Shown here: positions 1 to 64,000 of the stretch, in pieces
How positions within the stretch are numbered: the stretch's first letter is position 1
How the letters are laid out: the number at the start of each line of letters is the position of its first letter
Source: Candidatus Kryptonium sp.
Lineage (GTDB): Bacteria > Bacteroidota > Ignavibacteria > Kryptoniales > Kryptoniaceae
NCBI GenBank assembly: GCA_025060635.1
Contig: JANXBN010000001.1
Span: forward strand, 62,001 to 126,000
Direction of reading: 5' to 3'
DNA: 64,000 bases
Translations under genes and position numbers: made by a program
Notes under the pieces: generated by a model
The model's database searches: none
What the model was told of the DNA's origin: nothing
Seen by the model: only the letters and a program-made list of their open reading frames with translations

Positions 1-868
1 CCTTGCCAAAGTGCTTAATCTTTATCAAAAATTTAACAATGTTTTCATCGCCACGGATATAAACGCGGTAAATTGATATGCTCTTTTTTTGCTCTTTCTC
101 TAAACAGCTTTGAACACCAACTCTTAAAAGAAGATGTTGAACCTGGCGAGCTAAAACCTCGCTTGTTGTTGAGTAGCACATACTTAACAATTCATTTTCG
201 TCATCGTTTAATCTTTCAAAAGAAACATTTCCAGTTGCCTTCAAGAAATGATGTAGAAACAGAGCAATCTTGTTGTTTGAAAGTTTGAAAATACAAGAGG
301 GCAAACCTTTCTCGTTAAACTCAGCAAGATCATAGCCAAGTTTATCAAACCAATTCAAAATAGAAGAAGTTGGTAAATAAATAATCCACCGTCCCTTCTC
401 CTTAGCAACCTTTGGTTTAACACCGAATAAACGCTCAACTATTTGAGTCAAAAACCTTATTGATGAGCTGTTCCCGATGATGTAATGGATTGATCTATCT
501 TTAGCACCAAGCAAATGCGCAAGAAAGATTACTTCATCATCGCTTAAAAATTCATTTTTAATTTCAATGCGAATTTCCTTCGGCAGAGCGATTCGTTCAC
601 CGATTTCAAGTTCTTCAAGTGCTTTCCACCCATCAAATGTATAGAAAGGATGGTTTGCTGATGCTTTTATTTCTCTACCCGTGCGCGTCTTCAAAAGATA
701 AACAAGTTTTTTACCACTGTAAAATGCCTTCAAAAGCTTTTTCGGCTCAACATGACCGTGTTCGTTGATGGTTAGCACTTTAAATTTAAGTTTCTTCTCC
801 GCAACTTCTTTTATAGGAATAAGTTCACCTGTTTCAGCATTTAAAATTAAAGTATCCCCTGTAAGACA
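1..868 (-). other. DnaB intein (protein-splicing element) with degenerate LAGLIDADG endonuclease, partial
   Basis: The insertion lies directly after DLRESG of DnaB, the same site used by the Synechocystis DnaB intein. Intein residue 1 is Cys (codon at 868-866), in block A CLTGDTLI. Block B is GREIKASANHPFYT (intein residues 64-77) with the conserved His73. An endonuclease-like region follows: block C FLAHLLGAKD (about 115-124), block D GLPSCIF (188-194) and block E FLHHFLKATGNV (204-215). In active DOD endonucleases blocks C and E each carry an essential Asp (GDG and TDG types). Here the aligned positions read GAK and ATG, so both appear lost. 289 intein residues are visible; blocks F and G, with the terminal His-Asn, are outside the window, so splicing competence cannot be judged fully. 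Confidence 0.92.
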
Positions 869-2092
869 TCCGCTCTCTCTCAAATCAGAAAGCATTGGTC
901 TTTTATCACCTCTTTCCTCAACCGCTCTTCTAAGCTGTGAAAGTGCAATTACTGGAATTTCAAGCTCCTTTGCGAGCGATTTCAGAGACCTTGATATCAT
1001 TGAAATTTCCCGTTCCCTTGATTCAGCTTTTGGTGATTGCATAAGTTGAAGGTAATCCACAATTATAAGTCCAATATCGTGTTCAGCTTTTAAGCGTCTT
1101 GCTTTAGCGCGAAGTTCAAGTGTGCTCAAAGCGGGAGTATCATCAATGAAAATCGGAGCATCGCTTATTCTACCAACAAGTCCAGATATTTTTTGCCACT
1201 CCTCTGGAGTTAATCTTCCCGTTCTTAGAGCATGCATATCAACATTTGTTTCCATACAAATTAATCTCAAAGTTATCTGCTCAAGCGACATCTCAAGCGA
1301 AAATATACCAACTGGCACTTTACCTTCAACCGCTGCATTCCTTGCGATTGAAAGAGCAAAAGCAGTTTTACCCATCCCAGGTCGTCCAGCAATTATTATC
1401 AAATCAGATTTTTGAAAACCACCCGTCAATGCATCAATCTCGGGGAATCCACTTGGAACACCCGTAAGATGCCGTTTTTCGCGATTTATTACCTCATATT
1501 TTTCAAGAACCTCCTTTAATGACTTCTTGAGTGTTACAGCTTCAGACTTAAACTTTTCAGCTGAAATCTCAAGCAATTTTTGCTCCGTGAAATCAAGTAA
1601 TTCAAACGCGTCTGTGTCCTCCTTAAACGCAAGATTTGCGACTATGTTTGACATTCTAATAAGCTCACGAAGGATATATTTGTCGTGAATAACACGCGCA
1701 TATTCTTGAACATTTGCAGAAGTGGCAACCGCATTTGAGATCTCCGTTAAATACGCAGCACCACCTACTTTTTCAAGCAAACCATTTTTTTTCAATTCTT
1801 GAGTTAAAAGAAACAAATCAACTGATTTGCCCGCCGTGAAAAGATCAACGATTGCTCTGTAAATTATTTGATGTTCCTCCTTATAGAAACATTCCGGTTT
1901 TAAAATCTCAACTACATTTGGAATACAATCAGGATCAATTATCATCGCAGAAAGAACAGCGATCTCAATTTCCTGCGCTTGAGGTAAGACCTTAGGAACA
2001 ATTTCCTTTGGTTCTTGGGCAGATGTTAGTTTATAATCTTTGGTTATTTTTTCCAATGGGAACTCTTGTTTCAATCCTTTTTCAATCGCCAT
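1..2092 (-). CDS. dnaB: Replicative DNA helicase DnaB, intein-interrupted, 3' end outside window
   Basis: This is the hexameric replicative helicase that unwinds DNA ahead of the replisome. Reading the minus strand from the ATG at 2092-2090 gives 697 open codons to the window edge with no stop. Residues 1-408 are DnaB: an N-terminal primase-interacting domain (about 30-170), then the RecA-like ATPase domain with Walker A GRPGMGKT at residues 236-243, Walker B LIIVDYLQL, and the DNA-binding segment ending DLRESG. At Cys409 the host sequence stops and an intein begins. The remaining C-extein of about 60-70 residues must lie left of base 1. The gene starts 21 nt after the udg stop and is probably the last member of a coaBC-udg-dnaB operon. 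Family identification is very secure. Confidence 0.95.
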   Translation of the reverse strand, partial: MAIEKGLKQEFPLEKITKDYKLTSAQEPKEIVPKVLPQAQEIEIAVLSAMIIDPDCIPNVVEILKPECFYKEEHQIIYRAIVDLFTAGKSVDLFLLTQELKKNGLLEKVGGAAYLTEISNAVATSANVQEYARVIHDKYILRELIRMSNIVANLAFKEDTDAFELLDFTEQKLLEISAEKFKSEAVTLKKSLKEVLEKYEVINREKRHLTGVPSGFPEIDALTGGFQKSDLIIIAGRPGMGKTAFALSIARNAAVEGKVPVGIFSLEMSLEQITLRLICMETNVDMHALRTGRLTPEEWQKISGLVGRISDAPIFIDDTPALSTLELRAKARRLKAEHDIGLIIVDYLQLMQSPKAESREREISMISRSLKSLAKELEIPVIALSQLRRAVEERGDKRPMLSDLRESGCLTGDTLILNAETGELIPIKEVAEKKLKFKVLTINEHGHVEPKKLLKAFYSGKKLVYLLKTRTGREIKASANHPFYTFDGWKALEELEIGERIALPKEIRIEIKNEFLSDDEVIFLAHLLGAKDRSIHYIIGNSSSIRFLTQIVERLFGVKPKVAKEKGRWIIYLPTSSILNWFDKLGYDLAEFNEKGLPSCIFKLSNNKIALFLHHFLKATGNVSFERLNDDENELLSMCYSTTSEVLARQVQHLLLRVGVQSCLEKEQKKSISIYRVYIRGDENIVKFLIKIKHFGK

Positions 2093-2113
2093 ACTTTTTA
2101 ATGCTTTAAATTT

Positions 2114-2857
2114 TTATTTTGTCAAAAGGATTTCTCTTGCCTTGCGCAAATCTTCAAGAAGTGGTCGTTTCCATTGTTGATTTCTTAAAGCAGCTGCTGG
2201 ATGATATGTTGCTATCATTTTTATTCCGCGCCATTCAAAAATTTGACCACGAAGCGAGGTAAGAGATGCGTTCGTCTTTAAAAGTGTTTGCACTGGAAAA
2301 CGCCCAAGCGAAACAATCAATTTTGGCTTTATTATCTCAAGTTGTTTTATAAGATACGGACTACAGGCTTCTATTTCAGATGGTTGTGGATCACGATTTC
2401 CCGGCGGACGACATTTGAGGACATTACATATGTAAACTTCATCCCTTCTAAAGCCGACATTCGCAAGGAGTTGATTTAAAAGTTGCCCTGCTCTTCCAAC
2501 AAACGGCTCACCTTGTAAATCTTCATCGGCTCCAGGAGCTTCACCTATAAAGACAACTTCCGAGTTAGGATTTCCAACACCGAAAACAAAGTTTGTTCTC
2601 ATTTTACCAAGCGGACACTTAACACAATTTTTAATCTTCCCTTCAAGTTCGCCAAGCGTTTTTGCCTCTATCCAAGTTGGATCAACACCAAACAGCTCAT
2701 CCGAAGATTTTTCAATCAATTTTTCTTTAGGTCGCTCTTGTTCTTTTTCATCTATTGTTTTGTTCTTCGGTAAAATTATCTCATCTCCAAATAAACTCTC
2801 CTGTTGAAGAAAATATCGCTTAGCTTCGTCCAAAACTTTTTTTATTTCATTTTTCAT
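2114..2857 (-). CDS. udg: Family 4 (iron-sulfur) uracil-DNA glycosylase
   Basis: The enzyme excises uracil from DNA to start base-excision repair of deaminated cytosine. The 247-residue product has a variable N-terminus of about 70 residues, then the family 4 core: GEAPGADED (about 106-113) with the FVGRAGQLL loop, [13 protein letters not shown] (about 145-157), and the HPAAALRN active-site motif (about 217-224). Cys78, Cys81, Cys149 and Cys165 are the expected 4Fe-4S ligands. This type is common in thermophiles and in lineages lacking family 1 Ung. Its ATG overlaps the coaBC stop in an ATGA, so the two are translationally coupled, and dnaB follows 21 nt downstream. The pairing with dnaB fits a replication-repair role. 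Confidence 0.93.
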
Positions 2858-4086
2858 TTCATCGCCTCACCTTTTTTAAAAATCTGTGAAACCTTATCAA
2901 GAATTCTATGTCCGACCTCATATTTTGTCATCTTCGGCAAGCTTTCAACTTCACCATCTTTTGAAATTATTGTAACTATGTTTGTGTCATATCCAAAACC
3001 CGAACCTTCACCAAGAGTGTTGAGCACGATTAAATCAAGGTTTTTCTCTTTCAGCTTCCGCATAGCGTTATCAACTGCGTTGTCAGTTTCAAGTGCAAAG
3101 CCGACCAGCACTTGATTTTTCTTATGCTCACCGAGATACTTAAGTATGTCTTTCGTCTTTTTCAATTTCAATTCAACTACTTCGCCAGATAAATCTTCTT
3201 TTTTCAGTTTCTTCTCAAACTTGTAAACAGGTGTATAATCTGCCACTGCAGCTGACATTATAACTACATCAACCTCGTCGTAAAATTTTATCACCGCTTC
3301 AAACATTTCATCGGATGTCACGACATCAATTCTTTTCACATTTTTTGGTGTGGCAAGTTGCGTTGGACCTGAAACCAAGATCACCTCTGCACCACGATGC
3401 ACAGCGGATTTTGCTATCTCAAATCCCATTTTTCCAGTGGACCAATTTCCTATAAAACGCACCGGATCAATCAGTTCATAGGTTGGTCCAGCTGTTATGA
3501 GAAATTTTTTACCTTTCAAATCAAATTTCACACCAGCAAAAAACTCTTTAACAAACTCAATTATTTTTTCTGGTTCAGCCATTCTTCCAATTCCAACAAG
3601 TCCACTTGCCAGTTCACCCTCCTCTGGATCAATGATTAGATAGCCAAGTTCTTTTAAAGATTTCAAATTTCGCTGCGTTATCTCATTTAAATACATATCA
3701 ACATCCATCGCTGGGGCAAGCACAACTGGACAGCGCATCGCAAGGACAAGTGATGTTAAAAAATTATCTGCAATACCATTTGCAATTTTTGCAATCGTGT
3801 TCGCAGTTGCAGGAGCTATGAGCATAAGATCTGCCCACAAAGCAAGATCAATATGCCAAGTGCGAGCTCCAGTTCCTTGATGACTTGATGTGGGAAACAT
3901 ATCTACAATAACATCGTTCCCAGAAAGAGTTGAAAATGTCAAAGGAGTTACAAATTGCGTAGCGGATGGTGTCATCACAACCTTTACATCAGCGCCGAGC
4001 TTTTTCAAACCACGAACAACATAGCAGGTTTTATATGCGGAAATTCCGCCCGTTACGCCAACAATTATCTTCTTGCCTTCAAGCAT
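2854..4086 (-). CDS. coaBC: Bifunctional phosphopantothenoylcysteine decarboxylase / phosphopantothenate-cysteine ligase
   Basis: CoaBC performs two steps of coenzyme A synthesis: joining cysteine to 4'-phosphopantothenate, then FMN-dependent decarboxylation. In the 410 residues, the N-terminal flavoprotein half (about 1-180) has GVTGGISAYKT, the catalytic-His segment WHIDLALWADL and PAMDVDMY. The C-terminal ligase half (about 190-400) has ITAGPTYELIDPVRFIGN and STGKMG. In E. coli the PAMN Asn and a Cys in the ACG.IG.GR clamp are conserved; here they read PAMD and ASGLVGIGR. I recall the same variant from Bacteroidota CoaBC, so I treat it as a lineage feature and not a defect. It is the first gene of the coaBC-udg-dnaB run, after a 221-nt gap. 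Confidence 0.95.
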   Translation of the reverse strand: MLEGKKIIVGVTGGISAYKTCYVVRGLKKLGADVKVVMTPSATQFVTPLTFSTLSGNDVIVDMFPTSSHQGTGARTWHIDLALWADLMLIAPATANTIAKIANGIADNFLTSLVLAMRCPVVLAPAMDVDMYLNEITQRNLKSLKELGYLIIDPEEGELASGLVGIGRMAEPEKIIEFVKEFFAGVKFDLKGKKFLITAGPTYELIDPVRFIGNWSTGKMGFEIAKSAVHRGAEVILVSGPTQLATPKNVKRIDVVTSDEMFEAVIKFYDEVDVVIMSAAVADYTPVYKFEKKLKKEDLSGEVVELKLKKTKDILKYLGEHKKNQVLVGFALETDNAVDNAMRKLKEKNLDLIVLNTLGEGSGFGYDTNIVTIISKDGEVESLPKMTKYEVGHRILDKVSQIFKKGEAMK

Positions 4087-4307
4087 TTTAACTTTAAAAC
4101 TTTGTTTAACGAACTAAAAAACAAAATCATCTTTTCGCAATAATATCTAAACCTTTCTTCTACACCACAAATGCGCTCCGCAAAAGATCGCTTGTATCAA
4201 TCGGTAATCAAAATTTAAAAAATTTTTTTCAAAAATAAAGTCGGAAGTTTAAAACTATGAACACCTCAAAATTTCCGAAGATGTAAAAATATCCGATTTT
4301 TAAGATG

Positions 4308-5474
4308 TCAATTCCCCCTGTTCAAAATTTTAACCGCGAGATCATAAACTTCCATAATTTGAATATCGTTGATATTCCTTGTTTTCGCCCAGATGAAAAA
4401 TTTATTTTTATTGATCGGTGACCATTGATGTGGATTTGTTGGACCGAACAAAGAAATCACCGGTGTTGATGTCGCCCCCGCAACATGCATTATGCCAGTA
4501 TCGTTTGTAATGAAAAGATCAATTTGGTCAATTATTGCGACAATCCTGCTTATTTTCTCATTTTTTAAGACGAGATATTCAATTTTTCCGTCAATTTTCT
4601 TTATCATTTTTTCAACTGGTTCGTCATCCATCGGTCCAGCTGTTATCAAGGTAAGTGCGTTGAACTCATCGGCAAGTTTAATTGCAAGCGTCCCGAAGTT
4701 ATCAGCATCCCATCGGTTTTGCACTTTTCCAGCACCGGGATGATAACCAAATACAAATTTAAAATTCTTTCTTTTGCTTAAAAACTTTTTTGCAAATTCT
4801 TTATCATCCTCGCCATATGGAATTACATAGCTTAGATCATCCGTATCAATTCCAAATGGTCGCACGATATCAAGATTTCTTTCCGTCTGATGTTTCTTCT
4901 CCTCATTTCTCCAGTCAAGATCTATTTGATAATTAAAAAGAAACGCCGTTGGATTTTCTTTTCCATCAAGCGTCGCTGGTCCGATGCGAATTTTCGCTCC
5001 AGAAAAGTAAGCAATAAAATTGCTCGTCGTTGATATTGAAACAGTCACTGGAACTATCGCTATGTCAAATCCAGAGCGAAGTTTCCTTACAAAGTCAAAA
5101 AATTTTAACGGAGATAGTAAAAATTTTTGTTTATCAAAATTAATTACTTCATCAACAAATGGATTATCTTTCATCACTTCGTAATTTACTGGGCTTGTGA
5201 TAAGTGTAATTTTAGCATTGGGGAACCTCTGACGAAGTGCTCTCAAAAGTGGGACTGCACAAAGCATATCCCCGAGCTGATTGTGCTGTCTCACGACTAA
5301 AATTTTACCAACATTACCGAAATCAACTTTTATCCTTTCCGACTTACTAACCTTTGCTAAAACCTCGGAGTTGAAAAAATTTTTAAAAATGTTAATGAAG
5401 AAAAACTTTACTTTTTTGCTTCTGAAGGGATCAATTTTTCGGAGGATCTCGTTGAGCTTTTTCAACTTCGTCAT
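4308..5474 (-). CDS. Glycosyltransferase family 9 (heptosyltransferase-like)
   Basis: GT9 enzymes add heptose or related sugars to lipopolysaccharide core in the cytoplasm. The 388 residues show the N-terminal ILVVRQHNQLGDMLCAVPLL signature (about 53-72), the second-domain start FGYHPGAG, and the C-terminal donor-site segment TNDTGIMHVAGATSTPVISL followed by FGPTNP..WSP. Residues 1-45 form a basic leader rich in Lys and Phe, absent from the shortest family members. The start codon overlaps the stop of the upstream 52-residue membrane protein by 2 nt. Exact acceptor and donor cannot be read from the sequence. The 221 nt between this gene's stop and coaBC are AT-rich with no clear gene or terminator. 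Confidence 0.88.
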   Translation of the reverse strand: MTKLKKLNEILRKIDPFRSKKVKFFFINIFKNFFNSEVLAKVSKSERIKVDFGNVGKILVVRQHNQLGDMLCAVPLLRALRQRFPNAKITLITSPVNYEVMKDNPFVDEVINFDKQKFLLSPLKFFDFVRKLRSGFDIAIVPVTVSISTTSNFIAYFSGAKIRIGPATLDGKENPTAFLFNYQIDLDWRNEEKKHQTERNLDIVRPFGIDTDDLSYVIPYGEDDKEFAKKFLSKRKNFKFVFGYHPGAGKVQNRWDADNFGTLAIKLADEFNALTLITAGPMDDEPVEKMIKKIDGKIEYLVLKNEKISRIVAIIDQIDLFITNDTGIMHVAGATSTPVISLFGPTNPHQWSPINKNKFFIWAKTRNINDIQIMEVYDLAVKILNRGN

Positions 5475-5629
5475 TTTATTTCTTCATAATCAGTGTCTTT
5501 CATCTCATTTATTTTTCTCTTTCTTAATTCACTCTCAAGCGCATCAACTTTGCGTTTGTAATGTATAAAAACCTTGTAAAATTTGTAAGCGATATAGATT
5601 AACAAAAGCAAAATTAAGAGTCTAATCAT
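5471..5629 (-). CDS. Small membrane-anchored protein with charged tail (DUF4834-like)
   Basis: This 52-residue reading frame starts MIRLLILLLLIYIAYKFYK: one hydrophobic helix (residues 2-16), then a highly charged, probably helical tail ending DTDYEEIK. It starts 9 nt after the folK-dNK stop with AAGGTG upstream, and its TGA overlaps the ATG of the GT9 gene, so it sits tightly inside an operon. The layout (single helix, charged linker, acidic 'DYEEIK' end) resembles the Bacteroidota DUF4834 family, but I cannot confirm membership. Function is unknown; position suggests an inner-membrane accessory. It is short, but the exact overlap and biased composition make it credible. Confidence 0.7.
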   Translation of the reverse strand: MIRLLILLLLIYIAYKFYKVFIHYKRKVDALESELRKRKINEMKDTDYEEIK

Positions 5630-5638
5630 CTTTACACC

Positions 5639-6802
5639 TTATTTTTTTCCCGGATTGTAGTATTCAAGATAGGCTCTTCTCGGGCTTAAAATTTTTTCCA
5701 TCAGATCCTCAAAATCTTCTCCACTGCCTACAAAATCAATTTCTGTCACATTTATAACAAGGACAGGGGATTTCTTATATTGATTGAAGAAGAACTCATT
5801 ATACGCTTCCGAAAGTTCACGAATATAATCTTCGCTTATATTTCTTTCAAAGGGTCGCCCGCGCTTTCTTATATTATACATCAACCTTTCAACGCTTGCT
5901 TGAAGATAAATCACAAGATCTGGCACAGGTATATTCTTCTCAAGCAAACTTACGAGCATTTCGTAAAGTTTTAGCTCGTCACCTTTCAAGTTGATGTGAG
6001 CAAAGATTTTGTCTTTGTCAAAGATATAGTCGGTAATTAAATACTCGTGAAATAAATCTCTTTGTAAAAGTTCCATCTGCTGACGGTATCTGCTCAATAG
6101 GAAAAATATCTGGGTCTGAAAGGCGTATCTTTCTCTGTTTTGATAAAATTTCTCAAGAAATGGGTTTTCGTAGTATTGTTCAAGGACAATTTTCGCATTG
6201 AGGCGTTCGCCCAACAATTTTGCAAGCGATGTTTTCCCAACCCCAATGACTCCCTCAATTGCTATATACTTTGCTTCTTTCACCTCTGGCTCTATTATGT
6301 TTTTTAAATCTATCTTCTCTGGAATGTGAATTATTTTCGTTGTGTCTTTACATTCAATTAAAAGCTCCGATATGCTTTTTTTGAAAACTGGATGGATTGC
6401 CTTTGGAGCAATTTCGCCCAGTGGTATGAGAACAAAACGACGGTTATGCATATCCGGATGCGGGATTTGTATTTCATCTGTTGAAATCACAACATCACCA
6501 TATAGCAGAATATCTATATCAATTTCACGCTCCATCCACCTTTCTCGGGATTGACGACCAAGTATTTTCTCAATTGACTTACATTTCTTGAAAAGCTCAA
6601 AAGGACTTAATTCTGTAAGTATCTCCACTACGATATTTATAAACCATGGTTGATCCTTCTTTCCGTACGGCTCGGTTTCATAAAGCGAAGAGATCTTTGT
6701 TATCTTTGTCCTGGGAAGTTTTGATAAAGCAACAAGAGCTCTTTGGATATATTTGATCCTATCACCGAGGTTTGAACCTATACCGAGGTATGCGACGGGC
6801 AT
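5639..6802 (-). CDS. folK: Fusion of HPPK (FolK) and deoxynucleoside kinase
   Basis: Two enzymes are joined in 387 residues. Residues 1-160 are 6-hydroxymethyl-7,8-dihydropterin pyrophosphokinase: AYLGIGSNLGDR, the signature RERWMEREIDIDILLYG (86-102) and IPHPDMHNRRFVLIPL. Residues 178-387 are a deoxyadenosine/deoxyguanosine-type kinase: P-loop GVIGVGKT (184-191), LEQYYENPF, SRYRQQ, TDYIFDKDKIFAHINL, and the lid RKRGRPFER. A linker of about 20 residues joins them. The first half makes the folate precursor for dihydropteroate synthase; the second phosphorylates salvaged deoxynucleosides. It follows folB by 5 nt. I believe the same fusion exists elsewhere in Bacteroidota/Chlorobiota. The functional link, both feeding DNA precursor supply, is inference. 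Confidence 0.92.
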   Translation of the reverse strand: MPVAYLGIGSNLGDRIKYIQRALVALSKLPRTKITKISSLYETEPYGKKDQPWFINIVVEILTELSPFELFKKCKSIEKILGRQSRERWMEREIDIDILLYGDVVISTDEIQIPHPDMHNRRFVLIPLGEIAPKAIHPVFKKSISELLIECKDTTKIIHIPEKIDLKNIIEPEVKEAKYIAIEGVIGVGKTSLAKLLGERLNAKIVLEQYYENPFLEKFYQNRERYAFQTQIFFLLSRYRQQMELLQRDLFHEYLITDYIFDKDKIFAHINLKGDELKLYEMLVSLLEKNIPVPDLVIYLQASVERLMYNIRKRGRPFERNISEDYIRELSEAYNEFFFNQYKKSPVLVINVTEIDFVGSGEDFEDLMEKILSPRRAYLEYYNPGKK

Positions 6803-6807
6803 TAGGT

Positions 6808-7179
6808 TTAATCTCTTTTCATTTCAATTTCAACCTCAACGCAGTCAATGACGCCACCAACAGGTGGAGATGGTTTCCGAACGCGGACAATAACCTTTTG
6901 AACCTTTTCAAATTTCTCAATCAAGCCATGTGCAATTTTTGAGGCAAGTGCTTCAATTAAATAAAATTTTCTCTCCGTGATCAAATCCTTCAAAAAATTA
7001 TAAACCTGTTCATAATCAATCGTACTTCTTAACGAATCAGTCAAAGCAGCTTCGGAAAAATCACAATAAAGATCAACATCAACCTCAAATCTACCGCCCG
7101 AATTTTGTTCGGACGCATGAACTCCGTGATAACCGTAGAAGATCGCGTTTTTAATTTTTATTACTCCGGTCGTGCTCAT
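6808..7179 (-). CDS. folB: Dihydroneopterin aldolase
   Basis: FolB splits 7,8-dihydroneopterin to 6-hydroxymethyl-7,8-dihydropterin and glycolaldehyde, the step just before FolK. The 123-residue product has the usual length and signatures: IFYGYHGVHASEQNSGGRFEVDV near the N-terminus, with the conserved Tyr and active-site Glu, a central LIEALASKIA segment, and RVRKPSPPVGGVIDCVEVEI near the end. It is the first gene of the folB-folK/dNK-small membrane protein-GT9 run, divergent from the barrel gene at 7404. A TTGACA (7218-7223, minus strand) lies upstream, but the matching -10 is weak. folE, encoding an earlier step, is separate at 13813-14418. Confidence 0.93.
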   Translation of the reverse strand: MSTTGVIKIKNAIFYGYHGVHASEQNSGGRFEVDVDLYCDFSEAALTDSLRSTIDYEQVYNFLKDLITERKFYLIEALASKIAHGLIEKFEKVQKVIVRVRKPSPPVGGVIDCVEVEIEMKRD

Positions 7180-7403
7180 ATAAACGATTTCAAATTCTTT
7201 TCGGACAGAAAAAATTTTGTCAAAATATATTAAATAAAACTTGCATTTTCAAACCTACCTGAAAGCGCTTAGCAGGAATTCCTCAATCAACAAGAGAGCG
7301 TTCAATCATAGTTTTACTTCGTCAAGCAAAGCAATTTTTGAAATTTGAAACACAATTTTTTATCTTTAAAACACAACTTGAACAACGAAAGGTTTTTCTC
7401 CTG

Positions 7404-8105
7404 ATGAAAATAAAATTTTATCAGAGCTTAGCTTTGCTGTTGACGATCTCTTATTTTTTAAATTCGCAAGATCTAAACCTTAAGAATAAAAACTATATCT
7501 GCCTTTCCGCTGGGCTTGGTGTAAATTACATCAATCTTCCCGATGTTTCTGATTACATCACATCTATAACTGGAAAAAAGATGAGCGAATTTAGCGGTGC
7601 ACCGGAGCTTTGGTTAACATCTGAATTCAAAATCAGCAAAGACATCTCAATAAAAATTGATTACGCATACACTTTAAAACAATACAATCTTGAAGAGACA
7701 TCAACAGGCGTTCCGTTAAACTATACTTTAACATACAAAATTCACACCCCGTCGCTGATTTTAAATTACCTTTCTTTTCAACCTCAAGAGATCTACATCA
7801 TCAAGATTGGAGCTGGCTTTGGCTTCGTAAATGGTTACTTTTCCCAGATCTTGCCTCTTTCAGGAAAAGAGATAAATTACAGAGCAAATGGAGGAATGTT
7901 TAAAATTGAAACTGCATTCTCATCACGACTTGACGGAAAAGTTTATGTTCACCTTTCAGCGGATGCCAAATTTGGTTTAACAGAAGAAGCAAGAGATGAG
8001 AACAAAAACAAGATAATAATCCGCAAACCATTTGGCGAGGACAGAAACCTAAGATTAAATTTTTTCGGAGTTGCAATTCGCTTCGGATTTAGTTATTATT
8101 TTTAA
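7404..8105 (+). CDS. Predicted outer-membrane beta-barrel protein
   Basis: The 233-residue product, counted from the ATG at 7404, begins with a signal peptide (MKIKFYQSLALLLTISYFL, probable cut after NSQ). It then shows alternating hydrophobic/polar strands with Gly and aromatics (LSAGLGVNYI, IKIGAGFGFVNGYF, VAIRFGFSYYF). A C-terminal aromatic is typical of outer-membrane barrels. An in-frame start 66 nt upstream exists, but it would place 22 residues before the signal peptide, so I prefer 7404. I do not recognise a family. The next gene, uppP, starts 19 nt after the stop. The 224 nt between folB and this start hold a divergent AT-rich promoter region without further genes. Confidence 0.72.
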   Translation: MKIKFYQSLALLLTISYFLNSQDLNLKNKNYICLSAGLGVNYINLPDVSDYITSITGKKMSEFSGAPELWLTSEFKISKDISIKIDYAYTLKQYNLEETSTGVPLNYTLTYKIHTPSLILNYLSFQPQEIYIIKIGAGFGFVNGYFSQILPLSGKEINYRANGGMFKIETAFSSRLDGKVYVHLSADAKFGLTEEARDENKNKIIIRKPFGEDRNLRLNFFGVAIRFGFSYYF

Positions 8106-8124
8106 AAACTCACAAGAAACTGAA

Positions 8125-8937
8125 ATGAGCTATTTTGAAAGCTTTTTGCTTGCGATATTACAGGGATTGACGGAATTTTTACCTATAAGCAGCTCTGGAC
8201 ATCTCGTTCTAGCTGAACATCTTTTAGGAGTAAAGAAAACAGGAATTGATTTTGAGGTCTTCGTCCACTTCGGGACGATGTTAAGCGTGCTCGTCATATT
8301 TTGGAAAGATATAAAGGAAATTGTAGCGTCTTTCTTTTCAAAAATTTTCCAGGCAAGTAAATTCAAGACGAATTTACAAACCGACGAAAATTTCAAAACC
8401 GCAATACTTATACTTTGGGCTTCAATACCAGCTGGAGTCATTGGTGTCTTATTTGAGGAAAAAATTGAAATGCTTTTTCAAAACCCGAGATTAACAGCGA
8501 TGTTTTTGGTGTTAACTGGATTAGTTCTTTTCTCAACGCGATTTGCGAAAAACAGTCCTGAAAAAGATTTTAATTTCGCCTCGTCATTTTTTGTTGGAAT
8601 TGCACAAGCATTTGCAATTTTACCTGGAATATCAAGGTCTGGGGCAACTATAAGCGCAGGTATGTTTGCTGGGATAAGTGGAGTAAAAAGTGCAAGATTT
8701 TCTTTTCTGCTTTCACTTCCAGCAATCTTTGGAGCAACTTTGCTTAAAACGAAAGAAATAATTGAGTTTTCCCTCTTTGAGAAAATTCCACTGCTTCTTT
8801 TTTCCGCTTTCGTTTCCTTCATAACTGGATATATCGCCATAAAGTTTTTATTGAAAGTGATCTCTCGCGGCAACTTCAGCTTGTTTGCCTATTATTGCTT
8901 AATCATCGGTTTTCTTGGTTTAATTTTTCTAAAATAA
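8125..8937 (+). CDS. uppP: Undecaprenyl-diphosphate phosphatase
   Basis: UppP (BacA) is an integral inner-membrane enzyme that recycles undecaprenyl pyrophosphate to the monophosphate carrier used for peptidoglycan and O-antigen. The 270 residues carry both family signatures: near the N-terminus EFLPISSSGHLVLAEHLLG, with the conserved Glu and Ser run, and mid-protein PGISRSGATISAGMFAGIS with the catalytic Arg/Ser. About eight hydrophobic segments follow the expected pattern. I chose the ATG at 8125 because family members begin a few residues before LLAILQGLTEFLP; an in-frame start at 8071 would overlap the previous gene and add 18 uncharacteristic residues. Confidence 0.95.
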   Translation: MSYFESFLLAILQGLTEFLPISSSGHLVLAEHLLGVKKTGIDFEVFVHFGTMLSVLVIFWKDIKEIVASFFSKIFQASKFKTNLQTDENFKTAILILWASIPAGVIGVLFEEKIEMLFQNPRLTAMFLVLTGLVLFSTRFAKNSPEKDFNFASSFFVGIAQAFAILPGISRSGATISAGMFAGISGVKSARFSFLLSLPAIFGATLLKTKEIIEFSLFEKIPLLLFSAFVSFITGYIAIKFLLKVISRGNFSLFAYYCLIIGFLGLIFLK

Positions 8938-8952
8938 AATCTCAAAACGAAA

Positions 8953-9525
8953 ATGAGAACAACAGCAATTATTCTCGCTTTAATTTTTTCCATCTTTAAT
9001 CTGCAAGAGAAAAAAGAGGAAAAAGAAGTAGTCGTAATTGAAACGAAATTCGGGAACATAGTTATTGAACTATTTGATGATGTCGCCCCAAAGCATGCCG
9101 AAAACTTTAAAAAGCTTGCTCGTGATGGCTTCTACAACGGAACAACATTTCACAGAGTTATTCCCGATTTCGTGATCCAAGGTGGAGATCCACTTTCAAA
9201 AGATAATGATAGAAACAATGACGGAAGAGGTGGTCCTGGATACACCCTCCCTGCGGAAATAAAAATGCCACACAAGAAAGGATTTGTTGGAGCTGCAAGG
9301 CAACCTGACAGCGTAAACCCTGAGAAAAGATCAAACGGAAGTCAGTTCTATATTTGCTTAAAAGATCTGCCGCATCTTGATGGTAATTACACAGTCTTTG
9401 GTAGAGTTATAGAAGGAATGGATGTAGTTGAAAAAATAGCACAAGTTCAAAGAGATCAAAGAGATAACCCAATTGATAGAGTAGAGATGAAAAAAGTTTA
9501 TGTTAAGAAAATCAAGAGCAAATAA
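8953..9525 (+). CDS. Cyclophilin-type peptidyl-prolyl cis-trans isomerase, exported
   Basis: Cyclophilins accelerate cis-trans isomerisation of prolyl bonds during folding. The 190-residue protein has a short hydrophobic N-terminus (MRTTAIILALIFSIFNL) that suggests export to the periplasm, then the complete fold: ETKFGNIVIELFDDVAPKH, the catalytic-site segment FHRVIPDFVIQGGDP with its Arg, and NGSQFYICL. An Asn/Asp-Gly-rich loop (DNDRNNDGRGG) follows the active site as in many bacterial single-domain forms. The intergenic spacing of 15-30 nt to uppP and the permease allows a shared transcript. No lipobox Cys is present. Confidence 0.92.
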   Translation: MRTTAIILALIFSIFNLQEKKEEKEVVVIETKFGNIVIELFDDVAPKHAENFKKLARDGFYNGTTFHRVIPDFVIQGGDPLSKDNDRNNDGRGGPGYTLPAEIKMPHKKGFVGAARQPDSVNPEKRSNGSQFYICLKDLPHLDGNYTVFGRVIEGMDVVEKIAQVQRDQRDNPIDRVEMKKVYVKKIKSK

Positions 9526-9554
9526 TAATCCGTTAAACAAAGGCGGAGGATCAT

Positions 9555-10991
9555 ATGGCTCAAGAAGTTGAGGTTCAAAAAGAAGTAAAGTTTGAAGCGA
9601 AGCTTGGTCTTTTTGATGCAACGATGATAGTCATGGGTTCAATGATTGGATCAGGGATCTTCATCGCTCCTTCAATTATGGCTGGATATATGCCTGTTCC
9701 TCAATTTTTGATATTGCTGTGGATTATAGGAGGAATTTTGACTGCGTTTGGAGCTATAGCATACGGCGAGCTTGCGGGAATGATGCCAAAAGCTGGTGGT
9801 CAATATGTCTTCTTGCGCGAAGCATATAATCCATTGCTTGGATTTCTCTATGGATGGACGCTTTTCTTCGTAATTCAAAGTGGTTTCATTGCAGCAGTTG
9901 CGATCGCTTTCGCAAAATATCTCGGAGTTTTCATCCCTGCTTTATCAGAGAATAATGTGATACTTAAAATTAACATCTTTGGATGGGATTACACACTGAA
10001 CAGTGCTCAAATTGTCGGAGTTGGAGTTATAGCATTTTTAACTATCATAAATTCTCTCGGCGTTGTGTTCGGTGCCTTTGTTCAAAATTTATTTACAGTT
10101 TCAAAAATTGCTGCGATAGTTGCTTTAGTTATCCTAGCCTTCGCAATTGGAAATGGGAACTGGGCTAATTTTTTTGAAAGTTTTTCTATTGAAAATTTTC
10201 AACCTATAGCTCCGCCTGAGGCGCTTTCAATGGGTTTTCTTGCTGCTTTCGCAGTTGCGATGTCAAAAGCTCTTTTCGCCTACGATGCTTGGAACTCTGT
10301 TACATTTGCAGCTGAAGAAGTAAAAGAACCTCATAAAACTGTCCCACGCTCGCTTGTCCTTGGGACGATCGGAGTTATGATTGTCTATGTGCTTGCAAAT
10401 ATGGCTTATCTTTACATTGTCCCAATAAGAGAAATGGCAGTTATCCCTGATAATAGGGTCGCCGCTGAAGCAGCAGAACGAATCTTCGGCGTGATCGGAG
10501 CACAACTTATTGCAATCGCAATTATGATTTCAACTTTCGGTTGTGATAATGGGATGATACTTGCAGCACCGAGGGTCTACTATGCGATGGCGAAAGATGG
10601 TTTATTTTTCAAAGGCGCAGGGAAACTTCATCCAAAATACAAGACACCTGTTAACTCCTTAATACTTCAAGGAATATGGTCAAGTGTTTTAACATTAAGC
10701 GGTACATATTCAGCACTTTTAACATATACTGCGTTCACATCGCTTCTTTTCAATGTTTTAACCGTTATGGGACTTTTCATATTGCGAAAGAAATATCCAA
10801 ATCGTGAAAGACCATATAAAGCATGGGGCTACCCCGTGATCCCAATTTTATATATTCTTGTTGCTGTATTCTTTATAATCTATATCATCGTCGGCGATCC
10901 GAAAAGCTCTGGACTTGGTCTATTGCTTGTTCTCATTGGAATTCCAGCTTATGTTTATTGGATAAAAGCAAAGAATAAGCATACATCATAA
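9555..10991 (+). CDS. Amino acid permease, APC superfamily
   Basis: A 478-residue secondary transporter with about 12 hydrophobic segments. The first helix carries the unwound substrate-binding motif GSMIGSGIFIAP (about 29-40), the APC hallmark. The second shows AYGELAGMMPKAGGQYV. Helix 6 includes KALFAYDAWNSVTFAAEEVK, typical of the LAT/exchanger-like branch. The C-terminus (RKKYPNRERPYKAWGYPVIP) matches amino-acid permeases of the y+LAT/SteT-like type. The substrate cannot be read from the sequence. It has a good ribosome-binding site (GGAGG at 9545-9549, 5 nt before ATG). holA starts one base after its stop. Confidence 0.9.
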   Translation: MAQEVEVQKEVKFEAKLGLFDATMIVMGSMIGSGIFIAPSIMAGYMPVPQFLILLWIIGGILTAFGAIAYGELAGMMPKAGGQYVFLREAYNPLLGFLYGWTLFFVIQSGFIAAVAIAFAKYLGVFIPALSENNVILKINIFGWDYTLNSAQIVGVGVIAFLTIINSLGVVFGAFVQNLFTVSKIAAIVALVILAFAIGNGNWANFFESFSIENFQPIAPPEALSMGFLAAFAVAMSKALFAYDAWNSVTFAAEEVKEPHKTVPRSLVLGTIGVMIVYVLANMAYLYIVPIREMAVIPDNRVAAEAAERIFGVIGAQLIAIAIMISTFGCDNGMILAAPRVYYAMAKDGLFFKGAGKLHPKYKTPVNSLILQGIWSSVLTLSGTYSALLTYTAFTSLLFNVLTVMGLFILRKKYPNRERPYKAWGYPVIPILYILVAVFFIIYIIVGDPKSSGLGLLLVLIGIPAYVYWIKAKNKHTS

Positions 10992-10992
10992 A

Positions 10993-12054
10993 ATGGAGAA
11001 GGAGAAGATTGATTTTGACAAATTACGCCTCGCTGTTAAACATAAAAAATTTTCACCTGTTTATGTCTTTTATGGAAATGAAGAGTTTTTGATTGAGGAA
11101 TCCATAAAATTGATAATTGAAAACGCATTGGCGGAAGGGCTGCGGGAGTTCAATTTTGATGTCGTCTATGGAAACGAAATTGATACTCAAAACTTGATCT
11201 CGCTTCTTCTTCTCCTTCCCGTCATGAGTTCAAAACGAGTTGTCGTGATGCGAAATTCAGAAAAATTTTTAAATAAAATATCACGATCAAAGAAAGAAAA
11301 GGAATTTGAAGCATTTATAAACTATCTCAAAAGACCAAATCAAGACACGATTTTCATAATCGTTTTAAGCGAGCCTGACTTTGAAAAAGAAATCTATAAA
11401 AAACTATTTGATCTCGCCGATGTCGTTGAGCTGAAAGCACCTTACGATTGGCAAATACCAAGCTGGATCGCAAAAAGAGTTAAAGAACTTGGCGAAATAC
11501 CTCCGTGGAAAGGGAAAGATATAACAAGCGAGGCTTGTAAACTTCTTCAAGCATATGTTGGAAACTCGCTTCGTGACCTTGATAACGAAATTAAAAAACT
11601 TTTCATCTTCACAGAAGAAAAGAAAACGATTGATGTTGAGGATGTAAAACAAGCGGTTGGTTTATCAAGAAACTTCACTGTCTTTGACCTTCAAAGAGCA
11701 ATTGGAGAGAGGAACTTACAGCTATCAATAACAATAGTAGAACGCATCCTTCAAGCGGGAGAACTACCTCCAGTAATTTTAACAATGCTGACGAGATATT
11801 TTATGACGCTTTGGAAATTACACGAATTAATGAAAACAGAAAAAGATCCTAAGAAACTTGCAAACTCGCTCCAACTTAGCCCATATCACATCCGTGAATA
11901 CATCAACCAACTTAACAAATTTAAAGAAAGCGAGATTAAAAACGCATTCAGATATCTAATTGAGGCAGATGAACTTATAAAAACAGCCCCAATTGATAGC
12001 AAGGTAGTGTTAAGTCAGATGGTTTATAAAATAATTTCGCAAAACTCAAACTAA
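10993..12054 (+). CDS. holA: DNA polymerase III delta subunit
   Basis: HolA is the wrench subunit of the clamp loader that opens the sliding clamp. The 353 residues begin with PVYVFYGNEEFLIEESIKLI, the usual N-terminal motif, and continue with the degenerate AAA+ region (VYGNEIDTQNLI, LLLPVMSSKRVVVMRN) and C-terminal helical collar (SLRDLDNEIKKL, AVGLSRNFTVFDLQRAIGER). Length is normal. It begins one base after the permease stop, with the SD-like AGGAGAAG inside its own first codons, so coupling to the upstream gene is likely. It converges with the dehydrogenase at 12056 with a single base between the stops and no recognisable terminator. Confidence 0.9.
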   Translation: MEKEKIDFDKLRLAVKHKKFSPVYVFYGNEEFLIEESIKLIIENALAEGLREFNFDVVYGNEIDTQNLISLLLLLPVMSSKRVVVMRNSEKFLNKISRSKKEKEFEAFINYLKRPNQDTIFIIVLSEPDFEKEIYKKLFDLADVVELKAPYDWQIPSWIAKRVKELGEIPPWKGKDITSEACKLLQAYVGNSLRDLDNEIKKLFIFTEEKKTIDVEDVKQAVGLSRNFTVFDLQRAIGERNLQLSITIVERILQAGELPPVILTMLTRYFMTLWKLHELMKTEKDPKKLANSLQLSPYHIREYINQLNKFKESEIKNAFRYLIEADELIKTAPIDSKVVLSQMVYKIISQNSN

Positions 12055-12055
12055 A

Positions 12056-13009
12056 TCAATACCCAACTTTCTTATCAACAACATTTAGCATCTCTCTGCC
12101 ATTGACATATCTTCTAAAATTCTCAATGAAAAGATTCACAGGTTCTTCCCAATAGTTCGGGAAAAGACCTGAAATATGTGGAGTTATTAAAACATTTCCC
12201 ATTTCCCAAAGTGGTGAATCAGACGATAATGGTTCTTCTTCAAACACATCAAGCCCTGCCCCGCGAATCCTCCCGCTCCTTAAAGCATTTATCAAAGCTT
12301 TCTCATCAACAACCGCTCCACGACCAATGTTGAAAAAATATGGCTTCTTCCTCATCATCTCAAACTCTCTTTCGCCTATTAAGTGATATGTTTCCTCCGT
12401 AAGTGGCAAAGCAACAACAATAAAATCAGAATTTTCTAACAAGCGATCAATCTCATCTTTTGTTATAACCTCATCAACATTTTCAACCTCTGCTTTTGTT
12501 CTCTTCAACCCAATGACATACATTCCAAACGCTTTTGCAACTTTAGCAATCTGTCGCCCAATGTTACCAAGCCCAAGAATTCCCATCGTCTTTCCATATA
12601 AAGATTCAAAATCTTTAGCAATTTGCTTATCCCATTTTTTGAGCTTTTGATTTTCGTAAATTTTATCAAACTTTCGGGTAAGCGTCAAGATCATCCCGAA
12701 TAAAAATTCCGTCATATGAAATTGATGAATTCCCTTTGAACATGTCAAAATGACATCTGAATTTACAACCTCAGGATAGAGAATCATATCAACACCCGCA
12801 TATCCCAAATGAACCCAGCGCAAATTTTTAGCTTTAATAAAATGCTCTCTTTTGAAATCACCAAAAATTATCTCAACACTTTCAATTACATTGTCAATTT
12901 CCTTTTTCTCTGGATCAAAGACTATATCTGCCTTATCCCCGATTTGTGATATTATTTTTTCAACAAGCGAGGAACGAATTCTGTGAGTGATAATAACTTT
13001 TTTCTTCAT
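12056..13009 (-). CDS. D-isomer-specific 2-hydroxyacid dehydrogenase
   Basis: NAD(P)-dependent oxidoreductase of the D-2-hydroxyacid dehydrogenase family (317 residues). The nucleotide-binding site is GILGLGNIGRQIAKVAKAFG (about 143-162). The catalytic triad is visible as Arg in NIGRGAVVDEKAL, Glu in DVFEEEPL and His in LITPHISG. The N-terminal substrate domain includes LRWVHLGYAGVD. The combination resembles the GhrA/CtBP-like branch acting on glyoxylate/hydroxypyruvate or phenylpyruvate-type acids, but the substrate is uncertain. It is followed by nothing on its strand; the SDR gene lies 64 nt upstream in the same orientation. Confidence 0.87.
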   Translation of the reverse strand: MKKKVIITHRIRSSLVEKIISQIGDKADIVFDPEKKEIDNVIESVEIIFGDFKREHFIKAKNLRWVHLGYAGVDMILYPEVVNSDVILTCSKGIHQFHMTEFLFGMILTLTRKFDKIYENQKLKKWDKQIAKDFESLYGKTMGILGLGNIGRQIAKVAKAFGMYVIGLKRTKAEVENVDEVITKDEIDRLLENSDFIVVALPLTEETYHLIGEREFEMMRKKPYFFNIGRGAVVDEKALINALRSGRIRGAGLDVFEEEPLSSDSPLWEMGNVLITPHISGLFPNYWEEPVNLFIENFRRYVNGREMLNVVDKKVGY

Positions 13010-13073
13010 CGCGATTTGAATTTTTTGGAACGAGGCTATTGCTATAATTTTGAGTAAACCTTTTCTTCCATTT

Positions 13074-13790
13074 TCACTTTGGATTTGTTGGTCTCAAAAT
13101 CAAATGACTTAACATAGCTCGTTCTGGCAAAGATGCGATAAGAAGAGCAGTTTGAGCAACATCTTCAGGTTTAAGAACTTTGTCTCTTGACGGTGGATTT
13201 GAGCCAGCAACATTTGAAAAGTTGGTATCAACTGAACCTGGACAAAGCGAGGCAACGCGAATATTGTATTCCCTTACCTCATGAATTAATGACTCTGTAA
13301 ATCCATTTACTGCCCACTTCGTCGCAGAATAAACAGCCATGTTTTTAACCCCAAGAGTCCCAGCGATTGAAGAAATGTTGATTATAACTCCTGAATTTTG
13401 CTTCATCATATACGGTAAGACATATTTCGTGAAGAGAAAAACACCACGAAAATTTACCCCGACCATACTATCAAATTCTTCTACCGAAAGATCAACGACT
13501 GGCTTATATATTCCAAATCCAGCATTATTCACAAGTATATCAATTTTCCCAAATTCGTCAATTGTCTTTTCAATCACTTTTTTAACATCATCTTCATTTG
13601 AAACATCACCTTTAAAGATCAAGCATTTGCCACCTGCTGATTCAATTTCCGATTTTAATTTTTTCAAATCTTCCTCCGTCCTTGCAACGGCTGAAATTTT
13701 CGCTCCTTCTCTTGAAAATAACAAAGCAATTGATCTACCGATACCTCTGCTTGCCCCAGTTACAATTGCGACTTTATCGTTTAGGATCAT
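13074..13790 (-). CDS. Short-chain dehydrogenase/reductase
   Basis: A classical SDR of 238 residues. The N-terminal TGASRGIGRSIA (about 12-23) binds NAD(P); NNAG (about 88-91) stabilises the fold. The catalytic Ser sits in INISSIAGTLG and the active YSATK motif around residues 155-159. Basic/Arg residues after strand 2 (SAVARTEEDL) suggest NADP(H). These features resemble FabG-like or YdfG-like oxidoreductases; the C-terminus is shorter than FabG and ends HLILRPTNPK, as in several SDRs of unknown substrate. It lies 22 nt after folE, so they may be co-transcribed. A role as a sepiapterin- or dihydropterin-type reductase is possible from that position but is not shown. Confidence 0.88.
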   Translation of the reverse strand: MILNDKVAIVTGASRGIGRSIALLFSREGAKISAVARTEEDLKKLKSEIESAGGKCLIFKGDVSNEDDVKKVIEKTIDEFGKIDILVNNAGFGIYKPVVDLSVEEFDSMVGVNFRGVFLFTKYVLPYMMKQNSGVIINISSIAGTLGVKNMAVYSATKWAVNGFTESLIHEVREYNIRVASLCPGSVDTNFSNVAGSNPPSRDKVLKPEDVAQTALLIASLPERAMLSHLILRPTNPK

Positions 13791-13812
13791 CTTTTGAAAC
13801 CTTCATTTGTTT

Positions 13813-14418
13813 TTACATTAAATCTTCGCTTATAAGATGCATAAACTCGTTCCTTGCTTTGACATCTTCCGCAAATACGCCGCGCATTGCACTTGTAGTT
13901 GCAACGGAATTTTGTTTTTCAACACCACGCATTATCATACACAGGTGTTTTGCTTCAATTACAACTGCCACACCTTTGGGATTTAAGTATCTATCTAATG
14001 TATCTGCGATCTGTTCAGTTAATCTTTCTTGAACTTGAAGCCGACGGCTGAATACTTCAACTATTCTTGGAATTTTGCTTAATCCAACTATTTTGCCATT
14101 TGGAATATAAGCTATGTGGACTTTGCCATAGAAAGGAAGAAGATGATGCTCACACAAACTGAAAAAATCAATGTTTTTAACTATAACCATTTCGTTATAC
14201 TTCTCGCTAAAGATCGCTTTGTTTAAAACCTTTTCTATATCTTCACGATAACCTTTCGTAAGATATTCAAACGCTTTTGCAACACGCATTGGAGTTTTTT
14301 CAAGCCCCTCTCTATTCGGATCTTCTCCAAGCTCAATTAATAACTCTCTTATTAGATCAGATATCTTCTTCAAATCTGGCTTTGCGATTACGAGATTTTC
14401 ATTTTTATTTTCGTTCAT
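13813..14418 (-). CDS. folE: GTP cyclohydrolase I
   Basis: FolE converts GTP to 7,8-dihydroneopterin triphosphate, entry point of folate synthesis. The 201 residues contain the zinc/active-site segment [20 protein letters not shown] (Cys and two His), the signature [20 protein letters not shown], and the C-terminal [16 protein letters not shown] with the second zinc Cys. All expected ligands are present, so this is the zinc-dependent FolE I. The start at 14418 is supported by GGAGG nine nt upstream. It is divergent from the SPFH gene; the 142-nt gap holds both leaders. It feeds the same pathway as folB and folK in the first 7 kb. Confidence 0.95.
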
Positions 14419-14560
14419 GATAATAGCCTCCGAGTTTATTTTTCAATTAAAAACATCCCAGAACCTTTTCATGTTTCAAGAGCACACGAACTTTTTTATC
14501 AGATTTAAAATTTATAAATTCTCTTCAAAAGTCAAAACAAAACTCAAGGGGTGACTTGAC

Positions 14561-15412
14561 ATGACACCTATAATCATCGCACTAATAATCGCCGCAGGAA
14601 TCTCAATCTATGGTTCAATCACTGGAAAAACCAAACAGACAATCCCAATATCAATCGCCGTTCTAATAATTGGATTACTCTTTGCTTCAATCGTGACAGT
14701 TCCGGCAGGTCATGTCGGTGTGTTGACTTTGTTTGGAAAAGTTGATCCAGAAGAAGTGCCAGAGGGACTACATCTGATAAACCCATTGAAATCGCTTCAT
14801 GTTATGTCAATTAGAACGCAAGAAATTTTTGAACATGCAGATGTGCCAAGCAAAGAAGGTTTAAGTGTAGGGCTTGAAGTATCGCTACTGTATCGCATTG
14901 AACCGACAATGGCAAGTGATATTTACAGGAATATAGGTGAAAACTACGACGCAATTATCATTGTCCCAATGTTAAGGTCAGCGATAAGGAATGTGACAGT
15001 TAACCATGAAGCTAAAGATCTTTACACATCTGGTCGTGAGCTAATAGCAGGACAAATCTTCAATGAACTTGACAAGGCGCTCAGAGCAAGGGGGATAATC
15101 GTTGAAGCGGTGCTTTTAAGGAAAATCGTTTTACCAGAACAAGTTCAACAAGCAATAAACAATAAACTTGCAGCGGAACAAGAAGCAGAAAGAATGAAAT
15201 TCGTGATCTTAAGAGAAGAACAGGAGGCGAAACGCAAGAGGATTGAAGCTCAAGGAATTGCCGACTTCCAAAACATCGTCCGCCAAGGGATAGATGAAAG
15301 ATTATTGAAATGGAAAGCACTTGAAGCTGTAAATGAACTTGCTAAATCTCCAAATACAAAGTTTATAATTCTCGGAGATAAATCGGGACTTCCGATAATA
15401 GTTCAACCGTAA
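14561..15412 (+). CDS. SPFH/prohibitin-family membrane protein
   Basis: A 283-residue prohibitin-like scaffold. Two hydrophobic stretches at the N-terminus (residues 3-20 and about 30-48) anchor it. They are followed by the band 7 domain (VPAGHVGVLTLFGKV, GLHLINPLKSLHVMSIRTQE) and a long charged helix (AEQEAERMKFVILREEQEAKRKRIEA), the typical oligomerising coiled coil. The tail KFIILGDKSGLPIIVQP matches bacterial prohibitin homologues. Such proteins form ring or cage assemblies in the inner membrane and often modulate FtsH-type proteases, which is family knowledge only. Start is supported by AAGGGGTG upstream. rmuC follows within 25 nt. Confidence 0.9.
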   Translation: MTPIIIALIIAAGISIYGSITGKTKQTIPISIAVLIIGLLFASIVTVPAGHVGVLTLFGKVDPEEVPEGLHLINPLKSLHVMSIRTQEIFEHADVPSKEGLSVGLEVSLLYRIEPTMASDIYRNIGENYDAIIIVPMLRSAIRNVTVNHEAKDLYTSGRELIAGQIFNELDKALRARGIIVEAVLLRKIVLPEQVQQAINNKLAAEQEAERMKFVILREEQEAKRKRIEAQGIADFQNIVRQGIDERLLKWKALEAVNELAKSPNTKFIILGDKSGLPIIVQP

Positions 15413-15434
15413 AATAAAACAGAGGAGGTCAAAA

Positions 15435-16547
15435 ATGAGCGAGTTTTTTTTCTTAATTGTCCTCTTAATTTTTGTGGGAATTTTGATTTTTCTACTTCGC
15501 CAAAATCAAAAATCATCAGAGATATGGAAACAAGAAATCGCAAATTTACGACTTGAATTTGGGCAACAAATTCAGGGAACAGTTCAAAATATAAACTCTC
15601 AAATCCAAAACACGACATTTCAACTAAATCAAAAACTTGACAACAGTATTTCTTATTTATCAACATATGTAAATCAGGCAATAACACAAATGGTTGGAAC
15701 AGTTACAAGCAATCTTCAAACAATAACAGAATCAACAGGACAAGTAAATCAACGACTGGACAACGCTGCAAGAATTATATCTGAGCTTATGAAACAAATT
15801 GGAGAAGTAAAAGAAGGTGCAAACCAAATTAAAAGCATCGGGCAAAGTATAGCAAGACTTGAAGACCTTTTCACCTCCCCAAAGTATCGGGGCGGAATTG
15901 GCGAAATAATGCTTGAAAACATAATACAAGATATATTGCCGAAAGAATACTATGAGACCCAATTTGAGTTTAAAAACAAAAAAAGAGTTGATGCCATAAT
16001 CAAAATCAACAACAAAATACTTCCTATTGATTCAAAGTTTCCGCTTGACAATTATAGAAAAATGATAGAGACGAAAGATGAAAACGAAAGGGAAAAAATT
16101 AAAAAGGAGTTCTTCAAAGATATCAAGAAGAAAGCGGAAGAAATAGCATCAAGCTACATTCGCCCAGATGAGGACACCTTTGATTTCGCAATTATGTATG
16201 TCCCATCCGAAAGCGTATATTACGAGATCATCACAGACGAGGAAAACGAAATTTTAGAATACATGCGCAGCAAAAAAGTCATACCCGTCTCCCCAAGCGT
16301 TTTTTACGCTCAATTAAGTGTGTTCAACATGGCTTTTAAAGCGATTCAATTTGAAAAAAATGTTTATCAGATAGTCAACTCGCTGGCGAAACTTCTTATT
16401 GAATTTGATAAGATAATAAACGAGTTTGAGACGCTTGGAAAACATATAAACAATGCGCAATCCAAATATTCAGAGGTTGACAAAAAATTAACTCAGTTCG
16501 GAAATTACTTTAAGCAAATAGCAGGTCAGGGGATCGTCTCTGACTAA
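15435..16547 (+). CDS. rmuC: RmuC-family DNA recombination/repair protein
   Basis: RmuC-family proteins are predicted nuclease-like factors that limit DNA rearrangement at inverted repeats. The 370 residues start with a membrane helix (FFFLIVLLIFVGILIFLL), then a coiled coil rich in Gln/Asn to about residue 130. The RmuC domain follows: SPKYRGGIGEIMLENIIQDI, QFEFKNKKRVDAII, LPIDSKFPLDNYRKM and VIPVSPSVFYAQL. The restriction-endonuclease-like core residues (Glu, Asp, Lys around DAII...DSKFP) are visible. A strong Shine-Dalgarno (AGAGGAGGTC at 15421-15430) precedes the ATG. It follows the SPFH gene closely and probably shares its transcript. Confidence 0.9.
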   Translation: MSEFFFLIVLLIFVGILIFLLRQNQKSSEIWKQEIANLRLEFGQQIQGTVQNINSQIQNTTFQLNQKLDNSISYLSTYVNQAITQMVGTVTSNLQTITESTGQVNQRLDNAARIISELMKQIGEVKEGANQIKSIGQSIARLEDLFTSPKYRGGIGEIMLENIIQDILPKEYYETQFEFKNKKRVDAIIKINNKILPIDSKFPLDNYRKMIETKDENEREKIKKEFFKDIKKKAEEIASSYIRPDEDTFDFAIMYVPSESVYYEIITDEENEILEYMRSKKVIPVSPSVFYAQLSVFNMAFKAIQFEKNVYQIVNSLAKLLIEFDKIINEFETLGKHINNAQSKYSEVDKKLTQFGNYFKQIAGQGIVSD

Positions 16548-16612
16548 ATTTTGAATTTCTCTTAAACAGTTATTAACTTTATGGCAGGTTGGAACACAAA
16601 ACCAGAATAAAA

Positions 16613-17218
16613 ATGACATTACCAAATCAACTAACAATTTTGAGGATTGTCTTAACCCCGGTCTTCGTTGTTTTATTTCTATCCAAGGATCTTCTATTAA
16701 AACAATTATCTCTCCTCGTTTATATCGTTGCAGCACTGACTGATTGGTATGATGGTTGGATAGCCAGAAAATTTGGTTATATAACGCGCTGGGGCAGATT
16801 TCTTGATCCACTTGCAGATAAAATTTTAACTTCGTCCGCCTTCATCTCATTTGCCTCGCTTCAACTCGTTGAAGCCTGGATGGTTATCATAATAGTTATT
16901 CGTGATATACTTATTACTTTGTTAAGGTCATACGCTGAATTCAAAGATAAACCCGTCATAACCACAAAAGGCGCAAAAGCAAAAACATTTATCCAAATGG
17001 TTTTCATTTACTATTTAATGTTTGGATATGTAATCAACTTAAGTTTTGAAGGACTAAATCTTGAACTGTCGCTACTGCATCCAAATTTGATATATTGGAG
17101 TATGCTTCTCGTGACTTTGTTAACCTTTTGGACTGGTGTTGCTTACCTTTATGATAATTGGAAAATAATCAAAACCCTTTATGTTTCGGCGGGCAAAAGA
17201 GCTTCAGAGTCAGCATAA
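16613..17218 (+). CDS. pgsA: CDP-diacylglycerol-glycerol-3-phosphate 3-phosphatidyltransferase
   Basis: PgsA makes phosphatidylglycerol phosphate, the committed step to phosphatidylglycerol and cardiolipin, in the inner membrane. From the ATG at 16613 the product is 201 residues. The CDP-alcohol phosphotransferase signature is complete: D-W-Y-D-G-W-I-A-R, eight residues, G, then FLDPLAD with the last two catalytic Asp. Five to six hydrophobic helices are present. An upstream TTG at 16589 is in frame, but the family begins at MTLPNQLTILR, so I use the ATG. Its end overlaps pgpA by 38 nt, and pgpA encodes the very next enzyme. Confidence 0.93.
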   Translation: MTLPNQLTILRIVLTPVFVVLFLSKDLLLKQLSLLVYIVAALTDWYDGWIARKFGYITRWGRFLDPLADKILTSSAFISFASLQLVEAWMVIIIVIRDILITLLRSYAEFKDKPVITTKGAKAKTFIQMVFIYYLMFGYVINLSFEGLNLELSLLHPNLIYWSMLLVTLLTFWTGVAYLYDNWKIIKTLYVSAGKRASESA

Positions 17219-17666
17219 AATTTCAACCTTTTCAAAGCTTATTGCAACAGGATTTTTCTCCGGTTATTTCCCCATTGCACCAGGGACGGCGGGAAGCGTG
17301 ATTGCAATTTTAATTTATTGGTTTCTGTTAAATTCAAGTATCCAGCTTTTAATTCTATCTGTTCTATTTCTAATAATTGGGATCTTTACATCTGCTGAAT
17401 TTGAACGAAAAAATGGGCATGATCCTTCGGTCGTAGTGGTTGATGAAATGGTTGGTATGTGGATATCTCTTCTTTTCATTGAGAAAAAATTTCTAAATGT
17501 TTTGATCGCTTTTTTAATTTTCCGAGCAATGGATATAATCAAGCCACCACCAGCAAAAAAGTTTGATCGCATGAGCGGAGGCATCGGAATAATGATAGAT
17601 GATGTGATCGCTGGAATTTACGCAAACATTTTAACACAAATTATATTGAACATATTTTTGAAATAA
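17181..17666 (+). CDS. pgpA: Phosphatidylglycerophosphatase A
   Basis: PgpA dephosphorylates phosphatidylglycerol phosphate, completing the step begun by PgsA. The 161 residues show the family pattern: ATGFFSGYFPIAPGTAGS at the N-terminus, HDPSVVVVDEMVGMWISL in the middle with the catalytic Asp/Glu, and FDRMSGGIGIMIDDVIAGI near the end, with four hydrophobic segments. The only convenient ATG (17181) lies inside the 3' end of pgsA, giving a 38-nt overlap; no later ATG precedes the conserved region. cinA follows 15 nt downstream. Confidence 0.92.
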   Translation: MFRRAKELQSQHKISTFSKLIATGFFSGYFPIAPGTAGSVIAILIYWFLLNSSIQLLILSVLFLIIGIFTSAEFERKNGHDPSVVVVDEMVGMWISLLFIEKKFLNVLIAFLIFRAMDIIKPPPAKKFDRMSGGIGIMIDDVIAGIYANILTQIILNIFLK

Positions 17667-17681
17667 AGGCAAGATTCAACA

Positions 17682-18932
17682 ATGAAAGCTGAAATAATAA
17701 CAATCGGTGATGAACTCCTAATTGGGCAAGTGATAAATACGAACGCAAGCTACATCGGGCGGAAACTTTCCGAGATCGGAATAAGCACAGCAAGAATTGT
17801 CTCCGTTGGAGATGATGAAAAAGAAATAATTGAAGAATTAAAGCATGCCTTTGATAACTTTGAGGTCGTTATCCTTACGGGTGGATTAGGACCGACACAT
17901 GACGATGTAACTAAAAACGCTATTTGTAAATTTTTTAATACAGGACTTGTATTCAATGAAGAAGTTTTTAACCAAGTCAAGGAATTTCTAGCAAAGCGAG
18001 GAAGGACTGAAATAAATGAAGCAAACAGGTCTCAGGCATTCGTCCCAGAAAAGGCTAAAATAATAACAAACCATTGGGGAACAGCGCCCGGGTTCTTGTT
18101 TGAAGAACAAGGAAAAATCGTAGTAGTAATGCCGGGCGTTCCAAAAGAAATGATTGGAATGATGGAAAACTTCGTGATAAACTACCTTGCACAGAAAGCC
18201 ACTGGGAATGTGATAAAACAAAAAGTTCTAAAAACAACAGGAATCCCAGAGTCATACCTTTACGAAAAATTAAAAGACACGCTTGATGAAATAAAAAACT
18301 TTTGCAAAATCGCATTTTTACCATCAGCTCTTGGCGTCAAGATTAGAATAACGGTTAAAGCAAAAAATCAAAACGAAGCAAATAGATTGATTGAAGAAGC
18401 AGAGAAAAGAATTCGTGAAAAGGCCGAAAAATATATTTATGGCGTTGATAACGAAGAGCTTGAAGAAGTTATCGGAAGGTTATTAACCGAAAGGGGCTTA
18501 AAACTTGCTGTAGCTGAATCTTGCACTGGTGGCCTAATTGCAGATAGAATTACAAATGTCCCTGGCAGTTCAAAATACTTTGAGCGTGGCGTTGTCGCAT
18601 ACAGCAATGAAGCGAAAGTTCAAATCCTCGGTGTCCCAGAGGAACTTATAAGAAACTTTGGTGCTGTAAGTCGCGAAGTTGCAGAATCAATGGCGGAAGG
18701 TGTAAGAAAAATTTCCGGCGCCGATATAGGAATATCAACCACTGGAATTGCAGGCCCAACTGGGGCAACACCAACGAAACCAGTTGGTCTTGTATGGATA
18801 GGATACTCCGACAAAAATGAAACTTTTGCAAAAGAGTTTAGATTTGGTGACGATCGCCTTGAAAATAAACAAAGAGCAACACAAATGGCTCTTGAAATTT
18901 TGAGAAGAAAATTGCTCGGAATTGAAATATGA
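17682..18932 (+). CDS. cinA: CinA-family protein with nicotinamide-nucleotide amidase domain
   Basis: A full-length 416-residue CinA. The N-terminal COG1058 domain (about 1-170) has EIITIGDELLIGQVINTNAS and ILTGGLGPTHDDVT. The C-terminal PncC domain (about 250-410) has LAVAESCTGGLIADRITNVPGSS and ISTTGIAGPTG with the catalytic Ser/Lys region. It recycles nicotinamide mononucleotide through deamidation and hydrolyses pyrophosphates. The gene order cinA-thpR-recA-recX is widely conserved, and in some bacteria cinA-recA are co-induced with competence or DNA damage. No SOS box could be recognised here. Its stop overlaps the thpR start by 4 nt. Confidence 0.94.
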   Translation: MKAEIITIGDELLIGQVINTNASYIGRKLSEIGISTARIVSVGDDEKEIIEELKHAFDNFEVVILTGGLGPTHDDVTKNAICKFFNTGLVFNEEVFNQVKEFLAKRGRTEINEANRSQAFVPEKAKIITNHWGTAPGFLFEEQGKIVVVMPGVPKEMIGMMENFVINYLAQKATGNVIKQKVLKTTGIPESYLYEKLKDTLDEIKNFCKIAFLPSALGVKIRITVKAKNQNEANRLIEEAEKRIREKAEKYIYGVDNEELEEVIGRLLTERGLKLAVAESCTGGLIADRITNVPGSSKYFERGVVAYSNEAKVQILGVPEELIRNFGAVSREVAESMAEGVRKISGADIGISTTGIAGPTGATPTKPVGLVWIGYSDKNETFAKEFRFGDDRLENKQRATQMALEILRRKLLGIEI

Positions 18933-19489
18933 AAATAAGAACATTCATCGCTGTTGATGTCCCAGAAAAAATCAAAGATGAAATTTTTGAAATTGAAAAA
19001 GAACTTATGAAATCCGCAAGCGAGGGCGTCAAATGGGAAGAAAAAGAAAAATTTCATATAACCTTGAAATTTCTCGGAGATGTAAACGAAGAAGCAATTG
19101 ATTCAATTTATAAGATCTTGAACGAAAAATTAAACGGCTTTGGAAAGTTCTCTATCATTTACAAAGGAATTGGTGCTTTCCCTGATACTAAAAATCCACG
19201 CGTCATATGGATTGGTTGCGAGGACCCAACAGGAAAACTTTTTGAACTTCAGAAAATCGTTGAAGAAAAAATGAGCGAACTTGGTTTTGAAAAAGAAGAT
19301 AAAGAATATCATCCACATATAACGCTCGGCAGAGTTAAAAAACCTAAAAACATCCATAATTTGATTAAGAAAATAGAAACTATTAATTTTGAAGCAAGGA
19401 CAGGAGAGGTTGCAGAAGTTCTCATAATGAAAAGCGACCTGAAACCGAGCGGATCAGTTTATACTGTTTTGAAAAAAATCAAACTATAA
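18929..19489 (+). CDS. thpR: RNA 2',3'-cyclic phosphodiesterase (2'-5' RNA ligase family)
   Basis: A 2H phosphoesterase of 186 residues, opening RNA 2',3'-cyclic phosphates. The two hallmark HxTx motifs are present: FHITLKFLG (about residues 45-53) and HPHITLGRVKKP (about 130-141). The start MKIRTFIAVDVPE is the standard N-terminus. It is translationally coupled to cinA through an ATGA overlap and precedes recA by 20 nt. Its place between cinA and recA is common across bacteria, although the biological link is not established. Confidence 0.93.
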   Translation: MKIRTFIAVDVPEKIKDEIFEIEKELMKSASEGVKWEEKEKFHITLKFLGDVNEEAIDSIYKILNEKLNGFGKFSIIYKGIGAFPDTKNPRVIWIGCEDPTGKLFELQKIVEEKMSELGFEKEDKEYHPHITLGRVKKPKNIHNLIKKIETINFEARTGEVAEVLIMKSDLKPSGSVYTVLKKIKL

Positions 19490-19509
19490 CTATAAAGGAG
19501 TGATTCAAA

Positions 19510-20592
19510 ATGGCGGTTGACAGAAATGAAAAACTAAAAATACTTCAAACGACAATTCAGCAAATTGAGAAAGAGTACGGCAAAGGTGCAATAATGCGAT
19601 TGGGCGAAGGTCCAATTGCAAGGGTTGAAGCAATCCCAACAGGTTCAATCTCACTTGACGCAGCAATTGGAATTGGCGGAGTTCCAAGGGGAAGAATAAC
19701 CGAGATCTTCGGTCCTGAAGCTTCTGGAAAAACAACACTTTGCCTTCATATAATTGCTGAAGCTCAAAAAAGAGGCGGACTTGCTGCATTCGTTGACGCT
19801 GAACACGCACTTGATCTAAATTACGCAAAACGGTTAGGAGTTGATGTAAGTAATTTACTTCTCTCTCAACCTGAATTCGGCGAACAAGCTCTTGAAATAG
19901 TTGAAGCTCTTGTCAGAAGTGGAGCTATTGATGTTGTTGTCATTGATTCGGTGGCTGCGCTCGTCCCAAGAGCTGAAGTTGAAGGTGAAATGGGGGATGC
20001 AACGATGGGAGCACAAGCGCGCCTAATGTCTCAAGCATTAAGGAAACTCGCATCAGCGATCAGCAAATCAAACACAAGCGTGATCTTCACAAATCAGCTT
20101 AGAAGTAAAATTGGAGTAATGTTCGGAAATCCGGAAACAACGACCGGTGGATATGCTCTAAAATTTTACGCAGCTGTCCGCCTTGATATAAGGAAAATTG
20201 ATGTAATAAAAGAAGGGCAAGAAATAATCGGGAACAGAGTTAGAGTTAAGGTTGTGAAAAATAAGGTTGCCCCTCCATTTAAAGAGGCAGAGTTTGACAT
20301 AATTTACAACGAAGGGATCTCAAAAATTAACGATCTACTTGATACCGCTGTAAATCTCGGAATAATTCAAAAAAGTGGATCTTGGTACTCATATAAAGAT
20401 GAACGAATCGGTCAAGGAAGAGACGCTGTTAAAAAGTTCTTTATGGAGAATGAAAATATACTAAAAGAAGTTGAATATCTCGTGCGAGAAAAACTTGGAC
20501 TTTTGCCCGAACCAACTGAACAAAAAACATCCGAAGCTGAAGAAACAACGGAGGAAGTTCAAGCAGAGACCAAAACAACAAGAAAGAGATAA
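19510..20592 (+). CDS. recA: Recombinase RecA
   Basis: RecA forms filaments on single-stranded DNA and drives homologous recombination and SOS induction. The 360 residues match throughout: [16 protein letters not shown], Walker [10 protein letters not shown] (about 67-75), the [17 protein letters not shown] segment, loop L1 [20 protein letters not shown], and loop L2 [15 protein letters not shown]. The C-terminal tail after about residue 330 is rich in Glu, Thr and Lys as usual. AAAGGAG lies about 9 nt before the ATG. recX, whose product limits RecA filament growth, follows after 15 nt. Confidence 0.98.
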
Positions 20593-20607
20593 TCATTAAA
20601 TTCAAAT

Positions 20608-21267
20608 ATGCCCATCGTTATAAGTTTAAAACGAAAAAAACGAACAAAGGAATGGTATTTAATTTACCTTAACGATGGGCGCGAGATTTTGTCTTATATT
20701 GATTTCATCGTCAAATTTAAAATCAAAACCGGGAAGCAATTAACAGAAGAGCAGATATCTGAAATTAAGTCATCCTCCGAGCTGATACTTGCAAAAGAAA
20801 TTGCGTATAAATTTCTAAGCTACAAACCAAGGACCCAAAAGGAAGTTGAGGAGCGACTTAAGCAAAAGGGATTTGATAAAAACATAATCTCAAAAGTTAT
20901 TCAAGAGATAAAGAACTATGGCTTTATAAATGACCTTGAATACGCACGGAATTTCGTTTTTGATCGCTCTAAGTCAAAGACATTCGGCAAATTTGCGCTT
21001 AAGCAAATGCTTCTTGCGAAAGGAGTTCCTGCTGATATAATTGAGCAAGTTTTATTAGAAAGAGAAAACATAGTTGATGAATTTGATATCGCATTAGAGC
21101 TTGCAAATCAAAAGCTAAAACAACTGAAATCATTTAAAAAGAAAAAACGAGACAGAAACGAACAAAGGCGAAAAATTTACGAATTTCTTGCAAGGCGCGG
21201 TTTCAGCTGGGATGTAATAAATCGGACAATGAGGGAAATCTTTGAAGATTTTGAATTTCAAAACTAA
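20608..21267 (+). CDS. recX: Regulatory protein RecX
   Basis: RecX binds RecA filaments and caps their extension. The 219-residue product carries the three-helix RecX repeats: AYKFLSYKPRTQKEVEERLKQKGF..., then YGFINDLEYARNFVFDRSKSKTFGKFALKQ, then a divergent third repeat ending FLARRGFSWDVINRTMRE. The N-terminal 55 residues (VISLKRKKRTKEWYLIYLNDGREI) form a beta-rich extension seen in longer RecX proteins. Placement after recA strongly supports the call. The next gene begins 14 nt downstream. Confidence 0.9.
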   Translation: MPIVISLKRKKRTKEWYLIYLNDGREILSYIDFIVKFKIKTGKQLTEEQISEIKSSSELILAKEIAYKFLSYKPRTQKEVEERLKQKGFDKNIISKVIQEIKNYGFINDLEYARNFVFDRSKSKTFGKFALKQMLLAKGVPADIIEQVLLERENIVDEFDIALELANQKLKQLKSFKKKKRDRNEQRRKIYEFLARRGFSWDVINRTMREIFEDFEFQN

Positions 21268-21281
21268 TTAAACTAAAAAAC

Positions 21282-22358
21282 ATGAACGAAAGAATATCTT
21301 TCAGACGAGGAATTTTCGTTTTCATTGGGATCCCTGCGCTTACACTTTTGATCGTATGGATCGCCTCCATCGCCATTCATATTTCACTTATTGTGATCTT
21401 ATCAATTTTTCTGTCCGTTGCACTAAATCCGCTTGTAATATATTTTGAAAGTTTAGGTTTGAAAAAAGTCACTGCTGTATTAGCTGTTTTCGCAAGTTTA
21501 TTGCTTAGTATCGTTCTCGCTGTTCTCTTTATAATCCCAGCTTTAGTATCTGAATTCAAAACGCTCGCTGAACAATTGCAAAAGGTTCCGCTTGATGCCA
21601 TAATTGCTACTGCAATTAAAAATTTAAAAGAAAAGATACCTTTACTAAAAGGGCTTGATCTTGAACATAAAATTCAAACGCTTATCGCTGAATATTCACT
21701 CAAAGCTGCATCGGCGCTGACATCTGCTATAACGACGGTGTTTGAACTTTTGCTTGCACCGTTTGTTGCGTTTTTTATTTTAAAGGACGGTGAAAGATTT
21801 AAGAAGAAAATAATAAGAGCTATCCCGAATAGATATTTTGAAATGGGTTTAAATGTTTTTGACAAAATTGAAGCACAATTGACCGGTTATATTCGCGGAC
21901 TTGTACTTGAAGCAACAGCGCTCGGGCTCATGGCTGCGATTGGAGCTACAATTCTCGGTGTCAATTTCGCTTTCGTTATTGGTTTAGTTGTCGGGATAGC
22001 TAGCTTTGTTCCATACCTTGGTGCTTTCGTTGGAGCTATTCCAGCATTATTAATCTCGGTAGTTCAATTTGGAGATGGAAGAATGATCCTCCCCTTGATC
22101 ATAATGTTTGTAATCGTTCACTTGATTGATGATCTGATCATTCAACCTCTTGTTTATTCACATTCCGTTGGGATGCACCCTGTTGAAGTTGTATTCGTGC
22201 TTTTGATTTTTGGAGAATTATTTGGATTGTTCGGAATGCTGATCGCAATTCCCGTTGAAGCAATAATAAAAGTTTCAGTAAGAGAAATATATTGGGGCTT
22301 AACACACTATAAAATCACAAGTGCAAAGTATGAAACTTTTAGAGCTTCCCAAACTTGA
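21282..22358 (+). CDS. AI-2E family transporter (PerM/YdiK-like membrane protein)
   Basis: A 358-residue inner-membrane protein with seven to eight hydrophobic segments. Family landmarks are the early SVALNPLVIYFESLG, the membrane re-entry region LLLAPFVAFFILKDGERFKK, and the C-terminal half with GLVVGIASFVPYLGAFVGAIPALLI and HLIDDLIIQPLVYSHSVGMHPVEV. The family was named after TqsA, an autoinducer-2 exporter, but members also include Na+/H+ antiporters, so the substrate is unknown. Its 3' end overlaps the next gene's start by 29 nt. Confidence 0.9.
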   Translation: MNERISFRRGIFVFIGIPALTLLIVWIASIAIHISLIVILSIFLSVALNPLVIYFESLGLKKVTAVLAVFASLLLSIVLAVLFIIPALVSEFKTLAEQLQKVPLDAIIATAIKNLKEKIPLLKGLDLEHKIQTLIAEYSLKAASALTSAITTVFELLLAPFVAFFILKDGERFKKKIIRAIPNRYFEMGLNVFDKIEAQLTGYIRGLVLEATALGLMAAIGATILGVNFAFVIGLVVGIASFVPYLGAFVGAIPALLISVVQFGDGRMILPLIIMFVIVHLIDDLIIQPLVYSHSVGMHPVEVVFVLLIFGELFGLFGMLIAIPVEAIIKVSVREIYWGLTHYKITSAKYETFRASQT

Positions 22359-22968
22359 TAACGAATTAATAGCACAACAGTTGAAAACCTTAAGATTATC
22401 AACGGACAAAAAGATCACCGAAGTAGCTGAAGCAACTGGGTATACACCTTCATATATTTCACTGATTGAAAATGGTAAAAGAAATCTTAACTATAAAATT
22501 TTGCGCAAGATTTTGCTTTATGGATTTGGTGAAACATTGTCAAGCTTTTTCGCGAAGATACTTGATCACGAAAGCAAGTTTGATACATTTGACGAAGATA
22601 CTTCACCCGACTTACAAATTTATAAAACCCCATTTAAACTTTATAACGAAGACAAAACAGTTGCAATCCAAATTTTGATACCAACAGATGCATCTCGCGG
22701 GATTGAACTCGTTAAAGTTATTCTTTCTGAGGGTTCTATATTTGAAGACGAATTTACAACTAATTTCAAGCTTCAAGGGACTGTTTTAAATGGAATGGTT
22801 GAGATTCAACATAACGGACAAAAAACCGAGGTATTGCAAAATGAAAGTTTTTCGCTTCTCGTAAAAACAACATTATATCAACCGAATTCAACAGGGGGCT
22901 TTAAAATTTTAAATTTGTCAAAGGGCACATCGGAGATTCTCTTACTTTTTACACCACCTGTATTTTAA
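22330..22968 (+). CDS. XRE-family transcriptional regulator with C-terminal cupin domain
   Basis: A 212-residue predicted repressor/activator. Residues about 17-60 form a helix-turn-helix of the Cro/XRE type (LRLSTDKKITEVAEATGYTP, then SYISLIENGKRN). The second half is a small beta-rich cupin (VLNGMVEIQHNGQKTEVLQN, with the typical ESF SLLVKTTLYQP turn), probably binding a small effector. No complete cupin metal triad is obvious. I chose the ATG at 22330, which lies within the last codons of the upstream permease gene; such an overlap suggests co-translation and perhaps a shared ligand. It converges with the gene at 23004 with 35 nt between stops. Confidence 0.8.
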   Translation: MKLLELPKLDNELIAQQLKTLRLSTDKKITEVAEATGYTPSYISLIENGKRNLNYKILRKILLYGFGETLSSFFAKILDHESKFDTFDEDTSPDLQIYKTPFKLYNEDKTVAIQILIPTDASRGIELVKVILSEGSIFEDEFTTNFKLQGTVLNGMVEIQHNGQKTEVLQNESFSLLVKTTLYQPNSTGGFKILNLSKGTSEILLLFTPPVF

Positions 22969-23003
22969 AAGCGTCACAGAAAATTTTGCTACATTTTCAA
23001 GAA

Positions 23004-23468
23004 TTACTTAACACCGAGTCTCTCTTTAATTAATCTTGCTTCTTGACTTGCCTTTCTTAACTCATTGTAAATTGCCACCGAAAAATCCCGAACTCTTTCT
23101 GGTTTCGGATTTGGTTTGTTTAGCTCATCTGTTAAATTTTTGTAATGTAGTTCCGCTCGTTTACAGTAATCATCAAGATATGAGATGTTTCCCTTTACGA
23201 GTTCAATTTGTTGCTTGGTGAGTGATTTTTTGAGATTTGCATATGACTCTTTTACATCATTTAAACATTCACCAATTTTTTCGGCGTATTTTTTAGCCAC
23301 TTCTGGGATAACGGCGTTTTCTCTTTCAACTTCAGCTTTTAAAGCCCCAGCATATCCGCGCACATTCTTGCAACAAGCGTCAAACTCATCAAAGCGCTCT
23401 TTCAAGGATTGAGACAGAAGAATGGTAGGAAAAAGAAAGATCAAGATGTGCTTTTTAAGGTGCTTCAT
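23004..23468 (-). CDS. Small exported helical protein, unknown function
   Basis: A 154-residue protein with a clear signal peptide (KKHILIFLFPTILLSQS, cut about residue 20). The mature part is strongly helical and charged, with two Cys early (DACCKNVRG) and two further Cys (IGECLNDV, DDYCKRAEL) that could pair in the periplasm. I do not recognise a family. The ATG at 23468 is favoured over an in-frame start 18 nt upstream because GAGGAGGTGG sits about 9 nt before it, one of the strongest ribosome-binding sites in the window. It lies 58 nt downstream of the 1043-residue surface protein gene, same strand. Confidence 0.72.
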   Translation of the reverse strand: MKHLKKHILIFLFPTILLSQSLKERFDEFDACCKNVRGYAGALKAEVERENAVIPEVAKKYAEKIGECLNDVKESYANLKKSLTKQQIELVKGNISYLDDYCKRAELHYKNLTDELNKPNPKPERVRDFSVAIYNELRKASQEARLIKERLGVK

Positions 23469-23526
23469 ATTTCGCCACCTCCTCAAGAAAATTTTTTATG
23501 TTATGAATCTTGAAAATCATTTTAAA

Positions 23527-26500
23527 TCAATAATCCGGTCCAAACGAGAAATAATAAACTGGCTTTGAAAAAGAGCCCCAATTGAATCGCCAAGCTATGT
23601 CAAGTCGTAGCAAAAGTCCAAATAAGTAAATTCTAAATCCATAACCAGTTCCAATCAATAAATCTTTCGTCAGAGTGCCAGTGAATGGATCTGGTTGATG
23701 AAACGCACGCCACGACCTCCACGAATCCCAAGCCGAGCCCATATCAAGAAATATAACTCCCATCAAATTTCTAAAAGCAAGTGGCAAAGCGCCTCCAATG
23801 AAATATCTTATCAAAGGAAATCTAAATTCAAGGTTCATAAGTGCAAATTTTGAACCGCTCTGTTCATTATAAACATAGCCACGCAATGGAACTATTGGTC
23901 CAGATATGGCTTCAAAGAAGAAAAAGTCAGCAGTATTTTCAATTGGTATGTAATCGTTTTTAATAGCCCAGTTTATCCAAGCATCAACTCCACCAAGCAT
24001 AAACCGTTGCCTATTTTCACCAGTGCTTCCACCCGCAGTGAATCTAAATGCGATGCTATAATCGCTCCATAAGCGGAAGTATTTTCTATAATCAAAAATC
24101 CCCGTCAAAAATTGAATGCTATTAGGTCCAAGCTTTGGGCTTGCATAGATAGAGAAATAATATCTTTCACCGTTTGATGGGAAAATATAACGCCACAAAG
24201 AATTGTCGTGAACATAAGTCAACGACGGCATCAAAAGCGTTGAATGTTCCCCTATCTCAGGAAAATCAAGATATTCGCCAACTACACTGTAATATCCAAT
24301 TCCAAAATCAATTCTTCTAAATTTATCAATCGGATAAGAACCCATAACTGTCCCGCCATATAATCTATACCTGTAAAGGTAATAATACTGGCTACCAACA
24401 CTGAAAAATCTCGCTATATGGAAAGCTTCAATGCCCCAGTTGATTCTTTTTGGAAGGTAGAAATAAGCAATCGCATAATCGCTATTTTTGAGATCAAACA
24501 TAAGGCTTGTAATCAAATAAATTTGATGATTTCCAAGCATATCGCTGAACATCATGAAAGCTTCCCCAAGGACACCATAAAATGTGTTATAACTTGCATT
24601 TGTGTAAATTAAGTCCGGCGTAAAATTAACTCTATATCTGTAAACTTTATAACGCCCTGACTCATCAAGATTATCTGGAGGAGTTAAATCCACACGAGAT
24701 CTAATAGACATGGCAATGCTATCCTGCCTAAATATGTCAGCAAAGATGTAGTTTCTGAGATTAACTTTTATATCGCTTCCATAAGGTTGAACTGAAGTCG
24801 TATCCGAGGCATTTGATGTTTCCTCTTTTTCAGATTTTTCTGCCTTAGCAAGTTCTCTTTGTTTTTCCTTTAAAAACTCCATTACAAAAACAGTTGGCTC
24901 AAGCTCTTGAACATTTAGCTTCCGCTCAAAAGGTTGACGCAAAAGGAAAATATCAAAACCACCATTGTGGAAAGACGCAAACGCAAGCTTTGAACCATCG
25001 TATGTTATGGAAAGCTGATAGATCCCACTTAAGGAATTAGTCAAAGGTCTTTCGTTTCCTGTCTCAAGATCTTTCTCATAGATATTATTTATACCATTTC
25101 TATCCGAAATGAAAAGGATTTTCTTACCATCTGGCGAAACCACCGGTGATGTTTCATCCCAATAATCTGTATGAGTTATTCGCTTTATCTCTTTGGTTTC
25201 AAGGCTAACAGAATAAATATCATATTGATTTGGATCAAAATTATACATCTTGAAATCCTGCGGGATCATGTCCTTTGAGACGAAATCCTTTCTGTCAGAA
25301 GAGAAATAAACGAATTTCCCATCGGAAGACCAAACCGGATCAGCATCGCTAAAGATATCATCGGTCAAATTAACGAGAGTTTTATTTGAAAGATCATAAA
25401 CATAGATGTCCGACTGTCCATGCTTTAGACCGACAAACGCAAGTTTGCTTCCATCTCTGGACCAATCAACTGAAAAGATACCATCAAGATCAAATGTGAT
25501 CTTTTGATGCTTTTCTGTTTTAACATCAATTATGAAAATTGCATCGCTATCACCACTCTTAACAGCAAGAGCTATCTTGCTACCATCAGGCGACCAAGTC
25601 AACCCTGGCGTCAAAAGGTGTAATTCTTCAAAGTTCTTAGTTCTATTTCCCTTCACAACCTTTTTTATAATTCTCCCATCAATTGCAGACATGATAAAAA
25701 CATCAAAATAATCGTCCCTGTCAGAAATGAAAGCAATTTTATCGCCCGTCGGAGAGATAGCAGGACTCGTGTTATAAAAATTATCACGCTTTGTATGGTC
25801 TGTCAATCGTTTGGCAAATTCATCTGGCGATTCTCTCTTTGCAAAATCAGACCAATATAATTTTTTCTGCTCTCTAATCCATCTATCCGAAAGCTCCTTC
25901 AAACTCATCCCAAGCGAACTTCTTATTCCTGCCTCAACACTTCTCAACCCTCTGATCCTGTTTATAAGCTCCCCAATTTTCTCATCACCATATTTCCTTG
26001 AAATATACCAAAAAACAGATTGACCTCCTCTATACGCAAAATAACCATCAAGATATTCTATCGGTGGGAGATAATCATTTACGGTCGCATCCCTCATAAA
26101 CATATCTGAATTAACATCCCATCTTAAAGCAGAAAACTCAGGCAAACCCTCAACCAACCACATCGGCAATTGAATTTGAATGTTGTTTATCAAAGCAGAT
26201 TGAAGCGAACCACCATAAAACATATCATTCATCACCGCATGAACAAGCTCATGATGTATAACATGACGAAACTGCCTATACGAACCTTCAAATGGAACAA
26301 CAACTCTATTCTTAAATAGCTCGGTCACACCACCAATGCCTTCCTCAAGATACTCTGCAACGACATTTGTCTGCTGAAAATCGTTGTGAGAATTATAAAT
26401 AATTATCGGAATACGATTTATTATTTCGTATCTCAAGAGTTTACTTATTTTAACATAAGCATCCTCTGCAACTTTCGCTGTATACTCAGCAAGCTCATAA

Positions 26501-26658
26501 CCGCCATCGGTAAAGTAAATATCAAAGTGATCGGTTCGTATGAAATACCAAGTGAAATCTTTATATTGAACCTTGTTTTTTCCAAACGGACCTTGCTGAG
26601 CAAGCCCCATTGAAACCAAAAGCATAATTAATGCAAAGTAAATGAAAATACGCTTCAT
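23527..26658 (-). CDS. Exported metalloprotease-like / PD40 propeller / outer-membrane barrel fusion
   Basis: A 1043-residue three-part envelope protein. After a signal peptide (residues 1-20) comes a gluzincin-like peptidase domain: HHELVHAVMND at about 135-145 with the HExxH zinc motif, and the third ligand Glu in WLVEGLPEFSAL near residue 170 (peptidase MA-like). Residues about 300-600 hold WD40-like PD40 repeats, each with S-x-D-G-x-K-I-x-F (SPTGDKIAFISDRDD, SPDGSKIALAVKSGD, SRDGSKLAFVGL, SSDGKFVYFSSDR, SPDGKKILFISDRNG). The last 400 residues alternate in strands and end FSFGPDY, like a BamA/Omp85-type barrel. Annotation pipelines often call such proteins 'TolB'. The combination implies a surface or periplasmic protease with a membrane anchor; the substrate is unknown. 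Confidence 0.85.
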   Translation of the reverse strand: MKRIFIYFALIMLLVSMGLAQQGPFGKNKVQYKDFTWYFIRTDHFDIYFTDGGYELAEYTAKVAEDAYVKISKLLRYEIINRIPIIIYNSHNDFQQTNVVAEYLEEGIGGVTELFKNRVVVPFEGSYRQFRHVIHHELVHAVMNDMFYGGSLQSALINNIQIQLPMWLVEGLPEFSALRWDVNSDMFMRDATVNDYLPPIEYLDGYFAYRGGQSVFWYISRKYGDEKIGELINRIRGLRSVEAGIRSSLGMSLKELSDRWIREQKKLYWSDFAKRESPDEFAKRLTDHTKRDNFYNTSPAISPTGDKIAFISDRDDYFDVFIMSAIDGRIIKKVVKGNRTKNFEELHLLTPGLTWSPDGSKIALAVKSGDSDAIFIIDVKTEKHQKITFDLDGIFSVDWSRDGSKLAFVGLKHGQSDIYVYDLSNKTLVNLTDDIFSDADPVWSSDGKFVYFSSDRKDFVSKDMIPQDFKMYNFDPNQYDIYSVSLETKEIKRITHTDYWDETSPVVSPDGKKILFISDRNGINNIYEKDLETGNERPLTNSLSGIYQLSITYDGSKLAFASFHNGGFDIFLLRQPFERKLNVQELEPTVFVMEFLKEKQRELAKAEKSEKEETSNASDTTSVQPYGSDIKVNLRNYIFADIFRQDSIAMSIRSRVDLTPPDNLDESGRYKVYRYRVNFTPDLIYTNASYNTFYGVLGEAFMMFSDMLGNHQIYLITSLMFDLKNSDYAIAYFYLPKRINWGIEAFHIARFFSVGSQYYYLYRYRLYGGTVMGSYPIDKFRRIDFGIGYYSVVGEYLDFPEIGEHSTLLMPSLTYVHDNSLWRYIFPSNGERYYFSIYASPKLGPNSIQFLTGIFDYRKYFRLWSDYSIAFRFTAGGSTGENRQRFMLGGVDAWINWAIKNDYIPIENTADFFFFEAISGPIVPLRGYVYNEQSGSKFALMNLEFRFPLIRYFIGGALPLAFRNLMGVIFLDMGSAWDSWRSWRAFHQPDPFTGTLTKDLLIGTGYGFRIYLFGLLLRLDIAWRFNWGSFSKPVYYFSFGPDY

Positions 26659-26834
26659 TTCTTAAGCACCTCTTGATTTTAAGTTTTGTTCTAAAAATTC
26701 TAATTCTTTTTCAAATCTTTTTGTTCCTACCACAATTTAGCACCAAACTTATTTAAAATTCAACTTATTTGAAAAACAAACCCGAGCCTTCCTGAAAATT
26801 TGATGCTTGAACTCTATCCCCAAGTTTAATATTT

Positions 26835-29549
26835 TTATTTTAAAACGATCATTTTCCTCGCCTCAAAAAATCCATCCATCTGAAGAGTGTAAAAATATAT
26901 TCCAGACGGTATGTCCTGCGAATAAAATTTTACCTTATGTCTTCCGGCAGGCATTTCTCCCAAATTCATATCCTTCACGACCCGCCCGAGCAAATCGTAA
27001 ACTGAAATTTTAACCACCGTATTGCGCGGAATTTCAAACTCTATCACCGTCTCTTGATTGAATGGATTTGGATAATTTTGGATAAGACCTGGTTTAAATC
27101 CCCCGCCTTTAAAGTCCCTAACGCCCACTATAATCTCAACCCCAAATATCTTTACCTCAACACTATATAAAACAGAAGAGCAAAATTTTACATATAGAAT
27201 TTTTCTATTCTTGTTAAACCATGCAGATGTAGAATCAGATGAAAATTTAAGCGAATCATCAGCAACGGTAATTTTGATACCATTTACCTTAATTGAATCA
27301 AAAGTTCCGATAAGGTTGAATTTCAAAATCCAACATCTTTTGTCAACCATACCATTGAATTGACCTCTTGCTTCACTTATGCGAAAGCTTACTTCATTAC
27401 CTTGTTTTCTACATTTAAGTTCTGTAAGTGCGAACTCACCATTTTTATATGCCATTGTTTCGCCATCGTCTTCGTAAAGTTCAAATTCAACATCGCCCGG
27501 ATAGACATCAACGAAAAGAGTGTCGTCTGGAGATTGATTGCTATATCTTTTTATCTTCCCCATTGGAATTATTGATGGAACTCTGATAAATAAAGGTATT
27601 TGATCAAGTGGTGCATTGACCCGAATTGTTTTCCCGCCGTTATAAACCTCGCCCGTCCAAAAATTAACCCATAAAGATCCACTTGGTAGGTAAACATCCC
27701 ACATCCTTTGTCCTGCAACAAAAACAGGCGAAACAAGAATGAAATCGCCAAAAAGATATTCATAACTTAAATTGTAAACATTTACATCATGTGGAAATTC
27801 ATATAAAACTGGCTTTATAAGAGTTTCACCGTATTTCCAAGTTTTGTAAGCGTAAGTGTAAATATACGGGAGCAACTGATAACGAAGTTGAATATATTTT
27901 TTGACTATTCTCTCAATATCTTCCCCAAAAGCCCAAGGTTCAAGTGGTTGCTCATGCCCATGTGGTCTCATGACAGGACAAAATGTTCCAAACTGAATCC
28001 ATCTGACATAAAGTTCGCCAGTTGTCGTTCCACCAGTAAATCCACCGATATCTGAATTATGATACGGTATACCAGACATAACCATTCCAATTAACATCGG
28101 CACTTGAACTTTCAAGCCGTTAAAACTTTTTCTCACATCACCCGACCAAGTTATAACCCCAAAACGCTGAATTCCCGCAAAACCAGATCTTGTTAAATTA
28201 AAAATTCTCTTTTCAGGGAAATCACGACGATAGCCATCATATAAAGTTTTCGCCCAAAGAAAATTATAAACATTGTGAACTTTCCTTGCGCTTCCGAGAT
28301 AATGTTTCAAAAAATCAGGATGATTCTCCGGCTCCCCAAGATCTGTCCAAAAACCTGAAACACCTTCGTCCAAAAGATTTTTGTATTTCTCCCACCACCA
28401 AATTTGTGCACTTGGATTTGTAATATCAAGAAGAGAAGAAGGAGTCGCCCAGAAGTTTTGAAAAACATAGCTTCTACCTGATGAATCAAAAGCAAAAAAT
28501 CTGTTTTGATCAGCAATTGAATAATTAAATGAAGTGAGATTTATATACGGTTCAGAAATGACGATCGTCTTAACACCTTTCGCTTTGAAATCCGCCATCA
28601 TTCTTACTGGATCACGCCAGTTATTTCTATCCCAAGTCATGTTTCCCATATTTCCCCAACCAAACCAGTAAAGATCAAGGATTATCGCATCAAGCGGGAT
28701 ATTTTTCAATAAGAATGTATTGACGATATTTTCGGTTTCTGTTTGATTTCTGTAACCATATTTGCTTTGTAAAAATCCAAATGACCATCTTGGTGGAATC
28801 GGTGGGAAACCCGTAAGCCAAAAATATTTTTTAAGAATTTCTTTAATTGAAGATGCATAAATGAAGTAATAATTCATCTGCCCATCTTCGGTTTTATAAT
28901 ACCAAACCGACTGAATAGAAACGCCGAAATCAAAATAACCAGGAAATGTTATATCAAAATACAAGCCATAATTGTAATTTGATTGAACAAATGGAACATT
29001 TATTTGCATCGTCTTTAACGGTGAATCATAGCCAACTATGTGTTGATTGTATGTGCTAAATGCATGCCCTTTTCTGTCAATATCAATTCCCTTTTGCCCA
29101 AGCCCATAAAAATGTTCATCCGGTTGAATATCAAAGAAAACATATTTTTCTTTTCCTCTGAAGCCAAATCCGCCTGAGTTCCTTTCTTTCAACAAAAGCT
29201 TGCCCGCTTTGTCGTAATAATAAATCCTCAAAGGCGTTTTATCAACCCGAATTAAAATTGAATCCGTTTGAATTAAAAATTTGCTACCCTCATCTCTCAT
29301 TTCCCACCGCACATCACTGCAACTTTGTAACACAACAAAGGTCGTGTCTTCAACTGCGTTGTTTAAATCCTCAAATAGAGTAACTTTCAAAATATCGCTT
29401 CGGATAAACTTAAGTTCAATTGCGCACATCCCAGCGTAAAACCTTATCGTGCTATCGGTTGTAGTGTGCCCTGTGTAATTACCAACAAAGTTTATTTGGC
29501 TCAAAGCTACCCACGGGAAAAGTAGAATTAAAATAAACTTTTTTAGCAT
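26835..29549 (-). CDS. Secreted glycoside hydrolase family 31 with type IX secretion sorting domain
   Basis: GH31 enzymes are mostly alpha-glucosidases or alpha-xylosidases. From the ATG at 29549 the product has 904 residues: signal peptide (LKKFILILLFPWVALSQ), an N-terminal galactose-mutarotase-like domain, and a TIM barrel with the nucleophile Asp in WTDLGEPENHP (about residue 400) and the acid/base Asp in WSGDVRKSF (about 470). C-terminal beta domains follow. The last 90 residues are a type A T9SS sorting domain (NYPNPFNQETVIEFEIP, KISVYDLLGRVVK, GIYFYTLQMDG), so export across the outer membrane is expected. An in-frame start 39 nt upstream is less likely because it precedes the signal peptide. 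This is the main evidence for T9SS and FCB-group membership here. Confidence 0.93.
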   Translation of the reverse strand: MLKKFILILLFPWVALSQINFVGNYTGHTTTDSTIRFYAGMCAIELKFIRSDILKVTLFEDLNNAVEDTTFVVLQSCSDVRWEMRDEGSKFLIQTDSILIRVDKTPLRIYYYDKAGKLLLKERNSGGFGFRGKEKYVFFDIQPDEHFYGLGQKGIDIDRKGHAFSTYNQHIVGYDSPLKTMQINVPFVQSNYNYGLYFDITFPGYFDFGVSIQSVWYYKTEDGQMNYYFIYASSIKEILKKYFWLTGFPPIPPRWSFGFLQSKYGYRNQTETENIVNTFLLKNIPLDAIILDLYWFGWGNMGNMTWDRNNWRDPVRMMADFKAKGVKTIVISEPYINLTSFNYSIADQNRFFAFDSSGRSYVFQNFWATPSSLLDITNPSAQIWWWEKYKNLLDEGVSGFWTDLGEPENHPDFLKHYLGSARKVHNVYNFLWAKTLYDGYRRDFPEKRIFNLTRSGFAGIQRFGVITWSGDVRKSFNGLKVQVPMLIGMVMSGIPYHNSDIGGFTGGTTTGELYVRWIQFGTFCPVMRPHGHEQPLEPWAFGEDIERIVKKYIQLRYQLLPYIYTYAYKTWKYGETLIKPVLYEFPHDVNVYNLSYEYLFGDFILVSPVFVAGQRMWDVYLPSGSLWVNFWTGEVYNGGKTIRVNAPLDQIPLFIRVPSIIPMGKIKRYSNQSPDDTLFVDVYPGDVEFELYEDDGETMAYKNGEFALTELKCRKQGNEVSFRISEARGQFNGMVDKRCWILKFNLIGTFDSIKVNGIKITVADDSLKFSSDSTSAWFNKNRKILYVKFCSSVLYSVEVKIFGVEIIVGVRDFKGGGFKPGLIQNYPNPFNQETVIEFEIPRNTVVKISVYDLLGRVVKDMNLGEMPAGRHKVKFYSQDIPSGIYFYTLQMDGFFEARKMIVLK

Positions 29550-29653
29550 TTTTCCGAGAATTTTTATTGACGAAATTCGAAGTTCCAAAAACGATATCTT
29601 GCTAATCTATCTGTTTTAATTTAAATTAATTTAAGGCGAAACAAAAGTTAAAG

Positions 29654-31195
29654 ATGATGAAGAAAGGCAAAACAGAAAACAAAACCCCGAAATTTAACTC
29701 TGACAAATTCATCCTTCTCGTCTCGCTTGCCTACCTTATCATCATGTTAATTTTTTCGCTTGGTTATAGGAAAGTTGGAAACTACGATATAGAAACCGAT
29801 TTCTTCTGGGATTACGCCGTTGAAGCTAGAAACATCTTGAACGGGATCATAAATGTTGGGGAATTCCGCGGACCAGGATATCCGACGATCGTTGGGCTTT
29901 TGTCATTAATAGTTGGAGATATTTTTAAATCTGGATTGATAGTCTCGGCTATTTCATCAGCCCTTGTCATCTTAATAACTTTCAAAACCTTGAAAAGTGT
30001 GTTTGACGAGAAAATCGCTCTCGCCGTATCATTGACTATGATTTTTAATCCGACATTTTTGAGATATTCTTATGTCTGCGGAACCGATATGTTTTTTAAT
30101 CTGCTCGTCTCCTCAGCTGTATTTTTTGCGCTCATCGGTGTTTTAAAGAATAAATTAATCTATCTTTTCCTATCCGGTTTATTTGGTGGGTACGCTTACT
30201 TGACAAGATACAACGGAATCTCTTTGCTTATTGGACTTCCTTTAATGATTTTAATTTCAAACCCAGGGAGTTTGAAAAAGGGAATTTTAAAATCAATACT
30301 CGCTGTCGCTGGCTACCTTGTTTTCCTTCTCCCATGGTCAATTTATTCCTATATAAAGCGTGGTGAATTTTTTTACAACCGAAATTATCTGAACATCGCG
30401 TATGAGATGTATGCAAAAGGGAAAATCCCTTGGGATAATTTCTGGTTTGAAGCATCAAAAGAATACAAATCATTTCTTGATGTTTTTCTTCGCGACCCAG
30501 GGCTTTTCGTTGAAAAAGCGATCTTAAATTTCATAGATCACTTCTGGCGTGATTTGACCCAGCTTTGTGGATGGCAGTTTTTAATTTTATTTGCCATCGG
30601 TTTAATTATTCTAATAAGCCAAAAGGTTGACAGAGTAAAGCTTGGATACTTTGCTTCAGGATTTACATTTTTCTTGGTGCTCGTTTTCGTGTTTTATAGC
30701 GAGAGGTTTTCTATGTACCTTCTCCCTGTCTATCTTTCGGTTTGCTATCAAGTTATCAAGTGGAGAAAAGTAGAAGAAATAAAATATGGCTGGTTAATTG
30801 TCATCGCAGTTTTCAATCTAATCTCACTGCCTAAGATTTCTCAAATGATAAAGAGAGATATTCAAAATCAACCATTTGACATACTTCACATAAGGGAACA
30901 ATTTATATCAAAATTTGGCAACTCTGAAAAAGGTAAAATAATCGTAGCTCGGAAACCTAACATCGCTTACTATTTGAATATGGAGTTTAGACCTTTCCCA
31001 CTTGTAAATAATTTTGAACAGCTTCACAGCGAATTGATGAGATTGAACGCTTCATATCTTTATTATAGTTGGATTGAATACTATTTCAGAAGGGAGCTTG
31101 AAGGGCTTTTTAACTACGCTTCTCCACCGCCGTTTCTTGAGCCCATTGCTGTTTCAGAAGATCCCCCGGCAGTTCTTTACAAGGTGAAAAAATAG
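29654..31195 (+). CDS. Membrane glycosyltransferase, GT39/ArnT-like
   Basis: A 513-residue polytopic membrane protein with about ten hydrophobic helices and a C-terminal soluble domain. The first periplasmic loop contains YDIETDFFWDYAVEARNILNG and FRGPGYPTIVGL, matching the Asp/Glu-bearing loop and 'GYP' stretch of dolichyl-phosphate-mannose mannosyltransferase-like (PMT_2) enzymes, which transfer sugars from polyprenyl-phosphate donors. Other landmarks are SGLFGGYAYLTRYNGI and LFLLPWSIYSY. The acceptor (protein, lipid A or surface glycan) cannot be read. It is divergent from the GH31 gene and abuts flbD tail to tail with no bases between. Confidence 0.78.
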   Translation: MMKKGKTENKTPKFNSDKFILLVSLAYLIIMLIFSLGYRKVGNYDIETDFFWDYAVEARNILNGIINVGEFRGPGYPTIVGLLSLIVGDIFKSGLIVSAISSALVILITFKTLKSVFDEKIALAVSLTMIFNPTFLRYSYVCGTDMFFNLLVSSAVFFALIGVLKNKLIYLFLSGLFGGYAYLTRYNGISLLIGLPLMILISNPGSLKKGILKSILAVAGYLVFLLPWSIYSYIKRGEFFYNRNYLNIAYEMYAKGKIPWDNFWFEASKEYKSFLDVFLRDPGLFVEKAILNFIDHFWRDLTQLCGWQFLILFAIGLIILISQKVDRVKLGYFASGFTFFLVLVFVFYSERFSMYLLPVYLSVCYQVIKWRKVEEIKYGWLIVIAVFNLISLPKISQMIKRDIQNQPFDILHIREQFISKFGNSEKGKIIVARKPNIAYYLNMEFRPFPLVNNFEQLHSELMRLNASYLYYSWIEYYFRRELEGLFNYASPPPFLEPIAVSEDPPAVLYKVKK

Positions 31196-31423
31196 TTAAT
31201 CTTTTTCCTCAGAAGATTTTTTAACTCGTGGAAGTAACGAATCAGGCAAACATCTTTGACGATATTGGATTATCTTCTCAATAACCTCATCAACGCTTTC
31301 CTTGACCATGATCTTCTTACCTGTTGTAAGGGCTATGATTGTATCAGGTGAGGCCTCAAGATATTCAATTAATTCTGCGTTGACGACAATTTCTTGTCCA
31401 TTTAATCTTGTTACTTTGATCAT
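31196..31423 (-). CDS. flbD: FlbD-family flagellar protein
   Basis: A 75-residue cytoplasmic protein. MIKVTRLNGQEIVVNAELIEYLEASPDTIIALTTGKK is the complete FlbD domain of Firmicutes, Spirochaetes and others (not the Caulobacter NtrC-like FlbD). The tail YRQRCLPDSLLPRVKKSSEEKD is charged. In related operons flbD follows flgE and precedes motA/motB, but here the operon ends and a convergent gene follows, so motor stator genes must lie elsewhere. It is separated from flgE by a hairpin terminator, so part of its expression may depend on read-through. Confidence 0.88.
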   Translation of the reverse strand: MIKVTRLNGQEIVVNAELIEYLEASPDTIIALTTGKKIMVKESVDEVIEKIIQYRQRCLPDSLLPRVKKSSEEKD

Positions 31424-31444
31424 GGTAAATTTTTAATTTGCTTT

Positions 31445-31476
31445 TTAAAATTTAAACCCCGCCGCGAAGGCGGGGC
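31445..31476 (-). terminator. Intrinsic terminator after flgE
   Basis: On the minus strand GCCCCGCC-TTCGC-GGCGGGG forms a perfect 7-bp GC-only stem (31457-31463 with 31469-31475) followed by TTTAAATTTT. It begins about 8 nt after the flgE stop and sits 34 nt before flbD. It should terminate or attenuate most transcription out of flgE. Confidence 0.8.
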
Positions 31477-31483
31477 GTTTATG

Positions 31484-33535
31484 TTATCGCTTCAAATTAA
31501 CAATTTCTTGCAAAAATTCATCGCTCGTCGTTATTATTCTCGCGTTCGCTTGAAAACCACGCTGAGCTATTATCATCCTTGTAAATTCTTCGGCAAGATC
31601 AACATTGGATTGTTCTAATACTCCTGACATTACCTTTGATTGAATCGCCGAACCTGGCTCATCAATTATCGGTGTTCCAGAGTTTGCAGAGATATCAAAC
31701 ATGTTATCGCCAACCCTCAATAAACCGCTCGGGTTATTAAATGTCGCAACCAGAATCTGTGCGAGAACACGAACTGTTCCGTTTGAAAACACACCTAAAA
31801 TCTTACCATCTTCATTTACGGAAATTGTGTTCAAAAATCCAAGCCCATATCCATTCTGATCTGCTATTAAACTTGAAGGTCCTTCCATTTGAGTTATCCC
31901 GGCGAATTCACCAATTTTTCCAGGATCAATTACTATGTCAAGTATATCGGCAGAATTATCTCCAGGATCAAGCCTCAAAGTTGAGCTTCCATCGTCAAAA
32001 AAGAAACTTCTTATTGATCCATCTGAATTAAACACAATTTTACCACTTCCACCAGCAATTATAACTTCCTTCCCGCTGACGGAAGCAGTCCATGACCATT
32101 GGTTCGGAGTTGTTGCATCTTTTACGAATTTTAAAGTTATGTTGTGTTTGTTTCCAAGGGAATCATAAACTGTCACAGTAGTTGATGCTTCAACATCTTC
32201 CGCCTTTTGAACCTCTAACCAATTACCTGGTCTATTTTCAAAAATTGAGTTAAATCTGTCTCTACCAGTGGATGAAATGTTAAGTTCAGTGATTTCATAA
32301 GATTTCCCGCCATCTGCATTTACAACGAGAGCACCTGTGTCTAAATCAATTACAACACCTTTAGGGTTGCTAATCCTAAAAGCATTTTTAATTGCATCAG
32401 CAAAATCTTTATATGTTGATGTAGGGCTTACAGAGAAATTAACAGCTGTGATCGCTTTGCCACCGACTTTACCAGCGATTGTAATCGTATCGCCAGCAAC
32501 AAGTCCAAGATCATTTCCTTGGGCATCTCTAAGTTTGGTTAAAAGATCGTTTGGTCTTGCAACATGGGAAAATTCATCAGAGAATTTACTTGAACCTGCC
32601 GTATAACTTCCATTCAACCCAGAGAGAGCAGATTCAAAATTGCGATTGTTACTTGATATCACAACGGACTGGTTAGAAGACGATCTCAAAACAATTCTAC
32701 CTTCTGAATCAATTGAAGCAGATAGCGAACCAGCAAAGTCATTATTTATTTCCGCAATTAAATCATTCAAAGTATGGAAATTACCATCACCTACTCCTCC
32801 ATCTTTGCTAACATATGTATATGTTCTAACTTTCGTTCCATCTTGAATAGTTACTGTCGTTGAACCCGAGAGCATACCAGTTATCACTGTATTTGCTGTT
32901 CCAGTCGCAAGAAGATTATTTACATCTGAGTTTCCATCTTCAACTGCGTAAAGGCGCGCGCTCCTTAATATGTTACCTTTCGGAATTCCACCGGCATTGA
33001 GATTACCGGTAAGTTTTATAACTGATGTTGCTTTAGCTGGTGACTTTTGACCAAAGGGAATCTTTATATCTTCAAGTTTAGCGCCAGGTGGGACAACCCC
33101 TGAAGCATCAGCCATTTTACCTTGAACTATTGCACCAGTTGCTGAATCAACCAAATTTCCATTAGCATCAAACCTAAAAGCTCCAGCGCGTGTGAAATAG
33201 TTTTTCCCACCTTTTTTCACAATGAAAAATCCATTGCCCTGGATTGCAAGATCTGTCACTTGACCTGTTGTTTCAAGATTTCCCTGTGTGAAAATTGTAT
33301 CAATTGAGCTTATATTCATTCCAAGCCCAACCTGTAGTGGATTTGTTCCACCAGATTCAGCGGATGGTTGAGTAGCCCCGCGAAGTGTTTGAGCAAATGT
33401 TTCACTGAAAGAGACACGAGCAGATTTGAATCCAATAGTGTTAATGTTTGAGATGTTATTTCCGATTACATCCATCATAACTTGATGGTTTCTCAATCCA
33501 GAAACGCCCGAGAACAAAGATCTCAAGAATGACAT
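31484..33535 (-). CDS. flgE: Flagellar hook protein FlgE
   Basis: Subunit of the universal joint between rod and filament. The 683 residues have the rod/hook N-terminus (SFLRSLFSGVSGLRNHQVMM, then DVIGNNISNINTIGFKSAR), the hook-specific FTQGNLETTGQVTDLAIQGNGFF region, and the C-terminus SGVLEQSNVDLAEEFTRMII followed by QRGFQANARIITTSDEFLQE. Both termini build the inner coiled-coil core. It is much longer than E. coli FlgE (about 400), the extra residues forming enlarged outer domains (about 170-520) exposed on the hook surface. A strong GGAGG lies 5-6 nt before the ATG, and the leader has two stable hairpins. Confidence 0.96.
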   Translation of the reverse strand: MSFLRSLFSGVSGLRNHQVMMDVIGNNISNINTIGFKSARVSFSETFAQTLRGATQPSAESGGTNPLQVGLGMNISSIDTIFTQGNLETTGQVTDLAIQGNGFFIVKKGGKNYFTRAGAFRFDANGNLVDSATGAIVQGKMADASGVVPPGAKLEDIKIPFGQKSPAKATSVIKLTGNLNAGGIPKGNILRSARLYAVEDGNSDVNNLLATGTANTVITGMLSGSTTVTIQDGTKVRTYTYVSKDGGVGDGNFHTLNDLIAEINNDFAGSLSASIDSEGRIVLRSSSNQSVVISSNNRNFESALSGLNGSYTAGSSKFSDEFSHVARPNDLLTKLRDAQGNDLGLVAGDTITIAGKVGGKAITAVNFSVSPTSTYKDFADAIKNAFRISNPKGVVIDLDTGALVVNADGGKSYEITELNISSTGRDRFNSIFENRPGNWLEVQKAEDVEASTTVTVYDSLGNKHNITLKFVKDATTPNQWSWTASVSGKEVIIAGGSGKIVFNSDGSIRSFFFDDGSSTLRLDPGDNSADILDIVIDPGKIGEFAGITQMEGPSSLIADQNGYGLGFLNTISVNEDGKILGVFSNGTVRVLAQILVATFNNPSGLLRVGDNMFDISANSGTPIIDEPGSAIQSKVMSGVLEQSNVDLAEEFTRMIIAQRGFQANARIITTSDEFLQEIVNLKR

Positions 33536-33571
33536 TTTTACCTCCTTAATTTTGTTTTTTTAGTGCTTTTA

Positions 33572-33632
33572 AATCTCGCCTCAGTCGGTCAGCGAGATTG
33601 CGGGGCTCCCTCAACAGCGAGGTCCAGCCCCG
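33572..33632 (-). promoter_or_regulatory. Two tandem hairpins in the fhp-flgE leader
   Basis: Immediately after the fhp stop the transcript can form hairpin 1: CGGGGCT (33632-33626) with AGCCCCG (33607-33601), plus an inner CCTC/GAGG stem. Hairpin 2 follows one base later: AATCTCGC (33599-33592) with GCGAGATT (33579-33572). Neither is followed by a convincing U tract on the minus strand. They occupy nearly all of the gap ahead of the flgE ribosome-binding site. Processing, mRNA stabilisation or attenuation of hook protein synthesis are possible roles; none is shown. Confidence 0.6.
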
Positions 33633-33634
33633 TT

Positions 33635-34024
33635 TTAAATTATTACTGCACCATCAATATTGGTGAAAACATGCTCTCTCATGTTTTCACTATCAACAAC
33701 GGTTATAACAGTCCTATTCTTAACATTCACAATAAACGCAATATCTCTCAACAAAATTAGCACATCCCTTGTGTTTTTTTGCTCCGCTCGGATCACTGCA
33801 TCATTTAATAACTTTAACTCCTCATTACTCAATCTGACATCCCTTTCCTCCATTCGTTTCAAAGCATGGTTGGAAAACTTAACCTTTTCAATTTCATCTC
33901 TGAGGATATCACTAAATTTAGCTCCAAATTCAGGAATCTTTACACCTACATTCTCTCGCTTTAAAACCTCAACACCACCAATAGGGATGAACGGAACTTT
34001 TACGCCATTTATCTCACTTGACAT
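33635..34024 (-). CDS. Flagellar operon protein (TIGR02530 family)
   Basis: A 129-residue protein lying between flgD and flgE, a position where TIGR02530 proteins usually occur. The conserved part is FSNHALKRMEERDVRLSNEELKLLNDAVIRAEQKNTRDVLILL, then DIAFIVNVKNRTVITVVD. I identify it by that central HAxKRxxxR segment and by context. Its exact role in hook assembly is unknown in the family. It overlaps the flgD 3' end by 11 nt, and its stop is directly followed by the flgE leader hairpins. Confidence 0.85.
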   Translation of the reverse strand: MSSEINGVKVPFIPIGGVEVLKRENVGVKIPEFGAKFSDILRDEIEKVKFSNHALKRMEERDVRLSNEELKLLNDAVIRAEQKNTRDVLILLRDIAFIVNVKNRTVITVVDSENMREHVFTNIDGAVII

Positions 34025-34715
34025 CTTTCCTCCTGTCCTTTATTTCAATTACATCAGCAATGCTGAACTCAATTCCTTTAACCAATATAACAGTGTTATC
34101 TTGTTTATATCTCACACCTTCAACTACACCGCTTATGTAAGTATTTACAACCACAGATTTACCATCTTTATCAAATGCCTCAATCTTGATCTTGTAATTT
34201 CCCTCTGGTAAGTAATTTCCTTTCTCATCTTTGCCATCCCAATTAAAATCATATCTTCCGCTTTTTTTCTCCCCAACTTTAAAGTTTCTAACAACATTTC
34301 CTGCGGAATCAAGGATTTTAATCTCAACCGACTTTGCATCACCTTTTAACTCGTAACCAAAGTCAACCACATCGCCTTGCTCAAGCTTTAAAACATCTCC
34401 GTAAACCATCACGCTTTTCCCTATCAAATTCGCTATCAAGGCATTCGTAATTGAGCGATTAGTTGCGTAGCTTGCATTGATGCTTTTTAAAAGATTTGAG
34501 TTGATATTGTAAAGTTGTTCAACCGTGCTAAACTGCGCAAGCTGACTTGCAAATTCCGTGCTTTGAATCGGATTTAAAGGATCTTGATAATTAAGCTGCG
34601 TTATTAAAAGTTTCAAAAAGTCATCCTTTTCAAGAATTGATTTACCAGAATCTTGAGCATTACCTACGGTTGAAAGCATACCTCCAAGATTTGGGACTGA
34701 ATTAACCTTTTCCAT
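34014..34715 (-). CDS. flgD: Flagellar hook assembly scaffold FlgD
   Basis: FlgD caps the growing hook and is discarded when the hook is complete. In 233 residues, the N-terminal export/cap region is DDFLKLLITQLNYQDPLNPIQ followed by STEFASQLAQFSTVEQLYNIN. The middle has the FlgD Tudor/Ig-like domain (VRNFKVGEKKSGRYDFNWDG, DEKGNYLPEGNYKIKIEA). I choose the ATG at 34715 because GGAGG lies 8 nt ahead; a GTG 9 nt further upstream is in frame but sits on that Shine-Dalgarno. It follows fliK closely. Confidence 0.94.
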   Translation of the reverse strand: MEKVNSVPNLGGMLSTVGNAQDSGKSILEKDDFLKLLITQLNYQDPLNPIQSTEFASQLAQFSTVEQLYNINSNLLKSINASYATNRSITNALIANLIGKSVMVYGDVLKLEQGDVVDFGYELKGDAKSVEIKILDSAGNVVRNFKVGEKKSGRYDFNWDGKDEKGNYLPEGNYKIKIEAFDKDGKSVVVNTYISGVVEGVRYKQDNTVILVKGIEFSIADVIEIKDRRKDVK

Positions 34716-34728
34716 AATAGCCACCTCC

Positions 34729-36087
34729 TTAAATTATTGCCTCAATTAAGCTACCGCCATAAATTTTAACGATCTCATTTGAATCAAATATCTTCTTTCG
34801 GTTAGATCTTCTATGAAATTTCTCTCGTTCAGGACTTAATGAGTTTAAATCATCGCTCGTAAAACTTCCACCCGCAATCAAAGTTCCAATTTTCTCAAGA
34901 TTTACATTGTTTGATTCAAGCATCGTTTTCAAATTTTCAAAGCCAGATTCAATTATTTGTTTCGCCTCAAGATTCTTAACCTCAAACAAGATCCTCACTC
35001 CCCTCTCACCCTCTGAAATTTTAATAACGACTTCACCGATCTCCTTCGGTTCAACTTTCAAAATGATCACCTCACGATCAATAATATCGCTCTTCAAAAC
35101 AAAATCTTTCAAAACCTCCGGGATATCTTGAACTTTCACAGGTAAATTAAATTCCCTTGTTCTTATCTCCTGGTCAAAACTTGTGACATTAACAGAGTTG
35201 AAGTTTTTCGCAATAATTTTCTCTGCTCCTATATCGTGAGAAATTTCTTTCTTTAACTTAAACGATGAATCAAAATCGTTTTTTGCTTGCTCGTGTTCAT
35301 GATTTCCCAAAGGTTGAGATTTTTCCAATGCGTTTCTATCATGTTTTATTCTTTCATCTTGAGATTGATGTTCTCCCACTCTCAAGTGAAATTTTTCTCT
35401 TTTCGTATTTTCGCTCCCGCTTAAATCCTCCAACAATTTCTTTTCAGATAACATTTGCATTTCATTAAGATCAAAGTGAGTGAACTCACCCAAACGCATT
35501 TCTGGCTCTATTGATTCTGGAATTTTGTTGATTTGACCGCTTTCAGAATTTATTACTTGAGAATTTTCGCTTTGCCTTTGCTCCGATCCCATAAAAGCAT
35601 CAATGTTAAAAAATACAGCTTTTTGAAAGTTCATTTGACGATATACATTGACATTCTCTCCATCAGGGATTTTAAGCTGTGGTCTTTCAAAAGTATCAAA
35701 ACCCTGGTTCGCAACCCACTTATTCATCAAATGAGTTAATTCTAAAACCAAAAATTCATTCGTTTTGCCTTGTTCAAAAAGTGAATTTATTGCCTCTGTA
35801 ATTACAGAATTATCATTTCTTGGCTCATGCACCGATCTAATAAGCTGAAAATTGAAATCCGAATTACAAAACTTTTCACCTGTATCTTCAGCTATTTGTT
35901 CTACTTGTTTTGTTCCCTCCAAACATTCATACTTAAAAGTATCCTCTCCTCTGCTTGTAAAAAATTGGATTAAGAGCAATCCTAAAATGTCCCCGAAGCT
36001 AAGCGTTCCTTGACACTGCGATTTAAAACTTCCTTGGTTTTGACTTAATTTGAAATCATTCAATATGTTAAAAAGAATTAGGTTCAT
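34729..36087 (-). CDS. fliK: Flagellar hook-length control protein FliK
   Basis: FliK measures hook length and switches export specificity. The 452 residues show the expected layout: a low-conservation, Gln/Asn/Glu-rich N-terminal ruler (about 1-310), then the C-terminal Flg_hook domain with LKVEPKEIGEVVIKISEGER, RILFEVKNLEAKQII and LESNNVNLEKIGTLI (about 340-410). The last stretch is basic (FHRRSNRKKIFD). The identification rests on the C-terminal domain and its place before flgD. Its ATG overlaps the stop of the MotE-like gene (ATGA). Confidence 0.88.
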   Translation of the reverse strand: MNLILFNILNDFKLSQNQGSFKSQCQGTLSFGDILGLLLIQFFTSRGEDTFKYECLEGTKQVEQIAEDTGEKFCNSDFNFQLIRSVHEPRNDNSVITEAINSLFEQGKTNEFLVLELTHLMNKWVANQGFDTFERPQLKIPDGENVNVYRQMNFQKAVFFNIDAFMGSEQRQSENSQVINSESGQINKIPESIEPEMRLGEFTHFDLNEMQMLSEKKLLEDLSGSENTKREKFHLRVGEHQSQDERIKHDRNALEKSQPLGNHEHEQAKNDFDSSFKLKKEISHDIGAEKIIAKNFNSVNVTSFDQEIRTREFNLPVKVQDIPEVLKDFVLKSDIIDREVIILKVEPKEIGEVVIKISEGERGVRILFEVKNLEAKQIIESGFENLKTMLESNNVNLEKIGTLIAGGSFTSDDLNSLSPEREKFHRRSNRKKIFDSNEIVKIYGGSLIEAII

Positions 36088-36668
36088 TTTTCGCTGATTT
36101 TTGAAAGTTTAATTGCTTTTTTCGCGTTGATTTCAGCAAGTATTTTCGCAGCTTGCCGTCTTTGCATATTTAGAAGGATCGCGAGCGCCTCATCTTCAGG
36201 CATGTTTTCAATAATTCTCGCAGCAGATTCTGGCTCCATTACCTCGTAAATTTTTGCAAGTGATTTAATTTTTTCAGATTGTTGATTTGAAACCTGCTGT
36301 TGTAACTTTTCAAGGATTAGATCCTTTCTTGCGACTTCCGTCTTGAGATCTTTAACCATCGCATTAAGAACGATTACACTGTCCTTATACTTTTTTAGCT
36401 CCATGAGCGTGTTTTCATGCAAATTTTTCAAACTATCAAACTTATAGATTTCAATATACTCAAATCCGATTGAGCTCGTGTCCTCCCAAGCGATTTTAGG
36501 AGATTCATCCTTAATATTAACCGAATCAATTACGGCTGGAATTGTCCCTGACCTTGGAATAGGTCTAAAAAGTTCTGGATAAAATCTTGACAGAAGGTAC
36601 ATTCCTTCAAAAATGGTTAAAAAAGAAAAGGTGAAACCGAGTATGTAGCCGAGAATCGTTTTTCCCAT
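36084..36668 (-). CDS. MotE-like flagellar chaperone (MgtE N-domain family)
   Basis: A 194-residue protein with an N-terminal membrane helix (ILGYILGFTFSFLTIFEGMYLL), a coiled coil (about 70-130), and a C-terminal helical domain SLAKIYEVMEPESAARIIENMPEDEALAILLNM. That domain is the MgtE-type N domain also found in MotE, a periplasmic chaperone of MotC in alphaproteobacteria, and in proteins next to fliJ elsewhere. The membrane anchor and the position between fliJ and fliK support a flagellar role, either export-related or motor-related. The precise partner is unknown. Called from domain and context. Confidence 0.75.
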   Translation of the reverse strand: MGKTILGYILGFTFSFLTIFEGMYLLSRFYPELFRPIPRSGTIPAVIDSVNIKDESPKIAWEDTSSIGFEYIEIYKFDSLKNLHENTLMELKKYKDSVIVLNAMVKDLKTEVARKDLILEKLQQQVSNQQSEKIKSLAKIYEVMEPESAARIIENMPEDEALAILLNMQRRQAAKILAEINAKKAIKLSKISEK

Positions 36669-36671
36669 ATA

Positions 36672-37100
36672 TTATCTGCCAAGTGTTGTCCTGTGTGAAA
36701 TTGAATCCAGAAGCAATTGTTCTTTTCTTTGAAAATCTTTTAAAATTTCACTGTTAAATTTTTGCTTCAGTTTTTCAATCATCCGCTTGTTTTGATTAGT
36801 TTTTATTAAGACATCTCTTTTCTTTTCCTCTTCAATCAAAATTTTCTCAAGCGCATTTTTTTGCTTTTCAACTTGTTCAACGATTGCGTTAAGGTAAGCA
36901 TATTGAATTTGTAATTCAGCCACTCTGAGCTTTTCTTCAATTTCCATAGTCTCAATTTGCTTGTTTTTTTCCATCTCAAGGTCTTCTAATAATTTTTCGG
37001 CATTCTCACGAATTACTTTAATTTCCGTTAAATCCCTTTTGTATTTTTTCTCTTGTATCTGACGGACCTTGAGAACAGGATCAAGTTTAAAGCGAGCCAT
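36672..37100 (-). CDS. fliJ: Flagellar export protein FliJ
   Basis: FliJ is the coiled-coil stalk of the flagellar export ATPase, escorting chaperones. The product of 142 residues is almost entirely heptad-rich helix (FKLDPVLKVRQIQEKKYKRD, NAEKLLEDLEMEKNKQIETM), the family norm in length and style. I choose the ATG at 37100; a TTG 12 nt upstream overlaps the fliI stop but lacks a ribosome-binding site, whereas GAGAGG precedes the ATG. Sequence conservation is weak in this family, so the call relies on fold pattern and position right after fliI. Confidence 0.85.
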   Translation of the reverse strand: MARFKLDPVLKVRQIQEKKYKRDLTEIKVIRENAEKLLEDLEMEKNKQIETMEIEEKLRVAELQIQYAYLNAIVEQVEKQKNALEKILIEEEKKRDVLIKTNQNKRMIEKLKQKFNSEILKDFQRKEQLLLDSISHRTTLGR

Positions 37101-37108
37101 TTTTCCTC

Positions 37109-38434
37109 TCAAATTAATTTTGCAAGTTCAATTAAACGATTGATAGAATCCTCAAACTCTGCCCTTTCCTTTGTATCTTGCTTGAGAAATTCTCTTATTT
37201 TATCAATTAATTGTAAAGCCTTGTCAATCTTTTGATTGCTTCCACGAACATAAGCTCCAATGTTTATTAAATCTTCAGCTTCCCTGTATGTTGCTAGTAT
37301 ATCAATTACTTTTTCTGCTGATTTCTTATGTTCTGAGCTAATTATATCTGGCATAAGCCTGCTTATGCTTTCAAGAGGTTCAATTGCTGGATAGTGTCCC
37401 ATATTTGCGAGCTTTCTTGAAAGGACAATATGCCCATCAAGTATTGATCTTGCCGAATCGGCGATTGGCTCGTTAAAGTCGTCGCCCTCAACAAGTACAG
37501 TGTAAAGTGCCGTGATGCTTCCTTTTGAGGAAGTTCCAGCGCGTTCAACAAGTTTCGGGAGCAACGCAAAAACAGATGGTGTATAACCTTTCGTTGTTGG
37601 TGGTTCCCCAATCGCAAGTCCAACTTCACGCTGAGCCATTGCAACACGAGTTAACGAATCCATCATAAACATAACATCAAAACCTTGATCTCTAAAATAT
37701 TCAGCAATTGCTGTTGCAACAAGCGCAGCTTTAACTCTTATAAGTGGTGCCTTATCGCTCGTTGCTACCACGACAACACTTTTTAAAAGTCCGGATTCTC
37801 CGAGCTCCTTTTCAATGAAATCTCTTACCTCCCTACCTCGCTCACCGATCAAAGCAATTACATTCACATCTGCATTTGTATGTCTTGCAATCATACCCAT
37901 AAGTGTGCTTTTACCAACGCCACTACCTGCAAAGATTCCAATCCTTTGTCCTTTACCACAAGTAAGAAGCGCATCAATAGCTCTTATGCCAGTTGCTATT
38001 GGTTGAGTTATCCTTTTCCTTTCAAGTGGTTCAGGAGGTTGATTGTAAATTGATCTTATCTCATCTGGTTCAATCCAACCTTTTCCGTCAATTGGGCGAC
38101 CAAGCCCATCTATAATCCTACCAAGCAGCTTTCGTCCAACGGGGATTGAAAAGGTTTTCCCCGTTGCAACTATCTCACTTCCAGGGCTTATTTTATTTAT
38201 ATCACCAAGAGCCATTGAAAGAACACGATTGTTCTTAAATCCCACAACTTCAGCAAGACAAATAGTTTCCTCGTTTCTTGACTTAATAACACAAACTTCT
38301 CCAAGCGAAGCAGATGGCCCTACTGATTCAATCACGAGACCAATAACCTGCGTCACTCTACCATTGACTTTAACAAGGTCAAGATGTTCAATTTTATCAA
38401 AGTATTTCTTCATTCTCATTTCAAGATTAATCAT
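37109..38434 (-). CDS. fliI: Flagellum-specific ATPase FliI
   Basis: FliI energises type III export at the flagellar base. The 441 residues show the F1-like ATPase core: Walker A GIFAGSGVGKST (about 165-176), IALIGERGREVRDFIEKELG, FMMDSLTRVAMAQREVGLAI and the signature PPTTKGYTPSVFALLPKLVE. The N-terminal beta barrel (VNGRVTQVIGLVIESVGPSA) and the C-terminal helical domain are intact. Its start overlaps the fliH stop by 4 nt. The GGxTxxYTVL segment (ITALYTVLVEGDDFNEPIAD) is the usual type III ATPase landmark. Confidence 0.96.
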   Translation of the reverse strand: MINLEMRMKKYFDKIEHLDLVKVNGRVTQVIGLVIESVGPSASLGEVCVIKSRNEETICLAEVVGFKNNRVLSMALGDINKISPGSEIVATGKTFSIPVGRKLLGRIIDGLGRPIDGKGWIEPDEIRSIYNQPPEPLERKRITQPIATGIRAIDALLTCGKGQRIGIFAGSGVGKSTLMGMIARHTNADVNVIALIGERGREVRDFIEKELGESGLLKSVVVVATSDKAPLIRVKAALVATAIAEYFRDQGFDVMFMMDSLTRVAMAQREVGLAIGEPPTTKGYTPSVFALLPKLVERAGTSSKGSITALYTVLVEGDDFNEPIADSARSILDGHIVLSRKLANMGHYPAIEPLESISRLMPDIISSEHKKSAEKVIDILATYREAEDLINIGAYVRGSNQKIDKALQLIDKIREFLKQDTKERAEFEDSINRLIELAKLI

Positions 38435-39168
38435 CCGATGCTTTCAATAAGTGAGTTTTCAATCAATGAAAATTGAGTTGAGATCCTTGCGTCTACGTTT
38501 CCAAGCTCGCTCTCAATAATACATCCTCCTTTTTCAATTCCCGGATCGGATTCAATAATAACTTCACTTGATGAGTCAAGAATTTGTAAAAGTTCCGGCT
38601 TTAGCTCTCTTATGATCTTTTCATCTTCAGGATTTATTCTCACTTTGATCTTTTCAACACCAACAACTCTTCTAATTGCTTCCCTTACCTGGTTCATAAC
38701 AAAATCATTATTTTTTTCAATTTCATGCTTAACAATTTTCTCAGCGATCTTCACCGCAAGCGAAACAACGAACATTTCAATTTTTGATCTGAGCGATTCA
38801 ACTTCGTTATAAAAGCTTTTCAAAAGCTGTTCAAAGAGCGCAATATGTTCAGCCAACTGATTATTAAATTCTTCTCTTAAAATTTTCTCGGCGTCTCTGA
38901 AACCTCTTTGATATTCATCTTTTAACCTTACCTCGTACTCACTTTTCATTTGAGATATAACTGCATCAAAATCAATTTTGCTTTCTGCTTCACTTGAACT
39001 TTGAAAAGAATCAACTCTCGGCTCTAAATAAACCATTGTTTCATTCTCTACGCTATCCCCACCTGCAGGTTTAAAATCGCCCGCATCATCAAGTTTTAAC
39101 TCGCTAAATAAAAATCTTTCTCTTTCCAACTGATTTTTTATTACTTTTTTAGTAAACAATGTCCTCAT
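38431..39168 (-). CDS. fliH: Flagellar assembly protein FliH
   Basis: FliH regulates FliI and links it to the export gate. In 245 residues: an acidic N-terminus, a long coiled coil (about 75-145, VISQMKSEYEVRLKDEYQRG), and the C-terminal FliH/YscL domain (VSLAVKIAEKIVKHEIEKN, EKIKVRINPEDEKIIRELKP, VIIESDPGIEKGGCIIESEL). Start choice is uncertain: the ATG at 39168 overlaps the fliG end by 20 nt and a GGAGG lies only 2 nt ahead of it, so a TTG 9 nt downstream is an alternative better spaced from that GGAGG. The family match and position are clear. Confidence 0.88.
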   Translation of the reverse strand: MRTLFTKKVIKNQLERERFLFSELKLDDAGDFKPAGGDSVENETMVYLEPRVDSFQSSSEAESKIDFDAVISQMKSEYEVRLKDEYQRGFRDAEKILREEFNNQLAEHIALFEQLLKSFYNEVESLRSKIEMFVVSLAVKIAEKIVKHEIEKNNDFVMNQVREAIRRVVGVEKIKVRINPEDEKIIRELKPELLQILDSSSEVIIESDPGIEKGGCIIESELGNVDARISTQFSLIENSLIESIG

Positions 39169-40177
39169 CACCTCCTCTGCCGGCAATTACGATTTCTTGA
39201 TTTTCTTCAAGTCGTTTTATAACCTCAACGATTCTCATCTGTGCAGCTTCAACTTCACGCAATCGTACTGGTCCCATATATTGAATTTCTTCCTGCAACA
39301 TCGCAGCTGCTCTTTCGGACATGTTCTTGAAGATTTTCTCTTTTATCTTTTGATCTGCACCCTTTAATGCAAGCGCAAGATCTTTCTTATCTACTTCTCT
39401 CAAGATTCGTTGTATGCTTCTATCGTCAATATAGATGATGTCCTCAAAGAGGAACATTAATCTTTTAATTTCATTCGCAAGGTCTGGATCCTGCTCTTCA
39501 ATTCTTTGCAAGAGCTCCCTTGCTTCCTGCGAGCCAACTTTGTTAAGTATCGCTGCAACAGTCCTTGCTCCACCAGTTGCGCTAACTTCCTGACTCAAAG
39601 ATGTTTCAGCCATCATATCAACCACATTTTCAAGCTCCGTCAGAATCGTCGGTGAAATTTTACCAAGTTTCGCAATCCTATATACAACTTCAACTCTCAA
39701 ATCCTCAGGAAATTGATTTATAACTTTTGCTGCCTGCTCAAGCGGGAGATGGGAAAGTATTAAAGCTATTGTCTGTGGATGTTCCTTTTGTAGAAAATTT
39801 GCGAGTTGTGTTGCATCTGCCTTCTTTAAAGCCGAAAATCCCTTTATCTGGGTCATTGAATGAACCTTTTCAACTATCTCTGCAGCTTTTTGTGGACCAA
39901 GCGATTTCTCAAGTAATGTCTTCGCATATTCAAAACCACCGACAATTATATATTCCTGTGCCCTCATCATTTGAAAAAATTCATCAATCACTGCTTGAAC
40001 GACAGATGAAGAAATTCCTTCAAGTGAAGATATCTCTATTGCAAGTTGCTCCATCTCATATGGCTCAAGATAACGGAAAACTTTTGAAGCGGTTTCAACA
40101 TCAAGCGCTAAAAGCAAAATCGCCGCTTTTTGTTTACCGGTTAAATTTTCATATTTCAAATTTAACGCCTTTGCCAC
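39149..40177 (-). CDS. fliG: Flagellar motor switch protein FliG
   Basis: FliG is the rotor protein that contacts the stator and transmits torque. The 342 residues have the N domain (LTGKQKAAILLLALDVETAS), the middle domain (FLQKEHPQTIALILSHLPLE with the EHPQTIALIL signature) and the C domain, including charged torque residues around SIQRILREVDKKDLALALKG and AAAMLQEEIQYMGPVRLREV. Length is the family norm. It overlaps fliF by 16 nt and fliH by about 20 nt, consistent with tight translational coupling. Confidence 0.97.
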   Translation of the reverse strand: MAKALNLKYENLTGKQKAAILLLALDVETASKVFRYLEPYEMEQLAIEISSLEGISSSVVQAVIDEFFQMMRAQEYIIVGGFEYAKTLLEKSLGPQKAAEIVEKVHSMTQIKGFSALKKADATQLANFLQKEHPQTIALILSHLPLEQAAKVINQFPEDLRVEVVYRIAKLGKISPTILTELENVVDMMAETSLSQEVSATGGARTVAAILNKVGSQEARELLQRIEEQDPDLANEIKRLMFLFEDIIYIDDRSIQRILREVDKKDLALALKGADQKIKEKIFKNMSERAAAMLQEEIQYMGPVRLREVEAAQMRIVEVIKRLEENQEIVIAGRGGDEDIVY

Positions 40178-41733
40178 TTTCCTTTCTCCTCTTCAAGTAA
40201 CCAAACTTTAATTAACCTTGTTGCTTGTTCAGAATTTTCACGGATATATTCTACCACCTTCTCTTTAACTTGCTCCTTCCTAACCCTCTCAAATTCAATT
40301 TCCTCTTCGCTCATTGGTTCAACTCCTGCAATTTCAGGCTGTTTAAGTACTGGTTGCAATTGAGCTTGAGGAAATTCCTTAACCTCAACAGTGGGTATTT
40401 CGGTCCTAACTTTTAACCTACCGAGGAGAGAGAAAATAAGTATAATTGAACCTAATATAGCAAGTCCAAGAACAATTTTTTCAAAAAGATCGCGCCAGTT
40501 TTCTTTCTTTTCTTCCTTTTGAACAAATTCAAGCCCTTCCCCAGCCGGCTCAAACGGTATATTAACAACAGAAACTTGGTCATTTCTATCTGGATTGAAT
40601 CCGACTGCGTTTTTAACTATCTCCGTTAACTTTTGAATTTGCTCCTCATCCCGTGGAACATACTCAACTTTTTTAACACCCCCTGATTCACTGACTTTAT
40701 AAGTTCCATTTACAAGAACCGCAACAGAAAGCCGTTTTATATTACCTACGCTTTCAACTATTCTTTGAATGGTTCTATTAACTTCATAGTTTGTTATCGT
40801 ATTCGTTCTTTGAGAGCTTGAACTCGCAAATGTAGAATCAACAGAACTACTCCTTTCTTGCGTTGTTTGTTCACTTCTCACAACCGTTTTATCGGGATCG
40901 TATTCTTCAATGGTCTTCTCAACTTGTGTAAAGTCAAGCTCAACATCAACTCTAACTATTGAATTACCATGTCCAAGAACACCATCAAGTAAGCTCTGCA
41001 CTTTATCCGTTAGATATTGTTCAACACTTCTCTTCAATTCATATTGTTTACTGCTTACCTTTGCAAGTGGATCTGCATCTGAATTATCTGAAAGAAGTTG
41101 ACCTCGTGAATCAAGTATAGTCACATTTTTAGGCTCAAGCCCTTCTACACTGCTTGCGACAAGATATGCAATGCTTTGGATATTATCGCGACTTAACCTT
41201 GCTCCCTGTTTTAGTTTGATTATAACAGATGCGCTTGGTTCCTTTTGATCTTCTTTAAAAAGCACCTTTTCAGGAATGACGATGTGCACTCTTACTGCTT
41301 CAACACCTTCAATTTGCAAAATCGTTCTTGCAAGTTCTCCTTCAACCGCGCGTTTGTAATTTATCTTTTGGACGAAATCAGAAACACCGATATTGCTTTT
41401 GTCAAAAATTTCATATCCAACTATACTTGAATTTGGCAAACCTTCTCCGGCAAACTGAAGCCGTAACTCATAAACATTTTGTTTTGGGACGAGTATAGTT
41501 CTTCCCCCATCCCCTAACTTATAATCAATCTTTCTCTCTTTCAACTTTTCAACGATTTTGCTTGCGTCCTGTGGTTCAAGGTTTGAAAACAAAACGCTAT
41601 ATTCAGGTTCGCGCACCCATGAAATTAAAAGTATAAAACCAACTGCTGAAGCAAGCACAACCCCGATGAGCAAAATTTTCCGAGCAGTTGACAGCTTCGC
41701 CCAAAACTCCTTTATCTGAGCAAGTGAGTTCAT
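40162..41733 (-). CDS. fliF: Flagellar MS-ring protein FliF
   Basis: FliF forms the MS ring, the foundation of the basal body. The 523 residues include an N-terminal membrane helix (about 20-42, ILLIGVVLASAVGFILLISW) and the ring-building motifs YSVLFSNLEPQDASKIVEKL, RLQFAGEGLPNSSIVGYEIF, and ELARTILQIEGVEAVRVHIV. A second membrane helix lies near residue 430 (IVLGLAILGSIILIFSLLG), followed by the cytoplasmic tail that binds FliG. A Ser/Thr-rich insertion (RSSSVDSTFASSSSQRTNT) lies in the periplasmic part, as is common. Confidence 0.97.
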   Translation of the reverse strand: MNSLAQIKEFWAKLSTARKILLIGVVLASAVGFILLISWVREPEYSVLFSNLEPQDASKIVEKLKERKIDYKLGDGGRTILVPKQNVYELRLQFAGEGLPNSSIVGYEIFDKSNIGVSDFVQKINYKRAVEGELARTILQIEGVEAVRVHIVIPEKVLFKEDQKEPSASVIIKLKQGARLSRDNIQSIAYLVASSVEGLEPKNVTILDSRGQLLSDNSDADPLAKVSSKQYELKRSVEQYLTDKVQSLLDGVLGHGNSIVRVDVELDFTQVEKTIEEYDPDKTVVRSEQTTQERSSSVDSTFASSSSQRTNTITNYEVNRTIQRIVESVGNIKRLSVAVLVNGTYKVSESGGVKKVEYVPRDEEQIQKLTEIVKNAVGFNPDRNDQVSVVNIPFEPAGEGLEFVQKEEKKENWRDLFEKIVLGLAILGSIILIFSLLGRLKVRTEIPTVEVKEFPQAQLQPVLKQPEIAGVEPMSEEEIEFERVRKEQVKEKVVEYIRENSEQATRLIKVWLLEEEKGKWQRR

Positions 41734-41751
41734 CGGATTCTAAATTTTTAT

Positions 41752-42048
41752 TTAAACCTGCAAACGCATCAATTCTTTGTAGGCTTCAAGCATCTTATTT
41801 CTAACCTCCATCAAAAGTTCAAAGCTTGTCTTTGCTTTTTCAACAGCAATCATAACATCGTGAATATTATCTACCTCCCCAGTTATTGCTTTTTCTATCG
41901 CCTCTCCAGCTTCATGTTGAAGCCGATTAACATCGCTTATGAACTCCTTTAAAACATTTTGAAAGCTTTCAACGCTTTCCTTTGCCTTTTCTTTTAACTC
42001 GCTCCTGTAGATATCACCAGATGTTATTAAATTGATCTGCCTTAGCAT
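41752..42048 (-). CDS. fliE: Flagellar hook-basal body complex protein FliE
   Basis: FliE joins the MS ring to the rod. The 98-residue product is helical; the family segment SFQNVLKEFISDVNRLQHEA appears mid-protein and is followed by AGEAIEKAITGEVDNIHDVM, VEKAKTSFELLMEVRNKMLE and AYKELMRLQV at the end, the standard FliE C-terminus. Length is normal. It is located 18 nt before fliF. Small size and matching motif plus position make the call secure. Confidence 0.94.
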   Translation of the reverse strand: MLRQINLITSGDIYRSELKEKAKESVESFQNVLKEFISDVNRLQHEAGEAIEKAITGEVDNIHDVMIAVEKAKTSFELLMEVRNKMLEAYKELMRLQV

Positions 42049-42054
42049 AATAAC

Positions 42055-42264
42055 TTAAACCTTTTTGTTAATTACATGATCCGTTTCAAAAACCAACTCA
42101 CTTTGCGAATTATACTGACAATATTTTCTTATACCCTCAACGCTTTCTGGAAATAAATTCTCAAAAAACTTGATCTCCTCATCGCTTAAAACTTCCACAG
42201 GTCTTGAAATTTTGTTTACTTGAAAGTTATAATTATTAAAATTTGTTACACTCTCAACTTTCAT
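42055..42264 (-). CDS. Small unknown protein in flagellar operon
   Basis: A 69-residue reading frame between flgC and fliE. It starts exactly over the flgC stop (4-nt overlap) and ends 6 nt before fliE, so it is part of the translated operon. The sequence is acidic in the middle (LSDEEIKFFENLFPESVEGI) with one Cys and no membrane segment. I do not recognise a family. flgB, flgC and fliE normally adjoin, so a gene inserted here may encode a rod-assembly or export accessory specific to this lineage. Confidence 0.7.
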   Translation of the reverse strand: MKVESVTNFNNYNFQVNKISRPVEVLSDEEIKFFENLFPESVEGIRKYCQYNSQSELVFETDHVINKKV

Positions 42265-42755
42265 ATCTCCAATGCATCCTTTGCCATGTTTTTAGAAGCA
42301 TTTAAACAAGTTATATTTGCCTCATATGACCGAGCTGCTGAAATCATATCCACCATTTCAACAATGATATTGATATTCGGCATGCGAACATAACCATTTT
42401 CATCTGCATCTGGATGTTCAGGATTATAAACAAGTCGTTCAGGGGAATCATCCTCAACGACTTCAGCTCTTACTCCTCTTATCGTGTCCCCAGCTTCTAT
42501 AAATTCAAATCCGTTTGAAGAGAAATGTTTCTCATTAGTTATATCAAGCCGTATCGTTTCTTTTCTCAAGATATTTCCAAAATTCCCCGCCAATGCCCTC
42601 ATAACAACCACCTTTCGTTTGTATGGAGTCCCTTCTTCTGTCTTTGTTGTTTCAGCGTTTGCTATGTTCTCGGCGATAGATGTCATCCTTTTTCTCTGTG
42701 CACTCAATCCCATCGCACTTATGTTCAAGGACGCAAAAATCCTTTCAATCTTCAT
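42261..42755 (-). CDS. flgC: Flagellar basal-body rod protein FlgC
   Basis: A proximal rod subunit. The 164 residues carry the rod N-terminus FASLNISAMGLSAQRKRMTS followed by IAENIANAETTKTEEGTPYK, the central GVRAEVVEDDSPERLVYNPE/HPDADENGYVRMPNI stretch that defines FlgC, and the C-terminus DMISAARSYEANITCLNASK. The ribosome-binding site GGAGG lies inside the last codons of flgB, 5 nt before this ATG. Confidence 0.97.
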   Translation of the reverse strand: MKIERIFASLNISAMGLSAQRKRMTSIAENIANAETTKTEEGTPYKRKVVVMRALAGNFGNILRKETIRLDITNEKHFSSNGFEFIEAGDTIRGVRAEVVEDDSPERLVYNPEHPDADENGYVRMPNINIIVEMVDMISAARSYEANITCLNASKNMAKDALEI

Positions 42756-43183
42756 AAGCCACCTCCTTTTATGCTTTTTTGAATTCCCCTGAACGACTCA
42801 GCAATTAATCTTGAAGCAAGCTTATATCTAATCTGGTTTTTCGCAATCTCAACCATTTCGTAATCAACATCAACATCGTTCACACTACTTGCAATAGGAT
42901 CAGAGTTATAATCTGAGCTTTTCTGAATGATTTCAGGCTGAATTTCGCTAATATCTTTTACTCCAATTGGGATATGCCTCTCATTGGTTCTTTTTCCTCT
43001 TATAAATTCCCTAGATAAGCTTTCACGAAGTTCATCTTCAAACTTAACATCAATTCTTCTATATCCAATTGTCGTTACATTTGCTATATTTGAAGCAAGA
43101 GCTCTTTGCCTTAGCGAATAAGCGTCAAGCGCCTTTTCCAAAAGAGGAATTTTCGTTTTGTTAAAGAGAAAAACCTTCAACAT
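42752..43183 (-). CDS. flgB: Flagellar basal-body rod protein FlgB
   Basis: Proximal rod subunit next to FliE. In 143 residues: N-terminal PLLEKALDAYSLRQRALASN followed by IANVTTIGYRRIDVKFEDEL, a variable middle, and the C-terminal DVDYEMVEIAKNQIRYKLAS region ending in RGIQKSIKGGGL. It overlaps flgC by 4 nt. It is the first classical flagellar gene of the operon, 15 nt after a 42-residue membrane protein and about 180 nt downstream of the sigma-54 promoter. Confidence 0.96.
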   Translation of the reverse strand: MLKVFLFNKTKIPLLEKALDAYSLRQRALASNIANVTTIGYRRIDVKFEDELRESLSREFIRGKRTNERHIPIGVKDISEIQPEIIQKSSDYNSDPIASSVNDVDVDYEMVEIAKNQIRYKLASRLIAESFRGIQKSIKGGGL

Positions 43184-43198
43184 ATTTAAACCGCTTTT

Positions 43199-43327
43199 TT
43201 ATTGTGCATAAAGTTCAAAGCGAATTTCGTCATCCTCAAGATCTTTAAACTTTCTTTCCTTTCTCATCATTACCAAGACTGACAGAAAAACTCCTAAGAA
43301 ACCGACAATTAGAATCCAGTTTTTCAT
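43199..43327 (-). CDS. 42-residue single-helix membrane protein heading the flagellar operon
   Basis: The reading frame from the ATG at 43327 encodes a membrane helix (WILIVGFLGVFLSVLVMM) followed by a charged tail (RKERKFKDLEDDEIRF) ending LYAQ. It sits between the sigma-54 promoter (start about 34 nt after the predicted transcription start) and flgB (15 nt gap), so it is probably the first gene translated from the flagellar transcript. I do not recognise it; its size resembles CcoQ-like or small accessory proteins. Coding status rests on composition and position. Confidence 0.62.
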   Translation of the reverse strand: MKNWILIVGFLGVFLSVLVMMRKERKFKDLEDDEIRFELYAQ

Positions 43328-43370
43328 CTCTGCTTTGCGATTTTTTTAATGACTTTTCAAAAAATCATTA

Positions 43371-43386
43371 AGCAAAATAAGTGCCA
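43371..43386 (-). promoter_or_regulatory. Sigma-54 (-24/-12) promoter of the flagellar operon
   Basis: On the minus strand TGGCAC (43386-43381), five bases, then TTGCT (43375-43371). The invariant GG and GC doublets are separated by exactly 10 nt, as sigma-54 RNA polymerase requires, and the match to TGGCAC-N5-TTGCW is perfect. Transcription would begin near 43361 and read the 42-residue gene, flgB and the rest. A short inverted repeat (TAATGA...TCATTA) lies just downstream. An enhancer-binding activator is implied but none is encoded in this window. Confidence 0.85.
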
Positions 43387-43551
43387 GTTTTAAAATTTCT
43401 GTTTTTACGGCAAAATTATATTCACCTATTCAAACTCAGCTGAAGAATATTGCACAAATGCTGAACAATATTAAGCAGCAAATTTTGTTAAAAAAGCGCA
43501 AATTTAATAAATTTTTGAAGGATCATCTATCTAAAAAACCAATTTGCTATC

Positions 43552-44610
43552 ATGGAAACAATTCAAAAGACAAATATATCTTTCAAGGGTTTAACTCTGT
43601 CAGAGCTTGAAAAACTTGTGGTTGAACTCGGCTGGGAAAAATTTCGGGCAAGACAAATTTTCAAGTGGCTTTACAACAGACAGGTTGATGATTTTCATCA
43701 GATGACCGACCTACCGAAACAGTATAGAGACGAACTTGCTCAAATTGGAAAAATAAAAGAATTAAATCTTTTAACATTTGAAAGGTCAAATTGCGATGGC
43801 ACTATAAAATTTTTATTTGAGTTAAAAGATGGCGAAAAAATTGAAAGTGTGTTAATCCCTGACAAATCTCGTCTCACCCTTTGCGTATCAACTCAAGTTG
43901 GATGCCCGATTGATTGCAAGTTTTGCGCAACTGGGGCAATGGGATTTAGACGAAACTTAACAGCAGGCGAAATTATTGATCAAATAATTCAAACGCAAAA
44001 ATATGCCGATAGGAGAATAACTAACATTGTATTCATGGGAATGGGCGAACCCCTTCTAAATCTGAAAAACCTTTTAAAAGCAATTGATATAATAACAAAC
44101 GACGACGGGATAAGAATTGGTGCAAGGAAGATAACCGTTTCAACCGTTGGAATTCCAGATAAAATTAAAGAACTTGCTGACACCGGAAAAAAAGTAAAAA
44201 TAGCACTCTCGCTTCACACACTTGATGAAAAACTGAGGGCACAACTTATTCCGATAGCAAACCGATATCCAATTTCATCCCTAATTGAAGCATTAAAATA
44301 TTACTACAATAAAGTTGGTTTAAGAGTAACCTACGAATACATTGTCTTCAGTGGTCTAAACGATAGAGATGAAGATGTCAAAAAGCTCGTTGAACTTGCT
44401 AAACTTGTCCCATGTAAGATAAATTTATTAAAATTTCATCCAGTTGATTTCATCAGGAAAGATCCGATATTGAAAATTCTTAAACCGTCAAACAAGATTG
44501 AAGAATTTGCTCAAAAACTTCGCGAAAATAACATAACTGTTTTCATCAGAAGCAATGCTGGTGAAGACATAAAAGCAGCTTGTGGACAACTTGCAATCCT
44601 AAATCAATAA
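43552..44610 (+). CDS. rlmN: 23S rRNA (adenine2503-C2)/tRNA methyltransferase RlmN
   Basis: Radical SAM enzyme that methylates A2503 of 23S rRNA and A37 of some tRNAs. The 352 residues contain the N-terminal helical domain (LEKLVVELGWEKFRARQIFK, WLYNRQVDDFHQMTDLPK), the cluster motif GCPIDCKFCATGAMGF (CxxxCxxC, about 122-129), VFMGMGEPLLNLKN, and the C-terminal SNAGEDIKAACGQLA with the mechanistic Cys. RlmN and Cfr are close relatives; length and the absence of Cfr-type features favour RlmN. It is divergent from the flagellar operon. Confidence 0.95.
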   Translation: METIQKTNISFKGLTLSELEKLVVELGWEKFRARQIFKWLYNRQVDDFHQMTDLPKQYRDELAQIGKIKELNLLTFERSNCDGTIKFLFELKDGEKIESVLIPDKSRLTLCVSTQVGCPIDCKFCATGAMGFRRNLTAGEIIDQIIQTQKYADRRITNIVFMGMGEPLLNLKNLLKAIDIITNDDGIRIGARKITVSTVGIPDKIKELADTGKKVKIALSLHTLDEKLRAQLIPIANRYPISSLIEALKYYYNKVGLRVTYEYIVFSGLNDRDEDVKKLVELAKLVPCKINLLKFHPVDFIRKDPILKILKPSNKIEEFAQKLRENNITVFIRSNAGEDIKAACGQLAILNQ

Positions 44611-44626
44611 AAATGGAGAACCTCCA

Positions 44627-45283
44627 ATGAAACTTGTACTTTTCGGACCCCCAGGTGTTGGAAAAGGAACTCAAGCACAAATACTTTCCCAAAAACTTAA
44701 CATCCCTCACATCTCCACAGGGGATATATTAAGAGAAGCGGTCAAAAATCAAACTGAACTTGGTTTAAAAGCAAAATCATATATGGATAAGGGAGAGCTT
44801 GTCCCTGACGATATCATGATTGGAATCATAAAAGAAGTATTATCATCTGAGAAATGCAAAAATGGATTTATTCTTGATGGTTTCCCCAGAACACTTGCTC
44901 AAGCTGAAGCCCTTGATAAGATTTTTGAAGAACTTAACATAAAGATTGACTATGTTATAAGTTTGGAAGTTGATGATGAAGAAATAATAAAGCGACTTAC
45001 AAATCGCCGCATTTGTAGAAATTGTGGCGCTGTATATAACCTTCTTATTGACAAAATTCCCGAGGATAGCAAATGTCCAAGGTGTGGCGGAGAACTCTAT
45101 CAAAGAAGCGATGATAATCCTGAGGTAATAAGAAACAGATTAAAAGTATACAGAGAATCAACACAGGTCGTGCTTGATTACTATGAAAAAAAAGGAATCT
45201 TAAAATCAATAAATGGAGTTGGAGATGTAAATTGGATAACTAAAAAAATTTTTGAAAACATTGGCATTAGGCAGGATTCTTAA
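44627..45283 (+). CDS. adk: Adenylate kinase with zinc-type lid
   Basis: Interconverts ATP, AMP and ADP. The 218 residues start KLVLFGPPGVGKGTQAQ (P-loop) and contain HISTGDILREAV, GFILDGFPRTLAQAEALD, and a long LID domain RRICRNCGAVYNLL...SKCPRCGGEL. The four Cys (CxxC...CxxC) bind structural zinc, as in many Gram-positive and thermophilic enzymes. The ending RNRLKVYRESTQVVLDYY is standard. It follows rlmN by 16 nt with a ribosome-binding site (GGAGAA) before the ATG. The replication-origin region begins right after it. Confidence 0.96.
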   Translation: MKLVLFGPPGVGKGTQAQILSQKLNIPHISTGDILREAVKNQTELGLKAKSYMDKGELVPDDIMIGIIKEVLSSEKCKNGFILDGFPRTLAQAEALDKIFEELNIKIDYVISLEVDDEEIIKRLTNRRICRNCGAVYNLLIDKIPEDSKCPRCGGELYQRSDDNPEVIRNRLKVYRESTQVVLDYYEKKGILKSINGVGDVNWITKKIFENIGIRQDS

Positions 45284-45722
45284 AATCAAGAAAAGATATT
45301 TCCGAAAGATTCCGATTCGCTAAAGCATATCCTAACCTCCGTGAAGGAATGGCGTTCAAAAACTTTCTTCAACTATTAACCATCAACTAATCCCCCCTTG
45401 TGTTTAACAAAAACTTTGCTTATAAATAATTTAGGTAGCGCCATAAACATATGTGAATAACCTGTTGATAATTAGATTATTTTGTTTAATAAAAATTTTA
45501 CCCTAAGATCATCTTTTGACCTTGTTTGACAATGATGTGGATAATTTTCGGTTATCCCCGATAAAACTAATTAAAAATCAATCAAATTATTTGGTTTCAA
45601 CATGTGGATAACTATGTGAATAAATGTTGATAACCTCCGAAATTGATATCGTCATTTATCAACAAGTTATCCACAATTTTTACAAAAATGTGGATAAGTT
45701 AAAAACAAATTTAGGGTTTATT
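45284..45722. other. Upstream half of putative oriC: DnaA-box cluster before dnaA
   Basis: This 439-nt gene-free region contains nine DnaA-box-like 9-mers: TTATNCACA-type perfect matches at 45452-45460, 45536-45544, 45603-45611, 45615-45623, 45667-45675 and 45689-45697, plus TTATCAACA variants at 45463-45471, 45625-45633 and 45656-45664. Six lie within 95 bp (45603-45697), in both orientations. AT-rich stretches (for example 45474-45510 and 45561-45600) could serve as the unwinding element. The first 150 nt after adk show no clear feature. Because boxes flank dnaA on both sides, they may both initiate replication and autoregulate dnaA. Confidence 0.8.
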
Positions 45723-47243
45723 ATGATTAAGGATTCAATCTCTTCCGCAGACAAAGACATAATTAAAAATCAATCCGACTTATCTTCAGATAAAAGCACC
45801 CCAAATAATGATCAGGATATTTTCAAAAATTCAATAGTGGATACCCACACACAAGATGTAAAAGCGATATGGAACCAATGTCTTGAGATAATTCGCGATA
45901 ATGTAAATCCATTAAGCTTCAAAACTTGGTTTGAGCCTATCGTTCCTCTTAAAATTGAAGGAAAACAACTTACTATCCAGGTACCCAGCCAATTTTTCTA
46001 TGAATGGCTTGAGGAACATTATTATAGTTTAATAAAGAAAACGCTTACGAAGGTTCTTGGTGAAGGTGCAAAGCTTGTTTATTCAGTCGTGATGGAAAAT
46101 TCTTCCCCAGATGAAATAAAAACAACAATTAATCTCCCACCAGCTCCAAAACCAACTTCAAAACCATCTTATCCAATTCAAGTAAAAAGTTCTGTTGAAA
46201 TTCAACCTTTTGATAGCAATTTAAACCCAAGATATACATTTGATAATTTTGTAAAGGGAGACTGCAATCAATTAGCAAGGGCAGCTGCTCTTGCAGTTGC
46301 AAATAATCCAGGTGGGACTTCATTTAATCCACTTGTTATCTATGGAGGTGTTGGACTTGGCAAAACCCATTTAATACAAGCAATTGGAAACTATGTCCTT
46401 GCAAATAAAAAAACAATGAGAGTTTATTATGTTTCAAGCGAAAAATTTACAGTTGATTTCGTTGAAGCAATTCAAAAAGATAGAGTCAGTGATTTCTCAA
46501 ACTTTTATAGAAGTATTGATGTTTTAATCGTTGATGATATTCAATTTTTTGCTGGAAAAGAGAAAACACAGGACAATTTTTTCCATACATTTAACGCCTT
46601 GCATCAGGCGAGAAAACAAATTGTGCTTTCGTGTGATAGACCTCCTAAAGAATTAAAAGGGCTTGATGATAGATTGATTTCAAGGTTTCAATGGGGACTA
46701 ATCGCTGATATTCAACCACCAGATCTTGAGACAAGAATAGCAATTTTAAAGAAAAAAGCAGAGGACAGCGGAATTGAACTCCCACAAGAAGTAATTGAGT
46801 ATATAGCTGTTCACATAACATCAAACATAAGAGAACTTGAAGGTTGTCTTATAAGTTTACTTGCAAAATCATCTCTTGAAAATAGGAAAATTGATGTTGA
46901 ATTAGCGAAAGAAGTAGTTAGGACAATCGTAAAAGATACATCTGTAAAGGTCTCAATTGAGGAAATTCAAAGAATTGTATGTGAACATTTTGAAATTCCA
47001 ACAGATATGTTAAAAGCGAAAACTAGAAAACAAGAAGTTGTGATGGCAAGACAAATTGCGATGTATTTGTGCAAAGAACTTACAGATTCATCACTTAAAA
47101 CAATCGGTTTACACTTCGGAGGAAGGGATCACAGCACTGTGATACATGCTTGTCAATCAGTTGAAGAAGACATGAAAAAAAGCGAGAAATTTAGAAATCT
47201 CGTTGAATCATTGAAAAGAAAAATTGAACTCAACTCAAAGTAA
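45723..47243 (+). CDS. dnaA: Chromosomal replication initiator DnaA
   Basis: DnaA binds the 9-mer boxes around its own gene and opens the origin. From the ATG at 45723 the product has 506 residues: domain I (AIWNQCLEIIRDNVNPLSFK, TWFEPIVPL), a linker, and the AAA+ domain with Walker A YGGVGLGKTHL (about 206-216), DVLIVDDIQFFAGKEKTQ and the arginine finger region. The C-terminal DNA-binding domain IV has the signature HFGGRDHSTVIHACQSVEED. The N-terminus has an extra Ser/Asp-rich segment of about 45 residues before domain I. An in-frame TTG at 45624 would read through four DnaA boxes, so I reject it. dnaN is not adjacent. Confidence 0.95.
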   Translation: MIKDSISSADKDIIKNQSDLSSDKSTPNNDQDIFKNSIVDTHTQDVKAIWNQCLEIIRDNVNPLSFKTWFEPIVPLKIEGKQLTIQVPSQFFYEWLEEHYYSLIKKTLTKVLGEGAKLVYSVVMENSSPDEIKTTINLPPAPKPTSKPSYPIQVKSSVEIQPFDSNLNPRYTFDNFVKGDCNQLARAAALAVANNPGGTSFNPLVIYGGVGLGKTHLIQAIGNYVLANKKTMRVYYVSSEKFTVDFVEAIQKDRVSDFSNFYRSIDVLIVDDIQFFAGKEKTQDNFFHTFNALHQARKQIVLSCDRPPKELKGLDDRLISRFQWGLIADIQPPDLETRIAILKKKAEDSGIELPQEVIEYIAVHITSNIRELEGCLISLLAKSSLENRKIDVELAKEVVRTIVKDTSVKVSIEEIQRIVCEHFEIPTDMLKAKTRKQEVVMARQIAMYLCKELTDSSLKTIGLHFGGRDHSTVIHACQSVEEDMKKSEKFRNLVESLKRKIELNSK

Positions 47244-47542
47244 TAAACACTGTTGATAACCCTGTGGATAACCTGTGAATTTATGTTAACTCTATGTTGA
47301 TAATTTAAAAAGTTATCAACATATGCGATGTGGATAACTTAAAGATGTGGATAAAAATAAACTTATCAACAATAGATTAACAATCGTTATTGTGCAGATT
47401 TAAAACAATTAAATCCAAAAAGTATCAAAAACTAATCAACTGACAAGAATTTTTAAAAACTTTACATCTACGCGTTATTTTTCTCGCACAAGTTATCAAC
47501 ATATCCACAGCGCTTATTAATAATCCTTTAACTAAAAATAAA
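47244..47542. other. Downstream half of putative oriC: DnaA-box cluster after dnaA
   Basis: The 299 nt after dnaA hold eight boxes: perfect TTATNCACA-type at 47263-47271, 47329-47337 and 47346-47354, and TTATCAACA type at 47251-47259, 47295-47303, 47313-47321, 47363-47371 and 47493-47501; ATATCCACA at 47501-47509 is a near match. Between 47372 and 47490 the sequence is AT-rich without boxes, and 47510-47545 is very AT-rich. The seven clustered boxes span only about 120 bp. Together with the upstream cluster this suggests a bipartite origin. Confidence 0.8.
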
Positions 47543-47872
47543 CTATTTATTAACTGATTCTATTGCCTGAACGATCAAGGGGAAATACCTATCAAGAGCA
47601 CATTCAACAGAATTCCTTAAATCGCAAACTCCGTCTGGTGTTTGTCTGCATTCTTTACAAATGTTTTCCCTCAAAGCAACAATGTAATCATCCATCTTGT
47701 CACTTTTAACTGAGAAAATAATTTTAACAATTTTGGGAAAATACTCCTTAACTCCACACATTGACATCTCCGATATCCTACATACCCCATTCCCATAAGG
47801 ATCACTATCAATACAGACCCTGCAAACGGTGTTTTGAACAGCTTGCCAATATTTTTCAAGCTCTGGTGTCAT
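47543..47872 (-). CDS. Small protein with two repeated Cys4 modules, unknown function
   Basis: A 109-residue cytoplasmic protein made of two similar halves. Half 1 has Cys17-x2-Cys20-x10-Cys31-x7-Cys39 followed by KEYFPKIV; half 2 has Cys72-x2-Cys75-x7-Cys83-x7-Cys91 followed by DRYFPLIV. The spacing and the YFP landmark recur, so it is an internal duplication, with each half likely to bind one metal (zinc or an iron-sulfur cluster). I do not recognise a family. It is transcribed toward dnaA and its stop borders the oriC region. A redox or DNA-associated role is possible but unproven. Confidence 0.75.
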   Translation of the reverse strand: MTPELEKYWQAVQNTVCRVCIDSDPYGNGVCRISEMSMCGVKEYFPKIVKIIFSVKSDKMDDYIVALRENICKECRQTPDGVCDLRNSVECALDRYFPLIVQAIESVNK

Positions 47873-48041
47873 AGCCGAATTCTAAATTTTGTTTTACAAA
47901 GATATTTTGAAAATTTTTTGATAAAAAACAAAATAAGTTAGGTTAAGCAAAGGCATTGAAAACCGATTTGATTTTAAACTTTCAAATTTTTAACTTGAAT
48001 AAGTTGAAATCCTCAAAATTGAAAACAAAAAATTCACATAG

Positions 48042-49358
48042 ATGAAGAAAGTATCTTTTTACACAGTTGGCTGTAAGCTGAACTTTGCAGAAACATCAAC
48101 TATAAGTGAGGAATTTAAAAAACATGGTTTTGAAATAGTTGAGTTTGGAGAACCATCAGATGTTTGCGTTATAAATACATGTTCTGTTACTGAAAATGCG
48201 GACAAGGATTGTCGTAGAGCGGTTCGCAAGGCTTTAAAGACATCTCCTAACGCTTTCATAATAGTTACAGGTTGCTATGCTCAACTTCGCCCTGAGGAAA
48301 TTGCTCAAATTGAGGGTGTTGATTTAATACTTGGTTCAAATGAAAAGTTTAAAATCTTTGATTATGTTAATGATTTTCAAAAAAATTATCATGCACAAAT
48401 TTTCGTTTCACCGATAACGGAATCTGATGAATTTCACATCGCAAGTTCAACTCCGGCATCCGATAGAACGCGAGCATTTTTAAAGGTTCAAGATGGTTGC
48501 GATTATAATTGCTCTTATTGCACAATTCCACTTGCTCGGGGTGAAAGCAGAAGCCCCGAAATTTCTGTGATAGTTGAGAGAGCAAAAATCCTTGCACAGC
48601 TTGGATATAAAGAAATTGTATTAAGTGGAGTAAATGTTGGGGATTACGGAAGAAAGATCGGGACAAACCTTTTTGAGCTTGTTAAGGCGCTTGAAAATAT
48701 AGATGGGATTAAGAGAATTAGAATTAGCTCAATAGAACCGAACCTTTTAACGGAGGAAATGATAGATTATTTCATAAATTCTGAAAAAATTTGTAATCAT
48801 TTTCACATCCCATTACAAAGTGGAAGTGATGAGATTCTTAAAAAGATGCGAAGAAGATATAACACTGATCTTTATAGAAAAAGAGTTGAATACATCAAAG
48901 AAAAAGATCCGGATGCTTGCATAGGTGTTGATGTAATAGTTGGTTTTCCTGGGGAGTCAGAAAAACATTTTGAAGCAACCTACAATTTCATAAAAGAGTT
49001 GCCAATTTCTTATCTTCATGTATTTACATACTCCGAAAGACCAAACACCGACGCAATAAATTTACCTAACAAGGTCCCGATGGATGAAAGACATAGAAGA
49101 AGCGAAGAATTAAGAAATCTTGGATTGAAAAAGAAGTATAATTTCTATAGACAGATGATAGGTAAAACTTTTGATGTTTTATGGGAGGCGGAGGTTAAAA
49201 ACGATCAAATCTTCGGCTTCACGAAAAATTATATTAAAGTCAAAACAAAATATAATCCAGATTTGATTAATCAAATTACATCGGTTAAAATCACGGGAAT
49301 TGAAAATCTAGCTGCAATTTGTGAACTAATTCAAACTAAAATGGAGGTTCATCCATGA
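48042..49358 (+). CDS. mtaB: tRNA t6A37 methylthiotransferase MtaB
   Basis: Radical SAM methylthiotransferase that converts t6A37 to ms2t6A37 in tRNA. The 438 residues have the N-terminal UPF0004 cluster Cys residues (TVGCKLN, INTCSV, TGCYAQL), the radical SAM motif DGCDYNCSYCTIPLARG (CxxxCxxC, about 152-159), and the C-terminal TRAM-like domain (FDVLWEAEVKNDQIFGFT). The YTVGCKLNFAET start and the CTIPLARG motif favour MtaB over MiaB. The lipoprotein gene follows with a 4-nt overlap. Confidence 0.92.
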   Translation: MKKVSFYTVGCKLNFAETSTISEEFKKHGFEIVEFGEPSDVCVINTCSVTENADKDCRRAVRKALKTSPNAFIIVTGCYAQLRPEEIAQIEGVDLILGSNEKFKIFDYVNDFQKNYHAQIFVSPITESDEFHIASSTPASDRTRAFLKVQDGCDYNCSYCTIPLARGESRSPEISVIVERAKILAQLGYKEIVLSGVNVGDYGRKIGTNLFELVKALENIDGIKRIRISSIEPNLLTEEMIDYFINSEKICNHFHIPLQSGSDEILKKMRRRYNTDLYRKRVEYIKEKDPDACIGVDVIVGFPGESEKHFEATYNFIKELPISYLHVFTYSERPNTDAINLPNKVPMDERHRRSEELRNLGLKKKYNFYRQMIGKTFDVLWEAEVKNDQIFGFTKNYIKVKTKYNPDLINQITSVKITGIENLAAICELIQTKMEVHP

Positions 49359-50047
49359 TTAACAAAAATTTGATAATTTTAACCGCAATTATATCACTCT
49401 TTTTATTAACTGGTTGTGGTCCAGCTTACTTGCCCGCAATTTATGATTCAGCTCCGCCAATGTATGTTCCATCTGAAGTGAAAGGTGAAAGTAATTTCAT
49501 AAGTGGATATTATAATCAAACCGGGGGTTTGTATGAAGGTGAATCAAATAAGTTTTTAAGAGCAAATTTTGCAAGAGCTGTAGGTGGAAGTTGGTATAGA
49601 TTTTCTGGCTGTGGATTTGCTTATTTCGGTCAATACGATGTAAAAAAATCGGAGGATATTTCTGAAAGAGGGAAAAAATCTTATTTTGGGCTTGGCGGGG
49701 ATGTTGATGCAAATATCTTTTTACCAATTTCTTTCATTAATGCGGGAATTGGTGTATACGGCGGTTTAGCTACAGAATTTGGGGATTATTCTAAAGTTTG
49801 GAGGGAGAATGGAAACTTATTAACTATCTTAATACCATATGCATCTACATATCTTTTCACGCAATTTAATATTACAAAAAGTGATAAACTTACCTTTAGA
49901 TTTAGTATCGGTTTGCCAGGCGGTCATTCAGTTGGTGTAAGCTATTACAATATAAATTATGGTGGGCTCTGGATTGCATTTCATCCTACTGAGGAGGCAG
50001 ACGAAATTAGTTTCTCCTCAATTGGTATTTCTATAAATATAAAATGA
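49355..50047 (+). CDS. Predicted outer-membrane lipoprotein with beta-rich domain
   Basis: A 230-residue lipoprotein: the signal peptide ends in the lipobox LLTGC with Cys21 as the acylation site. The mature part is Gly/aromatic-rich and strand-like (GGLYEGESNKFLRANFARAV, FGLGGDVDANIFLPISFINA, RFSIGLPGGHSVGVSYYNIN), resembling small barrel or porin-like lipoproteins seen in FCB bacteria. I do not recognise the family. Its ATG overlaps the mtaB stop by 4 nt, so they share a transcript despite unrelated roles. Confidence 0.72.
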   Translation: MINKNLIILTAIISLFLLTGCGPAYLPAIYDSAPPMYVPSEVKGESNFISGYYNQTGGLYEGESNKFLRANFARAVGGSWYRFSGCGFAYFGQYDVKKSEDISERGKKSYFGLGGDVDANIFLPISFINAGIGVYGGLATEFGDYSKVWRENGNLLTILIPYASTYLFTQFNITKSDKLTFRFSIGLPGGHSVGVSYYNINYGGLWIAFHPTEEADEISFSSIGISINIK

Positions 50048-50105
50048 AAATGTAAACCATACCTTACGCATCTGCGTCAAAATAGTAAAAAAGGATTTAT
50101 AAGAG

Positions 50106-50474
50106 ATGTTTATGAAAAGATTTGTAGTGACATTCTTTGCTTTACTTTTTCTCTTCACTGTTGTTCTGTTCGCCCAGGAAAGGGGCAGGGGTTATGGGAT
50201 GTATCTTGAGAGATTGAAACAGGAATTAAATTTAAGCCCTGAACAGATTGCAAAAATTCAGAAAATTCTTGACGCTGCGCAAAAGCAGGCTGAGGCTGAC
50301 AGAGAAAAGTATCAGGGTAACAGAGATGCTATGATGAAGGCAATGCGTGAGAGATGGGAAAAAATTGATAAAGAAATTGAGTCAGTCTTAACGAAAGATC
50401 AAAAAAAGAAATATGAGCAGATAAAGAAAGAACGGCAAGAAAGGATGCGTGAGTGGAGAGGAAGGCCAAGTTAA
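50106..50474 (+). CDS. Spy/CpxP-like periplasmic protein (LTxxQ-type)
   Basis: A 122-residue exported helical protein. A signal peptide (RFVVTFFALLFLFTVVLFAQ) is followed by KQELNLSPEQIAKIQKILDA, the LTxxQ-like pattern of Spy/CpxP and related envelope-stress chaperones, then charged helices (RERWEKIDKEIESVLTKDQK) and a basic end (RMREWRGRPS). In relatives such proteins bind unfolded proteins or metals. Alternative start at 50112 gives nearly the same product. It converges with the DUF2400 gene, overlapping it by 4 nt. Confidence 0.75.
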   Translation: MFMKRFVVTFFALLFLFTVVLFAQERGRGYGMYLERLKQELNLSPEQIAKIQKILDAAQKQAEADREKYQGNRDAMMKAMRERWEKIDKEIESVLTKDQKKKYEQIKKERQERMREWRGRPS

Positions 50475-51292
50475 GATATGTTTTTTAGCTCTATTCCAAG
50501 CCCAAAAATAGCAAAATCATACTTCACGGGATCTTCGGGATCTAACTTTCTTAAATTTTCTGTTATTTCTTCTGCTGTTTTCCATGTGTCGGTTTTTCTT
50601 TGAGTTAGCCCAAGATCCCGTGAAATTTTTGAAACATGCGTATCAAGTGGAATTATTAATTTTGATTTATCAACCTCGCTCCATAATCCCACATCAACTT
50701 GATCTTTTCTCACCATCCATCTTAAGAACATATTAAGGCGCTTGCAAGGGCTATTTTTTTCCGGATCTGGTATGAGTCCACTTACGCTTTTTGGAATCCC
50801 ATTAAATTTAGGCGGTGGATCAAAAGACAAAATCTCTTTAACGAATCCTGAAAGTGCCTGTTTTATAGTCGGATGTTTTGCGTCGTAGTATTTCAAAAAT
50901 AAGTTTTTTAATCTCCCGTATTTTTCAAGCGTCTGCTTCAAAAGATAGAATATCACAAGCAGATCTCTTCCTTCAATGTTTCTATATGCGTAGTGGACAA
51001 AGCTATCCAACCTTTTCTCATACCAAAATGGATCAAAATTTAAAACGAAATCATATGGTCGGTTCTCCATTAATTCAAACAACTGTTCATTGCTTGATAA
51101 TATAATTTTCCTATTTCCCATCGCAAGAAGAGAAGCAATGAAACCAGCTATTTCCATATCCTTTGGCTCTGAAAAGCGATGAACAAACTTGACGGGGTCA
51201 GAATTTATAAAATCAGGAGTGTTATATTTTTTAAAAAGCCAATCAAGGTAATCCTTGAGCGATGTAAATTCTGGAGGTATTTTGATTTTCAT
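50471..51292 (-). CDS. TIGR02757 / DUF2400 family protein
   Basis: A 273-residue soluble protein of unknown function matching DUF2400: the SDPVKFVHRFSEPKDMEIAG start, FIASLLAMGNRKIILSS, and the characteristic C-terminal half SPCKRLNMFLRWMVRKDQVD, GLWSEVDKSKLIIPLDTHVS, KISRDLGLTQRKTDTWKTAE and VKYDFAIFGLGI. The helix-hairpin-helix-like region near 'PLDTHVSKISRDLGL' recalls HhH-GPD DNA glycosylases, so a nucleic-acid role is plausible. Its ATG overlaps the thyX stop. Confidence 0.85.
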   Translation of the reverse strand: MKIKIPPEFTSLKDYLDWLFKKYNTPDFINSDPVKFVHRFSEPKDMEIAGFIASLLAMGNRKIILSSNEQLFELMENRPYDFVLNFDPFWYEKRLDSFVHYAYRNIEGRDLLVIFYLLKQTLEKYGRLKNLFLKYYDAKHPTIKQALSGFVKEILSFDPPPKFNGIPKSVSGLIPDPEKNSPCKRLNMFLRWMVRKDQVDVGLWSEVDKSKLIIPLDTHVSKISRDLGLTQRKTDTWKTAEEITENLRKLDPEDPVKYDFAIFGLGIELKNIS

Positions 51293-52836
51293 ATTAATCT
51301 TGAATACTCATTTAATTTTAGCTTCCAAACTTTTACACCACAAAATCTGGGACCCTCCGGACAGGTTGGTTTCACATTTGCGAGATCTCTAATTGAACAC
51401 GGCGGGAGCAAGAATTTAGCAATCCTTGGGTGAATTTCCGAGATTTGTTGAACTTCTTCAAAAGAGGCGCGCCATATTTCCTCTTGTGCGTTGTAGCAAA
51501 GTCGCATCGCATATTTATGATGAAGATTTAAAAGATCTCCTGACTCTGTGAATCTTATACTAACAGCGTTTGGCAGAAGATAAAGGAAAAACTCGGATGA
51601 AACACCAAGTTTCTTTAGTTTAGCGATGTTTTCCCAAATTCTTTCCATTGTTTGAGTGTAAATCTTCAAGGCGAGATCGCTTTGAGAAATCAAAGCTGGT
51701 GTTATGAAATCTGGTTCGTCATATATTTGGCAACTTAAGATTGGTCTTGATGCTGGTACCATACGATGTCTTTGGTCTTGGGAATCTGCCGTGTGGCTTA
51801 ATTTCTTTTTAAATGTGTATGAGACATGGAACATTGCTCTTGACAATTTGCTGTGCGTTGTAAGGACGAGTGATTCTGCAAGTATTTTATTTATAGATGG
51901 GTTTAAAACAAGATTTATTGCTTCGTCATCACTTAATGCATTTGAGGGTAATCCAAAGATCTCTCTTACAGAACTGGCGAGAATTTTCTCGGCATTTGGT
52001 TTATAATCAATCAGGAGCGAGATTTTTCCATCAAGGGATTCGTCAAACTCTTTTGCAAATTCTTTGGAAAAATTTTCTTGGTACGAGTTTTGGGCAAAAT
52101 TAAATTCTGTTATATCTTTCTCATCAAGTGGTTCTTCAAGTATGATTTTATAATTCGGGTCAACTTTTAAAATTTCATCAACTAATTTTTTCACCACGAT
52201 TTTTTGTTCAAGTGGGACATCAAATTGGTTACAAAGTTTGTAATATCTTAAAATCGTAACGGCACTTACTGTGTGGTATAAATACGCAAATGTTGCAATC
52301 GGGAGGACATATCGCGCGATTTCTTGTGCTTTCCTTTTTATGTCTTTTTTATACTTTTCTTGGTAAAATCTTCTTGCAGGAAATCTTTTATAATATTCAT
52401 TTTCAACGACGGGGAGTAAAATTTCTGTTAACTTTTTATATGTCTCGTTTTGAAATTCAACGGTTGAGATATAAATCTCAAGAGCTTTTCCATTGAGCGG
52501 TGGAACGAAGTAATTCCCTGGTTTTACTTCAACATATCTTTGTGAGACCTGTTCAGAATTGTAAAACGGATGGCTGTGAAGAAACGACCAAATGAATTGT
52601 CTTGATATGTTCTCAATCGCAAATTGAAAATGAGCGTGTTGAAATGTTGTATGATGTCCTGCTTCATAAATGCTTTTAGCAAGATCAATATACTTTTCAA
52701 TCTCAATATCTTCATCTTTTACTATTCCCTTTGAAGAATAACATGTCTTCGCAGTTGCGATCACATTTTTAAATGGTTCGGGAAAGTATTTAACAAGCTT
52801 AACGACTGGCTCTGGAGAAAGCGGCTTATCTATCAT
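51289..52836 (-). CDS. thyX: Double-length FAD-dependent thymidylate synthase ThyX
   Basis: ThyX makes dTMP from dUMP using methylenetetrahydrofolate and FAD. This 515-residue protein contains two ThyX-like halves. Half 1 (about 10-240) has ISRQFIWSFLHSHP (77-90) and NSEQVSQRY (93-101), aligning with the latter part of the canonical RHRxxSxNExSxRY motif, but the RHR is absent. Half 2 (about 275-515) has the intact QRHRMVPAS (355-363) but no NE-x-S-x-RY. Both halves keep a late 'R-x...Aq-EIr'-like helix (VTILRYYKLC; IRFTESGDLLNL). Each single-domain family member is about 220-250 residues. Long ThyX proteins of this kind are known from chlamydiae. No thyA is present in the window. Confidence 0.88.
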   Translation of the reverse strand: MIDKPLSPEPVVKLVKYFPEPFKNVIATAKTCYSSKGIVKDEDIEIEKYIDLAKSIYEAGHHTTFQHAHFQFAIENISRQFIWSFLHSHPFYNSEQVSQRYVEVKPGNYFVPPLNGKALEIYISTVEFQNETYKKLTEILLPVVENEYYKRFPARRFYQEKYKKDIKRKAQEIARYVLPIATFAYLYHTVSAVTILRYYKLCNQFDVPLEQKIVVKKLVDEILKVDPNYKIILEEPLDEKDITEFNFAQNSYQENFSKEFAKEFDESLDGKISLLIDYKPNAEKILASSVREIFGLPSNALSDDEAINLVLNPSINKILAESLVLTTHSKLSRAMFHVSYTFKKKLSHTADSQDQRHRMVPASRPILSCQIYDEPDFITPALISQSDLALKIYTQTMERIWENIAKLKKLGVSSEFFLYLLPNAVSIRFTESGDLLNLHHKYAMRLCYNAQEEIWRASFEEVQQISEIHPRIAKFLLPPCSIRDLANVKPTCPEGPRFCGVKVWKLKLNEYSRLI

Positions 52837-52928
52837 TATGGTTTATCTTAAATTCAATTTGTGAAATTTTGCTTTAATTTATCAAGCGCTTCCTAAAAAA
52901 TCAACCCACTTTCATTCAAAAGAGAGGT

Positions 52929-54080
52929 TTAGAAGAAAACTTGAAGCTTTAGAAAGATTGAGGTTGAATAATACCAATATTCGTCTAATTCATCGCCGAA
53001 AAATGCTATGAACCCAAAACCGAGCTCAGCGTTATCAAATGGTGTGTAGGAAATTGCGAAGTTAGTGAAGCCGCTTCCATCATTCAAGTTTTGGTTTAAA
53101 GAAAAGGCGAGGGATAATATCGGATTAAGTGTGTATACTGCTGAAGTGAAAATATAGTTTTTGCTTAGGTTGAGTATTTCTCCTTTTATTAATCTTTCAA
53201 GTTCGTATTGCGCTTTGTTACTTTTTCCTTCCCCATTGAATTGGTATTCAATTAGAAAATAAAGTTTGTTTGTGAACTGATTATCAAAGCCGAGGATAAA
53301 TTTTGAAAAATTAGATGAAAAATTTTTTACATCGGTTGAAAAAATTCCTTCCCCTCTTATCCCAGCGTCAAGAAAATTTCCAGCGAAATCAAATCCTATT
53401 ACCGCACGCTTGTCAAAGTATCCAGACATTATGGAAAAATCAAACGGTTTTAAATTTGATCTTAGGCGAAAACCAAGATTATTGTTTTTAAAACAATTTG
53501 TCGGATTAAAAACGAAGTGGAAATCAGTGAAATCTCCAAGATATATTTTCATAGTAATTGCATCTGCCCCATCTTTTTCAATTTTGCTAAAATCCGCTGG
53601 ATTTATTGGATTAAAAAGATCCGTGGGATTCCATATCCTGCCCGTGCCCCATGAAATTCTTTGTCTTCCGATTATCAAATTTCCAAATTCAAAGTCTTTT
53701 CTGTAGTAAAATCTATCAATAAAATGGTATGCCTTAATGTTTTGCTTGCTGATTAATCTCCATCTTAATTTGTAAAGATGTCTTCTTGAATCTATTTCGG
53801 TCGGATTAAAAAATAAACTTGCGGAGTGGTAAAGCATTGAAATCTCATATTCAAGGTAAAGGTTGTTTTCAGAGCCAAATTTAAACTCGGGACGAAGACG
53901 AACTCGTCCAAGAAGTAGGTATAAATTTTTGTTTATGTTAAATAAACTCGCGAACTCGTCTTTGATGGTTTGATGTATTAAAAAATTCAAAACATAGCCA
54001 GAAAATTTGAACTCTTGTGAAAAACACAATTCAAGGGAGAAGATAAACAACAGGATAATTTTACCATAACTTTTTGTCAT
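52929..54080 (-). CDS. Outer-membrane barrel protein of a Lol/MacB-like operon
   Basis: A 383-residue protein with a signal peptide (IILLFIFSLELCFSQ) and repeated amphipathic strands. The best landmark is GRQRISWGTGRIWNPTDLFN followed by PINPADFSKIEKDGADAITM, a motif I know from DUF1302-like outer-membrane proteins found next to LolE-type permeases. The end (YYSTSIFLKLQVFF) has the terminal aromatic of outer-membrane barrels. Its start overlaps the ATPase gene by 20 nt, so it is co-translated with the transporter and is a candidate exit porin or acceptor. Confidence 0.78.
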   Translation of the reverse strand: MTKSYGKIILLFIFSLELCFSQEFKFSGYVLNFLIHQTIKDEFASLFNINKNLYLLLGRVRLRPEFKFGSENNLYLEYEISMLYHSASLFFNPTEIDSRRHLYKLRWRLISKQNIKAYHFIDRFYYRKDFEFGNLIIGRQRISWGTGRIWNPTDLFNPINPADFSKIEKDGADAITMKIYLGDFTDFHFVFNPTNCFKNNNLGFRLRSNLKPFDFSIMSGYFDKRAVIGFDFAGNFLDAGIRGEGIFSTDVKNFSSNFSKFILGFDNQFTNKLYFLIEYQFNGEGKSNKAQYELERLIKGEILNLSKNYIFTSAVYTLNPILSLAFSLNQNLNDGSGFTNFAISYTPFDNAELGFGFIAFFGDELDEYWYYSTSIFLKLQVFF

Positions 54081-54747
54081 CTTCTATCATTCCATCTCTT
54101 AGTCTAATTAATCTGCCTGCCCTTTGGATTACTTGTGGATCGTGAGAACAAATCACAAATGTTATTTTTCGTTCTGAATTCATCTTTTGCATTATGTCAA
54201 TTAACATTCCTCCAGTTTTAGAGTCAAGATGAGCGGTTGGTTCATCTGCCAAAACTAATGTCGGATTTGTTACGATGGCTCTTGCAACTGCAACTCTTTG
54301 CTGTTGCCCTCCGCTTATTTCGTTCGGTCTTTTGTCCGCAAGCTCTGAAATTCCAAGTTTAGTTAAAATTTCCATAACTAATTCTTTTCTTCTTTTCTCT
54401 TCTACCTTAAGTAAGGCAAGCGGGAGTTCCACGTTCTCAAACACGGTTAAGACAGGTATTAAATTATATGCTTGAAAGATGAAACCGATTTTCTTTAACC
54501 TTAAATCAGCAAGTTCATCTCTTTTGATTGTCGTTATATCTCTCCCCTCAAAATAAACTTTCCCGTTTGTTGGCTTGTCAAGTCCACCAATTAAGTTTAA
54601 AAGTGTAGTTTTACCAGAACCAGATGGACCAGCGACGACGATGAATTCACCTGAGTAAATCTCAAGATTGATATTTTTAAGTGCTATAACTTCAACTTTT
54701 CCATCTGTGTAAATTTTCGTCAAATTTTCTGTTGTAATTATCTTCAT
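54061..54747 (-). CDS. ABC transporter ATP-binding protein, LolD/MacB type
   Basis: A 228-residue ATPase. Walker A is VAGPSGSGKTTLLNLIGGLD (about 38-45), the Q-loop IGFIFQAYNLIPVLTVFENV, the signature EISGGQQQRVAVARAIVTNP, Walker B VLADEPTAHLD, and the H-loop FVICSHDP. The 'LIGGLDKPTNGKVYFEGRDI' and 'NLIPVLTVFENVELPL' stretches are typical of the LolD/MacB/FtsE-like subfamily, which mechanically drives FtsX-type permeases. It follows the second permease by 6 nt. Confidence 0.94.
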   Translation of the reverse strand: MKIITTENLTKIYTDGKVEVIALKNINLEIYSGEFIVVAGPSGSGKTTLLNLIGGLDKPTNGKVYFEGRDITTIKRDELADLRLKKIGFIFQAYNLIPVLTVFENVELPLALLKVEEKRRKELVMEILTKLGISELADKRPNEISGGQQQRVAVARAIVTNPTLVLADEPTAHLDSKTGGMLIDIMQKMNSERKITFVICSHDPQVIQRAGRLIRLRDGMIEDDKKLW

Positions 54748-54753
54748 ATTTCT

Positions 54754-55962
54754 TCAGATGTGTTTTAATGCTTCAATTGGCTCAAATTTCGTTGATTTAA
54801 AAGCTGGGTAAATTGCTCCTAAAATTGATATCAAAGGCATCGTAATCAACAATAGCAGAAGTGTAAACCAGGTCAAAACTGGATATATGATTCTTCCGCT
54901 CCCAAACCAAACTAAGCTTTCAGCGAAGATTCCAAGATCAATGCCATATTTTGAAAGTGGAATATAAACAGCAAAGCCGATTATAATTCCGATCACAGTC
55001 CCAAGAACACCGATCGTGAAAGATTCAAGCACTATCAGCGCAAAGATGTTTTTATTTTTCATTCCTATTGCTTTCAAAACCCCAAATTCTCGCATTCTTT
55101 CAAACACAGACATAAGCATTATATTTATAATCCCAAATACAACGGCTACACCGAAAATAAGATAGTAAATCCATATCAACTGATTATACATATCAATGAT
55201 CAGACCTATAAACGGAACCACATCGGCATAAGTTAAAGCTTCATATGCTTCTCCAATCTTTTTTGAAACTTTCTCCTTCACTTCATTGACATATTTTTGA
55301 TCTTTTAAAATGAGAGCAAATTCAATGACTTTATCAATTTTCAGCATTCTTTGAGCATCTGCAATCGTGATATAAATGTGAGTTTTATCAAATTCCGAAT
55401 GTGGGGATTCAAAAATTCCAACAACTCTGAAAACCTCCGATGCAACATTTCCATCAATATCAGATGCCATTAAAACTAATTTATCACCTATCTCTGTGTT
55501 AAGTTTCTGTGCGAGTTTTTTACTTATTAAAATTTCCCCGTTTTTTTCTATGTATTTCCCTTCAACGATCAAATTAGATATTATCGTGATTGATTTCTCT
55601 TTGTCTGGTTGAATTCCAACTATGATGATTCCAGAAGAATTATATGCGCTATTTATCAATCCATAACTTATTACTCGCTTGCTGTATGATTTTACTTCAT
55701 CAATTTCTTTAATTGCTTTTTCAACAGTTAATTCATCGGATATGTAGTTTTTCACAGTTTTGTCATCTTTATAGCCATTTTTATGTATCTGAATATGAGA
55801 GATGTGAAGGTTTATTTGATTATCAAGCATCTGTTTTAGCATTCCAATTGAAAGGGTATCTATGATCATAAGCACAACAACACTTACAATTATTGAGATC
55901 AAAACGACGAGCGTTCTTCGTTTATTTCTCCATATATTTCTCCAAGCAAGTTTCAAGATCAT
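54754..55962 (-). CDS. FtsX-like ABC permease (second of pair)
   Basis: A 402-residue permease with the MacB/LolC layout: cytoplasmic LKLAWRNIWRNKRRTLVVLI at the N-terminus, one membrane helix, a large periplasmic MacB_PCD domain (about 40-260: GEILISKKLAQKLNTEIGDK, VFRVVGIFESPHSEFDKTHI), and three C-terminal helices with the FtsX motif VFERMREFGVLKAIGMKNKN. Its start overlaps the stop of the first permease by 4 nt. It would pair with the first permease as a heterodimer, as LolC and LolE do. Confidence 0.93.
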   Translation of the reverse strand: MILKLAWRNIWRNKRRTLVVLISIIVSVVVLMIIDTLSIGMLKQMLDNQINLHISHIQIHKNGYKDDKTVKNYISDELTVEKAIKEIDEVKSYSKRVISYGLINSAYNSSGIIIVGIQPDKEKSITIISNLIVEGKYIEKNGEILISKKLAQKLNTEIGDKLVLMASDIDGNVASEVFRVVGIFESPHSEFDKTHIYITIADAQRMLKIDKVIEFALILKDQKYVNEVKEKVSKKIGEAYEALTYADVVPFIGLIIDMYNQLIWIYYLIFGVAVVFGIINIMLMSVFERMREFGVLKAIGMKNKNIFALIVLESFTIGVLGTVIGIIIGFAVYIPLSKYGIDLGIFAESLVWFGSGRIIYPVLTWFTLLLLLITMPLISILGAIYPAFKSTKFEPIEALKHI

Positions 55963-57185
55963 GTAAATCTTATCCCTTTTAGTGGTTCAAGTTTATAAAC
56001 TCTATAAAGCGGGATTATTCCAGAAATGAGCGAGACAATCAGTATTGATATAGCGGTGTTTATAAATATCCTCGGTTTAAGGGAGGAAACAAGCTTTGGT
56101 TCAAAACCGAACTCCTCGTAGATTGATGCAAACTCCCCTCCGAAAACAATTGGATTTTTAATAAAGTAGTAATTCACAAGACCGCCCAGGAAACATCCGA
56201 GTGTGATCCCAATTATCGTCATGATGACAATTTCAAGAAAGACAATTAAAACGAGTTTGTTGTTCTTGAAACCTATTGCGAGCGATATTCCAAATTCATT
56301 AAATCTTTCAACGACGGACATAGAGACAGTATTTAAAATTCCAAATGCTACGACTATAATTAGAAATGCGAGAAATAAAATCCCAGATGCGTTATCAAAA
56401 TCAATTGATTGTTTCAGCTCAACCATGATCTCATCCCAGGACATTACGACAAGACCTTTATTGTGCAATTTTTCAGAGAGTTTATCTTTTACTTCTTTTA
56501 TTTTTTCAAGTTCTGGCAATAAAATCGGTATCACGCTAACTCTGTTTTCAGCAGATAGAAATTCTTGCGCGGTTTTTAAATTCATAAAAATCACCAGATT
56601 GTCAAGCTCGGTATAACCAAGTTTTACAGTCCCGACAACTTTAAATTTCATACTCCATAAAGCTCCATCAAAACCTTGGGCAAGTATAACGATGGTATCC
56701 CCGAGATTAATTTTCAGATTTTCAAATAGTTTAGCACCGATGACAATTTCATCATATGATTGATTGTTAAGAAATTTCCCCTGTTTAACTTTGGTGTGAA
56801 AACTTGAAAACTTTGATTCGTTCTCAGGAACGATGCCATAAATTATTGCACCATATGAATTCTCGCCCGAGCTTATCAAAACATCAGCATATAATCTTGT
56901 GGTGTATGCACTAATTTCAGGGATAGAGTTAAGTATATCTTTTATGTCATCTGTATATAAAAATGTTTTTCTTAGCGATGGATCATCCTTATACCCCTCT
57001 CGTTGAATTTGGACAAAGCCAGAGTAGTCACCAGCGATTGTTTTTATAAAGTAGTCATAGCTTCCAAGTTGTATTCCTCTCATAATAATCGTAAGCGTAG
57101 TAGCGAAAACGATTGCAAGTATGGTGATAACTGTTCTTCGCTTGTTTCTCCATATATTTCTCCAGGCAAGTTTTAGAAAGAGCAT
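55959..57185 (-). CDS. FtsX-like ABC permease (first of pair)
   Basis: A 408-residue permease with the same layout: LFLKLAWRNIWRNKRRTVIT, a periplasmic domain (EIVIGAKLFENLKINLGDTI, FKVVGTVKLGYTELDNLVIF) and C-terminal helices with VVERFNEFGISLAIGFKNNK. It resembles its neighbour along the full length, and the first 40 bp of the two genes are nearly identical, indicating duplication. It lies 3 nt after the LolA-like gene, so the order is LolA-like, permease, permease, ATPase, barrel. Confidence 0.93.
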   Translation of the reverse strand: MLFLKLAWRNIWRNKRRTVITILAIVFATTLTIIMRGIQLGSYDYFIKTIAGDYSGFVQIQREGYKDDPSLRKTFLYTDDIKDILNSIPEISAYTTRLYADVLISSGENSYGAIIYGIVPENESKFSSFHTKVKQGKFLNNQSYDEIVIGAKLFENLKINLGDTIVILAQGFDGALWSMKFKVVGTVKLGYTELDNLVIFMNLKTAQEFLSAENRVSVIPILLPELEKIKEVKDKLSEKLHNKGLVVMSWDEIMVELKQSIDFDNASGILFLAFLIIVVAFGILNTVSMSVVERFNEFGISLAIGFKNNKLVLIVFLEIVIMTIIGITLGCFLGGLVNYYFIKNPIVFGGEFASIYEEFGFEPKLVSSLKPRIFINTAISILIVSLISGIIPLYRVYKLEPLKGIRFT

Positions 57186-57188
57186 ATC

Positions 57189-57944
57189 TCATCTTCTCTT
57201 TTCAAGTTCTCTGAACGAAAAAATCCTGTTATCTATTTTTATGTCAAATTTTATGTCTATTAAGACGAACTCTGTTTTTCTTCCTTTTTCAATGTTGTTA
57301 TACATTACCCATTTTGCTGGAAGCTTTCTTCCGTGAAATTCTTTTACATCATAGAATTCCATATACCTAACAAGTTTCCCTTTTTCATCATAATATTCAA
57401 TCCTTGCAGGCAGATAATCTGATTTCCTTACCCAGTAAAAAATCATTCCCCAGACGACGGGGGCTTGTGGTTTTGGAACAAGTTCTATTTTCCAGCATCT
57501 TTCAGAGTTTACGATATCATCAGGTGAAATTATTTTCATTTCATAATCTTTTTCAAGGTTTGATTCACGAACGAGGTCGTCGTATGTAAAATCAGAACCA
57601 TTCCAAGATTGTAACATCATGGAGGGAGGAATCTTAATCAAACTTTCGGTATTACGAAGATATAACCAAATTTCCTTTCCAATTTTCAAAGTTTTATTTC
57701 CTTCCTCTTTCTTCGGATATTTTATCTCTATCAAAGCTTTTTCATTTCCGACCCACCAAGCTTCCATCTTCAAAGCCCTTTTGAACTCGGGGGTTATTAT
57801 CGTCATTTCAACTATTCCGTATGAGGTTTTACCTTTTATTTGGTCCTCTGATTTTTTTATTATTTCTTGTGGGGTTTGGCAAATGATTGGGAAGGCGAAA
57901 AAAGCAAGAAATGTTAAGAGTATGAACAAACGCATTTTTACCAT
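57189..57944 (-). CDS. LolA-like outer-membrane lipoprotein-sorting protein
   Basis: A 251-residue exported protein: signal peptide (MRLFILLTFLAFFAFPIICQ), then a LolA/LolB-type half-barrel with KGKTSYGIVEMTIITPEFKR, MEAWWVGNEKALIEIKYPKK and KTLKIGKEIWLYLRNTESLI, ending in KWVMYNNIEKGRKTEFVLID followed by IDNRIFSFRELEKRR. This is the longer 'outer membrane lipoprotein-sorting protein' family, distinct from classic LolA of about 180 residues. A shorter start at 57935 is equally possible. As first gene of the transport operon it is the likely periplasmic carrier for the permeases. Confidence 0.85.
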   Translation of the reverse strand: MVKMRLFILLTFLAFFAFPIICQTPQEIIKKSEDQIKGKTSYGIVEMTIITPEFKRALKMEAWWVGNEKALIEIKYPKKEEGNKTLKIGKEIWLYLRNTESLIKIPPSMMLQSWNGSDFTYDDLVRESNLEKDYEMKIISPDDIVNSERCWKIELVPKPQAPVVWGMIFYWVRKSDYLPARIEYYDEKGKLVRYMEFYDVKEFHGRKLPAKWVMYNNIEKGRKTEFVLIDIKFDIKIDNRIFSFRELEKRR

Positions 57945-58003
57945 CAAAAGAGATTAATTTTGAAAATTAAGCAAAAGCATTTCTAAAACTTTTGACGAAG
58001 ATT

Positions 58004-58273
58004 TCATTTCGTCGTTTCAGATTTCGTCTTTTCAATGTTGATAATTTTTCTGATATCTATTTTCATCTCCTCGGATATTTTCAAGAGCGAATCAATTTCA
58101 TCTTCAAAAAGTTCTCTTAAAAGTTCAACGATCGCCTCTTTCTCTTCATCGCTTCTGCAAGTTGTCCAGATGCAACGACCCTTGAAATCTATTTCAATTC
58201 TTATATATTGATCGTTTAGCTTTTGAGTTCGCAGCTCAATGAAGCCAAATTTTCTCTTCTGAATTTTTTCCAT
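58004..58273 (-). CDS. Small unknown protein with conserved-looking CxxC-free beta-alpha domain
   Basis: An 89-residue soluble protein: a beta-rich first half (KRKFGFIELRTQKLNDQYIR, IEIDFKGRCIWTTCRSDEE) with two Cys five residues apart, and an acidic helical second half (AIVELLRELFEDEIDSLLKI). I do not recognise a family. It lies 19 nt after the DUF4013 gene on the same strand and may belong to the ushA-DUF4013 transcript. No membrane segment or signal peptide. Confidence 0.65.
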   Translation of the reverse strand: MEKIQKRKFGFIELRTQKLNDQYIRIEIDFKGRCIWTTCRSDEEKEAIVELLRELFEDEIDSLLKISEEMKIDIRKIINIEKTKSETTK

Positions 58274-58292
58274 TTTGAATTATAATTTGTTT

Positions 58293-59009
58293 TTAAGTTG
58301 TTAAAATTATTCTTGTCTCTGGCTTTGATGCTTTTTTAAAAAGTTCACCGTAAAGGTAATACTGAACTATGCTTGCCCAAAAACTGGTTAATAGTATCCC
58401 AACGAAGCAAAGTGCTAATCCAAGAGATGCGATAATCTGAAGGAAAATTGTAAGAAGAAAAACTATAAGAGCATCGCCAATGTTGTCTCTAAACATTGAA
58501 AAAATTTCGGATATCGCAAACGCATCATTTATTGATTCATTTTCTACAAATTTGCCGATGATAAACGGGAGAATTAGTGCGAAAAGAATTATGTAAACAA
58601 GCGACGACAAAAGAAACAAAAGCGAAATCCCAGAAAATTCTCCCTGGATAAATAAGTTTGATAAAAGCATTGGAAGAAAGGCGGTTATTTCTCTACCTTT
58701 GAAATCTTCAAATTCAAATTCAGTAAATGGAACAGAAATCACGAGGAGAACGAAAAGAGGAATTAGATAGATTATAATTATCACGACGAGCTTAAAGCCG
58801 CTTGCAAGTTTTCGTCCGATCTCATCCCATTCAGGAAGAAGTTGCTCTTCCCCTTTTATCGTTCGCCTTGTTACCTCAACAAGATAACCATAGTAAATTA
58901 AAATTGGAATTATCAAGAACGAGAAAAGTAGCATCAGCCCGCCGACGATTATTTTCCCAAGCCAATTTTTTTCTTGAAATACAAATTTGAAACCTCTTTC
59001 AATATTCAT
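58293..59009 (-). CDS. DUF4013 membrane protein
   Basis: A 238-residue inner-membrane protein with five to six hydrophobic helices. The N-terminus RGFKFVFQEKNWLGKIIVGG followed by LIPILIYYGYLVEVTRRTIK and LPEWDEIGRKLASGFKLVVI is the DUF4013 signature seen in archaea and bacteria. The C-terminal helices form an FLLTIFLQIIASLGLALCFV stretch. Function is unknown. Its start overlaps the 3' end of the upstream UshA-like gene by 11 nt, indicating co-translation. Confidence 0.82.
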   Translation of the reverse strand: MNIERGFKFVFQEKNWLGKIIVGGLMLLFSFLIIPILIYYGYLVEVTRRTIKGEEQLLPEWDEIGRKLASGFKLVVIIIIYLIPLFVLLVISVPFTEFEFEDFKGREITAFLPMLLSNLFIQGEFSGISLLFLLSSLVYIILFALILPFIIGKFVENESINDAFAISEIFSMFRDNIGDALIVFLLTIFLQIIASLGLALCFVGILLTSFWASIVQYYLYGELFKKASKPETRIILTT

Positions 59010-60534
59010 TTTTTGTTTCCTCTTTTTGTTTTGCTAAATCTATGATCCTTCCTTCAACTTCTGATTTTATTATCTTTTGTTTTTTGACTGCTTCAATGAA
59101 GATATCTCTATCAACTGCGCCAAGATTTTTTATCTCAACACTATTTTGGGGAATTCCGAATAAATCATAAAGATGCTCAGCTACCCAATTGTTCGTTGCT
59201 ATGGAGTATTTCTTATTTTCGTCAAGAGGTTTACCATTGACTTCAATTGAAACGATTCTTTCACCGATATTTTTTCTGGAGTCAAAAACTACTTTTATTC
59301 CTGAAACTTGCATAAGTTCTACCTTGCCAGATGCTTGCCATTCCATCATTTTTTTCAATGTTCTACCGTCAACTTCAAAGACAACAATTGTATTGCCGAA
59401 TGGATTTATTTCCCAGATGTCACGAACTTTTATATCTCCCTTTGGTAGATCTTTTCTCAAGCCCCCAGAATTTTGAAAAGCAATGTCCGTCTTTGCAAAT
59501 TCACGCATAACATCTGCTTCCCAGTTTCCGAGATTGCTTTCGCCATAGAAGTTTCTCTTCCAATCAACTTCAAGTTTTCCGATCACTTGGCCAAGCTCTT
59601 TATCAACCATTTTTTCAAGTTCTTCAACTTTCTTTTGAGCGATCTTGTCTGGTTTTATAGTTCCATCAATTACGCGAATTAGCTTGCCCTTGTAGGAATA
59701 GACAGAATCGCCATTGATATCAATTAAAAGCTCAAGGTAACCAAGATATTCGCCCCTTGCTCCTGCTTGGCAGATTATAACTCCATTTACAATTTTAGGT
59801 TCTCGCAAGACAGTGTGGCTGTGTCCTCCGATTATTACTTTTATTTCTGGAAATTTCGTGGCGAGAATTGAATCACCTTGAACACCGATGTGTGTTAATG
59901 CAATTATTAAATCAACTTTTTCTTTGTTTTTTAAATCATTTATATGTTGCCTTACAACTTTTTCAAGATCAAGAAGTTCAAGATCTTTTAGATTTTCGCG
60001 CAATGAGAGCTTGAAGAGATCGGGAGTAATTAGACCTATTACCCCTATCTTTGCTTTGCCAAGTTTTTTAACGATATACGGTTCAACGAAGTGTTTTCCT
60101 TTTCTTTTGTCCCAAAGATTTGCAGCGAGAACCTTAAATTTTGCGATTTTCAATGCTTCTTCAAGTGCATCTCTTCCGTAATCAAACTCATGATTGCCAA
60201 GTGTCATTGCGTCAGGTTTTATAATGTTCATCAATTCAATTTGTGATCTTCCTTTTGTAATTGAAGAAATTGGTGTCCCTAAGAAATCATCACCAGCGTT
60301 TAAAACGAGGACATTTTTTTCTTCACTTCTAAATTTGTTTATAAAACCCAAAAGGTTTGCGGTCCCTCCGACATAGCAAACTGTATCACCGCAAGTTGAT
60401 CGCATTGGGATATTTTGAGAATGAAAATCGTTCCAGTGTAAGATTAAAACTTTTTCTAAATTTTGGGAAAATAGAATTTGGGAAAATGTAAATACGAGAA
60501 GGAAAATTAGGGCTTGGATTGATAAACGTTTCAT
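58999..60534 (-). CDS. Exported 5'-nucleotidase / UshA-family metallophosphatase
   Basis: Periplasmic phosphatase that removes phosphate from nucleotides or related esters. From the ATG at 60534 the product has 511 residues: signal peptide (IQALIFLLVFTFSQILFSQ), a calcineurin-like domain with metal ligands in ILHWNDFHS, LNAGDDFLGTPIS, LGNHEFDYGRDAL and GGHSHTVL, then the 5'-nucleotidase C-terminal domain (ESNLGNWEADVMREFAKTDI, FQNSGGLRKDL, EINPFGNTIVVFEVDG). A longer in-frame start would put 17 residues before the signal peptide. A good sigma-70 promoter lies directly upstream. Confidence 0.93.
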   Translation of the reverse strand: MKRLSIQALIFLLVFTFSQILFSQNLEKVLILHWNDFHSQNIPMRSTCGDTVCYVGGTANLLGFINKFRSEEKNVLVLNAGDDFLGTPISSITKGRSQIELMNIIKPDAMTLGNHEFDYGRDALEEALKIAKFKVLAANLWDKRKGKHFVEPYIVKKLGKAKIGVIGLITPDLFKLSLRENLKDLELLDLEKVVRQHINDLKNKEKVDLIIALTHIGVQGDSILATKFPEIKVIIGGHSHTVLREPKIVNGVIICQAGARGEYLGYLELLIDINGDSVYSYKGKLIRVIDGTIKPDKIAQKKVEELEKMVDKELGQVIGKLEVDWKRNFYGESNLGNWEADVMREFAKTDIAFQNSGGLRKDLPKGDIKVRDIWEINPFGNTIVVFEVDGRTLKKMMEWQASGKVELMQVSGIKVVFDSRKNIGERIVSIEVNGKPLDENKKYSIATNNWVAEHLYDLFGIPQNSVEIKNLGAVDRDIFIEAVKKQKIIKSEVEGRIIDLAKQKEETKNEY

Positions 60535-60556
60535 AGCATCGTGAGTTTTTTGTGTT

Positions 60557-60585
60557 AATATACAAAATTTAGCCTTTGCAGTCAA
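60557..60585 (-). promoter_or_regulatory. Sigma-70-type promoter of the UshA-like gene
   Basis: On the minus strand TTGACT (60585-60580), a 17-nt spacer and TATATT (60562-60557): five of six consensus bases in each box. The -10 ends 22 nt before the ATG at 60534, a short, plausible leader. Confidence 0.72.
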
Positions 60586-60653
60586 TGAACAAGAGGTGTT
60601 AAAAATTGTCTACGATGAAAACTTGTATAGTATTAGTTAAGATGCAGTTAAAC

Positions 60654-60682
60654 TTGACATTTATATTCAACTTTTTTAAATT
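60654..60682 (+). promoter_or_regulatory. Sigma-70-type promoter of the DJ-1/PfpI gene
   Basis: A perfect TTGACA (60654-60659), 17-nt spacer and TAAATT (60677-60682). It lies 36 nt before the ATG at 60719, in the 184-nt gap shared with the divergent UshA promoter. Confidence 0.65.
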
Positions 60683-60718
60683 GCTCTTGCGAAATTCAAA
60701 TAAATAGGGAGGTCAACC

Positions 60719-61318
60719 ATGGCAGGGAAGAAAATTTTGATGTTAGTTGGTGACTTCGTAGAAGATTACGAAGTCATGGTGCCATTTCAGGCACTTCAAA
60801 TGGTTGGTCATACTGTTCATGCTGTTTGCCCGGGGAAAAGAGCAGGTGAGAAGGTAAGAACAGCAGTTCATGATTTTGAAGGAGATCAAACATATAGCGA
60901 AAAACCCGGGCATAACTTTACACTAAATGCGACATTTGATAACATTAAGCCTGAAGATTATGATGCTCTTGTTATCCCAGGTGGAAGGGCACCGGAATAT
61001 ATCAGAATGAATGAAAAGGTGCTTGAGATAGTGCGTCATTTTGCAAATGCCAATAAACCAATTGCAGCAGTTTGTCATGGTGCACAGGTTTTAACAGCAG
61101 CTGGCGTTGTTAAAGGAAGGAAAATCAATGCTTATCCAGCGGTTGGTCCAGAGGTAAAAGCTGCTGGCGGTGAATATGTTGAGCTTCCGTGGGATAAGGC
61201 AATCGTCGATGGGAACATTGTAACTGCTCCAGCATGGCCAGCCCATCCAGAATGGCTTGCGAAGTTTTTGGAGCTTCTCGGGACGAAGATAGTTCATGAA
61301 GAAAAAGTCGCTGTGTGA
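60719..61318 (+). CDS. DJ-1/PfpI family protein
   Basis: A 199-residue cytoplasmic protein of the class I glutamine amidotransferase-like superfamily. The nucleophile elbow is [14 protein letters not shown], with the reactive Cys near residue 119 followed by His, and the supporting Glu in [32 protein letters not shown] is the PfpI-type loop. Members are proteases, deglycases or chaperones; the longer form with [15 protein letters not shown] resembles plant/bacterial PfpI-like proteins. Strong GGGAGGTC ribosome-binding site, own promoter and own terminator show a single-gene transcript. Confidence 0.9.
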
Positions 61319-61324
61319 AAATTT

Positions 61325-61354
61325 AACCTCCCCACTTGCGTGGGGAGGTTTTTT
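61325..61354 (+). terminator. Intrinsic terminator after the DJ-1/PfpI gene
   Basis: Perfect 11-bp stem AACCTCCCCAC / GTGGGGAGGTT (61325-61335 with 61340-61350), 4-nt loop TTGC, then TTTT. It starts 7 nt after the stop and is one of the two clear hairpin terminators in the window. Confidence 0.92.
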
Positions 61355-61400
61355 AAATTTGTAAGTTTATTTTGAATTCTTTAATTTTTTAAACGAATAG

Positions 61401-61474
61401 CGGGGCGTAGCGCAGATGGTTAGCGCGCTTGGTTCGGGACCAAGAGGTCCCCGGTTCGAGTCCGGGCGCCCCGA
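61401..61474 (+). tRNA. tRNA-Pro (anticodon CGG)
   Basis: A 74-nt cloverleaf: acceptor CGGGGCG pairs with CGCCCCG at the 3' end; D arm GCGC/GCGC; anticodon stem CTTGG/CCAAG around the loop TTCGGGA with anticodon CGG (proline, codon CCG); T arm CCGG-TTCGAGT-CCGG. The discriminator is A and CCA is not encoded, so it must be added by a nucleotidyltransferase. The typical tRNA-Pro CGGGGCGTAGCGCAG start supports the identity. Confidence 0.96.
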
Positions 61475-61480
61475 CTTCGC

Positions 61481-64000
61481 TTAAAAATATACTCTCACTT
61501 CTGCCTGCGCAATATGAATTGTTCCAGTTGAAAGAAAACGACCAGTGTAATTCCCATTTATTTGAATATAATCACCAACACTGTAATAGAAACTTAATCT
61601 CAAGAACACGCTTCTGCCCAAGTAATTCCCTTCAACAAGTTCATAAGGAAGGTTCCCGTTCACGCCATTTATCAAAACCTCATTTCGCTCAATTTCAAAA
61701 TCTATTCTTCCCCTGCTCATCAAAAGCCAACTTACTTTAACTCCCTCGCGATTCAAATTTGCAATTCTATCTTTGACGGATCTATCTCTATTTTGAGCGA
61801 TCCCCGTCTTGAAACTTAATTCAATGTAACTGAAAGGTTTGTAAAAAATCTCAAGGTTCAAAGATTTGCCGTGTATATCAAAAATATCGCTTTCTTTAAA
61901 TCCACCGGTTGAAGTTCTCTTTTTAATTAGACCTTCTACTTGAAATCCAAGTTCTGTTTCTGGATACCATCGTATTCTGATTGAGTTTTCCGAGCCAGAA
62001 ACTTTTCTTGTAGAAATGTTATAGCTAAACATTGAGCCAGTGCTTAAAAATCTATATCTTAAGGAAAATTTTCTGCTGTTTTCAAATAAATGAAGATCTT
62101 GCCTGAATGTGAGCGTTCCGCTTATCGTTTTATTCTCACGCTGGAAGTATCTCAATTTAAGAAGATAAATTTTTTCTTGTGATTCCGTGCTGTTTTCTGA
62201 AATTTGGAAATATGTATCGCTTGAGAAGGGGGATAAAAATTTTGTTAATCTCTCTGGATAAAATTTCAAATTAAAACTTGCCTCAACATTTGCAGTTGGT
62301 ATAAGTTGATCTCCAGGCAATGTGAGCATGATATAATCACCATCAAACTTAGTTTGCTCAAACTCGCTTGCATCTTGTATCCCATTGCCGTTTAAATCCC
62401 CAAGGTATCTATAGTTTCCCGCTCCTTTTTGAACTTTTATAAAAACTGGTTCAAGGCGTGAAATCATCCTCGTCATTGCACGATAGATTAAATTTATTCT
62501 CACCGCTCTTTTTAAAATCTCAGCTCTGCTTTGAGTTCTTATCAAAACATTGTTAGTAGATTTAATAGAATCAATAAGATAGTTTTTCCTGTTTAGCGTT
62601 AGATCTCCGCTAAACTCAAATCGCTCGGCATTAATGTTTATTTTATAATTTTGATTTCTCATCACACTTAGGCGAGTGTAAGCTCCATTTCTCACGATGT
62701 CATCAAATCTTATTTCATAAGAGAACGAACTTTTAATTTTTTTGAAGTTTATTTCAACCCCCGGGATCAATCTCAAAAATCTAAAACTTCCAATGTTTTG
62801 TAAGTTGTCATTTATCAAATTCTCTCTCAATTCAGTTTCATAGTTTACGAATGGAGTTAAGATCCAAACTTTATACTTTCCAAGACCTTTGCTTCTTATC
62901 CATTTTGATTTTGAAGTATCAAATTTTGAGAACAAAATTTCGGTGATGCTTTCAATTTCAGGCAAGATGTTTTCATTAGATCTAAAGCTAATCACACCTC
63001 TATCGGTTTTGAATTTGTTTTCGTTTTTGAGAAATCCGTATCCAAGTCCAAGTGAGCTCTTTTCGGAAATTTCAATTTGAAGATTTGATTCAAAAATTGA
63101 CTCGTCAAGTTGAGAAGTTTTATCTGTGATGTTCCATTTGCGGTTGAATTCAACGACATCAAATCTATCAAGAGCGGTGAAATTTTTATTTTTGTATCTT
63201 TGATAAAGGTTTAACTCAATTTTTCTCAATCCTTTTTCAAAAATTTTACCGCTTGAATAACCGAGACCGTATTTTAACGCAACTCCCTTGTTATCGCGAT
63301 CATCTATTGTGGAGAACTGATTTTTATCAAAACTGCTCATTGCTGACTCAACGAAAAATTTTAAGTTTTGTGTTTCATATTTTGTCCTTATGTCAAGAAT
63401 TTGTGAGGATTGTGGCATTGGAAGAAAAATTAAAGGTAGGTAATCTCCTTTGCCCTTGCCAACGAATTCGTATTTACCAATCCCGCGACGCACATAATCT
63501 CCTTTTCCAATCCCAACATATGAAAAACTTATTGAATAAAAAGCGTTTTTATCTCCTGGGGCGTAGACAAAAAATTCATATCTTTGAGAATCAATTATTG
63601 TATCTTTCTTGACATATTGTCCTTTCCCAATTCCCTTTGCTGAATCAAAGCCGACATAGATTATTCCGCTTTTTGTTGCTTTTAATCGGTCATCGCCACT
63701 GGTACGCAAGATTTCAATATCAGATTGTGAAAGAATAACATCAATTGGTGCTCTTTTGTTATCGGAATCGTAGAAGTAAGAGATTGATAAATTCAACTTA
63801 TCTTGAAAAAAAAGGTTATCGGAGACAAGAGCCAGAAAGTTTCTCGTGAATTTTCTGTCAGTGTATTGAAAATCAACTGTTATTCTTGAAGCGGAGGTTA
63901 TCAGGCGGTTTGGTGTAAATGTGATTTCGGCGGTTGAATAATCAATGATGTAATCGTTGCTTTCTCCTCTTAACATCAATTCTCCATCAATGTAAACTCT
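61481..64000 (-). CDS. Large outer-membrane beta-barrel protein with G-x-G-x-Y repeats, 5' end outside window
   Basis: The minus-strand frame is open to the right edge, with no start visible; 839 residues are seen. The edge codons read RVYIDGELMLRGESNDYI in frame, so coding continues upstream. The protein is strand-rich and ends VRVYF, like a barrel. Residues encoded near 63430-63640 hold repeats of the kind GIGKGQYV, GIGKGDYV, GIGKYEFV, GKGKGDYLP; later come GLGKYKVW (about 62870) and GAGNYRYLGDLNGNGIQD (about 62385-62440), the last like an Asp/Asn-rich calcium loop. I do not recognise the family. The stop is 7 nt after the tRNA on the opposite strand. Confidence 0.8.
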   Translation of the reverse strand, partial: RVYIDGELMLRGESNDYIIDYSTAEITFTPNRLITSASRITVDFQYTDRKFTRNFLALVSDNLFFQDKLNLSISYFYDSDNKRAPIDVILSQSDIEILRTSGDDRLKATKSGIIYVGFDSAKGIGKGQYVKKDTIIDSQRYEFFVYAPGDKNAFYSISFSYVGIGKGDYVRRGIGKYEFVGKGKGDYLPLIFLPMPQSSQILDIRTKYETQNLKFFVESAMSSFDKNQFSTIDDRDNKGVALKYGLGYSSGKIFEKGLRKIELNLYQRYKNKNFTALDRFDVVEFNRKWNITDKTSQLDESIFESNLQIEISEKSSLGLGYGFLKNENKFKTDRGVISFRSNENILPEIESITEILFSKFDTSKSKWIRSKGLGKYKVWILTPFVNYETELRENLINDNLQNIGSFRFLRLIPGVEINFKKIKSSFSYEIRFDDIVRNGAYTRLSVMRNQNYKININAERFEFSGDLTLNRKNYLIDSIKSTNNVLIRTQSRAEILKRAVRINLIYRAMTRMISRLEPVFIKVQKGAGNYRYLGDLNGNGIQDASEFEQTKFDGDYIMLTLPGDQLIPTANVEASFNLKFYPERLTKFLSPFSSDTYFQISENSTESQEKIYLLKLRYFQRENKTISGTLTFRQDLHLFENSRKFSLRYRFLSTGSMFSYNISTRKVSGSENSIRIRWYPETELGFQVEGLIKKRTSTGGFKESDIFDIHGKSLNLEIFYKPFSYIELSFKTGIAQNRDRSVKDRIANLNREGVKVSWLLMSRGRIDFEIERNEVLINGVNGNLPYELVEGNYLGRSVFLRLSFYYSVGDYIQINGNYTGRFLSTGTIHIAQAEVRVYF

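Follow-up and report, generated by a model that had tools for sequence, protein, structure and literature searches.

A double-length ThyX whose fused domains appear to divide the active site of the homotetrameric enzyme between them

Comparison with described ThyX proteins

Flavin-dependent thymidylate synthases (ThyX, FDTS) with solved structures, such as those of Mycobacterium tuberculosis (Mtb; 2AF6, 3GWC) and Thermotoga maritima (TM0449; 1O26), are homotetramers of the Thy1 fold. In the Mtb enzyme each site draws on three subunits: subunit A supplies R95-H96-R97 and R199, subunit B supplies S71 and R190, and subunit C supplies R87, S105, R107 and the lid residue Y108, as well as a backbone contact from Q103 (PMC6514825). 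The protein described here is encoded in a window of 64,000 nucleotides (the whole stretch of Candidatus Kryptonium DNA that was analyzed), has the Thy1 fold in both halves and, over the chain as a whole, retains all of the catalytic and most of the ligand-binding residues. Unlike the four identical subunits of ThyX, however, it consists of two fused domains, with the subunit A residues only in half 2 and the subunit B and C residues only in half 1, and it lacks Mtb R190. The genome has neither ThyA nor dihydrofolate reductase (DHFR), as the use of ThyX would allow.

Among annotated proteins, the plasmid-encoded TRD_RS10450 of Thermomicrobium roseum (WP_012643046.1) aligns with 97% of the query at 42% identity and has the same partition of residues, although its annotation, ‘FAD-dependent thymidylate synthase’, makes no mention of a split. 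The partition also recurs in Microcystis phage Ma-LMM01 gp020 (YP_851034.1, 491 aa), in Vibrio phage vB_VmeM-Yong and in gp50 of Tunturiibacter phage Tunturi_5. These phage proteins match the window protein in carrying S-x-R-Y and R172 (Mtb numbering) in half 1 and RHR and R199 in half 2, but differ in their low identity to it (16–19%) and in a half 2 motif of the form RD-x-(N/H)-RHR. Two of the four phage proteins compared (L128, L129, L130 and L131, from Microcystis phages Mvi-JY20 and Ma-LMM01, vB_VmeM-Yong and Tunturi_5) are annotated only as hypothetical, and the Tunturi_5 gene follows a dCMP deaminase gene. The long chlamydial ThyX, CT632 (about 530 aa), is similar in length to the window protein; if it did belong to this family, the published chlamydial biochemistry would already apply.

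Both ThyX domains lie in a single open reading frame (Table 1), in agreement with the original prediction: Pfam Thy1 (PF02511) matches the chain in two stretches (E=2.9e-52, 177.7 bits), and each half scored individually exceeds the cut-off of 24.8 bits. The NCBIfam model TIGR02170 (thyX) scores the whole chain at 95.5 bits, barely above its cut-off of 87.9. The end of this reading frame overlaps a DUF2400 gene by four bases (51289–51292), and the two genes are probably co-transcribed. The chain terminates, after half 2, in a tail with cysteines that is also seen in the single ThyX proteins of Clostridioides and Geoalkalibacter plasmids and possibly binds metal.

Table 1. Features of the double ThyX locus, in window coordinates
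Feature	Coordinates	Strand	Basis or assignment
Double-length FAD-dependent thymidylate synthase, two ThyX domains	51289..52836	-	Single ORF, 515 aa
Half 1, residues 1–245, subunit B/C residues kept	52102..52836	-	Thy1 E=7.2e-31 alone
Half 2, residues 246–515, subunit A residues kept	51289..52101	-	Thy1 E=3.5e-21 alone
Half 1 GHHTTFQH (60–67)	52636..52659	-	H61 = Mtb H69; T63 = Mtb S71 (FAD phosphate, subunit B)
Half 1 R79	52600..52602	-	Mtb R87 (dUMP, subunit C); 100% of 81
Half 1 S88-H89-P90	52567..52575	-	Canonical RHR position, lost; profile alignments
Half 1 SQRY (98–101)	52534..52545	-	Mtb S105, R107, Y108 (dUMP and tyrosine lid, subunit C)
Half 1 R175	52312..52314	-	Mtb R172 / T. maritima R147; 100% of 81
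Half 1 C202	52231..52233	-	Catalytic Arg position (Mtb R199 / T. maritima R174), lost; C 72%, A 14%, S 5%
Half 2 R356-H357-R358	51763..51771	-	RHR (FAD, subunit A); 100% of 81
Half 2 R445	51502..51504	-	Mtb R199 / T. maritima R174 (dUMP activation, subunit A); 100% of 80
Half 2 C-terminal tail, PPC...CPEG..CG	51337..51405	-	Cysteine-bearing
DUF2400 gene	50471..51292	-	

Partition of the active-site residues

One scan of genome contigs found 187 relatives, of which 80 loci (53–87% identity, nearly all full length) were kept. Canonical positions, numbered after the solved chains of T. maritima TM0449 and Mtb ThyX, were placed on each half by profile alignments (HMMER; hhalign), and conservation at each position was counted over 80–81 homologues. 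In half 1, H61, T63 and the SQRY motif are each present in 100% of 81 homologues, as is Q96, the equivalent of Mtb Q103. The RHR columns of this half read instead S (90%), H (100%) and P (99%), and the column of the catalytic arginine, Mtb R199, is occupied by C (72%), A (14%) or S (5%). Half 2 has the complementary pattern: it keeps RHR and R445, while its R87 column is H, its S71 column is R, the column for Mtb R172 is variable, and S-x-R-Y is missing. The contiguous signature RHRxxSxNExSxRY is therefore found in neither domain, with RHR in half 2 only and S-x-R-Y in half 1 only. Taken over its whole length, the chain has every FAD and dUMP ligand residue in one of its halves, apart from Mtb R190, a subunit B contact to the FAD phosphate that is gone from both halves (I/L/V and L). 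The column of Mtb H194 (T. maritima N169) contains an invariant arginine in half 1 (R197) and an invariant histidine in half 2 (H440); as a guess, R197 may substitute for the lost R190.

These results bear out most of the motif assignments made beforehand. NSEQVSQRY in half 1, which is without RHR, and QRHRMVPAS in half 2, which is without S-x-R-Y, were found as described, and because both motifs are present in 81/81 homologues, their separation is not a chance feature of one sequence. The claim that WSF stands in the place of RHR in half 1 did not hold, since WSF (83–85) sits 3–5 residues upstream of the RHR columns, and the profile alignments place one inserted residue between S88-H89-P90 and SEQVSQRY. 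Half 1 does retain the second part of the signature, but not as a literal NE-x-S-x-RY: its sequence is E-Q-V-S-Q-R-Y, where Q takes the place of the ‘E’, and in this it resembles the SQLSQRY of Mtb ThyX.

The same partition is seen in double ThyXs that share only 15–22% identity with the window protein and whose full-length match to it was missed by simple searches; these come from Bacteroidota, from Microcystis, Vibrio and Tunturiibacter phages, and from one faecal scaffold. In an alignment of 14 double ThyXs (the window protein and 13 others, 15–61% identical to it), all 14 have, in Mtb numbering, H69, S/T71, S105, R107, Y108 and R172 in half 1, and R95-H96-R97 and R199 in half 2. The S, R and Y of SQRY in half 1 and RHR with R445 in half 2 are thus invariant throughout the double ThyXs compared. 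R190 and R87 are not general among the 14, the latter (half 1 R79) not being kept in types II and III. The second type (about 473 aa), with the motifs GGQESSTRY in half 1 and RDLNRHR in half 2, was found in three Bacteroidota genomes from the host's own class (G032, G050 and G059; loci L095, L096 and L097) and at loci L106–L108; in the Bacteroidota proteins the residue mapping is weaker for half 2, since Pfam detects half 1 only and half 2 is recognized mainly by its motifs. The third type (470 aa) is encoded on the faecal scaffold MT835736, which is labelled as phage (L120:832-2241), and its second half is like an ordinary gut-type ThyX. A scan of viral contigs found no relatives of this protein.

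The partition follows subunit role rather than mere neighbourhood in the sequence, since R199 stays with RHR across roughly 90 residues, and R172 stays with SQRY across about 75. The sequence comparisons thus support a segregation of the ligand residues by tetramer subunit, the A set into half 2 and the B and C sets into half 1, in line with the suggestion that each half keeps one face of the active site; judged from these residues, neither half should function without the other. It might be argued that catalysis is confined to one half and that the second has a purely structural or regulatory part, given that several canonical residues have been lost from each half and that half 1 has invariant residues of its own (H87, H89, Y92 and N93). 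We consider this very unlikely: at the level of sequence, the condition named beforehand as refuting the shared site, one half holding all FAD and dUMP residues, did not arise in any of the double ThyXs compared, and a purely structural half would leave unexplained why both sets are fixed across families at 15–22% identity.

AlphaFold2 gives a confident model for the whole protein (pLDDT 85.5, pTM 0.85), which has the ThyX fold according to Foldseek, with matches to the ThyX of M. tuberculosis (2AF6) and T. maritima (1O27) at TM-scores of 0.70–0.76 on the target, and the only segment below a pLDDT of 50 is the motif loop at residues 97–99. Against the model of the 491 aa thymidylate synthase of Microcystis phage LMM01 the TM-score is 0.65–0.68 at 15% identity, and since this match spans the full length, the two models share the arrangement of their halves. 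When half 2 was modelled alone, pLDDT fell to 59 and core strands were lost, compared with block means of about 62–98 in the model of the full chain. We read this as a sign that half 2 depends on half 1, with the proviso that the alignment behind half 2 alone was shallower (32 sequences, against 47 for the full chain).

On this basis we propose that the enzyme would carry out the flavin-dependent methylation of dUMP to dTMP by ThyX chemistry, with its two fused domains sharing out the three roles that fall to identical subunits at every common site of the homotetramer. In the A role, half 2 would hold FAD with its RHR and activate dUMP with R445. Half 1 would act in the B and C roles, T63 holding the FAD phosphate, S98 and R100 (and probably R175) holding the dUMP phosphate, and Y101 closing the site as its lid. 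A pair of chains would form a pseudo-tetramer of four domains in which each half 2 centres one complete site, two in all, while both sites built around half 1, which lack RHR and the catalytic arginine, would be dead. The expected halving of the usual number of complete sites comes from the geometry of the tetramer: if the halves take up tetramer positions, only the sites centred on half 2 would be complete. We hold it to be highly probable that this protein is the cell's thymidylate synthase and that it works in this divided manner.

Thymidylate synthesis in the host and its relatives

The host genome (2.5 Mb, 97% complete) contains no ThyA and no other Thy1/ThyX gene, and no DHFR was found in it or in 20 relatives. 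The ThyX reaction releases tetrahydrofolate, so that a cell with ThyX can dispense with DHFR. A survey of 100 genomes, comprising the host and its relatives, identified the window-type double ThyX in 28 (two of them incomplete at contig ends), a second-type double in 3, a single ThyX in 53, ThyA only in 11 and none of these in 5. ThyA and a separate complete ThyX are both absent from all 31 genomes that carry a double ThyX, and the second type is the sole thymidylate synthase candidate in G032, G050 and G059. There is one clear case of single ThyX alongside ThyA (G065) and one doubtful case (G071, 31 bits), and genus g2 has a single ThyX in one species and double ThyX in all the others. Across 41 genomes sampled from the whole family, full-length ThyA is likewise absent (there are two partial matches, of 33–40 bits), as is a second complete ThyX; one double-ThyX genome (G218) has an additional, separate Thy1 gene (L109, G218:C74:128-642) broken into two frames of 137 and 108 aa.

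Foldseek also matches the model to the UMP/dUMP methylase PolB. The window protein could be a ThyX-fold methylase of another substrate, for example one of the UMP/dUMP type for a natural product, or a base-modifying enzyme, with dTMP coming from salvage or from an unknown synthase; salvage of thymidine is possible, since the host genome encodes thymidine kinase. This is very unlikely, however. Thymidine kinase is also present in relatives with a single ThyX, the host is without ThyA, another ThyX or DHFR, one genome after another has the double ThyX in place of ThyA and single ThyX, and the listed dUMP-contacting residues are kept in one half or the other. That the protein is inactive or decaying, as the motif parts missing from each half might be taken to indicate, is extremely improbable, given that the retained residues are 100% conserved in 80–81 sequences and that this is the sole thymidylate synthase found in the genome. 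The double ThyX thus very probably works as a thymidylate synthase that depends on both halves for its sites, and we infer two complete sites for every four domains.

Distribution, origin and significance

The window protein shares with its family both homology over the full length of the two halves and the same residue partition. The titles of the kept loci, as deposited, name Kryptonia, Ignavibacteria, Acidobacteria, Nitrospirota, Omnitrophota, FCPU426, Neomarinimicrobiota, Cloacimonetes, Planctomycetes, Verrucomicrobia, Myxococcales, Sumerlaeota and Gemmatimonadales, among others. More distant members are encoded on the Thermomicrobium plasmid (42% identity) and on two viral contigs (32%); the same partition holds in family members at 32–44% identity from a phage contig and the Thermomicrobium plasmid (L117, L119).

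In phylogenetic trees each half of the window family forms a single clade, and the phage and Thermomicrobium members branch first in both, which indicates that the fusion is old and that the halves have stayed together since. A direct comparison by hhalign detected no similarity between half 1 and half 2 (probability 7.8), so the halves are related only through the ThyX family. Branches are long, and AU tests come down neither for nor against common origins, whether for duplication versus fusion or for one versus several origins. We suggest, tentatively, that the active-site split, always with the B/C face first and the A face second, may have evolved repeatedly, each time independently, in bacteria and phages. 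As a length class, double-length ThyX is known from annotations in public databases. A literature search that covered few subscription papers, and none of those on chlamydial ThyX, returned no description of a double or split ThyX, and the novelty of the active-site split is accordingly provisional.

The trait is widespread, with the window family in genomes labelled as at least ten phyla and related doubles in phages, and the single-chain motif RHRxxSxNExSxRY is an unsafe marker for ThyX. If the splits were indeed independent, the double ThyX would be an endpoint that evolution has reached repeatedly from a homo-oligomeric enzyme with a multi-subunit site. The family offers a natural case of complementary degeneration, in which a site shared by identical subunits passes to two non-identical domains that each keep a part of it, and with it the number of working sites that a ThyX particle needs becomes directly testable.
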